A stretch of DNA of 36,165 nucleotides from Bacillota bacterium (GTDB lineage: Bacteria > Bacillota > Sulfobacillia > JAJZYS01 > JAJYTV01). The stretch covers positions 1-36,165 of the forward strand of contig JAJZQO010000021.1 of assembly GCA_021847575.1 (NCBI GenBank), given 5' to 3'. The position numbers were made by a program, and so were the translations under genes. Position 1 is the first letter of the stretch. Each line of letters begins with the position of its first letter. The notes beneath the pieces were generated by a model. That model was given only the letters and a program-made list of their open reading frames with translations, was not told the origin of the DNA and did not search any database. Positions 1-36,165 of this stretch are shown in pieces.

Positions 1-357
1 TGTCGCGAACAGCATGAAGCCCCAGCCGTAGCGCTTCCAGCCGCCGATGGCGAAGCCCGCCTCGACGCCGAGCCCCTGCGCGATCCCAATCGTGAAGGCC
101 TGGATGCCGTAAGGGCTGCCGAGCAGGAACTCGACGAAACCCCCGATCGACTCCGCGAGCAGCGCGGCCCCCGGCCTGCGCACGATGTACGGCACAAGGC
201 CGGCAACGATCCACCAGAGGCCGTTGAAGAGGGCGAGCACCACGGGGTTCGGCGACCACGGCAGGATCTTGAAGACGATGTCCCAGCCGAGATAGACGGC
301 CCCTGCCGCCGCCGCCAGCACCGCCGTGACCACGATGTCGCGCAGCTTCCACTGCAT
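1..357 (-). CDS. ykoE: YkoE-type ECF transporter S component for HMP/thiamin (3' part outside window)
   Basis: The visible 119 residues begin MQWKLRDIVVTAVL and form hydrophobic segments typical of the YkoE family, the substrate-binding membrane subunit of an energy-coupling-factor transporter for thiamin or its hydroxymethylpyrimidine precursor. Family-like elements include a first helix ending near GAVYLGWD, a VPYIVRRPGAALLAE stretch, and a loop with SPYGIQAFTIGIAQGLGVE. The ATG at 357 follows an AGGAGG ribosome binding site. The gene continues past the left edge. The TPP riboswitch immediately upstream strongly supports a thiamin-related role. The ATPase and transmembrane partners (YkoD/YkoC) would be expected to the left. 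Membrane location and function are inferred from family and context. Confidence 0.88.
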   Translation of the reverse strand, partial: MQWKLRDIVVTAVLAAAAGAVYLGWDIVFKILPWSPNPVVLALFNGLWWIVAGLVPYIVRRPGAALLAESIGGFVEFLLGSPYGIQAFTIGIAQGLGVEAGFAIGGWKRYGWGFMLFAT

Positions 358-467
358 TCCGAGTCCCTCCTGTCGTCATCGCCCGGGACGTGCGGCGCCG
401 AGCAAAGACAAAGCGCCCGGCTCCTAGGAGTCGGACGCGAGGCTTCATGCCAGCCCTCGTCTCGCTC

Positions 468-552
468 TGCCTTCCCTCCGCTGGCATTACCCAGTTCAGG
501 TTGGTAGGGTCTGCGCCGAACGGCGCACTCTCAGCTCACGCTCCCCTAGGCA
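468..552 (-). promoter_or_regulatory. TPP (THI-box) riboswitch aptamer
   Basis: Read on the minus strand, the segment has the hallmark thi-box parts in order: GCTGAGAG, then a short variable hairpin (GCGCCGTTCGGCGC), then GACCCTACCAACCTGAAC, CTGGGTAATGCCAGCG, and GGAGGGAAGGCA closing the P1 stem with TGCCT. It sits between a good promoter and ykoE, so thiamin pyrophosphate should lower ykoE expression. Eight bases of the aptamer (ATGCCAGC, 480-487) are perfectly complementary to GCTGGCAT just downstream (447-454). This is a likely alternative pairing of the expression platform. Confidence 0.96.
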
Positions 553-557
553 ATGCG

Positions 558-586
558 AGTCTAAGCCGCGGCAGGCGGCCTGTCAA
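558..586 (-). promoter_or_regulatory. SigA-type promoter of ykoE
   Basis: On the minus strand TTGACA (586-581) is followed after 17 bases by TAGACT (563-558). Transcription would start close to 551, at the first base of the TPP aptamer. Confidence 0.8.
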
Positions 587-627
587 TCGGTATTGCCCCC
601 TCCGCCGCCATCCGCTAGGCTCAGGCC

Positions 628-1272
628 ATGAAACTGACGTTCTGCCTCGACGTGCTCTCGCTCTGGTGCCACTACGCAATGCTTTCGGTGGAGCGTCTGC
701 AGGCCGAGTTCGGGTCGAGCCTCGATGTCGCGTGGGAGATCGCGCTGATGCGCGGCGACGGGCCGCTGGGCTACGGCCGCGAGCTGAACGCCTGGTTCTT
801 CCGCCGCGGCGAGGCGATCACGGGTCGCAGGCTGGACCCCGCCTGGCTCGAGGGACCCCTGACGGGCACGCGCGAGGCGAACCTGGCCGCACTGGCGGCG
901 GCCGCGCTCGGCCGTCCCGGTCTCGAGGTGCCCGCCGCGCTGATGCGGGCGGCGATGGAACAGGGCCGCCATGTCGCGCGCCGGCAGGAGGCGGTGGCGG
1001 TCGTCGCCGAGCGTACGGGCCTCAACGCCCGCGCGCTCGACCTGGCGATGGACGACCCGGCCGTGATCGCAGGGCTCGCTCAGGGCAACCGGACGCTGGC
1101 CGCCCACGGCGTCGACCAGCGCCCGGTCCTGCTCTTCGAAAACGCGATCCCGGACCGCGCCATCCTCTCGGGCGTCTGGGCCTTCGAGCCGATGGCGGCG
1201 CTCGCCAGGACCATGCTGCGCGACGAGGAGCGCTTCCTCGCCTTCAACCGCGTCGACCCTCAGCCCGAATAG
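628..1272 (+). CDS. DsbA-family thioredoxin-fold protein with a single active-site cysteine
   Basis: The 214-residue product resembles the FrnE/HCCA-isomerase branch of the DsbA superfamily. It has an N-terminal beta strand (MKLTFCLDVLSLWCHYA), an alpha-helical insertion, and a late QRPVLLFEN segment that would hold the cis-proline. Where redox-active members have CxxC, this has W-C14-H-Y-A, so only one cysteine is present. A disulfide oxidase role is therefore doubtful, and a glutathione- or thiol-dependent isomerase or a monothiol protein is possible. No signal peptide is visible, so it is probably cytoplasmic. The ATG at 628 has only a weak ribosome binding site (CAGG). The gene is divergent from ykoE and convergent with the kinase gene. 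The fold is fairly sure; the substrate is unknown. Confidence 0.75.
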   Translation: MKLTFCLDVLSLWCHYAMLSVERLQAEFGSSLDVAWEIALMRGDGPLGYGRELNAWFFRRGEAITGRRLDPAWLEGPLTGTREANLAALAAAALGRPGLEVPAALMRAAMEQGRHVARRQEAVAVVAERTGLNARALDLAMDDPAVIAGLAQGNRTLAAHGVDQRPVLLFENAIPDRAILSGVWAFEPMAALARTMLRDEERFLAFNRVDPQPE

Positions 1273-1303
1273 CCGAGGGGCCCCCTGCCGACGGGCGGTC
1301 CCT

Positions 1304-4300
1304 TCAATCTGCCAAACGGATCTGCCGCCCGGCCAGCACGGGCGGCCCGATGCCGACCGGGCCCTTCTGGCCACATTCCCCGGCCGCCTCGACGACCGCC
1401 TGCAGTTCCTCCCTGCGGTACGGCTTCGGCAGCACCGCGTGGAAGCCGAAGGCGCGGTAGTCGCCCATGACGGCATCGTTCGAGTAGCCGCTCGAAGCGA
1501 CCAGGCGGATGTCCGGGTCCAGTTCGAGGAGGCGCTCGCCCGCCTCGCGCCCGCCCATGCCGCCCGGCACAGTCAGGTCGAGCAGGGCGACCTCGATCGG
1601 CAGCCCCGCGGCCAGCGCCTCGCGGCACGCCGATACCGCCTCGCTGCCGTCGCGCGCCAGGGTGACCGAATGGCCCATGCGGCGCAGCATCTCGCCCGAC
1701 ACGGCGAGGATCTCGCGCTCGTCGTCCATCAGGAGCACGCGTCGCCTGGCACCTGTGACCTCTTTGCGCGGGGTCTCGCCCTCCGCCTCCGCTGCTTGCG
1801 CCCTGGGCAGGTAGATATGGAACACCGTGCCTTCGCCGACGGTCGACTGCGCACTGATGTGGCCGCCGTGCCGGCGCACGATCGACCAGCAGGTGGCGAG
1901 TCCCAGGCCGTGCCCGTTCGGCTTCGTCGTGAAGTAGGGTTCGAAGATGCGCTCGAGGTCGTCCGACGCGATGCCAGGGCCCCGGTCGCTGATCGTGACG
2001 AACACGTAGCCGCCTGGCAGGAGCGGTGGCACCTCCCCCGCCTCGACGAGCACGTTGTCCGCACGCACCTGGACGGTGCCGCCGTCGGGCATCGCCTGCA
2101 GCCCGTTGACGGCGATGTTGCGGATCACCTCGTGGATCTGCCCGGCGTCGGCCTCGACCGGCCAGAGATCCGCAGGCAGCTGCACGCGCACAGACGCCCT
2201 GGACTCCTGCAGCTTGAGGCCCGCCGACTCCTCCAGCACCGGCCCGAGCGCGATGCTCTGCGTCACCGGCGCGCCGCCGCGGGAGAAGGTCAGGAGCTGG
2301 CGCGTCAGCCCCGCGGCCTGCCGGCAGGTGCGCTCGGCGCTCTGCAACAGGATGTCGGACTCGGACCCAGCCGCGATGTCCGCCCTGGCGAGAGCCAGGT
2401 TGCCCAGCACGATCGTCAGGACGTTGTTGAAGTCGTGGGCGATGCCGCCCGCGAAGACGCCGAGCGACTCGATGCGGCGTACCCGCAGGTGCTCCTCCTG
2501 CGCCTGGCGGATGTCGGTGACGTCGCGGATGGCGTAGAGCACGCCGGGAGTACCGCCGCCGTCCTGCCACGGCACGGCCTCGACAAGGCAGTAGAGGACC
2601 TGCCCGTCCGGTGTCGAGATCCGGCGCTCGATCGGTCCGACAGGCTGCCGCCGTCGCACGGCTTCCTTGATCGGTCCCTCGCCGTCCCCGATCGCCTCCC
2701 CCTGCCATGTGCTGAACTGCAGTTCGCTGTCGAGCAGGCCGCCGGGGACGTTCTTGTCCCCGAGCCGCAGCCCCAGCAGGTCGCGCGCCGTCCGGTTCAC
2801 ATAGATGAGGCGGCCGCTCGGGTCTTCGACGAGCACGGCGTCGCCCAGCATGTCCAGGGTGTCGAGAAACTGCTGCGCGAGTTCACGCCTCTGCCTCTCG
2901 TCCTTGCGCCGTTGGCTCACGTCCACGAAGAGCGCGACGGCGCCGCCTGAGCCGCCCTGCCGCATCGGCGCGATCGTGAAGTCGAGGGCCAACTCCTGCC
3001 CGCTCGGCCGCACGAGGAGCGCGTCGCGGCCCCTCTCCGCCATCCCGGTGGTGAGCGCCGCGCGGATGGCCGAGATCACCCGCAGGCCGAACGAGCCGTC
3101 GCGCGTCGCCTCGCGCAGGACGGTCTCGATCTGCCGCCCGACGACCTTCGACTCCGCGAGGTCCAAGATGGCCAGAGCCGCCGCGTTGACGAAGGTCACT
3201 GCGCCATGGCCGTCCAGGCCGAGGATCCCCTCGCCCACCGCCGCGAGGATCTGCTCGTCCCGCACGGCCATGGCGAGCAGGGCCTGCTCGGCGGTCCTCC
3301 GCTCCGTCACGTCGACGAGGTGCAGGACGGTAACGCCGCCCTGCCTGCCTTGGGTGGCCGTGCCCTCGAAGTTGCGCCAGGCGTCGTCGCTGCGCCGCAG
3401 GCGCACGGAGACATGTCGGCTCGGGCGCTTGTCCTCGGCATCGCCCGCCTGGCCCGGCAGGAGCGCGGCCAGGTCGTCCTGGTGCACAAACCGCGCCAGT
3501 TGCCCTCCCCGCAGCTCCGCGCCGCTGTAGCCGAGCAGCGTCTCGGCCGAAGGGCTCCAATAGGCCACAGTGCCGTCCAGGCGCAGCACAGCCACGAGAT
3601 CGAGCGAGTCGTGCACCAGGGTGAGGAAGCTCTGCCACATGAGGCGCTGGCGCCGCCGCACCTGCAGGTCGACAAGCGCGAGCACGCCGGTCACGACCAG
3701 GGCCATCAGCACAAAGCGGAGGCGCTCGTCCAAGGCGTAGACCGTTGCCGGCCCCGGCGGTCCGACCCGCGTCACAGGGCCGAGCGAAAGCGTCAGCTCC
3801 GCCGCCGCGAGCGCCGTGCCGAGCGCCAGAGCGGACAAGATCCGCCGGACCTCCGCCGTGGCGACCTGCCAGTTGCCGATGCGCATCGAACTGAGAATGC
3901 CGAGGAAGACGACCGAGGTTGCCACCAGGGTCTGGCCAGCGAATCGCCCGAGCAGGCCCGGAGCGGCAATGTCCGCGAGATCCGGCAGGACATGGCGCAA
4001 GGCGATGGCGGCGCCGATGCCGAAGGCCGCGGGAATCACCGTCCAGAAACCGCTGCGGCGCTGCATGGCGAGCGCGAACCACGCGGCAAGCAGGCCGACG
4101 AGCCCGTCGAGCACCAGCGACCCGACGCCAACGGACGCGCCAACAAAACGGCCCGTCGCCATCGCGAAGATGACGTTGCCCGACCATAGCGCGGCACCTA
4201 GGGCCGCCGCGGCAGAGAGCACAGGCGTGGAGGCGCTGGAGTGGGTCGGGTCGTGCGCGACGATCTGGATGTCGAAAGACACCCAGACACCCAGCCACAA

Positions 4301-4498
4301 AATGGCGAATCCCAGAACAATGAGTACAGAGTGCAGGACCAACAGGCGTGACCTCTTGCCGGGCGTAATGGTGTCGGAGTGCGTCCGATCGTGGAGTCGC
4401 CCTATACGGTACTCCCGCCTGCGGTCGACAGATGTCGAAACGCCGCGCCTGCCCGCAATTTCGCATGATCCTTGAGCGTCCCAAAGTAGCACCGGCAT
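1304..4498 (-). CDS. membrane-bound hybrid sensor histidine kinase with three PAS domains and a receiver
   Basis: The product has about 1064 residues. In order: several hydrophobic segments (about residues 52-280), three PAS-like modules (about 290-400, 410-530, 540-660; the first contains GTVAYWSPSAETLLGYS), a dimerisation/phosphoacceptor motif GGIAHDFNN with His near 689, a HATPase domain (N box NIAVNGLQAM near 795, DRGPGI, GHGLGLAT), and a receiver domain (about 919-1041; acidic pair DDE, probable phospho-Asp near 974, KPY). A 23-residue tail of unknown role follows. The His motif is of the NtrB-like HDFNN type. The gene starts 22 bp after gerAC, so it is probably the fourth cistron of the ger operon. 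Start choice is uncertain: ATG 4498 has a weak ribosome binding site, while TTG 4342, just before the first membrane segment, is preceded by AGAGGT. The signal sensed and the output are unknown. Confidence 0.88.
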   Translation of the reverse strand: MPVLLWDAQGSCEIAGRRGVSTSVDRRREYRIGRLHDRTHSDTITPGKRSRLLVLHSVLIVLGFAILWLGVWVSFDIQIVAHDPTHSSASTPVLSAAAALGAALWSGNVIFAMATGRFVGASVGVGSLVLDGLVGLLAAWFALAMQRRSGFWTVIPAAFGIGAAIALRHVLPDLADIAAPGLLGRFAGQTLVATSVVFLGILSSMRIGNWQVATAEVRRILSALALGTALAAAELTLSLGPVTRVGPPGPATVYALDERLRFVLMALVVTGVLALVDLQVRRRQRLMWQSFLTLVHDSLDLVAVLRLDGTVAYWSPSAETLLGYSGAELRGGQLARFVHQDDLAALLPGQAGDAEDKRPSRHVSVRLRRSDDAWRNFEGTATQGRQGGVTVLHLVDVTERRTAEQALLAMAVRDEQILAAVGEGILGLDGHGAVTFVNAAALAILDLAESKVVGRQIETVLREATRDGSFGLRVISAIRAALTTGMAERGRDALLVRPSGQELALDFTIAPMRQGGSGGAVALFVDVSQRRKDERQRRELAQQFLDTLDMLGDAVLVEDPSGRLIYVNRTARDLLGLRLGDKNVPGGLLDSELQFSTWQGEAIGDGEGPIKEAVRRRQPVGPIERRISTPDGQVLYCLVEAVPWQDGGGTPGVLYAIRDVTDIRQAQEEHLRVRRIESLGVFAGGIAHDFNNVLTIVLGNLALARADIAAGSESDILLQSAERTCRQAAGLTRQLLTFSRGGAPVTQSIALGPVLEESAGLKLQESRASVRVQLPADLWPVEADAGQIHEVIRNIAVNGLQAMPDGGTVQVRADNVLVEAGEVPPLLPGGYVFVTISDRGPGIASDDLERIFEPYFTTKPNGHGLGLATCWSIVRRHGGHISAQSTVGEGTVFHIYLPRAQAAEAEGETPRKEVTGARRRVLLMDDEREILAVSGEMLRRMGHSVTLARDGSEAVSACREALAAGLPIEVALLDLTVPGGMGGREAGERLLELDPDIRLVASSGYSNDAVMGDYRAFGFHAVLPKPYRREELQAVVEAAGECGQKGPVGIGPPVLAGRQIRLAD

Positions 4499-4520
4499 TT
4501 GGTCCGAGCGCCTCGCCCGC

Positions 4521-5588
4521 TCAGAGGCTTGGCGAGAACTGCGGCGCGACGCGCGCCCGCACCTGCACAGAGACGGACGTGCGCCGGATGTCGAAGTCGA
4601 AGTGCCCCGCGCGCATGGCGGCATTGTGCCAGAGCGCGCCGTCGACGTCCGCCTGCTGCATCTTGCGGGTGAGCGCCACCATGCGCCGCGCCATCGTCTG
4701 CGCCGCCGCCTGCGCGAGTTGCTGCAGGAGGCGCTCGGGCAGCACGAGGGATGGCGCAGTGTACATTTCCAGGGCGGCCGACAGGCGCACGCTGATGTGC
4801 CTGGTCCGCCCGTCGTAGGTCGTTGTGGCGTGCGTCGAGGTCGTCTTGAGGTCGTACTGGCTGTAAGGCGGGTCGAGCGCCAGCACGTTGCGGCCCCGCA
4901 CGTTCGTGAGCCAGCGCAGGTCGACGCTCTCCTCGCGGTCGAGCAGGACGCGCAGCCGCCCGCCCGAGATCAGCGCCGTGCCCGACGCCTTGACGCTCGT
5001 CGCGGCCAATTGGTCGAACATCGGCAGGCGCAAGGTGTCGCCCGTGTCGAGGGTGCCCCAGACCGTCTTCCAGATCGGCTCCTTGATGTGGCCGTCACGC
5101 GATTCCATCTCCGACTCGAACTCCTTCAGGAGGCGCACGCCCGTGACGCCCATCACGCCGTCCGGTTTCGCGAGCAGCGCCTGCGCCGTTGCCCGTGTGC
5201 CGAGCACGAAACCCGTCGTGTCCACCTCGCTGCGCTCGAGGAGCATGCGCAGCACCTCTGTCGAGTGCGCCTGCAGCGCTCCGATGCCGAGCACGTAGAG
5301 CTTGCAGGAGCCGAGATAGAGGCGGCGCGAGAGATGCGTGCGCAGATCCTCGACCGCCCCGGTCAAAGTCGCCCCCTCGCCCCAATGGATAGCCTCCGAG
5401 TACGTGGCGGCGCCGCCCTGCGCGAGCACCACGTCGGAGATCGAGACACGCCACCTGCCGCCAGGCAGGTAGTCGAAGCCCATCGCGATGATCGGCGTCC
5501 TGTCGCTGATGTCGTGCACATCCCAGCAGCCCGCAAGCAGCAGCGCGCTGAAGAAAAGTGCGAGGAGGCCCATGCGGCGGACCTTCAT
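4521..5588 (-). CDS. gerAC: spore germination lipoprotein GerAC (Ger(x)C family)
   Basis: The 355-residue product begins MKVRRMG, followed by a hydrophobic stretch and the lipobox LLLAGC, so it should be lipid-anchored on the outer face of the inner spore membrane. The motif GCWDVHDISDRTPIIAMGFD is typical of the GerAC family, whose usual length (about 350-400) matches. It is the C subunit of a GerA-type germinant receptor. Its ATG overlaps the stop of gerAB (5585-5588), indicating translational coupling. In the C-terminal third, the segment DVDGALWHNAAMRAGHFDFD sits where other members carry a conserved element. The germinant is not predictable. Confidence 0.92.
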   Translation of the reverse strand: MKVRRMGLLALFFSALLLAGCWDVHDISDRTPIIAMGFDYLPGGRWRVSISDVVLAQGGAATYSEAIHWGEGATLTGAVEDLRTHLSRRLYLGSCKLYVLGIGALQAHSTEVLRMLLERSEVDTTGFVLGTRATAQALLAKPDGVMGVTGVRLLKEFESEMESRDGHIKEPIWKTVWGTLDTGDTLRLPMFDQLAATSVKASGTALISGGRLRVLLDREESVDLRWLTNVRGRNVLALDPPYSQYDLKTTSTHATTTYDGRTRHISVRLSAALEMYTAPSLVLPERLLQQLAQAAAQTMARRMVALTRKMQQADVDGALWHNAAMRAGHFDFDIRRTSVSVQVRARVAPQFSPSL

Positions 5589-6646
5589 GCCGCCACCGCC
5601 TGGCGCTTTTTGCGCCGTCTGCCGAACGCGAGCAGGAGGCCCGGCACAACGAAGTAGAGCAGGATCCCGTAGATGGACCAGAGGTTCTTCAGTTCGCTGA
5701 AGAGGTCCTCTGGCAGCAGCGGCAGGGCCAGGACGGTGACAGCCGCAAGCCAGGATGCGAGGGCCGGCCAGGGCGTCAGAGGGAAGACGGGTACCTTGAG
5801 ACTCGCGAGACCCGCGGTCGAATAGGCCGCGACGATCGAGAAGACGACCATCTGCCAGAGGACGATAGAGAGGAAGGCGATGCGTTGGAACGGCAGAAGG
5901 GTAGAGGTGATTGTCTCGACGACGTTCAGGAATGGGCTCGTCAGTTGGCTGGCGGCTGTCAGGCCGAAGACGAGTTGCGGCTCCACCATGGCCAGGAGCA
6001 GGTACAGCGCTCCCAGGGTCATGCCAAGGAAGACGGGCCTGCGCAGGTCCCCATTGGCGATCGGCCCGAAGACGGGTAGGACATCGTAGCCGCGCGGCGC
6101 GAAGAGGATCGTCGGCCACAGCCACGGCAGGGTGCCTGTGCCGAGGGGATACGGCAGGAGCCAGCCGAGGTCGACGTTGGGAAAGGCGCCGACAACCAGG
6201 ATGAAGAGCGGCACGACCGTCACGACGGCGACAAGGCCTATGACGCGGCCGACGCCCGCGATGCCCATGCGGATAGCGTAGGCGGCCAGGGCGACGGTAA
6301 CGACCGCGACGACATAGCGCGGCGTCTCAGGGAGTTCTGTCCTGCCCATGATGTCGAGCCAGACGTGCAGCATGGCCGCCGCCGCCGCAAGGTAGAACGG
6401 TGCCCGCAGGTAGCGCATGAAGTTCCGCGCGCTGTCAGCCCAGGGCGAAAGCGGCGCATCGTTGAGCGTCAGCGTCAGATGTGTACCCAACATTGCAGCG
6501 AGGAACGAGAGGGTCATCCAGAGCATGGTGCCGTAGCCCGCCGCCTGGAAGATGGGCCGCCCGAGGCTGAGAGGCGTCATGCAGATCGTGACGACGAAGC
6601 TCAGCCCCCCGATCGACCAGGGGGCCAGGGCAGGCGAGCGGCTCAA
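5585..6646 (-). CDS. gerAB: spore germination permease GerAB (GerAB/ArcD/ProY family)
   Basis: The 353-residue product is highly hydrophobic, with roughly ten membrane segments, as in GerAB proteins of the APC superfamily that bind the germinant amino acid or sugar. It begins MSRSPALAPWSIGGLSF and ends with the basic tail FGRRRKKRQAVAA. It lies between gerAA and gerAC with 4-bp overlaps on both sides, which fixes both ends and indicates stoichiometric expression of the receptor. Length matches the family (about 360). Ligand identity cannot be inferred from the sequence. Confidence 0.9.
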   Translation of the reverse strand: MSRSPALAPWSIGGLSFVVTICMTPLSLGRPIFQAAGYGTMLWMTLSFLAAMLGTHLTLTLNDAPLSPWADSARNFMRYLRAPFYLAAAAAMLHVWLDIMGRTELPETPRYVVAVVTVALAAYAIRMGIAGVGRVIGLVAVVTVVPLFILVVGAFPNVDLGWLLPYPLGTGTLPWLWPTILFAPRGYDVLPVFGPIANGDLRRPVFLGMTLGALYLLLAMVEPQLVFGLTAASQLTSPFLNVVETITSTLLPFQRIAFLSIVLWQMVVFSIVAAYSTAGLASLKVPVFPLTPWPALASWLAAVTVLALPLLPEDLFSELKNLWSIYGILLYFVVPGLLLAFGRRRKKRQAVAA

Positions 6647-8016
6647 CGGCGCCTGACCTGGCCACGGCGCACGTACGGCGGTACGCTCGGCAGCCCCGGT
6701 GCCTGCTGCGCAGACGTAGAGCCCCAGGCACTGGGCATGAGCGGCGCGAGCGGCGCCAGATGCGGAACGCCGAGTTCGCGCTGCGACGAGAGCATGATCA
6801 TCATCCAGAGCACGGCGGCGGTCCAGCCGACGAGGCCGAGCATGCCACCCAGCAGCAGTGCGACATATTTCCAGACCCGTGTCGTGTAGGTCAGGGTGAA
6901 TCGCGGCGTGACGAAGGTTGCGAGGGCGGTGAGGGCCAGCATGATCACGCCCAGGTTGCTCGCCAGGTTCGCGCGCACGGCCGCCTGGCCGACGATCAGG
7001 CTGCCGACGATCGAGATCGCGGGGCCGAGCACCCCCTTCATCGCCGTCGTCGCCTCCGCCATGATGTCGAGCACGACGAGCATCAGGATGGTCTCCGTCA
7101 GGATCGGGAAGGCGAGCGTCTGGCGGTTCGACGCGACGGCGATGGCGAGGAGGCCCGGCATCACGGTCGTGTTGACGGTCAGCACTGCGACGTAGAGGCC
7201 GGGCCCGAGCAGCGCGAGCAGGAACGCGAGGAAGCGCAGGGTGCGCACGAAGTAGCGGGTGGCCGTGGCCTGCAGGTACTCCGACTCGTCGATGAAGATC
7301 TCGACGAACGGCACCGGCAGGAGCATCGCCCAGGGCGATCCGTCCACGAGGATGACGAATCGTCCGCGGAAGATGTAGTCCGCGGCGCGGTACGGCCGCT
7401 CCGTGAAGTCGGCCGGCAGGAAGGGAGCCCAGAGCGGGCCGAAGAGCGGCCGCATCAGCGAACTCACGAATCCGACGCGCGGCGGGCGGTGGCGCTCAAG
7501 GCGCGACAGCAGCATGTCCAGCTCCTCCGGGTCGGCGCTGCCTTCCTTGAAGAGGACAGCCACTTCCGTCGGGGCCTCGGTGCCGAGCGTGAGTCGCCGG
7601 GCGATGATGCGAGGATCTTTGACATGGCTGCGGATCATAGCGACGTTCATCTCGAGGGCCTCGACGAACGCGTCCTTCGGTCCGAACACCGCGCGCTCCG
7701 TCGTGGGCTCCTGCACGCTGCGCAGAGGCACCGAACGCAACTGGAGCGCGAAGACGCCCTGTGCCGAGAACACCAGGGCGCACCCATCCAGTAACCTGTT
7801 CTCTGCGTTGTCATGCGCGGTCACGCGCGAGGCGCACGCGAGCAAGGCCAAGGTGGGCGCGCTCGTCTGAACGAGCGGCGTGACGAGCTCAGCCTGCAGG
7901 CGCTGACTATCCACAAGCGCAGACACCTGCAGGATGCGCACGCGATCGCCGTCCGGTCTGGTCACGGTGATCTCCGTGATTTCGGGATGCAGAGTTTTCA
8001 TTGCCTCGGGATCCAC
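6643..8016 (-). CDS. gerAA: spore germination protein GerAA (GerA family)
   Basis: The 457-residue product has a soluble N-terminal region followed by GerA-family signatures: FRGRFVILVDGSPWAMLLPVPF, LGPGLYVAVLTVNTTVMP, ISIVGSLIVGQAAVRANLAS and a cluster of C-terminal membrane segments. It is the A subunit of the germinant receptor, expected in the inner spore membrane. The start is uncertain. GTG 8016 is the first standard start codon after an in-frame TAG at 8109-8107 but has no ribosome binding site. The strong GAGGGGAGG at about 8090-8100 lies too far upstream for it, and the frame stays open between the two. The N-terminus may therefore be longer, use a rare start codon, or contain a sequence error. 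The C-terminus ends RRGQVRRR and overlaps gerAB by 4 bp. Confidence 0.88.
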   Translation of the reverse strand: MDPEAMKTLHPEITEITVTRPDGDRVRILQVSALVDSQRLQAELVTPLVQTSAPTLALLACASRVTAHDNAENRLLDGCALVFSAQGVFALQLRSVPLRSVQEPTTERAVFGPKDAFVEALEMNVAMIRSHVKDPRIIARRLTLGTEAPTEVAVLFKEGSADPEELDMLLSRLERHRPPRVGFVSSLMRPLFGPLWAPFLPADFTERPYRAADYIFRGRFVILVDGSPWAMLLPVPFVEIFIDESEYLQATATRYFVRTLRFLAFLLALLGPGLYVAVLTVNTTVMPGLLAIAVASNRQTLAFPILTETILMLVVLDIMAEATTAMKGVLGPAISIVGSLIVGQAAVRANLASNLGVIMLALTALATFVTPRFTLTYTTRVWKYVALLLGGMLGLVGWTAAVLWMMIMLSSQRELGVPHLAPLAPLMPSAWGSTSAQQAPGLPSVPPYVRRGQVRRR

Positions 8017-8107
8017 GTTCGGCTGCAGCCGGGAGATGAGACCGAGGATACGCCCGCCCAGCCGGTCGATCGCAGCGAAGTCCGACGCTGGCGCCTCCCC
8101 TCTTCCC

Positions 8108-8137
8108 TAGGGTGCGACCAGCGTGGCAGGGTGATGC
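8108..8137 (-). promoter_or_regulatory. possible sigma-G-type (forespore) promoter of the ger operon
   Basis: On the minus strand GCATCA (8137-8132) is followed by 17 bases and CACCCTA (8114-8108). This resembles the forespore sigma-G pattern (G-ATA, 17-18 bases, CAT--TA). Germinant receptor operons are known to be sigma-G dependent. The match is partial. Confidence 0.4.
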
Positions 8138-8226
8138 GCCAGAACCTCCAGCGGCACGCGGCTGAAGCGCCAAGGCAATGCTGCCGGGCCGGGCGCTCCC
8201 CGCACACCGCGCGCGAAGACGCAGAA

Positions 8227-8261
8227 GCCGTTCCGCGGGACATCTCACGTCCCGCGGAACG
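8227..8261 (-). terminator. terminator of the ilv/leu operon
   Basis: A 14-bp perfect stem (CCGTTCCGCGGGAC pairing with GTCCCGCGGAACGG) has a 7-base loop. It begins 22 bp after the ilvD stop and is followed on the minus strand by CTTCTGCGTCTTC. It separates the biosynthetic operon from the ger operon. Confidence 0.8.
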
Positions 8262-8282
8262 GCCCCGGTGCGCGATCTTTGC

Positions 8283-9947
8283 CTAGCGCAGCCAGGCACC
8301 CTCGTCGGCCGACGTGACGTGTTGCGCGTAGCGTCTCAGGTAGCCGGACTCCGCACGGCTCTTCGGCTCGCGCCACTGGGCCCGGCGACGGTCGAGCTCC
8401 CCTTCCGCCACCTCGAGCGTGAGGCGGCGGGCCGGTATGTCGATCTCGATCAGGTCACCCGGCTCCACAAGCGCGAGCGGGCCTCCTTCCGCGGCTTCCG
8501 GCGAGATGTGGCCGAGGCAGATGCCGCGCGTGCCGCCGGAGAAGCGGCCGTCGGTGATCAGGGCCACCTCCTTGCCGAGGCCCATGCCCTGCAAGGCCGA
8601 GGTCGGCGCGAGCATCTCGGGCATGCCGGGCCCGCCGCGCGGGCCCTCGTAGCGGATCACAACCACGTCGCCCGCCTTGACAAGCCCCGCCTCGATGCCC
8701 TCGCCCGCTTGCTCCTGCGACTCGAAGATCACGGCAGGACCCCTGTGGCGCTGCACCGCAGGGTCCACGGCGGCCACCTTCAGCACCGCGCCACGCGGCG
8801 CCAGGTTGCCGTAGAGGATGGCGAGCCCCCCCTCGCGGTCGTAGGCGTCCTCGACCCGGCGGATCACTTCGCCATCGGGGTCCTGCGCCCGCGCAAGCGT
8901 GTCGCCCAGCGTCGCTCCCCCAACGGTCATGGCGTCGAGCGCCAGGAGGCCATCCACCTTGCGCAGTTCCTTCATGATCGCCTGGACCCCGCCCGCCCGG
9001 TCGACGTCCTCAAGGTGGTACTGCGATGCCGGGCTGACCCGGCAGATGTTCGGCGTCCGCCGCGACAGGGCGTCGATGCGGCTCAGGGGGTAGTCGATGC
9101 CGCCCTCCTTGGCGATCGCCATGCCGTGCAGCACCGTGTTGGTCGAGCCACCCATCGCCATGTCGAGCGCGAAGGCGTTGTCGAGCGCGGCCGCGGTCAC
9201 GATGCGGGAAGGGCGCAGGTCCTCCTCGACCATGCGGACAATGCGCGCCGCAGCGCTGCGGGCCAGTTCCTCGCGGGCCGGGGTGCGGGCCAGGATCGTG
9301 CCGTTGCCGGGCAGTGCCAGCCCCATGGCTTCCGTCAGGCAGTTCATCGAGTTCGCGGTGAACATGCCGGAACACGAGCCGCAGGTCGGGCAGGCGAGCT
9401 CCTCGAGCTCCTCGAGTTCCTGGGCCGCCATGCGCCCCGCCTGGTAGGCGCCGACGCCCTCAAAGACGGAGATCAGGTCGATCGGCCGGCCCTCGCGGGT
9501 GTGGCCGGCCGCCATCGGGCCACCGGAGACGAAGATCGTCGGGATGTCGAGGCGCATGGTGGCCATCAGCATGCCCGGGGTGATCTTGTCGCAGTTCGGG
9601 ATGCAGATCATGCCGTCGAACCAGTGTGCGCGCACCATCGTCTCGACGGAGTCGGCGATCAGCTCACGGCTCGGCAGCGAGTAGCGCATGCCGAGGTGAC
9701 CCATGGCGATGCCGTCGTCGACGCCGATCGTGTTGAACTCGAACGGCACCCCGCCGGCCGCCCGCACCGCCTCCTTGACGATGCGGCCGAACTCCTGCAG
9801 GTGGACGTGGCCAGGGACGATGTCGACGTAGGAGTTCGCGATGGCGATAAAGGGCTTGCCGAAGTCGGCCGGGCGCACCCCCGCGGCGCGCAGGAGAGCC
9901 CTGTGCGGCGCGCGGTCGGCGCCCAGCTTGATCATGTCGGAACGCAT
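8283..9947 (-). CDS. ilvD: dihydroxy-acid dehydratase
   Basis: The 554-residue enzyme dehydrates 2,3-dihydroxy-isovalerate and 2,3-dihydroxy-3-methylvalerate to the 2-keto acids, the third common step of valine and isoleucine synthesis. Signatures are [14 protein letters not shown] near residue 38, [11 protein letters not shown] (Cys119), and [18 protein letters not shown] (186-203, Cys192), which supply iron-sulfur cluster ligands. A conserved late [10 protein letters not shown]-like segment ([20 protein letters not shown]) is present. Length is normal. The ATG at 9947 lies 4 bp after ilvB, with GGGAGCTGAGG as ribosome binding site inside the ilvB end. It is the last gene of the operon. Confidence 0.97.
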
Positions 9948-9951
9948 GGCC

Positions 9952-11685
9952 TCAGCTCCCTTGCGCGGGTACGGGCTTCTCGAGCAGGACCTCGTGCAGG
10001 CTGGCGCCAGCTGGCACCATCGGGAAGACGTTCTCCTGCGGAGCCACGACGACGTCGAGGATGACCGGCCCCTGCTCGGCGTCGGCGATGCGCATGGCCT
10101 CCGCGAGTTCCTCCTCGGTCTCGACGCGCAGGCCGCGCCAGCCGTACGCCGCCGCCAGCAGGCGGTAGTCCGGCAGGTCCGTCATGGCGACCGAGCTGTA
10201 GCGCTCCTGGTGGAAAAGCTCCTGCCACTGGCGCACCATGCCGAGCTGGTGGTTGTTGATCACGACCACCCGCACGGGCAGGCGGTAGTTCGCGGCGGTC
10301 GCCATCTCCTGCAGGTTCATCTGGATGCTGCCGTCGCCCGAGACCAGCCAGACGCTCTCGTCCGGCCTCGCCGTCTGCGCGCCGAGCGCGGCCGGCAGGC
10401 CGAAGCCCATCGTGCCGAGGCCGCCCGACGTGATCAGCTGGCGGGTGTGCCGGAAGGGGTAGAGGAGCGCCGTCCACATCTGGTGCTGGCCGACGTCCGT
10501 CACCACGACGGCGTCGCCCCGCGTGATCTTGTAGACGGCCTGCAGGACGGCCTGCGGCCTGAGCGGCTCGCCGTTCGCGCCCCCGACCTCCATCGGTGTC
10601 GCCCAGTTCCAGCCCTGGTGCTGCTCCCAGCTGCGGATCCGGCTCCACCAGGCGGCGCGCGCCTCGGCGGCGCCTCCCGGCAACTCGCCAGGCAGCGCGT
10701 CGAGCAGCATCGGCAGGCTGTAGCGCAGGTCGCCGAGCACCGGCAGGTCCACGCGCACCGTCTTGCCCATCTCCGCCCGGTCGATGTCGAAGTGCAGGAT
10801 GCGCGCCTGCGGCGCGAAGTGCTTCGCCATGCCCGTGACGCGGTCGTCGAAGCGCAGGCCGAGACCGATGATCAGGTCGGCATGCGAGGTGGCGCGGTTC
10901 GCGGCGAAGGTGCCGTGCATGCCCAGGAGGCCGAGATGGCGGCGCGAGTGGCCGCTCACGGCGCCGAGGCCCATCAGGGTCGAGGCCGCCGGGGCGTCGA
11001 TCCGCTCGAGCAGCGTCTGCACCTGCGCTGCCGCTTCCGCCGGCACGACACCGCCGCCGACGATGACGAGCGGGCGCTCCGACTCGGCGATGGCCTGGGC
11101 CGCCGCCTGCACCTCGCTCTCGCTCGGGGCGCCGACAACGCGGTAGCCGCGGCGCGCAGGCGGGCCTGGCGGATGCGGGAAGTCGCCGCGCTCGAGCGCG
11201 ACGCTCTTCGGGATGTCGATCAGCACTGGACCGGGCCGCCCGCTGCGGGCGATGTGGAACGCCTCATGCACGATGCGCGGTATGTCCCGGGCATGCTCGA
11301 CCATGTAGTTGTGCTTGGTGACGGCGCGCGTCACGCCGACGATGTCGACCTCCTGGAAGGCGTCGCTGCCGATCAGGGAATGTGCCACCTGCCCCGTGAT
11401 GGCGACGAGCGGCGTCGAGTCCATGTGGGCCGTCGCAAGTCCTGTCACGAGGTTGGTCGCCCCTGGTCCCGACGTCGCGAGGCAGACGCCCACCTTGCCG
11501 CTCGCCCGCGCGTAGCCGTCCGCCGCGTGGGCCGCCCCCTGCTCGTGGCGCACCAGGACATGGCGGATCGGCGCGTCGTAGAGAGCGTCGTAGATCGGCA
11601 GCACCGCGCCGCCGGGATAGCCGAAGATCACCTCGACGCCTTCTTCCTTCAGGCAGTCGAGGAGGGTCTGCGCACCGTTTCGCAT
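9952..11685 (-). CDS. ilvB: acetolactate synthase large (catalytic) subunit
   Basis: The 577-residue ThDP-dependent enzyme condenses pyruvate with pyruvate or 2-ketobutyrate. Visible features are [15 protein letters not shown], the catalytic glutamate in [15 protein letters not shown] (Glu48), the FAD/central domain (about 190-340), and the ThDP-Mg motif GDGSIQMN (450-457) ending near NNHQLGMV. The chosen ATG at 11685 has a GGGAGGA ribosome binding site 8 bp upstream; an in-frame ATG at 11718 lacks one. Unusually, the regulatory subunit gene ilvN is not adjacent but lies at the start of the operon, about 5.6 kb upstream. Confidence 0.97.
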
Positions 11686-11731
11686 CTGTCCTGTCCTCCC
11701 TTCGGATCTGTCGCCCACTCGTCGCCGCCTC

Positions 11732-12877
11732 TTAGAAGTAGGCCCCGTTCAGCGACTGACGCGTGAAGAGCTCCTGCGCGAGCAGCCGCGCCACCTCGCC
11801 CGCCATCTCGCGGGTGCCCACCAGCCTTTCGCCAGCCCGGCCGGACGCGATGTCCGGCGTGCGCAACCCGAGCGCGAGCGCCCCTTGCACGGCGCTCTCG
11901 ATCGCGCGGGCGACCCAGGGCAGCTCGAGGCTGTGCTCGACGAGCAGGGCGACGGAAAGGATCGCGCCGAGCGGGTCGGCGATGTCCTTGCCCGCGATGT
12001 CGGGCGCGGAACCGTGCACCGGCTCGTACAGGCCCCGGCCACTGTCGCCGAGGCTCGCGGAAGGCATCACGCCGAGACTGCCTACGATCCCGCCGAGTTC
12101 GTCGGACAGGATGTCGCCGAACATGTTCTCGGCCAGCACGACGTCGAAGGCGCTCGGCGTCTGCACGAGCAGCATCGCCATGCTGTCCACGAGCTGGTGC
12201 TGCACCTCCACGTCCGGGTACTCGCCGGCAACTTCGTCGACCACCTCGCGCCACAGGCGTGAGGTCTCGAGCACGTTGCGCTTGTCGACGGAGGTAACCC
12301 GCCCACGCCGGCGGCGCGCCGCCCGGAAGGCGACGTGCGCCACCCTGCGGATCTCGTTGTCGGCGTAGGCCATGGTGTCGACAGCCTTGCGGCTCGCGCC
12401 CTGCCCCTCGCGGCCGCGCGGCTGGCCGTAGTAGACGCCGCCCGTCAGCTCGCGCACCAGGAGGAGGTCGAGGCCGCCGACGCTCTCCGAGCGCAGCGGC
12501 GACCGCTCGGCAAGACCGTCGAGCATCGTTGCCGGCCGCAGGTTCGCGTAGACCTCGAGGGCCTGGCGCAGGCCGAGCAGGCCCGCTTCCGGCCGCTGCG
12601 ACGGCCCGAGGCTGTCCCAGCGCGGCCCCCCGACGGCGCCGAGCAGCACGGCGTCGGCGCCCAGCGCCGCCTCGAGCGTGGCCTGCGGCAAAGGCTCGCC
12701 GGTCTCGTCGATCGCCGCACCGCCGATCGGGTGCTTGACGCAGGCGAGCGCCATGCCCTCTCGGCGCAGCTCGTCGCCCACGACCCCCAGCACGACTTCC
12801 GCCGCGCCGATCACCTCGGGGCCGATGCCGTCGCCCGGCAGCAGCACGAGGTCGAAGCGCACGTCAGTTCCGACCAC
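11732..12877 (-). CDS. leuB: 3-isopropylmalate dehydrogenase
   Basis: The 381-residue NAD-dependent beta-decarboxylating dehydrogenase catalyses the third step of leucine synthesis. Motifs are LLPGDGIGPEVIGAAEVVL, DAVLLGAVGGPRWD, the VTSVDKRNVLETSRLWREVV substrate-binding segment, and ENMFGDILSDELGGIVGSLG followed by YEPVHGSAPDIAGKDIADP. The GTG at 12877 overlaps the end of leuD by 14 bp and is preceded by a strong GGAGGGGGG ribosome binding site. A second GTG (12862) is possible but worse placed. Length is slightly above the usual 355-370. Confidence 0.95.
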   Translation of the reverse strand: MVGTDVRFDLVLLPGDGIGPEVIGAAEVVLGVVGDELRREGMALACVKHPIGGAAIDETGEPLPQATLEAALGADAVLLGAVGGPRWDSLGPSQRPEAGLLGLRQALEVYANLRPATMLDGLAERSPLRSESVGGLDLLLVRELTGGVYYGQPRGREGQGASRKAVDTMAYADNEIRRVAHVAFRAARRRRGRVTSVDKRNVLETSRLWREVVDEVAGEYPDVEVQHQLVDSMAMLLVQTPSAFDVVLAENMFGDILSDELGGIVGSLGVMPSASLGDSGRGLYEPVHGSAPDIAGKDIADPLGAILSVALLVEHSLELPWVARAIESAVQGALALGLRTPDIASGRAGERLVGTREMAGEVARLLAQELFTRQSLNGAYF

Positions 12878-13370
12878 GGCCGACGCCCCCCTCCAGCTCC
12901 TGCCTGAGCCGCGCCATGAGTCCGCCCGCGGCCACGATCTCCTGCACGAAGGGCGGCAGGGGCCGCACCGGATACTCCTCGCCTCGGCTGAGGTTGCGGA
13001 TGACGCCCGATTCGGGCTCGACCGAGATCTCGTCGCCGCTGCGGATGCCCTCGGCCGCCTCTGGCGACTCGTAGACCGGCAGGCCGATGTTGATCGCGTT
13101 GCGAAAGAAGATGCGGGCGAACGAGGCGGCGATCACCATCGAGACGCCTGCGCCCTTGATGGCCAGGGGCGCGTGCTCGCGCGAGCTGCCGCAGCCGAAG
13201 TTGCGCCTGCCGACAATCACGTCGCCTGGCCGGACCCTCTGCACGAATTCCGGGTCGAGGTTCTCGAGGCAGTGCTGGCCGAGCTTCTGCGGGTCGCCGG
13301 TCACGAGGTAGCGGGCGGGGATGATGACGTCCGTGTCGACGTTGTCGCCGTAGCAGAATGCCTTCGCCAT
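12864..13370 (-). CDS. leuD: 3-isopropylmalate dehydratase small subunit
   Basis: The 168-residue product has the swivelling-domain signatures of the short LeuD type: GDNVDTDVIIPARYL at residues 8-22, GRRNFGCGSSREHAPLAIKG, and ASFARIFFRNAINIGLP. With LeuC it isomerises 2-isopropylmalate to 3-isopropylmalate. Start ATG 13370 shares one base with the leuC stop (TGATG), implying coupled translation of the two subunits. The short type matches the short LeuC next to it. Confidence 0.96.
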   Translation of the reverse strand: MAKAFCYGDNVDTDVIIPARYLVTGDPQKLGQHCLENLDPEFVQRVRPGDVIVGRRNFGCGSSREHAPLAIKGAGVSMVIAASFARIFFRNAINIGLPVYESPEAAEGIRSGDEISVEPESGVIRNLSRGEEYPVRPLPPFVQEIVAAGGLMARLRQELEGGVGRGRN

Positions 13371-14647
13371 CAGTCCCCACCTCCCGGCAGCATCTCCTGC
13401 GGATGCGTGATGCGGCCGCGCACCGCGGTGGCGGCGGCAACGGCGGGGCCGGCCAGGTAGACCTCGGCCTCGCGGTCCCCCATGCGTCCAACGTAGTTGC
13501 GGTTCGACGTGGAGAGGCAGCGCTCGCCCTTGCCGAGCACGCCCATGTGGCCGCCGAGGCAGGGCCCGCAGGTGGAGGCGGCGACGGCGGCGCCGGCCGC
13601 CACGAACACCTCGATCAGGCCCTCGCGCAGGGCTGCCATGAATACGTCCTGGGTCGCCGGAATCACGATGAGACGCGTCTCCGGGTGGACCCGGCGCCCC
13701 CTGAGGATGGCCGCGGCCTCGCGCAGGTCGGAGAGGCGCCCGTTGGTGCAGGAGCCGATGAAGACCTGGTCGACCGCGACGTCGCCCACCTCGCTGATCG
13801 GCCGCGTGAGCGACGGCAGCGACGGGAAGGCCACCTGCGGCTCGAGCGCCGCGACGTCCACTTCGAGCTCCTCGACGTAGCGGGCGCCGGGATCGGCGGC
13901 GTAGCGGCGCCACGGCCGCAGGGCCCGGCCCTCCTCGTAGCGCTCCGTGACGTCGTCGACCGCGGCGATGCCCACCTTGCCGCCGGCCTCGATCGTCATG
14001 TTGGACATCGTCAGGCGGTCCTCGATCGGCAGGTCGTGGATGGCGTCGCCGGTGAACTCGACCGCGCGGTAGAGCGCGCCGTCGTCCCCGATGCGGCGGA
14101 TCGTGTGCAGGATGAGGTCCTTGCCGGTGACGAAGCGGCGGCGCTTGCCGTGGTACACGATGCGCATCGACTCCGGCACCTTGAACCAGGTGCGGCCCGT
14201 CGCCATGGCGTAGGCGAGGTCGGTGGACCCCACCCCCGTCGCGAAGGCGCCGATGCCGCCGTAGGTGCAGGTGTGGGAGTCCGCGCCGATCACGATGTCG
14301 CCGGGCACCACGATGCCGCGCTCGGGCAGCAGGGTGTGCTCGATGCCGCCCTGGCCCTCGGGATAGTAGTGGCGGATGCCGTGCTGGCGGGCGAAGCGCC
14401 GCATGATGCCCACCTGGTCGGCGGAGCTGATGTCGCGCGCCGGCACGAAGTGGCTCGCGACAAGTGCGATGCGTTCCCGATCGAAGACCTGCGTCGCGCC
14501 TGCGGCCTCGAAGGCCTCGATGGCGATCGGCGCCGTGATGTCGTTGCCCATGACGAGGTCGAGGGGCACCTCGACCAGCTGCCCGGGCTGCACCTCGGGC
14601 AGACCCGCGCGGTCAGCCAGCATGCGTTCGGCCAGGGTCATCGCCAT
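13370..14647 (-). CDS. leuC: 3-isopropylmalate dehydratase large subunit (aconitase family)
   Basis: The 425-residue product is of the short bacterial/archaeal LeuC type. It carries GADSHTCTYGGIGAFATGVGSTD, the first cluster cysteine in IGSCTNGRLSDLREAA, and the other two in CGPCLGGHMG (positions 3 and 6 of CGPCLG region being conserved Cys), followed by STSNRNYVGRMG. It binds a 4Fe-4S cluster and works with LeuD. ATG 14647 overlaps the leuA stop by one base in a TGATG arrangement, with GGGGAGG as ribosome binding site. Spacing shows leuA-leuC-leuD-leuB are tightly coupled. Confidence 0.96.
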   Translation of the reverse strand: MAMTLAERMLADRAGLPEVQPGQLVEVPLDLVMGNDITAPIAIEAFEAAGATQVFDRERIALVASHFVPARDISSADQVGIMRRFARQHGIRHYYPEGQGGIEHTLLPERGIVVPGDIVIGADSHTCTYGGIGAFATGVGSTDLAYAMATGRTWFKVPESMRIVYHGKRRRFVTGKDLILHTIRRIGDDGALYRAVEFTGDAIHDLPIEDRLTMSNMTIEAGGKVGIAAVDDVTERYEEGRALRPWRRYAADPGARYVEELEVDVAALEPQVAFPSLPSLTRPISEVGDVAVDQVFIGSCTNGRLSDLREAAAILRGRRVHPETRLIVIPATQDVFMAALREGLIEVFVAAGAAVAASTCGPCLGGHMGVLGKGERCLSTSNRNYVGRMGDREAEVYLAGPAVAAATAVRGRITHPQEMLPGGGD

Positions 14648-16200
14648 CAGACCGCCTCCCCGCCACTGGTCGCCGGTGCCGTCTGGCGCCGCAGGGCCGC
14701 CGCCTTGTTCAGCGCGTGCAGGTAGGCGAACGCACTCGCTTCGATGATGTCTGTGGAGATGCCGCTGCCCACCAGTCTGAGACCGCCCGAGGAGACGGTG
14801 CAGTGCACCTCGCCCTGTGCGTCCGCGCCACCGCCGACGGATCGGATCTGGTAGTCGACGAGTTCCGCCTCGACGCCGGTGACCCGCTGCAGGGCGGCAT
14901 AGACCGCCTCGATCGGGCCCGTGCCCACGGCGGCCTCGCGGTAGACGGGCGAGCCCTCCGGCCCGTTGCGCACCGCGACCGATGCCGTCGCCGACGCGCC
15001 GTCGGAGCTGGAGACGTGGTAGTGCTGCAGGACGAAGGGATCGGGCAGCTGGTAGAGTTCGTCCTCCACGAGCGACTGGATGTCCTCGTCGCTGATCTGC
15101 TTCTTGCGGTCGGTCAGGGCCTTGAAGCGGCCGAAGAGCTCCTTTTGGCGCTGCGGGTCGATGTCGTAGCCGAGCGCGACCAGCCGCGTCTGGAAGGCGT
15201 GGCGGCCCGAGTGCTTGCCGAGCACCAGCTGCGATGGACCCTGACCGAGCTCCTGCGGGTCCATGATCTCGTAGGTCGTACGCTCCTTGAGGACGCCATC
15301 CTGGTGGATGCCGGCCTCGTGCGCGAAGGCGTTCTGGCCTACGACCGCCTTGTTCGGCTGGACCAGCATGCCGGTCAGGCGGCTGACGAGCCGGCTCGTG
15401 CGGCCGATCTCGGCCGGCACGATGCCCGTCTCGATGCCGAAGTGGTCCCGCCGGGTGTGCAGGGCCATCGCCACCTCCTCGAGAGAGGTGTTGCCTGCGC
15501 GCTCGCCGATGCCGTTCACCGCCACCTCGCACTGGTCCGCCCCCGCCTGCAGGCCGGCGAGCGTGTTGGCGACGGCTAGGCCGAGGTCGTCGTGGCAGTG
15601 CACCGAGATCGTGACGTCCATCGCCCCCGGCACCTCGCGACGCACGCGGCGGATGAGGTCGCCGTACTCCTCCGGTGTCGTGTAGCCGACCGTATCGGGG
15701 ATGTTGATCGTCGTCGCCCCCGCCGCGATCGCAGCCGCGATCGCCCTGAGGACGAACGCGGGGTCCGAGCGCATGGCATCCTGGCCCGAGAACTCCACGT
15801 CGTCGACGTAGCGCCGCGCGCGCTCGATGGCGGCGACGCTGATCTCGATCACCTCGTCCTCGGACTTGCGCAGCATGTAGCTGAGGTGGACCGGGGAGAA
15901 CGACGTGAAGAGGTGGATGCGCGGGCGCATCGCCCCTTCGAGCGCCTTGGCGGCTGTCTCGATGTCCTGCTCGTGCGTGCGTGCCAGAGCGGCCACCACC
16001 GGTGTCCTGACCTGCCGCGCGATCTCCTGCACCGCCTGGGCGTCCCCTTCCGACGTGATGGGGAAGCCCGCCTCGATGATGTCGACGCCGAGCCGCTCAA
16101 GCTGGCGGGCGATCTCGATCTTCTCCTGCGGCATCAGGTTGACGCCTGGAGACTGCTCGCCGTCGCGCAGTGTCGTGTCGAAAATCCTAATGCGACGCAT
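14647..16200 (-). CDS. leuA: 2-isopropylmalate synthase
   Basis: The 517-residue enzyme condenses acetyl-CoA with 2-ketoisovalerate, the committed step of leucine synthesis. It begins MRRIRIFDTTLRDGEQSPGV, the classic catalytic loop. EAGFPITSEGDAQAV and VHCHDDLGLAVANTLAGLQAGA (with metal-binding His residues) follow. NGIGERAGNTSLEEVAMAL and a C-terminal regulatory domain of about 120 residues containing DYQIRSVGGGADAQGEV suggest normal leucine feedback inhibition. ATG 16200 has AAGGGAG upstream. The length is typical of the LeuA type 1 group. Confidence 0.96.
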   Translation of the reverse strand: MRRIRIFDTTLRDGEQSPGVNLMPQEKIEIARQLERLGVDIIEAGFPITSEGDAQAVQEIARQVRTPVVAALARTHEQDIETAAKALEGAMRPRIHLFTSFSPVHLSYMLRKSEDEVIEISVAAIERARRYVDDVEFSGQDAMRSDPAFVLRAIAAAIAAGATTINIPDTVGYTTPEEYGDLIRRVRREVPGAMDVTISVHCHDDLGLAVANTLAGLQAGADQCEVAVNGIGERAGNTSLEEVAMALHTRRDHFGIETGIVPAEIGRTSRLVSRLTGMLVQPNKAVVGQNAFAHEAGIHQDGVLKERTTYEIMDPQELGQGPSQLVLGKHSGRHAFQTRLVALGYDIDPQRQKELFGRFKALTDRKKQISDEDIQSLVEDELYQLPDPFVLQHYHVSSSDGASATASVAVRNGPEGSPVYREAAVGTGPIEAVYAALQRVTGVEAELVDYQIRSVGGGADAQGEVHCTVSSGGLRLVGSGISTDIIEASAFAYLHALNKAAALRRQTAPATSGGEAV

Positions 16201-16231
16201 CGCCTGCCACGCTCCCTTCCCGTACCTGGTC

Positions 16232-17266
16232 CTAGCGCTTTGTCTCGTCGGCACTCTCCGCCATGTCCGGCGGCACACGGCTGCCGAGCCACGGCATCAT
16301 CGCCCTGAGCTCGCGGCCGACCTTCTCGAGCGGGTGGTTGCGCTCCTCGCGGCGCCGCGCGTTGTAGACCGGGCGCCCGGCCTGGTTCTCCAGGATCCAG
16401 TCGCGGGCGAAGGTGCCGTCCTGGATCTCCCTGAGGACGCGGCGCATGTTGTCCTTGACGTGGCCGTCGATCACCTGCGGCCCGCGGGTCATGTCGCCGT
16501 ACTCGGCCGTGTCCGAGATCGAGTAGCGCATCCAGCTGAGCCCGCCTTCGTACATCAGGTCGACGATCAGCTTGAGCTCGTTCATCACCTCGAAGAAGGC
16601 GATCTCGGGCTGGTAGCCGGCCTCGGTCAGGGTCTCGAAGCCGTACTTCACGAGCTGCGTCACGCCGCCGCACAGCACCGTCTGCTCGCCGAACAGGTCG
16701 GACTCGGTCTCCTCCTGGAAGGTCGTCTCGATGACGCCGGCGCCCGTGCAGCCGATGCCCCAGGCGAAAGCGAGGCCCCGCCTGTACGCCGTGCCGGTAG
16801 GGTCCTGCGCGACGGCGAGCAGGCCGGGCACCGACGCCCCCTCCTCGAAGCGGCGGCGGAACTGGTGTCCCGGCGCCTTCGGCGCCACCATGAACACATC
16901 GACGTCCTTGGGCGGCACGATCTGGCCGTAGTGGATGTTGAAGCCGTGCGAGAAGCTGACGGCCATGCCGGGCCTGAGGCCGGCCTTGATCTCGGACTCG
17001 AACACCTTGTGCTGCACCTCGTCGGGCAGCAGGATGTGGACGATGTCCGCCTGCGCGACGGCCTCGGCCACTGGATAGACCTGGAAGCCGTCCGCCTGCG
17101 CCTGCGCCTGACTGCGGCCGGGCCTCAGGCCGATGATGACCTGCATGCCGCGGTCACGAAGATTCTGCGCTTGCGCATGGCCCTGGCTGCCGTAACCGAT
17201 CACCGCGATCACCTGGCCCGCGAGGGCCTGCGCGTCTGCATCCCGGTCGTAGTAGATCTTGGCCAT
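16232..17266 (-). CDS. ilvC: ketol-acid reductoisomerase (class I)
   Basis: The 344-residue product carries the Rossmann motif [19 protein letters not shown] (about residues 22-40) and the class I signature [13 protein letters not shown], then [32 protein letters not shown] with the Mg-binding acidic residues. It converts acetolactate and acetohydroxybutyrate to dihydroxy acids. The LRPGRS loop after strand 2 suggests NADPH preference, by analogy with the family. ATG 17266 follows AAGGAGG. It lies 30 bp after ilvN and 31 bp before leuA. Confidence 0.97.
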
Positions 17267-17296
17267 CCTGGACGCCTCCTTCTGCTTTGTGAACCT

Positions 17297-17827
17297 TTAG
17301 GCTTCGTGTGCGGCCTGCGACAACCGCTGGGGATCCTGGGCCTCCGAGAGCACATCCGCCCCGCGCAGCATCGCGACGGGCCCCGTGCGGGCCACCTCGA
17401 GCACGCCGAACTCCGCCATCACCTCGAGCAGCGCCTGCACCTTGCCGCTGTCCCCCGTCGTCTCGAGCACGACCGTGCTCGAGGCGACATCGACGACCGA
17501 AGCCCGGAACGTCTGGGCGATCTGCAGCACCTCGTGCCGCCGGTCTCCGGTGCGCACCTTGATCAGGGCAAGCTCGCGCTCCACCGACATCCCTTCCGCC
17601 ATGTGGTAGACGGCGTAGACCTCGACGAGCTTGTCGAGCTGACGCTGCATCTGCTCGCGCACCGCGTCGTCCCCGACCGCCCGCAGGGTGATCCAGGAGG
17701 TACCCGGCTCTTCCGTCGGTCCTACCGCGAGGCTCTGGATGTTGTAGCCCCGCCGGCTGAAGAGGCTCGCGACACGTGCCAGGACCCCCGCCTCGTTGTC
17801 GACCAGGATGCCGAGAGTGAACTCCAC
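17297..17827 (-). CDS. ilvN: acetolactate synthase small (regulatory) subunit
   Basis: The 176-residue product has an N-terminal ACT domain beginning (GTG)EFTLGILVDNEAGVLARV and the typical RRGYNIQSLAVGPTEEPG, then the C-terminal ALS_ss domain. It confers valine sensitivity and raises activity of the large subunit. The GTG at 17827 sits 7 bases after GGAAGGAGG, which decides the start. It is the first gene after the T-box attenuator, whereas the catalytic subunit ilvB is seventh in the operon. This order is uncommon. Confidence 0.95.
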   Translation of the reverse strand: MEFTLGILVDNEAGVLARVASLFSRRGYNIQSLAVGPTEEPGTSWITLRAVGDDAVREQMQRQLDKLVEVYAVYHMAEGMSVERELALIKVRTGDRRHEVLQIAQTFRASVVDVASSTVVLETTGDSGKVQALLEVMAEFGVLEVARTGPVAMLRGADVLSEAQDPQRLSQAAHEA

Positions 17828-17860
17828 TTCACTTCCTCCTTCCAACGCGTTCGAGATATG

Positions 17861-17902
17861 AAAAAGGACATCAGCCCCTCCCCGCAAGGGCGAGCTGATG
17901 TC
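17861..17902 (-). terminator. attenuator terminator of the T-box leader
   Basis: On the minus strand GACATCAGC (17902-17894) pairs with GCTGATGTC (17875-17867) and is followed by CTTTTTC. The hairpin starts at the 3' edge of the T-box sequence, so pairing with uncharged tRNA would prevent it from forming. Confidence 0.93.
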
Positions 17903-18136
17903 GCGGTACCACCTTGTTCACCTGCCGGACCCCACGCGAGGCAGTCCGAAAGGCCTTTGTCACGTGTATCGGCTTTTGTCCGCCGGTCGCCTACTTGTCT
18001 CCGGCGTCACATGCCGGCACGTTCAGCAGACTGCTCGGGGATGAGTTGCATCCAGGCCTGCGGGGCCGGCTTCCAGCCTTGGCCGGCTCTCTTTTGCCCT
18101 AGGGCGCCGATGCGCTTCCCGTCATCGCGAGCTATG
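17861..18136 (-). promoter_or_regulatory. T-box leader (leucine specifier) of the ilv/leu operon
   Basis: The minus strand contains the T-box core AAGGTGGTACCGCG (17915-17902). Its UGGU bulge fits a tRNA with discriminator A. Stem I elements lie upstream: GCGATGACGGGAAGCGC at the base and AGAGAGCCGGCC-AAGG-CTGGAAGCCGGCC at the apical part. The specifier loop GATGCAACTCATCCCCGAGC holds CTC at 18045-18043, followed by the usual A, which points to tRNA-Leu. ATC would be the alternative reading but lacks the following purine. Uncharged tRNA-Leu should therefore switch the whole eight-gene operon on. Confidence 0.93.
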
Positions 18137-18139
18137 GCG

Positions 18140-18350
18140 CGGTCGGGCCGAATCGCCCGGCGCACGCTCCGCACAGGACGCTGGGTGGAACCAGCCGCCG
18201 GGCCTTTCCGCCGACGCGCTGCATCCGGGTGATCCCGGATTTGTACCGCTCGGTCCAGACCACCTGTGAGGTGCGGCACCTGCGTACGCTTCCACTCGCT
18301 ATTTCCTGCTGCCCCAGGCGGTGGCCTAGATGGGCGGCGAAGGTTGTTAG
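18140..18350 (-). other. unassigned structured stretch between the promoter and the T-box
   Basis: About 210 nt lie between the predicted transcription start and the base of T-box stem I. No convincing gene is present. Several inverted repeats occur, for example ATCCGGG-TGAT-CCCGGAT (18223-18240) and CTGG-GTGGAA-CCAG (18181-18194). Poly-U tracts and recognised riboswitch motifs are absent. Confidence 0.4.
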
Positions 18351-18355
18351 GCCCG

Positions 18356-18385
18356 ACGATACCAGAAGCCCAGACGAACCGTCAA
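18356..18385 (-). promoter_or_regulatory. candidate promoter of the ilv/leu operon
   Basis: TTGACG (18385-18380) is followed by 18 bases and TATCGT (18361-18356), with TGG directly before the -10 box (extended -10). It is the best SigA-like match between the mobile element and the T-box. Confidence 0.45.
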
Positions 18386-18614
18386 GACCAATTTTTCGCA
18401 TGCAGCGCTGACGCACGACGGTTCGATGCGACGTCGAGAGAGGCCCACGTGGCGGTAGCGGCGGGGTGGTAGCCCAGGTGCGAGCGCGTGGGTAGAGGTC
18501 TTTGGGGCTTGAGCGGTCTGACGCAGAGCCGTAGCGGACGGGGCAGCAAACGCGGAAGCGACGCGACAAGCGCGCCTAGCGGGATGATGTACGAAACGGT
18601 TGGTGCGGCCGGTT

Positions 18615-20027
18615 TCAGAGGATCAGACGGAGTTGCGGTGGGCGGTGACAGATTTCTGTCAGGCGGGCGCGATCGAGCCAGGGCGCCATCATCGTCTCGC
18701 GCAGGAAGCGGATCGTGGCTTGCAGGCCGAATCGCTGGTAGATCGGCCAGAGTCCGTCGACGTGCAGGCTGAGCGTGTTGAGCATCTGGCCAAGGGCGAA
18801 GAGCGCGTGCCAGCCGCGCATCGCGTTCCAGTTGCGAGAGTACAGGTGCTCGTAGTGGTAACCGTAGTGCTTCTCGACGAGTAGATGCTCTTCGATGTCC
18901 CAGCGTCGGCGGGCCATCGCGTTGCAGCGTCGGACGACGTTCTGCTTCGTCAGCGGCACCGACGACACCCAAGCCCACCGGCTCTGCTTGGTCTCTCCGT
19001 CATCCTGCCAGGTCTCCTCGCAGACCACCACGTGGAGCTTCATGTGGTGGTAGCGGTTGCTTTGGTCCTCCCACGTATAGTCGATGTCGTTCACCCACCA
19101 GAACAGTTGCTCGCGGTTGCCCCAGTGGTGGCGGCGCTGGTCCTTCGGGCTGAGCCTGTGCAGTCCGTAGACCTCCTCCCAAACGGAGGGCAGGCATGCA
19201 TCCGGCAGCACGATCATGAAGTCCCAGTGGTAGGCGCGGCAGAGCGTCATCACCGGCCCGTTCGGGTAGAGCCCGTCCATCACCAGAACAAAGCACACCC
19301 GCGGGAAGGCCTGCTTGAGACGCTGCGCCAGCCGCTTGAAAGCTTTATGCTCGCTGTCCTGTTTGGTCTCGGGGCCGGCCGCCGGGTCATTCTCGCAAAA
19401 CTCGAAGAGCAGCGGCAGGCTGACGCCATGCGGGCCGACGAGCACCGCTTCGAGGACGTAGGCCTGATACTTGATGCCGTCCGGCCCGCTCTTCCTGTGT
19501 AAAGCCTCCGGTGCGAAGGTGGTGTCCCCGGTCCACTTCTGCGTGCCGTCGATCGCCACGACATAGCCCTCGCGCGCCAGCCAGGCACCGAGCTTCTTGT
19601 TGCGCATCAGATGGCGGATCGTGGCGATCAGCACCTCGAGGAGGTCCTCGGCCGGGATCTCCTCGAGGAAGCGCGCGACGGTGTCCGCATGCGGGACGGT
19701 GTCGAGGTCGGGGAATACACTCCGCAGGTTCTCCCAGAACGTTGGCATGCTGAGTTCCCGGTTCGCCTGGCGACGCGAGCCGATCTGATAGATCGCCATC
19801 AGCAGGGCGAAGGTCAGCACCACCGCCCCCTTGTGTTTGACGCTGCCGGGACGGCGTGGGTCCGCGAGCTTTGCAAAGCGGGCGAAGATGCCTGGCAGCA
19901 GGGCGCGCAGCACCTGCAGCTGGGCCTCTGCGCTCTCCCGCCTGGCAGCCTGCTCCTCGGCCCCGGTCTTCCAGTGACTCGTGCGATTCGGCAGCGTCGA
20001 CGGATGGACAGCGCTCGGGTTACGCAT
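18615..20027 (-). CDS. DDE transposase (IS4-like / ISNCY-type)
   Basis: The 470-residue protein has the three acidic blocks of a DDE transposase: VVAIDGTQKW (Asp160), VLVMDGLYPNGPV (Asp251) and RRRWDIEEHLLVEKHYG (Glu379/380), the last followed by YEHLYSRNWNAMRGWH. The N-terminal part contains FAKLADPRRPGSVKHKGAVV and GSRRQANRE, seen in transposases that travel with DUF4338 proteins. The ATG lies inside the end of the upstream gene (ATGCGTAA, 8-bp overlap), so the two proteins are co-translated. The frame is intact over its whole length, so the element could be active. I am sure of a DDE transposase and less sure of the IS family. Confidence 0.88.
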   Translation of the reverse strand: MRNPSAVHPSTLPNRTSHWKTGAEEQAARRESAEAQLQVLRALLPGIFARFAKLADPRRPGSVKHKGAVVLTFALLMAIYQIGSRRQANRELSMPTFWENLRSVFPDLDTVPHADTVARFLEEIPAEDLLEVLIATIRHLMRNKKLGAWLAREGYVVAIDGTQKWTGDTTFAPEALHRKSGPDGIKYQAYVLEAVLVGPHGVSLPLLFEFCENDPAAGPETKQDSEHKAFKRLAQRLKQAFPRVCFVLVMDGLYPNGPVMTLCRAYHWDFMIVLPDACLPSVWEEVYGLHRLSPKDQRRHHWGNREQLFWWVNDIDYTWEDQSNRYHHMKLHVVVCEETWQDDGETKQSRWAWVSSVPLTKQNVVRRCNAMARRRWDIEEHLLVEKHYGYHYEHLYSRNWNAMRGWHALFALGQMLNTLSLHVDGLWPIYQRFGLQATIRFLRETMMAPWLDRARLTEICHRPPQLRLIL

Positions 20028-20934
20028 TGTCCTCGTCGCCCGCGATCACCGGCAGCGGCTTCAGCAGCGCCCGGCGCCAGTCCCGCCGCAGCGGGTGGAC
20101 GAAGATCGTCTTCTTGGCCAGCGCATGCTCGTTCTTACGATCTTGCCGGCCGCGCCCCGCCGTCTCGCCGAGGGGCAGCCAGTTCGCCGCCAGGTAGCTC
20201 GTGCCTTGCCACGGCGGTTCCACAAAGGTTTCCAGGAGGATTGGGGCGTAGCCGTAGCGCACAGCCCAGTCCTGCGGCACCTGCCGTGACGCGAGCGAAA
20301 GTACGTGGCTCGCCAGATGCGGAACCTCGATCCCGGGCAGGATCAGAAACCGGCTTTGGTTCACGATCCGCACACGGAATCTCGCGCGCTCTTCCCTGGT
20401 CCAGCCGATCCACATGTCGCGCGCCAAGACCGCCTTCGCCGCGGCCCCGAACAGCATGGCGCCGACGATCCGCTGCTCCTCGCCGTCCTGCACCTTCAGC
20501 CAATACCGCTGATGCGCCCCGATCGGCCGCCGGTAGCCAAGATAGTGATATGCCGCCAGCGTGGCGTTGAACGTGCGCAGTTCCTCTGCCGGCACAGCCT
20601 CCACCGTCACCGGGCGCACCGCGGCGAGCTGCGCCCGGAGCTTCCGCAGTGCGATCGGCGCCGCCGCAGCGTCCGCAAACCCCTTTGGCCCCGTTCCCTG
20701 CTTTCCTGGTAGGCGGATCACGCCCTCCGCCTCCATCTGCATCAGCAGCAGCCGACAGGCATCCACTTTCAACCGCCCGTTCGGCGCCCTCCACGGCAGG
20801 TTCTCGCACAATGTCGCAGCTATCTCCCAGCGACTTAGGCCGCTGAACCGCCGCAACGTCGCCTTGATATGTGCTATGTCCTCCAGGCTGAAGTGTCGGT
20901 CGCCCACCCAGAACGGTTCCTCGAATGTTCGCAT
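20020..20934 (-). CDS. DUF4338 (DruA-like) protein of the mobile element
   Basis: The 304-residue product has an N-terminal helical part (SLSRWEIAATLCENLPWRAPNGRLKV-like, residues 31-56; here SGLSRWEIAATLCENLPW) and the DUF4338 core: YHYLGYRRPIGA (129-140), GAMLFGAAAKAVLARDMWIGW (158-178), NQSRFLILPGIEVPHLASHVL (192-212), LLETFVEPPWQGTSYLAANW (233-252), then GETAGRGRQDR and KTIFVHPL. DUF4338 is the family of DruA, the shared component of Druantia anti-phage systems, but it is often found paired with a transposase as here. No other Druantia genes (helicase DruE etc.) are present, so defence is not supported. A role in transposition, such as target handling or strand processing, is inference. 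The ATG at 20934 is the first start of the frame. Confidence 0.88.
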   Translation of the reverse strand: MRTFEEPFWVGDRHFSLEDIAHIKATLRRFSGLSRWEIAATLCENLPWRAPNGRLKVDACRLLLMQMEAEGVIRLPGKQGTGPKGFADAAAAPIALRKLRAQLAAVRPVTVEAVPAEELRTFNATLAAYHYLGYRRPIGAHQRYWLKVQDGEEQRIVGAMLFGAAAKAVLARDMWIGWTREERARFRVRIVNQSRFLILPGIEVPHLASHVLSLASRQVPQDWAVRYGYAPILLETFVEPPWQGTSYLAANWLPLGETAGRGRQDRKNEHALAKKTIFVHPLRRDWRRALLKPLPVIAGDEDNA

Positions 20935-21022
20935 GAGAGAATGCGCGGGCCCCCTTCGATACCGTCTCCGACGATATCATCGCAGGCCCGCTGCAGCTTG
21001 TCCAGTACCCCTATGCGACGAA

Positions 21023-21575
21023 CTAATCCCAGCCTGTGCCCAGAACCGCGCTCCAACGCGGCCCCTCGCGATGATGCGTCAGCACTGTTTCGCATGGACC
21101 GCATCGGCGCGATGCCTGCAGGGAAACTTGTACGACTTCTTCCGTGCCGGGCGATGTCGGGTGGACCTGCGCCCCGATCTCGCGCCGCCGCAGTTCGGAA
21201 GCCGGCGTCAGCGCAAGGACCTGGCCGAGCTGCGCCTCCGGCGCGTCGACGGTGAAGCGCTGTCCGTCCTTAGCGCGTTGCGGGCGCGCAGGCAGGTCGA
21301 GCGGGGGCAGTTCTGCCACCTCGCGGGTTCGCCCTGATCGCGCGCAGGGCCATGTGGTGCGCACCGCCGCGGCCAAGCCGCTCCCACTGCAGGTCGCGTC
21401 TTGCGACCACGTGGATCTCTGCCCCGGCGCCGCCGGTAGAAAAGGCCGCGACGTCCATCTGGCCGGCTTGGCGGCTCGCAGTTCCGTCCCACGGCTCTTC
21501 GCCCGCTGGCAGCCTAAAGATCAGCCACCAGCCGCATGCGCGCAATCCTGGAAAGGCAGGACGCGCCGCCTGCAC
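21023..21575 (-). pseudogene. frameshifted orphan gene of unknown family
   Basis: Two overlapping minus-strand frames read as one protein with a switch near 21328. The upstream frame contains WWLIFRLPAGEEPWDGTAS and ends near HHMALRAIRANPR. The downstream frame continues REVAELPPLDLPARPQRAKD and runs to VHPTSPGTEEVVQVSLQ and beyond, to a stop at 21023. In both parts third codon positions are nearly all G or C, as in real genes here, while the other frames are not protein-like. One extra base near 21328 would explain the break. The 5' end is also suspect: the frame runs into the hairpin at 21578-21608 without a ribosome binding site. The 3' end lies about 20 bp from the mobile element. I do not recognise the family. 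Confidence 0.45.
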
Positions 21576-21577
21576 GA

Positions 21578-21608
21578 GGGATCCGCCGGCCCAAATGCGG
21601 CGGATCCC
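21578..21608 (-). terminator. hairpin downstream of the DUF2512 gene
   Basis: A 10-bp perfect stem, GGGATCCGCC with GGCGGATCCC, has an 11-base loop and begins 20 bp after the stop at 21629. No U-tract follows, so it is a hairpin of terminator type rather than a certain intrinsic terminator. Confidence 0.5.
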
Positions 21609-21628
21609 GCGCCAAGACTTGTGCGCGC

Positions 21629-22012
21629 CTAGTGCGCCGGCTCGTGGTGGTGGTGGTGGAAATGCAGCTGGGACGCGACGAACATGTGATAGAAGATCTC
21701 GACGATACCGATCACGACGCCGATGAGCAGCGCCTCGCCGAAGGAGATCGTGGCGACCTGCGCGCGTGCCGGGTTCAATAGAGCCATCGCAACCCAGAGC
21801 GTGACCGCCGCCAGCAGGATGTCGGCGATTACGGCAACCGTGTTGCCGTACATGCGCAGGATGGCGAGGTCCCCGATCAGGTAGGCAACCACCGTGAGGA
21901 TCGCGGCGTACAGCCAGACCGGCTGGAACACGATGCCCAGCACACCGAACATCACGGCCAGCACCAGCCAGACGGCCACGAACTTGACGAGCAGCAGCAT
22001 GGCCTGTTTCAT
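21629..22012 (-). CDS. DUF2512 (YndM-like) four-helix membrane protein with histidine-rich tail
   Basis: The 127-residue product has four hydrophobic segments (about residues 5-25, 32-52, 59-80, 90-112). The pattern MKQAMLLLVKFVAVWLVL, then YLIGDLAILRMYGNTVAVIAD, matches the DUF2512 family of Bacillota, many of them sporulating. The C-terminus reads LHFHHHHHEPAH, a run of histidines that could bind metal and is an addition to the family pattern. ATG 22012 is preceded by GAGGAGGG. No partner gene is in the same transcript. Function of the family is unknown. Confidence 0.8.
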   Translation of the reverse strand: MKQAMLLLVKFVAVWLVLAVMFGVLGIVFQPVWLYAAILTVVAYLIGDLAILRMYGNTVAVIADILLAAVTLWVAMALLNPARAQVATISFGEALLIGVVIGIVEIFYHMFVASQLHFHHHHHEPAH

Positions 22013-22452
22013 ATCGAGCCCTCCTCTCGTCGGCCTGCTTCCCTAGCCTGCCTCGCCGAAGCCCCGCCTATCATGGCGCCGCTGCTGGCAAAGAGGGCGA
22101 CGTGCAGGGGAACACCGCCGCACGGGGGGATGATTTTGGTCGCGAGAGCTTGACGCACAGTGCTGCGCTCCGCCGGTGATCTCGTCTGAGCGCTGATCTG
22201 CGCCACTTTTCGATCGCTGCTCCGTGGCCGCGCAGCGACCCGGACTGCTGCCGCCGTGCAGCCTGGCATCCGGCGTGAGCCGCGCGACCCGCAGGTGGAC
22301 CCGGCACGCGCAAGAGCCTGAACCGCCAGAACATAACCTGCTGCAGGTTGCGCTCGTCATGGCCGTGGCCCAGCACGTGGTTGGCGGACGACCTGTTCGG
22401 CCGGCTTGGGGCAGGACGGCGCGGCGGCGCGTCGCCTCCGCAAAGATGCGCG
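22013..22452. other. gap without recognisable gene
   Basis: Apart from the ribosome binding site of the DUF2512 gene, no frame in these 440 bases has protein-like composition. No tRNA, strong terminator or known riboswitch motif was seen. It may be eroded sequence, as it lies next to other broken genes. Confidence 0.5.
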
Positions 22453-24318
22453 TCAGGCCAGCTTGAAGCGCGCGAGGGCCTGCTGCATCGCCTGACCCGC
22501 ACCGCTCAGGCTGGCGGCCGTCTCCTGGACGCGCGCGATCGCGTCGCCCAGCTGGTCCTGCGCCGAGAGGATCTCCTGCGCCTGGGCCGCCGTCTCCTCG
22601 GAGCCGGCGGCAACCTGTGAGATGATGCCGTCCACCGATCCCGCCGAAGCCGCCATCTCCTCGGCGGCGGCACTGGTCTCCTCCGTGATCGCGGAGATGT
22701 CGGCCATCGTCCGCGCGATGGCGCCGCTCAGCTCGTCCACGCCGCGGGCCAGCGCGATCGCCGGGCGGAGCTGCTCGCTCGCAGAGCCGATGGCGGCCTC
22801 CACGCGGCCGAACGCCGCCTGCACGGCGTCCCCCGTCGCCACGAGGCGCTGCACGTGGGTCGCGCTCTGCTCGGCCGCCACGCGGGTGTCCTCCGCTGAC
22901 CGGATGATGCCCGCGACCAGTTGATCGATCTCCGCCACCGCCGACTTGGTGCGGTCCGACAGGGTGCGCACTTCGTCCGCCACCACGGCGAAGCCCTTGC
23001 CATGCTCGCCTGCCCTCGCCGCCTCGATCGCCGCGTTCAGGGCGAGAAGGTTGGTCTGCGCCGCGATGTCGCCGACCAGGGTCGTGACCTCCGCGATCCG
23101 TTTGGCCTGCCCGTCCAGGGCGACCATCAGGTCGCGCACCCGCATCGTGCTCTCGCCCACCGCGCTTTGCGCCCTGCCCGCCTCGGTCACCGTCGCCTCG
23201 CCCGACGCGACCGCGTCGCGCTCATCCTGCGCAACGGCCTCCACGGTGGTGAGGGCCTGGGCCATCTCCTTCGCCCGCTCCGCGCTGTCACCGCTGTCCC
23301 GGGAGGCCTCCGTGGCGCGGATCGCCTGCTCCTGTGCGCCGTGCGCCACCTGCTCGATGGCGACCCTGAGCTCGTGCACCGTGCTGGCGGCGTCCTGCAT
23401 GCCGGCCCGCTGGCTTGTCGCGGCGTCGTTCACGTTGGCGATTGCCGCGCGCACGTTCTGCACGGCCGCATCCGAGCGGCGTGCCGCCGTCAGCAGGGCC
23501 TCGCTGCCCGCCGCGACCTCGCCCGCGCTGCGGATCATCTGCCGCGTCAGATCGCGCAGGTTCCCGACCATGCCTCTCGCCGCCTCGCCGAGACGGGTCG
23601 TCTCGTCCCGGCCGCTGAAGCGCGGCGGATCGGTGGAGAGGTCGCCCGCCCCGACGCGTTCCATCGCGACCACCACCGCGTCAAGCCGCGAGGCGAGGTA
23701 GCGCGCGAAGAACACGCCAAGCGGCAGGGCCACGGCGACCGCCACGAGTCCGACGAAGCCCGTCAGGATGCGCATGACGCGCGCCAACCCCAGGAGACGG
23801 GCCGTCGCCAGGCCGACGAAGTTCCTGCCGGTGGCGTCTTGTGTCGCGCGGTCGAGCAGATGGTCTTCGCCGGCCGCGGCAGGAGCTGCGCCGACAAAGA
23901 TGAGCCGCCTGCCCTGCAAGGTGTCGCCCGCCCGGATCTGCGTGATGCCAGCGTCGACGGCGTTGACATACGCCGCCTGCTTCGCATCGATCGCCGCCAC
24001 GTCAGCCGAGAGCCGCGCAATGCCCAGGTGGCGCGCCGTCTCGACATCCTGGGCGAATGCAGCGACGTCCTTGCGATAGGTGCCGAGGTTGGCCGCCGCG
24101 TCATGCCCCAGCGCGTAGAACTGCGCCGCTCCGCGAAGTTCGTAGAAGTTGGCCCGCATGTCGGCGATGGTGGCGGCTGCCTTGTTGTACCGCTGGATCT
24201 GAGCTGCATCGCTCTGCACCGTGCCCAGGATCAAGAAGCCGCCGACCGCGAAAAGGGCGATGATCAAAGAGGCACCAATGGATGTCCCCATGATCTTTTG
24301 CCCGAATGTCCTGAGCAT
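22453..24318 (-). CDS. methyl-accepting chemotaxis protein
   Basis: The 621-residue receptor has a short N-terminus, a membrane helix (about residues 13-33), a roughly 130-residue outside sensor of four-helix-bundle type, a second helix ([19 protein letters not shown]), a HAMP domain containing RVGAGDLS, and a long coiled-coil signalling domain. The CheA/CheW-binding tip is intact: [20 protein letters not shown], then [23 protein letters not shown] 24318 follows GGAGGGA. No CheB/CheR-tethering pentapeptide is visible at the C-terminus (ALARFKLA). The gene appears monocistronic. The ligand cannot be predicted. Confidence 0.93.
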
Positions 24319-24570
24319 GGTATCCCTCCGCCGACCTAAGACATAGGGAATTCGCCCACCTGCTGCCCAGATTGTGCATCCGCATGCAGGACACGTCGAT
24401 AGGCCCACCTGCTTGCGGGGAATCATTGCTGCATTCGGGCGGAGCTCGGTGGTCCATCCGGGCCCACGCTTCACCACACGACCGTACAGCTGGACGTGGC
24501 CGGGTCACCTGCGCCGGTAGACCGTGGCGCGCTCCGCGCCCGGGCAACCGCGTTCTTGCCGCCCGCGGGT

Positions 24571-25145
24571 TCACCCCGCCCCGGCTACCGCCAGCCTCTG
24601 GTACGCCGCGCGGATGTCCGCCACCAGCCGCGGTCGCAGGTTCGGTCTGCGCCAGACGGCGAGCGGATGGTAGCTGACATCCAACGGCCGTCCGCCGAAG
24701 CTGAGGGGAACGCCGCGACTTGCCCGCACCGTCGTCTCCCCGCCCACCAGGGCCTGCACAACCGTGTTGCCCAGCGCCAGAAGCACCCTCGCCGGGCTCT
24801 CCTCCACCTGCCTGAGGAGCAGCGGCACCCAGACCGCGTTGGCCGCCACGCGATCGTAGGCCCGCCGGGGTCTGGCCTTGTAGAGGAAAAAGACCTGCAC
24901 CTCGCTCTGCGGAACCCCAGCCTCGCTCAGCGCGAGACGCAGCGCCTGCCTGGTCGGGCAGACGAAGCCGACGCCGTTCGCGGACTCGCGCAGGCCCGAG
25001 TTGACCATGATCAGAGCGAGGGCCCCTTGGGTTCGCCTTCCCCCCAGACGATCCGCGGACCGCCTGAGACCACCCGGCTCAGAAGCGCCGCGTCGGCGTA
25101 CGAAGGCACATCATGTTCCGGCCACGGCTCAAGACCATGCTGCAT
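24571..25145 (-). pseudogene. uracil-DNA glycosylase (family-4-like), frameshifted
   Basis: The 3' frame (25008-24571) carries the C-terminal hallmarks of the family: VLLALGNTVVQALVGG, a RASRGVPLSF segment and SYHPLAVWRRPNLRPRLVADI. The N-terminal part is in another frame starting at ATG 25145 (MQHGLEPWPEHDVPSYADAA) and reading GGPRIVWGEGEPKGPSL, then TGA at 25013-25011. Joined, the parts give about 191 residues, the normal family size. One base missing in the AAGGGGCCC tract (about 25020-25028) would explain the break. The usual GE-PG catalytic/cluster motif reads MVNSGLRESANG, so activity is doubtful even if the frame is restored. The lesion may be real or an assembly indel. Confidence 0.7.
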
Positions 25146-25241
25146 GCCCCGCAGTGTGCCACGGCGCAGGATGCCTCATGCCACCCGGCCTTTTCGCACC
25201 TACGACGTCCGCCCGTCGGGCCAACGAGCCGCGGAGCCAGG

Positions 25242-25469
25242 CTAAGGCGCCCTGCCGCAATCGGGCGCGAAAGCGCACCCCGCGCAAGGCGGCAGGCGGC
25301 CCTCGATGCGCAACACGGCGCTCTCAGGCAGACGGCCCATCCTGCCCAGCTGGTCGATCGCCGCAAGCACGAGCTCGGGCTCCATGCCCAGGTGACGGGC
25401 GAGTTCCCCGGCGGTCCAGGTCTGCCGGGCGCGCAGCGCGGCCTCGATCCGCCCAAGCACAGGCGCCAC
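25242..25469 (-). CDS. feoC: FeoC-like winged-helix protein with C-terminal cysteine motif
   Basis: The 75-residue product has a small winged-helix domain (AGELARHLGMEPELVLAAIDQL) followed by CAGCAFAPDC, with cysteines at 62, 65 and 71. FeoC proteins use such a pattern to bind an iron-sulfur cluster, and they regulate or stabilise FeoB. It lies 7 bp after feoB, completing a feoA-feoB-feoC operon. The start codon is the one that places the helix-turn-helix at the N-terminus. A fourth cysteine, present in many FeoC, is missing. Confidence 0.85.
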   Translation of the reverse strand: MAPVLGRIEAALRARQTWTAGELARHLGMEPELVLAAIDQLGRMGRLPESAVLRIEGRLPPCAGCAFAPDCGRAP

Positions 25470-25476
25470 CCCCAGT

Positions 25477-27546
25477 TCAGCTGAAGCCCAGCAGCACGCC
25501 GACGCGTTCGACGATCAGTCCGACCGCGAAGGCGACCAGGACGTTGACGGCGACGCCCAGGCCGGCCCAGCCCCAGCCGCCGCTCTCCCTGCGCATCTGC
25601 ACCACGGTGGAGAGGCAGGGGACGTACAGCATGTAGACCACGAGATAGGTGAACGCGACGAGCGGTGTCATGGCCGACGTCAGGGCATGCGAGAGGGAGA
25701 GATAGCCCTGGCCCGCACCGAACAGGACCCCGAGCGTGGAGAGCGTCGTCTCCTTGGCGACGAAGCCGAACAGGATGGCGACCATGAGCCGCCAGTCGAA
25801 ACCGTAGTGCCCGCCGAAGATCGCGAGAGCGTGGCCGAGGCGACCCGCCCAGGATTGCGCGAGGGGCGCTCCGACGGGGAAATACGTCAGAGCCCAGATG
25901 GCGAGCGTCGCCCAGATCAGATACCACCAGATGCGGCTGAGAAACAGCCAGACGCGATGCCAGGTCGCGAGCAGGACGTTGCGCAGGGATGGCCAGTGGT
26001 ATTGCGGCAGTTCCAGCACGAGCGGCGCCGGATCGGTCGGCAGGATGGTACGGCGGTAGAGCCACGTGACCGAGGTCAGGGTCGCGACGCTGATCAGGAG
26101 AAGCCCGATCATGGCCAGCGCGCCGCCTGGACCAGGGAAGAACGCGGCCGTCATCACCGCCATCACGCCGAGTCTCGCGTTGCAGGGTATGAAGGGGATG
26201 ACCAGGTTGGCGAGCAGCCGGTCGCGCGGATTCTCCATGACGCGCGTCGCCGAGAGGGCCGGTACATTGCAGCCGTAGGCGGACACAAGCGCGAAGAAGC
26301 CCTTCCCGTGCAGGCCGATGCGCTCCATAAAGCGATCGACGAGCACGGAGGCGCGCGCCATGTATCCGGTGTCCTGCAGGAACTGGTAGACGACGAAGAA
26401 GACGGCCATGTAGGGCACGAAGGAGAGTACCGCGCCGACGCCCGGGAAGATGCCCTGGGCCACGAGGCTGCGGACGGCAACGGGCAGGCCAAGGGAGCTC
26501 GTCGCCGCCGCCGTGGCCCCGCCCGCGGCCACGAGCGCTCTGTCCACCCTGGCTGAAAGCGGAGCGCTCGCGACGAACGCGAGCCAGAAACCCGACGCGA
26601 ACACGGCGCCCATGATTGCGTAGCCGAGCAAAGGATGGAGAAACAGCCCATCGAGGCGCTCCGTCTGGTCCCGGCGCCACGGCGGGCGGCGCGCGACGGC
26701 CCGCAGGACCTCGGCGATGAACGTGTAGCGGGCGTCCGCGACGATCAGGGCGATCTCCTGCGGCCGCGGCGGACCCGGGTCCACGCCGTTGCCGTCAGCC
26801 GGGCGGGCAAACGTTGCCACCCGGCCGCCAGCCGCCGCGGCAGCGGACGGCCCGGCCAGCCGGGCGACCTCCCCGCCTCCGGGCAGTTGCGCGACGTAGC
26901 GGAAAACCTCTTCGTCTCCCTGGACTAGCTGCAGGGCCAGCCACTTCGCGGCATGGTGCCCGACCTCGGGCAGGGCTGCAACACGGGCCGTGAGCGGAGC
27001 GACGAGGCCTTGACGCAGCCACCCGGGGTACCCGACGGGCGGCTCCGGCGCCTCGGCAGGCCCCGCGGCCACCCGTTTCGCCTCCTTGATCAGGCTGCTC
27101 AGCCCAAAGGACCGCGCGGCGATCGTCGGCACCACGGGCACACCGAGCAGTTGCCGCAGTCGCTGGACGTCTACCCTGAGGCCCTGCCGCTTCGCCGCGT
27201 CCATCATGTTGAGGGCGACGACGACCTTCGGTGTGAACTCGATGAGCTCCAGGACGAGATACAGGTTGCGCTCGAGGCTCGTGGCGTCGGCGACAACGAT
27301 CACGACGTCCGGCCGCTCCCGGAGCAGGAACCTCAGGGCGACGCGCTCCTCCTGGGAATAGGCGGTCAGGGAGTACGTGCCCGGAAGGTCGATAACGTCG
27401 ATGACCTCGTGCGAATCCGCCATGCGGCCTGTCACGTAGTCGACCGTCGTGCCGGGCCAGTTCGCGACCTCCTGGTGCCGACCTGTCAGGGCGTTGAAGA
27501 GCGTGGTCTTGCCGACGTTGGGGTTGCCTGCTAGCGCGATCCGCAT
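25477..27546 (-). CDS. feoB: ferrous iron transporter FeoB
   Basis: The 689-residue protein has an N-terminal G domain with GNPNVGKTTLFNALTG (G1, residues 7-22), VANWPGTTVDY (G2), DLPGTYSLTAYSQEE (G3) and ALNMMDAAKRQGL (G4), then a spacer helical domain. A membrane part follows with two Gate regions, including SAYGCNVPALSATRVMENPRDRL and FIPCNARLGVMA, the second carrying the conserved cysteine. It imports Fe2+ across the cytoplasmic membrane. It sits 19 bp after feoA and 7 bp before feoC. The spacer contains a GGGEVARLAGPSAAAAAGG insert-like stretch, otherwise the length is normal. Confidence 0.96.
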   Translation of the reverse strand: MRIALAGNPNVGKTTLFNALTGRHQEVANWPGTTVDYVTGRMADSHEVIDVIDLPGTYSLTAYSQEERVALRFLLRERPDVVIVVADATSLERNLYLVLELIEFTPKVVVALNMMDAAKRQGLRVDVQRLRQLLGVPVVPTIAARSFGLSSLIKEAKRVAAGPAEAPEPPVGYPGWLRQGLVAPLTARVAALPEVGHHAAKWLALQLVQGDEEVFRYVAQLPGGGEVARLAGPSAAAAAGGRVATFARPADGNGVDPGPPRPQEIALIVADARYTFIAEVLRAVARRPPWRRDQTERLDGLFLHPLLGYAIMGAVFASGFWLAFVASAPLSARVDRALVAAGGATAAATSSLGLPVAVRSLVAQGIFPGVGAVLSFVPYMAVFFVVYQFLQDTGYMARASVLVDRFMERIGLHGKGFFALVSAYGCNVPALSATRVMENPRDRLLANLVIPFIPCNARLGVMAVMTAAFFPGPGGALAMIGLLLISVATLTSVTWLYRRTILPTDPAPLVLELPQYHWPSLRNVLLATWHRVWLFLSRIWWYLIWATLAIWALTYFPVGAPLAQSWAGRLGHALAIFGGHYGFDWRLMVAILFGFVAKETTLSTLGVLFGAGQGYLSLSHALTSAMTPLVAFTYLVVYMLYVPCLSTVVQMRRESGGWGWAGLGVAVNVLVAFAVGLIVERVGVLLGFS

Positions 27547-27565
27547 GGCGGCCTCCCTTCGCCCA

Positions 27566-27802
27566 TCAGCGCCGCAAGAGCACGCTGATCTGCTGCGCGT
27601 CCCTCAGGCGGACCGCGATCCTCGTACCCCGCACCACGATCTCAACCGGCCCGTGGAAGGGAAGCCGTCGCAGCACCGCAAGCGGGCTGCCAGGGGTGAT
27701 GCCTAGCGCCAGCATCCGCTGGCGGAAGGCGGGATGGCCCAGCACCTCCTGGACCTGCCCCTTCGCGCCCGATGCGAGGTCCGACAGCCTGACGGCGGGC
27801 AC
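27566..27802 (-). CDS. feoA: FeoA domain protein
   Basis: The 78-residue SH3-like protein contains RQRMLALGITPGSPLAVLRR and GPVEIVVRGTRIAVRLRDAQ, standard for FeoA, a cytoplasmic partner needed for FeoB transport. The frame is open further upstream, but GTG 27802 has AAAGGGG at the right distance and gives the usual FeoA size; other starts would add an arginine/alanine-rich extension. It is the first gene of the feo operon. No clear Fur box was seen upstream. Confidence 0.9.
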   Translation of the reverse strand: MPAVRLSDLASGAKGQVQEVLGHPAFRQRMLALGITPGSPLAVLRRLPFHGPVEIVVRGTRIAVRLRDAQQISVLLRR

Positions 27803-27931
27803 CGAGGCCACCCCTTTTCCGCTCCGGGCGGCACGCGGCCCCGCGCGAGCCCCTTCGGCCCCGCCTCGGCCCGCCGACCGCGCGCTCAGCAATCTATGTG
27901 GCAGCGTGCGCGGCTAGCCCAAGCCGGCCGG

Positions 27932-28005
27932 CGCACGGGGCGGTGCGCCCAACCCCGTGCGCGGGGACGCCGCGAGCCGGGCCAGACCTTCGTCCAGCCC
28001 GGCTC
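27932..28005 (-). terminator. tandem hairpins after the methyltransferase gene
   Basis: Two perfect 9-bp stems follow the methyltransferase stop at 28048: GAGCCGGGC/GCCCGGCTC (27974-27982 with 27997-28005) and CGCACGGGG/CCCCGTGCG (27932-27940 with 27953-27961). Neither is followed by a U-run. They probably separate this gene from the feo operon. Confidence 0.4.
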
Positions 28006-28047
28006 CGAGGGACGCCTGCGGGTAGCCTTGGCAGGCCCCGTCTCTCC

Positions 28048-28800
28048 TCAGGGGCGCACGGCGACCAGTACGGCCCAGGACTTCACGAAATGCAGCCCGT
28101 CGGACTCGTCGTGCATGTGCAGTCCCTCGCGCTCCGCGGCGGGCGCCGCGCGCAGCACAGACTCGATAGACGCGAGTTCCACCTCGCCGGGCGGGATGGG
28201 CGAGAGCCAGCGGGTGAGCGAGAGGTCCTCGCTCCTCGTCTCCACGGCCTGCACGGCGAATCCGGCCGCCTCCACCGCGGCGCGCCAACCCTTCGGCGAC
28301 AGCGCCGACCGGTGCGAGGAGTCCCGCACGCGCTCGATCCTGTTCAGGAGGTCGACCGCAGGGTCGTCCGCCGTCATGTCCGAGATCGCCAGCCTGCCGC
28401 CTGGCGCGAGCAGGCGGCGCGTCTCGCGGAGGAAGCCCGGGATGTCCTCGAAATGGTGCGCCGCGCGGCGGCAGGTGGCGATGGTGAACGAGGCGTCCGG
28501 CAGCGGTACCGCTGCCGCGTCGGCGAGCAGGGTTGTCACGGCGAGGCCGCGCTCCGTCGCGAGGCGGGTCGCTTCGTCCAGCATCGCCTGCGTGATGTCC
28601 ACGAGCACGGCCTCCGCGATCATCGGCCTCAGATGGAACGCGGTGTGGCCGGTTCCCGCGGCGATGTCGACAAGGCGGTCGTCCGGCTGTGGCTGCACGA
28701 GTTCGGTGAGCACGGCGAGATCCTGTCCGGCCCTGTGTCCCTGGCTGGCGGTGTACCCGGCGGCATGGCGCGAGAAGAAATCCTGCACGTCCTTCGACAT
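28048..28800 (-). CDS. class I SAM-dependent methyltransferase (UbiE/Methyltransf_11 type)
   Basis: The 250-residue product has motif I LVDIAAGTGHTAFHLRP (near residue 45), an acidic residue after strand 2 (AVLVDITQAML), a motif resembling ADAAAVPLPDASFTIATCRR, and LLAPGGRLAISD as the post-III motif. The signature HHFEDIPGFLRETRRLL is typical of Methyltransf_11 enzymes acting on small molecules. ATG 28800 follows GGGAGGG. The substrate is unknown; the gene stands alone between the decayed DUF3307 gene and feoA. Confidence 0.88.
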   Translation of the reverse strand: MSKDVQDFFSRHAAGYTASQGHRAGQDLAVLTELVQPQPDDRLVDIAAGTGHTAFHLRPMIAEAVLVDITQAMLDEATRLATERGLAVTTLLADAAAVPLPDASFTIATCRRAAHHFEDIPGFLRETRRLLAPGGRLAISDMTADDPAVDLLNRIERVRDSSHRSALSPKGWRAAVEAAGFAVQAVETRSEDLSLTRWLSPIPPGEVELASIESVLRAAPAAEREGLHMHDESDGLHFVKSWAVLVAVRP

Positions 28801-28946
28801 TGTCCGTCCCTCCCGCGCAAGCGTAGCAGGTGGACCTGGCTTCCAGTCATAGCGATTCGCGACGGCCGCCATTCCGATTGGCTGGGCCCAGTGCCCATTC
28901 CGCGGCGAATGTCCCGCCAATGCCCAAAGCCATGCCCTATGTCGCC

Positions 28947-29761
28947 TCAGCCGCCGACATGTCGTATGAGGAGGCCATCCAACACCGCCACCGCGATGCT
29001 GAGCAGGGTACCCAGGAGAAAGTATTGCGCGGCATGAGGATCGCGATCGATCTCGCGCCGGCGGAATACGGACTTGGCGGCCACCACCAGGCCGGCGGTG
29101 GTGAGGCCCTGGGCGCCGGAGACGGCGACGGCGGCGATAACGATCACGCGTTCGACCAATCCAATTCAGAACGATGTGCGGGCGAAGGATTCCGATTCGG
29201 ACACGTCCAGGTCCGAGGCGGGCGCCGCCTGGATGGCGGCAAGCTTACCCTCCCCGTCGGCCGGCGGGGCGATCAAGCGCGGCATCCTGGGCAGGAGCGG
29301 ACGCAGGGACGCCTGTAGAAGGAACCCCGCAATTCACGTGCCGAGGACGACCAGGATCGCCACCTCGTAGGGGCTGGGTCCATGCCGGCGGCGGACCATG
29401 CCGGCACCAGGGCAAGGGGCGCCAGCAGGCCGTAGGCGGTGAAGAGCAGCGCCAGCACGGCGACGTGCACGATCTGATCAGCGGTCAGCCAAGGCCACTC
29501 CGGCCCGACGGGCCACCTCAGGCGCAACCTCGCCTTGGCCCAATCCTGCACGAGGTGCGCGAGCCCCACCGACAAGGCGAGCAGGATAAGCCAGCGTCCG
29601 CTCGCCAGGAGCCCGAGCGCGACCACCATGGCCGTCACCACGCCGCCATGGAGCAGGTGGGCCGAAAGCAGGCCCTCGCGCTTGCGAGCCGCGAGGCGGT
29701 CCGTCTGCAGGACGAAATCGCTGAGGAAGTGCGCCAGGACCGCAGCCATGAAGACCGTCAT
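28947..29761 (-). pseudogene. decayed DUF3307 membrane-protein gene
   Basis: The N-terminal part (from ATG 29761) reads VLAHFLSDFVLQTDRLAARK and HLLHGG, the DUF3307 signature, with membrane segments following. The frame is lost at a GGGG run (29370-29373), where one base appears missing after GMDPAP. The expected continuation YEVAILVVLG is in the next frame. That frame has TGA at 29336-29334 and again at 29168-29166, between IAGFLLQASLRPLLPRMPRL and the conserved C-terminal part IGLVERVIVIAAVAVSGAQG, KSVFRRREIDRDPHAAQYFL and GTLLSIAVAVL. The whole aligns with a full-length protein of about 240-270 residues. The start overlaps the satD stop (ATGA), as in intact satD-DUF3307 pairs. A 70-residue C-terminal piece (29159-28947) could still be translated from TTG. 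Confidence 0.75.
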
Positions 29762-30426
29762 CGGCGCGCCTCCCTGTCTTCCGCCCCCCAATGCGTGTAC
29801 GAAGCCACGAAGGCCAGCAAGGCACGCAGACCGTCCTGCATCGCGGCAAGCTGGTCCGCGCCGGCGCGGTGAAGCGCAAGGCTGACGGTAGGCTGGCGTA
29901 CGCCGTGGCGGCGGGCGATCTCACTCTGGCGGTAACCCAGGATCAGGTCGGTGAAATATGCCCTTTGCGTGCGCGTCATGCTCCTGGCGGCGACGTTGAT
30001 CATGTGGGGATACGCTTGTAGGGCGGCACTGAGCTCTGGTTCCCCCGCGACCTCGATCTCAAGGGCGACCGCCGCCCCGGTGGCCGACTTGGCTGCACCG
30101 ACCGCCTCCCGGGCCGACTTGAACGCGGTGCCGTTCAGTTCGTGTACCGACTGCCCCGCTATCGCCGACGCCACCTGCGAGATCTCCCCGATACCCACGC
30201 CCATGTAGAACCCGAGTTCGCCCAGAACGCTGCGAACATGGAGGTAGAGATCCCAGATGTCGGCGGGGTAAGGCAGCACCCCTTCGACCTCGTCGCCCCA
30301 TGCGATCTGGAACATGGAGCCAGGCACTTCAGCCTGAAGGGATTGGGCCAGCCGCCTGAGCTCAGGGGTGAGGTCCGGATACCGCACAGACGCCTGTACA
30401 TCGATGATCACGACAGCGAGCGCCAA
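29758..30426 (-). CDS. SatD-family protein with C-terminal helix-turn-helix
   Basis: The 222-residue product has the SatD fold pattern: VVIIDVQASVRYPDLTPELR at the N-terminus, FQIAWGDEVEGVL (GDE at 44-46) and FYMGVGIGEIS near 73-83. Residues 150-190 form a helix-turn-helix (RTQRAYFTDLILGYRQSEIA, then RRHGVRQPTVSLALHRAG) related to sigma-70 region 4. SatD and DUF3307 genes commonly travel together; here the partner overlaps by 4 bp but is broken. The start is TTG 30426, with GAGGAG 8 bp upstream. DNA binding and autoregulation are inferred; the biological role is not known. Confidence 0.8.
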   Translation of the reverse strand: MALAVVIIDVQASVRYPDLTPELRRLAQSLQAEVPGSMFQIAWGDEVEGVLPYPADIWDLYLHVRSVLGELGFYMGVGIGEISQVASAIAGQSVHELNGTAFKSAREAVGAAKSATGAAVALEIEVAGEPELSAALQAYPHMINVAARSMTRTQRAYFTDLILGYRQSEIARRHGVRQPTVSLALHRAGADQLAAMQDGLRALLAFVASYTHWGAEDREARR

Positions 30427-30461
30427 GCCACCCTCTCCTCGGCACCATCGTGCATAACTGT

Positions 30462-30519
30462 ATTGTCTATGTCAATTCCGACATTGTGTTTATCGTAATG
30501 CTCCAGGACCTATGTGCAA
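30462..30519 (-). promoter_or_regulatory. candidate promoter and operator of satD
   Basis: TTGCAC (30519-30514), 16 bases and TACGAT (30497-30492) form a SigA-like promoter. Just downstream lies the imperfect dyad ATTGACATAGACAAT (30476-30462), a plausible operator for the SatD helix-turn-helix. A TTGACA inside the dyad could be an alternative -35, but no -10 is at the right distance. Confidence 0.35.
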
Positions 30520-30526
30520 TGCAGTT

Positions 30527-30770
30527 GTCGCCCGCATCTCCCGGCAGCAACCCGAAGAGCGACAGACAGCGGCGTGTGGCAACCCCAAGGCGAAGACCCG
30601 CCGGGCCGGAGGAGACCTCCGGCTTTGCTGGAGGCTGGTCGGAGCACCGCAATGGTGCGATTCTAGAACACAATGCGCCGCCACAGGCAACTGACGCGAC
30701 AAAGTCGTTCAAAGCTGTTGCCTAATGGCTCTCTGGGGTTGCCCGCCCCGACAACCTGCGCAGGCCAGCA
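30527..30770. other. gap between satD promoter region and tRNA terminator, no gene seen
   Basis: The short frames here lack ribosome binding sites and protein-like composition. A local GGAGGAGACCTCCGG hairpin-like repeat near 30608 is present, without other recognisable signals. Confidence 0.5.
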
Positions 30771-30807
30771 AACGTTGAAACCTGCTCTCGGAGCAGGTTT
30801 CAACGTT
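30771..30807 (-). terminator. strong hairpin terminator downstream of tRNA-Ala
   Basis: A perfect 17-bp stem (AACGTTGAAACCTGCTC with its complement) has a 3-base loop and starts 9 bp after the tRNA 3' end. On the minus strand it is followed by only a short T tract; on the plus strand TTTTTT follows 4 bases after the stem, so it may work in both directions. Confidence 0.8.
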
Positions 30808-30816
30808 CTAGTTTTT

Positions 30817-30892
<76 letters not shown>

Positions 30893-30989
30893 GAAAGGCG
30901 CTGGACGCACACGCGTTCCAGACACGCCACTAACTATAGCCGCGTCGTGCCCGAGCGTCAAGAAACGGATCTTGCGACCCGGTCATGTC

Positions 30990-32825
30990 TTACTGCTCTT
31001 CGCCCACCGGAGGTTCCTCCTCAAGATGCATCGGCACCATGCCGATCACGATGTCGGTGCGTCGGCGCAACGCAGCCGCCAGCAGCGTCCCCATGCGGTT
31101 GTGCAACAGTCCTGTCAGGCTGCTTGTCGGAACCATCTCCGGTACAAGCACGAACAGGCGCTCGCCTTTGGCGCGCTCGAGCGAGTTGATGAACCGAACA
31201 ACGGGACGGACGATGGAATGGTACTGCGACTGCAGCGTCACGAGCCGTGCCGGAGGTGCCCACTCCACCCACTCCGCCTCGAGCCGCTTGAGCTGCTCGT
31301 CGTCTTCTTCGAAGAACACCGCCAGGGCGATCACGTCGTCACTGATCGCGAGCGCATGCTCGAGGGCCCGACGCGTCAGCGTGGAGAGCCTCGGCGAGAT
31401 CGGGACGATCACGATCGGCCTCGGCTTCGGCACGACCGCCGCGGGCCGTCTGCCCGGTTCGAGCACCTCGTCCACGCGCGCGTAATACCGCCGCACGCGC
31501 TGGAACAGCAGCATGAGCAGAGGTATCGCCAGCACAACCACCCACGCGCCTTCGAGGAATTTGCTCAGCACGAAGATGACGGTCGCGGCGGCCGTGGCCA
31601 GGGCGCCCACCGCGTTGAGCGCCGCGCGGAGCACCCAACCGTGCGGGCGGGCATGCCACCAGTGCAGGACCATGCCGGTCTGCGACAGAGTGAAACCCGT
31701 AAACACCCCGATCGCGAACATGGGCACGAGCGCTTGGGGGTCGCCCCGCACCGCGACCAGAAGAACCGCCGCGGCGACAGCGAGCACCCAGATCCCGGAC
31801 TCGAACACGAGGCGATCGCCGCGCATGGCGAACACGTGGGGCATGTAGTCGTCCTGTGCCAGTATGCTCGCCAAGAGCGGCAGTCCCCCGAACGAGGTGT
31901 TCGCGGCCAGCCCGAGCACCGCCACCGTCGCCAGAGACACGAGGTAGTAGACCCAGCTGTACCCGACCGAGGCGCCCATCACGCGGCTGAGCAGCGTCTC
32001 GTGCCCGCCTGGGCGCACCCCCACGCGGATCGCGAGCAGGGCGATGCCGAGCAGCATCGCGGCCAGAATGCCGCCCAGGAGCCATTCGGTGCGCTTGGCG
32101 CGCTGAACGCGCGGCTGCCGGAATAGCGGCACGCCGTTGGCGATGGCCTCGACGCCGGTCAGGGCCGTGCAGCCGGCAGCGAACGCGCGAAGCAGGAGAA
32201 GCAAGCCGACGGGCGCCGCGGCACGCGGCAGGGCGGAAGCCCCCGCATAGACGCCGCGGTGGACCAGGCCAAAGACGAGAATCCCAAGCAGGCCGAAGAT
32301 GAAAATCATTGTCGGCAACAGGAACGCCCTAGCGCTCTCGCCGACCCCGCGCAGGTTGAGGAAGGTGACGAGGGCCAGGAGCGCAAGGCAGAGCGGCAGC
32401 GTCCAAGGAAGCAGAAGGGGAAACGCCGAGGTCAGCGCGCTGATGCCCGCCGCGACCGAGATCGCCACGGTCAGGATGTAATCGACGATCAATGCGGCAG
32501 CCGCCAGGTGGCTTGCGCGCACGCCGAGGTTTCGCCTCGAAACGGTGTAGGCCCCTCCGCCTCCGGGGTAGGCCTCGATGACCTGGCTGTACGACAGGAC
32601 CAGCAGCAGGAGTAGGCCGACGATCGCAAGCGTGATCGGCAGGAGATAGCGCAGCGCGGCGGCGCCCGCGGTCACCAGGATGATGGCGATGGCCTCGGGC
32701 CCGTAGGCGACCGACGATAGGGCATCAAGCGAGAGGGCCGCCAATCCCTCCGACGTGCCGATCTCCTCCGCCTGGGCCTCACGGCTCTTGAGCGGCCGGC
32801 CGACGAGCAGATGCCAAAGATCCAC
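30990..32825 (-). CDS. APC-superfamily transporter, KimA-like (probable potassium importer)
   Basis: The 611-residue product begins with a short cytoplasmic segment ending LKSREAQAEEIGTSEGLAAL, then LDALSSVAYGPEAIAIILV, the typical first-helix signature of KimA-type proteins. About twelve membrane segments follow to residue 440, with YPGGGGAYTVSRRNLG in the first repeat. The C-terminal 150 residues form a universal-stress-protein-like cytoplasmic domain (from PIVIVPISPRLSTLTRRALE). In Bacillus KimA this architecture belongs to a high-affinity K+ transporter controlled by cyclic di-AMP. No ydaO/c-di-AMP riboswitch is visible upstream here. The GTG start at 32825 is the best candidate, though its ribosome binding site is unusually far. 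Other amino-acid/cation substrates cannot be excluded. Confidence 0.8.
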   Translation of the reverse strand: MDLWHLLVGRPLKSREAQAEEIGTSEGLAALSLDALSSVAYGPEAIAIILVTAGAAALRYLLPITLAIVGLLLLLVLSYSQVIEAYPGGGGAYTVSRRNLGVRASHLAAAALIVDYILTVAISVAAGISALTSAFPLLLPWTLPLCLALLALVTFLNLRGVGESARAFLLPTMIFIFGLLGILVFGLVHRGVYAGASALPRAAAPVGLLLLLRAFAAGCTALTGVEAIANGVPLFRQPRVQRAKRTEWLLGGILAAMLLGIALLAIRVGVRPGGHETLLSRVMGASVGYSWVYYLVSLATVAVLGLAANTSFGGLPLLASILAQDDYMPHVFAMRGDRLVFESGIWVLAVAAAVLLVAVRGDPQALVPMFAIGVFTGFTLSQTGMVLHWWHARPHGWVLRAALNAVGALATAAATVIFVLSKFLEGAWVVVLAIPLLMLLFQRVRRYYARVDEVLEPGRRPAAVVPKPRPIVIVPISPRLSTLTRRALEHALAISDDVIALAVFFEEDDEQLKRLEAEWVEWAPPARLVTLQSQYHSIVRPVVRFINSLERAKGERLFVLVPEMVPTSSLTGLLHNRMGTLLAAALRRRTDIVIGMVPMHLEEEPPVGEEQ

Positions 32826-32829
32826 ACCT

Positions 32830-32856
32830 GTGCGGCTCGAGCCGCCTCCCCCTTTT
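32830..32856 (-). promoter_or_regulatory. hairpin between ribosome binding site and start of the KimA-like gene
   Basis: The strong AGGGGGAGG lies about 20 bases before GTG 32825. Between them is the perfect palindrome GCGGCTCGAGCCGC (32845-32832), which can fold as a 5-bp stem with a TCGA loop. Folding would bring the ribosome binding site to about the normal distance from the GTG. Confidence 0.35.
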
Positions 32857-32945
32857 GGCGGACGACCTTTCTACAGTCTATCGCTTGCGCGGGCGTAATT
32901 AAAGGCGAGCGGCTGCGCCTGCGGCAGGCTCCACGCGCGCTGGGA

Positions 32946-32990
32946 TGGTATTATCAGGATCGCAAGGTTGGAGATCCCCAATGGGAGGAA
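32946..32990 (+). promoter_or_regulatory. extended -10 promoter and ribosome binding site of the secreted protein
   Basis: TGG-TATTAT (32946-32954) is a near-consensus extended -10 box; no -35 is evident. GGGAGGA (32984-32990) precedes the ATG at 32996 by 5 bases. Confidence 0.45.
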
Positions 32991-32995
32991 CCACC

Positions 32996-33904
32996 ATGGG
33001 TGCATTTCGGCAAGGTTTCGCCGCGATCGCGCTGATCGCCCTCGCAGGCTGGGCCAACGCGGGCCAAGCGGCCGCGCCGCGTGGCGGCAAGCACGTCCAG
33101 CCTCGCCCGATCGTCGTCGTCGGCGGTGAGCGCACAGCCCGCCTGCCCCTGACCCTCAGCGCAATCAGGAAGCGCGTAGCTCAGTCAGGCGACACACTCG
33201 TCAAGGCCATGCGCCTGGACGGCGGTTTCCTCATCGAGAGTCGCGGTGGAGGCCTGGTGGCGTTCACGTACTGGAGCGCGGGCACGGGCCGGGCCTACAC
33301 GCTGCCCGTCGGCCCGGTCACGCGCATGAAGGTCGTCCAGACGCTGGGCGACACCGACATCACATTGCTCAACGAAGCCACGGACGACGACGGCTCCTAC
33401 TGGCCGTTCCCGTACCTGCTGCGCTGCGTGCGCAGCGGCGAAACCTCACAGTTCGCATGTCTGCGCGAGCGCGCCTACTTCCCGCTGACAAGCGGCGCGA
33501 TGTTCGGCAGCAAGCCCTATGAGACCCTGACCGGCATTGTCCCGACGCTGGACGGGGTCGAGCTCGCGTTCGGGCCGGAACAGGACCTGGGCGAGTTCTG
33601 GGCCGACTACACGTCGATACCGCCGACCCGCGTCTCCTTCGACCCTGCGGCGGATGTCCTGCTCATCACCTTCAGCCATGCTGTCGTGGGCAAGGGCCTT
33701 GTCGCCCCGGCTCGCGGCAACGTCTTCATCCAGGCCGTCGCAGCGCGTCAGGACGGACCGAACGTCGCAGTCGCCCTCACACTCGTCAAGTCCACGGCCC
33801 AGTATTACACCGGCAGCATCGAGCACGCGCAGGAGCTGCCGTTCCTCGAACTCCGGTTCGCCTCTGGCACGATGAATCCCACAGGCATCGACCTCGAGTA
33901 CTAG
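32996..33904 (+). CDS. secreted protein of unknown family
   Basis: The 302-residue product starts with a signal peptide (MGAFRQGFAAIALIALAGWA, cleavage probably after a following Ala-rich stretch near residue 25-30). The mature part is mostly beta-like and hydrophilic, with two cysteines close together in YLLRCVRSGETSQFACLRE that could form a disulfide. Repeated aromatic/turn segments include FTYWSAGTGRAYTLPVGPVT and FWADYTSIPPTRVSFDPAAD. I do not recognise the family. It stands alone on the plus strand between convergent and divergent minus-strand genes. A cell-surface or secreted role is inferred only from the signal peptide; no lipobox or anchor is visible. Confidence 0.75.
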   Translation: MGAFRQGFAAIALIALAGWANAGQAAAPRGGKHVQPRPIVVVGGERTARLPLTLSAIRKRVAQSGDTLVKAMRLDGGFLIESRGGGLVAFTYWSAGTGRAYTLPVGPVTRMKVVQTLGDTDITLLNEATDDDGSYWPFPYLLRCVRSGETSQFACLRERAYFPLTSGAMFGSKPYETLTGIVPTLDGVELAFGPEQDLGEFWADYTSIPPTRVSFDPAADVLLITFSHAVVGKGLVAPARGNVFIQAVAARQDGPNVAVALTLVKSTAQYYTGSIEHAQELPFLELRFASGTMNPTGIDLEY

Positions 33905-33962
33905 CCGCACTTGACGGTCCGGGGCCCTTGGCGGCGCGAAGCTCGGCCGCACGTATCAAACA

Positions 33963-34991
33963 TCAAAGCGACTCGTCCGACAGGTCCTCGACGCTTAGCA
34001 CGGCCGCTCCGTCGACGCGGCTCGCCTTCATGTCCCGCAGGGCCAGGTTGGCGTCCCTGAACGGGTAGATGGTGTGCTCCGCACGGATGTCGAGCCGGTC
34101 CGCCAGGGCCATGAACTCATGCGCATCCTGCGCCGTGAGGTTCGCCACGCTGCGCAGGGTGCGCTCGCCATAGAGCAGCGCGTACGGCATCCTCGGGATG
34201 TCGCTCATGTGGATCGCGTTGATCGCCACCGTGCCGCCTGGCCGCACCGCGGCCAGGGCCCGCGGCACCACGTCCCCAACGGGCGCGAACGTCACCGCAC
34301 AGTCCGCGGCATGCGGCGCCCGTTCGTCGAGACGACCGGCCCAAGCGGCGCCCAGCGAGATCGCAAGGCGCCGGTGCGATTCCCCGCGGGTGTAGACGTA
34401 GACCTGCGCGCCCTGGCGCGCCGCGAGCTGCAGCACGAGGTGGGCGGAGGCCCCGAAGCCGAAGAGGGCGACACTCCTGCCCGGCTCGAAGCCCGAGAGG
34501 CGCAAGGACCTGTAACCGATCACGCCGGCGCACAGGAGAGGCGCGGCGGCCGCCGTGTCCAGCCGCTCCGGAATGGGCACCGTGTAGGCGAACGGCACCG
34601 TCATCCACTCGGCGTAGCCCCCATCGCCGTGCAGGCCGTTGAACTCCGCCCGCTCGCAGAGGTTCTCCTCGCCACGCAGACAGGCGGGACAGGTGCCGCA
34701 CGCCCTGCGCAGCCAGTACGCCCCGAGGCGCGTGCCAAGGGCCGTCCGCGGCACGCCTTGCCCGACCGCATCGACGAGGCCGATCACCTGATGACCCGGC
34801 ACGATCGGCAGGCGCGGCAGGGCGAGCTCGCCCTCGGCGGTGTGCAGATCGGTGTGGCAGACCCCGCACGCCGCAACGCGCAAGCGCACTTCGCCAGGTC
34901 CCGGTTCGGGCATGGGCAGTTCACGCAACACCAGTGGTCCCTCGGACCCCTCCGCGATCTTGGCAGGCCTCTCGAGCGTCCATGCGCGCAT
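33963..34991 (-). CDS. zinc-dependent alcohol dehydrogenase (MDR family)
   Basis: The 342-residue enzyme has catalytic zinc residues in [15 protein letters not shown] (Cys45) and PGHQVIG (His67). Structural-zinc cysteines are in [15 protein letters not shown] (98, 101, 104, 112). The cofactor motif [20 protein letters not shown] follows, together with [15 protein letters not shown]. This order is typical of the zinc-binding alcohol dehydrogenases of the AdhP/AdhA type, which use NAD(P). ATG 34991 follows GAGGAAGTGG; a much longer open frame upstream is not coding. It is divergent from dppA, so they may share a control region. The physiological alcohol or aldehyde is unknown. Confidence 0.92.
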
Positions 34992-35183
34992 CGCGTTCCA
35001 CTTCCTCACGCAGGGCCTATCCTTGGCAAACCTCATCGTGCCGCACAGTCCGCGAAGGCGCAAACGCAAAAGAGGACGGCATCTCCCGAGACGCGCAGGG
35101 AGGGCCAAAGGGCAAGTGGGCGAAGAGGGTTGTACCGGGCCTCGGCCCGGATCCGGACCATGCGCGCGAGGAGGAATCGTGGG

Positions 35184-35996
35184 ATGCGCGTCTACATTTC
35201 GGCCGACATCGAGGGCACGGCCGGCGTCAGCGGCCGGTCGCAGACCGCGGTGACCGGCGAGGGCTACCAGGCCGCCTGCCGCCTGATGACGGAGGAGGTC
35301 AACGCCGCCGTCGACGGTGCCTTCCGCGGCGGAGCCCACGAGGTCGTGGTGAACGACTCCCACGGCCAGATGCTGAACATCATCCTTGAGCTCCTGGATC
35401 CCCGCGCCGACCTGCTGCACGGCGCCCCCAAGCCATGGAGCATGGTCGAGGGGCTCGACGGCTCCTTCGACCTCCTGGTCTGCACAGGCTACCACGCGAG
35501 GGCCGGGAGCGCAGGCACCCTGGCGCACACCTACAGCAGCGCCGTCGTGCATGAGGTGACGCTCTGCGGCGCGCCTGTGGGGGAGTTCGCGCTGAACGCG
35601 TACTACGCGGGCAGCTACGGTGTCCGGGCAGGTGCCGTCGCCGGCGACGACGAGCTCGAGCGCGAGGTCAGGGCTCTCTCGGGGGCCATCCGCTTCGCTC
35701 GCGTCAAGGAGGCGCGCGGGCGTTTCGGCGCGCTGTCCAAGGGCGCCGAGCGGTCGCGCGCCATGATCCGCGACGCGGTGGCGGACGCCTGCAGTGCGCA
35801 GGACCTGCCGGTTCTCGCGCCGCCCGAAATGCCGGACCTCGTCGCCACCTTCATGCATCCGGGCCAGGCCCAGGTGGCAGCGCTCTGCCCTGGCTCAGAG
35901 CGCGTCTCGCCGGTTTCTCTGCGCTTTCGCCATCCCGAGTTCCGGGAGGTCTTCCGGGCCCTGCGCGCCATGATCACGCTCGCCTCGACCGTCTAG
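35184..35996 (+). CDS. dppA: D-aminopeptidase (M55 family, DppA)
   Basis: The 270-residue zinc peptidase carries the full family signature: [15 protein letters not shown] (Asp8, Glu10 bind zinc), [10 protein letters not shown] (His60), [11 protein letters not shown] (His104), LAHTYSS (His115, catalytic) and [15 protein letters not shown] (Glu134). DppA self-compartmentalises as a decamer and releases D-Ala from D-amino-acid peptides such as those from cell wall turnover. ATG 35184 follows GAGGAGGA. In Bacillus dppA heads a dipeptide transport operon expressed at the start of sporulation; here it stands alone. Regulation is not evident. Confidence 0.95.
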
Positions 35997-36010
35997 CAGC
36001 GCAAGCGGCG

Positions 36011-36049
36011 GCGAGCCCCTGCCCGCCATGAAGGCGGGCAGGGGCTCGC
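36011..36049. terminator. bidirectional hairpin between dppA and rsfS
   Basis: A perfect 17-bp stem (GCGAGCCCCTGCCCGCC pairing with its complement) has a 5-base loop. It lies 14 bp after the dppA stop and 5 bp after the convergent rsfS stop. U-tracts are weak on both sides. Confidence 0.7.
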
Positions 36050-36054
36050 GTCGT

Positions 36055-36165
36055 CTATACTTCGGCGAGGCGCGGGGCATCGCCCCAGAGGCGCTCGAGA
36101 TCGTAGAAGCGGTGCGCTTCCGGCAGCATGACGTGCACCGCGATGTCCCGGAAGTCCGCCAGAAC
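36055..36165 (-). CDS. rsfS: ribosomal silencing factor RsfS (C-terminal part)
   Basis: The last 36 codons read VLADFRDIAVHVMLPEAHRF, YDLERLWGDAP and end LAEV, which is the diagnostic C-terminus of the RsfS/YbeB/Iojap family. The protein binds ribosomal protein L14 and blocks subunit joining under nutrient limitation. The rest of the gene lies past the right edge; nadD and yqeK are common neighbours in that direction. Confidence 0.9.
   Translation of the reverse strand, partial: VLADFRDIAVHVMLPEAHRFYDLERLWGDAPRLAEV

What the first reader, a model, noticed from the sequence alone, without database searches (positions are those of the whole stretch)
18565..21002. DruA-like protein fused by overlap to a DDE transposase in an apparently intact mobile element
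The DUF4338 gene and the transposase overlap by 8 bp (ATGCGTAA), so they are made together. Both frames are complete and conserved residues are present. DUF4338 is the hallmark family of Druantia, but here it is clearly a transposon passenger or partner. This suggests that DruA was recruited from mobile elements and that the pair is a two-component transposition system whose mechanism is not described to my knowledge.
Basis: partly seen in the sequence, partly recalled or inferred. Interest (0 to 1): 0.62.

Follow-up and report, generated by a model that had tools for sequence, protein, structure and literature searches.

The report
Jumping gene carrying DNA-modifier-like partner
This is an intact 2.7-kb bacterial jumping gene in which the cutting enzyme is made together with a second protein that resembles the phage Mu enzyme (Mom) that chemically alters DNA bases, a partnership that recurs, often as one fused protein, with at least eight families of transposase and that links the Druantia anti-phage protein DruA to Mom.

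Summary
An intact insertion sequence of 2,685 bp lies at 18403-21087 (minus strand), wider than reported, with terminal inverted repeats CAGYGCTGACGCAY and a perfect 9-bp target duplication TTTCGCATG. Relatives with the same ends and their own 9-bp duplications occur, including two identical copies in one genome. A Tn5-fold DDE transposase overlaps the upstream DUF4338 (DruA) gene by ATGCGTAA, and this start/stop overlap recurs.

Beyond the window, short DruA proteins sit beside, or are fused to, transposases of at least eight families (ISAs1, window type, IS66, ISAzo13, IS4/Tn5, IS4_1, IS701, IS1634; ISKra4 once). The tree needs 11 partner changes. All 9 full-length window-type transposases with upstream sequence have DruA; about a third of short DruAs lack a transposase.

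Short DruA is a GNAT-fold homologue of phage Mu Mom, a DNA base-modifying enzyme. The profiles match (P 5e-8; RimI and SpeG do not), and invariant DruA S209 aligns with Mom S124, the residue changed in the 'inactive mutant' structure. Druantia's long DruA matches short DruA (3e-10) but not Mom. Best reading: the insertion sequence encodes a Mom-like DNA modifier working with its transposase. Activity and role in transposition are inferred, untested.

The parts
18403..21087 (-). Whole insertion sequence, 2,685 bp (druA-tnp, transcribed on the minus strand)
   Evidence: TIR+TSD scan; same ends in multi-copy relatives
18394..18402 (.). Target-site duplication, left copy, TTTCGCATG
21088..21096 (.). 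Target-site duplication, right copy, TTTCGCATG
18403..18416 (+). Terminal inverted repeat, transposase side, CAGCGCTGACGCAC
21074..21087 (-). Terminal inverted repeat, DruA side, CAGTGCTGACGCAT read on the minus strand
20020..20934 (-). Short DruA (DUF4338) gene, 304 aa, Mom-like GNAT
   Evidence: Pfam 5.8e-27; AF2 pLDDT 87; Foldseek GNAT and Mom 8bv8; hhalign to Mom family
20725..20889 (-). N-terminal helical (winged-helix-like) region of DruA, residues about 16-70
   Evidence: secondary structure of the AF2 model; assignment as winged helix is inference
20053..20637 (-). GNAT/Mom-like domain of DruA, residues about 100-294; H130 20545-20547, S209 20308-20310, E239 20218-20220, Y247 20194-20196, N251 20182-20184
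18615..20027 (-). DDE transposase gene, 470 aa; D160 19548-19550, D251 19275-19277, E379 18891-18893
   Evidence: Pfam PF13808/PF01609; alignment; Foldseek best match Tn5 transposase
20020..20027 (-). 8-bp overlap ATGCGTAA of druA stop and tnp start
   Evidence: conserved in relatives
20945..20991 (-). Strong leader hairpin between the DruA-side TIR and the druA start codon
   Evidence: RNA fold z -4.9, and -4.5 in the second copy; aligned copies

Best explanation
The feature is a cut-and-paste-type insertion sequence whose Tn5-fold DDE transposase is translationally coupled to a short DUF4338 protein. That protein is a Mom-like GNAT enzyme with an N-terminal, probably DNA-binding, helical domain. 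Most likely mechanism: DruA acts on DNA, not on a small molecule, and adds a chemical group to bases in or near the element, either at its ends, in the excised intermediate or at the target. This would protect the intermediate from host nucleases or restriction, or mark element DNA for the transposase. Shown: mobility, anatomy, gene coupling, homology to Mom, conservation of the Mom active-site pattern, and repeated pairing or fusion with unrelated transposases. Inferred: base modification as the activity, which base, and how it serves transposition.
For: Mobility: 9-bp TSD and TIRs in the window; identical copies L136 and L137 with different TSDs and several more TSD-flanked relatives. Coupling: overlap conserved; 9 of 9 window-type transposases with readable upstream have DruA; fusions to ISAzo13, IS4/Tn5, IS701, ISAs1 and IS4_1 transposases; 12 near-identical IS66-type copies with DruA inside, GTAAGTATTCGG ends and 8-bp TSDs in one Accumulibacter genome. 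Mom link: PHROG 'Mom-like DNA modification protein' E 2.6e-8 for the L089 DruA; Foldseek 8bv8 with the highest TMq in the list shown; hhalign to 13 Mom proteins 94.8% and 4.9e-8 over 163 columns, while RimI and SpeG give nothing. H130, R195, S209, E235, T236 and Y247 are invariant in 107 of 107 short DruAs, and S209 aligns with Mom S124, the residue replaced in the 'inactive mutant' structure.
Against: No activity was tested. Single-sequence comparison with Mu Mom alone is weak (0.034), and for the window protein the PHROG hit is weak (0.0045). A third of short DruAs have no adjacent transposase, so the enzyme can serve without one. Mom's D149 position is D or E in 99 of 107 DruAs, not strictly conserved. 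GNAT enzymes act on many substrates.
Confidence: 0.5

Rival explanations
1. DruA is a non-catalytic accessory subunit: its helical N-terminal domain and the GNAT fold serve only to bind DNA or the transposase, for example in end recognition, target choice or assembly.
For: N-terminal helical domain; repeated fusion and tight coupling to transposases; obligate presence with the window-type transposase.
Against: Six pocket-type residues are invariant in 107 of 107 sequences across many phyla, typical of catalysis; the IS701 and ISAs1 fusions have a shortened N-terminal region but keep the GNAT core.
Confidence: 0.25
2. DruA is a GNAT that modifies a protein, such as the transposase or a host DNA-binding protein, and so controls transposition.
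For: GNAT fold matches to protein and polyamine acetyltransferases in Foldseek; fusion would supply the substrate in cis.
Against: By sequence profile only the Mom family matches; RimI and SpeG do not. Partners are unrelated transposases with no common protein substrate.
Confidence: 0.1
3. DruA is a passenger with a role of its own, for instance in defence against phages or rival elements, carried by but not needed for transposition.
For: Family name and homology to Druantia DruA; solo chromosomal copies exist.
Against: N-terminal fusion to transposases of at least five families, and conserved start/stop overlap, are unusual for a passenger; no Druantia partner genes nearby.
Confidence: 0.12

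Closest known systems
Phage Mu Mom and Mom-like DNA modification proteins (PHROG 1384)
   Same: GNAT fold; full-domain profile match 4.9e-8; HY, S124, D149, Y159 and N163 positions of Mom correspond to H130, S209, D/E239, Y247 and N251 of DruA; Mu is itself a transposing element.
   Different: DruA has an extra N-terminal domain, L-A-S in place of the N-x-E-S of Mom, an invariant E235-T236, and sits beside or is fused to an IS transposase. Activity on DNA unknown.
Druantia DruA (PADLOC DruA1)
   Same: Same Pfam family; profile match 2.8e-10.
   Different: Long form (about 390 aa or more) lacks the Mom pattern (LLGGKL in place of LASH, TTSAxGRSSIYN in place of ETFVDxxxxGTCYxAAN), does not match Mom (0.19), and had no transposase of the tested kinds nearby. 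The window protein matches PADLOC DruA only weakly (0.0035).
ISAs1 family insertion sequences
   Same: DDE_Tnp_1_assoc domain, TIRs, TSD of 9 bp (8-10 bp for ISAs1 is from my own knowledge); an NCBI annotation calls a DruA-containing stretch in Thiodictyon 'ISAs1 family transposase'.
   Different: Far below the NCBIfam ISAs1 cut-off (14.6 against 70 bits); two genes with DruA first.
Tn5/IS4 transposase fold
   Same: Foldseek best matches are all Tn5 transposase, 9.9e-10; DDE triad and the R-3-E-6-K part of the IS4 motif.
   Different: No Tn5 DNA-binding or dimerisation Pfam domain hit; Y of the motif replaced by A.

Membership tests
Insertion sequence (autonomous DNA transposon) | Terminal inverted repeats and flanking target-site duplication | tested here: met
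   13 of 16 matching ends, 9-bp TTTCGCATG on both sides
Insertion sequence (autonomous DNA transposon) | Multiple copies with the same ends at different sites | tested here: met
   Met in relatives: G420 L136, L137, L113, L134, L112 each with own TSD. In the window's own genome only a deleted second copy and lone ends
Insertion sequence (autonomous DNA transposon) | Empty site in a relative | tested here: inconclusive
   Right flank matches relatives, left flank does not; no clean empty site
DDE transposase | Conserved D, D, E in an RNase H-like fold | tested here: met
   D160, D251, E379; Foldseek Tn5
ISAs1 family | NCBIfam ISAs1 model above its cut-off | tested here: not met
   14.6 bits against 70
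DUF4338/DruA (PF14236) | Pfam score over the gathering cut-off | tested here: met
   95 against 27 bits
Druantia defence system | DruA of the Druantia type with partner genes such as DruE | tested here: not met
   PADLOC DruA 0.0035 only; neighbours are ilvN, KARI, leuA-like, DUF2512 and a chemotaxis receptor
Mom DNA modification family | Homology over the whole Mom domain | tested here: met
   hhalign 94.8%, 4.9e-8, 163 columns, family against family; weak for single sequences
Mom DNA modification family | Active-site residues (S124, inactive when mutated; invariant H58, D149, Y159, N163) | tested here: met
   S209, H130, Y247 invariant; N251 in 101 of 107; D/E239 in 99 of 107; S124A seen in 8bv8
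Mom DNA modification family | Modifies bases in DNA | not testable with these tools
   needs enzymology

The most novel reading that the evidence does not exclude
A portable base-modifying enzyme of Mom type is an integral subunit of transposition in at least eight unrelated DDE transposon families, marking donor, intermediate or target DNA, and Druantia's DruA is a derivative of this transposon enzyme that has lost the Mom active site.
Probability: 0.33. Interest if true: 0.85.

Novelty: new variant of a known kind. Interest (0 to 1): 0.68.

Why it matters
If true, DNA base modification would be a built-in step in the movement of many bacterial transposons, a role I know of for no IS-encoded protein other than the separate case of phage Mu. 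It would give DUF4338, the hallmark of Druantia whose function is unknown to me, a first biochemical hypothesis, and makes that question testable with one purified protein and one point mutant. It also means that DruA hits in defence-gene surveys need the long/short distinction: the short form marks insertion sequences, not Druantia.

Tried and rejected
Ends at 18567/20991, first suggested by blastn edges and a contig break in G002, were rejected once multi-copy relatives showed the TIRs further out. Empty-site search in five same-genus genomes was not decisive. The idea that DruA and transposase are strictly obligate partners was rejected because of solo DruAs. PDB sequence search with the DruA profile gave nothing. 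Phage collection had no DruA of this kind; viral contigs gave 4 loci. Literature searches for DUF4338 or DruA with transposase, acetyltransferase or Mom found no description of the link; one paper assigns DUF4338 to GNAT (PMC10853773). Programmed frameshifting at the overlap was considered; I saw no slippery heptamer by eye and prefer stop-start coupling. No Rfam family in the region.

Full report
1. Observation. The window carries on its minus strand a DUF4338 (DruA) gene, 20020-20934, and a DDE transposase gene, 18615-20027, overlapping by ATGCGTAA. Pfam gives DruA 95 bits (cut-off 27) and DDE_Tnp_1_assoc 40 bits (cut-off 32), with a weak DDE_Tnp_1 match.

2. Boundaries. In a phylum relative with a nearly closed genome (G420), copies L136 and L137 are identical over 4,969 bp, including a second inserted IS, and end in CAGTGCTGACGCAT...ATGCGTCAGCACTG with different 9-bp direct repeats, ACACTTGAC and CCAGGACCA; L113 has AGTGGCAAA. 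The same ends are found in the window at 18403 and 21087, flanked by TTTCGCATG on both sides. An unbiased scan for TIR plus TSD found this as the only solution. A wider scan added L112, L134 and L228 with exact 9-bp repeats, and L141 with 8. The TIR pattern occurs 7 times in the own genome, 0 for the reversed control. The own genome also holds one internally deleted copy on contig C5. A clean empty site was not found: the left flank has no match in relatives.

3. The transposase. D160, D251 and E379 are conserved, with R-3-E-6-K around E379. The AF2 model (pLDDT 72) has Tn5 transposase as its best six matches, the sixth being the Tn5 inhibitor. The named ISAs1 model is not reached. I therefore call it an ISAs1-like, Tn5-fold subfamily and not ISAs1 proper.

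4. Coupling of the two genes. Start/stop overlaps of the type ATGCGTAA or ATGA recur in relatives. Among 398 genomes of the phylum, the full-length window-type transposases fetched with readable upstream sequence all have DruA (9 of 9; a tenth begins at a contig end); more distant relatives of 220 bits or less mostly lack it. So the transposase subfamily keeps DruA. The reverse is not true: of 107 short DruAs examined, 73 have an adjacent or fused transposase, 19 of them fused, and 34 do not. Neighbours of the solo genes show no transposase among the 25 Pfam families displayed of 61. Solo cases are mixed: contig ends; DruA-only elements that keep TIRs (L183 1,739 bp with an 8-bp TSD, L196 1,138 bp); single-copy genes (L198); and a syntenic pair (L170, L218).

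5. Many partners. Short DruA is fused N-terminally to ISAzo13 (L149), IS4/Tn5 (L108), IS701 (L102), ISAs1 (L147) and IS4_1 (L165, L173, L203) transposases, lies upstream of or overlapping IS66 (L107, L100, L106), IS4/Tn5 (L089), IS1634 (L163) and ISKra4 (L190) transposases, and lies downstream of IS66 transposases in others. In one Accumulibacter genome 12 near-identical IS66-type copies with DruA inside have GTAAGTATTCGG ends and 8-bp duplications. On a 107-row tree the partner families need 11 changes, most fusions are single clades, and the ISAzo13 fusions nest in a fully supported clade of window-type pairs. This is a quick tree with SH-aLRT support only. Hosts named by the loci range over Bacillota, Pseudomonadota, Acidobacteriota, Thermodesulfobacteriota, Armatimonadota, Chloroflexota, Planctomycetota, Actinomycetota and an archaeal MAG; the window's nearest named relatives are Bacillota MAGs.

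6. What DruA is. The AF2 model (pLDDT 87) matches GNAT structures; Mu Mom 8bv8 is rank 6 and has the highest query TM-score of the 50 rows shown, 0.39. GNAT assignment of DUF4338 was published before (PMC10853773). PHROG 1384, Mom-like DNA modification protein, matches the L089 DruA at 2.6e-8 and the window DruA at 0.0045. Family against family, hhalign gives 94.8% and 4.9e-8 over 163 columns. Single sequences: Mu Mom 0.034, RimI 0.063, SpeG 0.45, so the evidence rests on the profiles, and the RimI and SpeG controls are not as strong as family alignments would be. Correspondences: Mom H58 to H130, S124 to S209, D149 to E239, Y159 to Y247, N163 to N251. S124 is the residue mutated in the PDB entry titled inactive mutant. 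H130, R195, S209, E235, T236 and Y247 are invariant in all 107.

7. Druantia. Long DruAs recognised by PADLOC have no transposase of the tested kinds nearby, lack the Mom pattern, match short DruA at 2.8e-10 and do not match Mom. The short form is thus the bridge between Mom and Druantia. Which came first is not shown.

8. Mechanism. Shown: mobile element, coupled genes, Mom-type conserved residues. Inferred: DruA modifies DNA bases in or near the element, with the N-terminal domain binding DNA, and so protects or marks the element during transposition. Probability about 0.5 for DNA modification; rivals are a structural subunit, a protein acyltransferase and a passenger.

9. Leader hairpin. 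A 47-nt hairpin (20945-20991, z -4.9) sits between the end and the druA start and is kept in two further copies. A promoter-like site would start transcription inside it (one found against 0.3 expected). By analogy with IS10 and IS50 (own knowledge) it may block translation from read-through transcripts; this is inference.

10. Verdict. Ordinary as an insertion sequence, unusual in its second gene. The held open-access library has no description of the DruA-transposase module or of the Mom link, but subscription papers and ISfinder could not be searched.

Noticed in passing
window 20945-20991: Strong, conserved leader hairpin just upstream of druA with a promoter-like site whose start would fall inside it; possible guard against read-through expression.
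   Followed up: partly
L165 4953-7307 and L166 4953-5996: A DruA-IS4 fusion in Candidatus Argoarchaeum and a DruA with a transposase fragment in its partner bacterium Eth-SRB1 have identical DruA parts: transfer between partners or a binning error.
   Followed up: no
L120 and L121: The same 330-aa DruA region in two genomes of the window's family (G008, G003), no partner recognised.
   Followed up: no
L136 2542-4622, L113 2687-4767: A second insertion sequence of about 2.08 kb lies inside G420 copies of the element, in opposite orientations, in L136 with a 183-bp duplication of flanking sequence.
   Followed up: partly
L183 4851-6589; L196 2726-3863: DruA-only elements with inverted repeats (L183 with an 8-bp duplication) and no intact transposase, apparently moved in trans.
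   Followed up: partly
window 21157-21434: Right flank of the element matches a conserved gene region upstream of DUF2512 in five same-genus genomes, apparently a decayed gene in the window.
   Followed up: partly
G000 C23:41097, C37:117737, C45:87, C46:32203: Lone matches to the element's terminal repeat in the same genome; possibly remnants or small non-autonomous elements.
   Followed up: no
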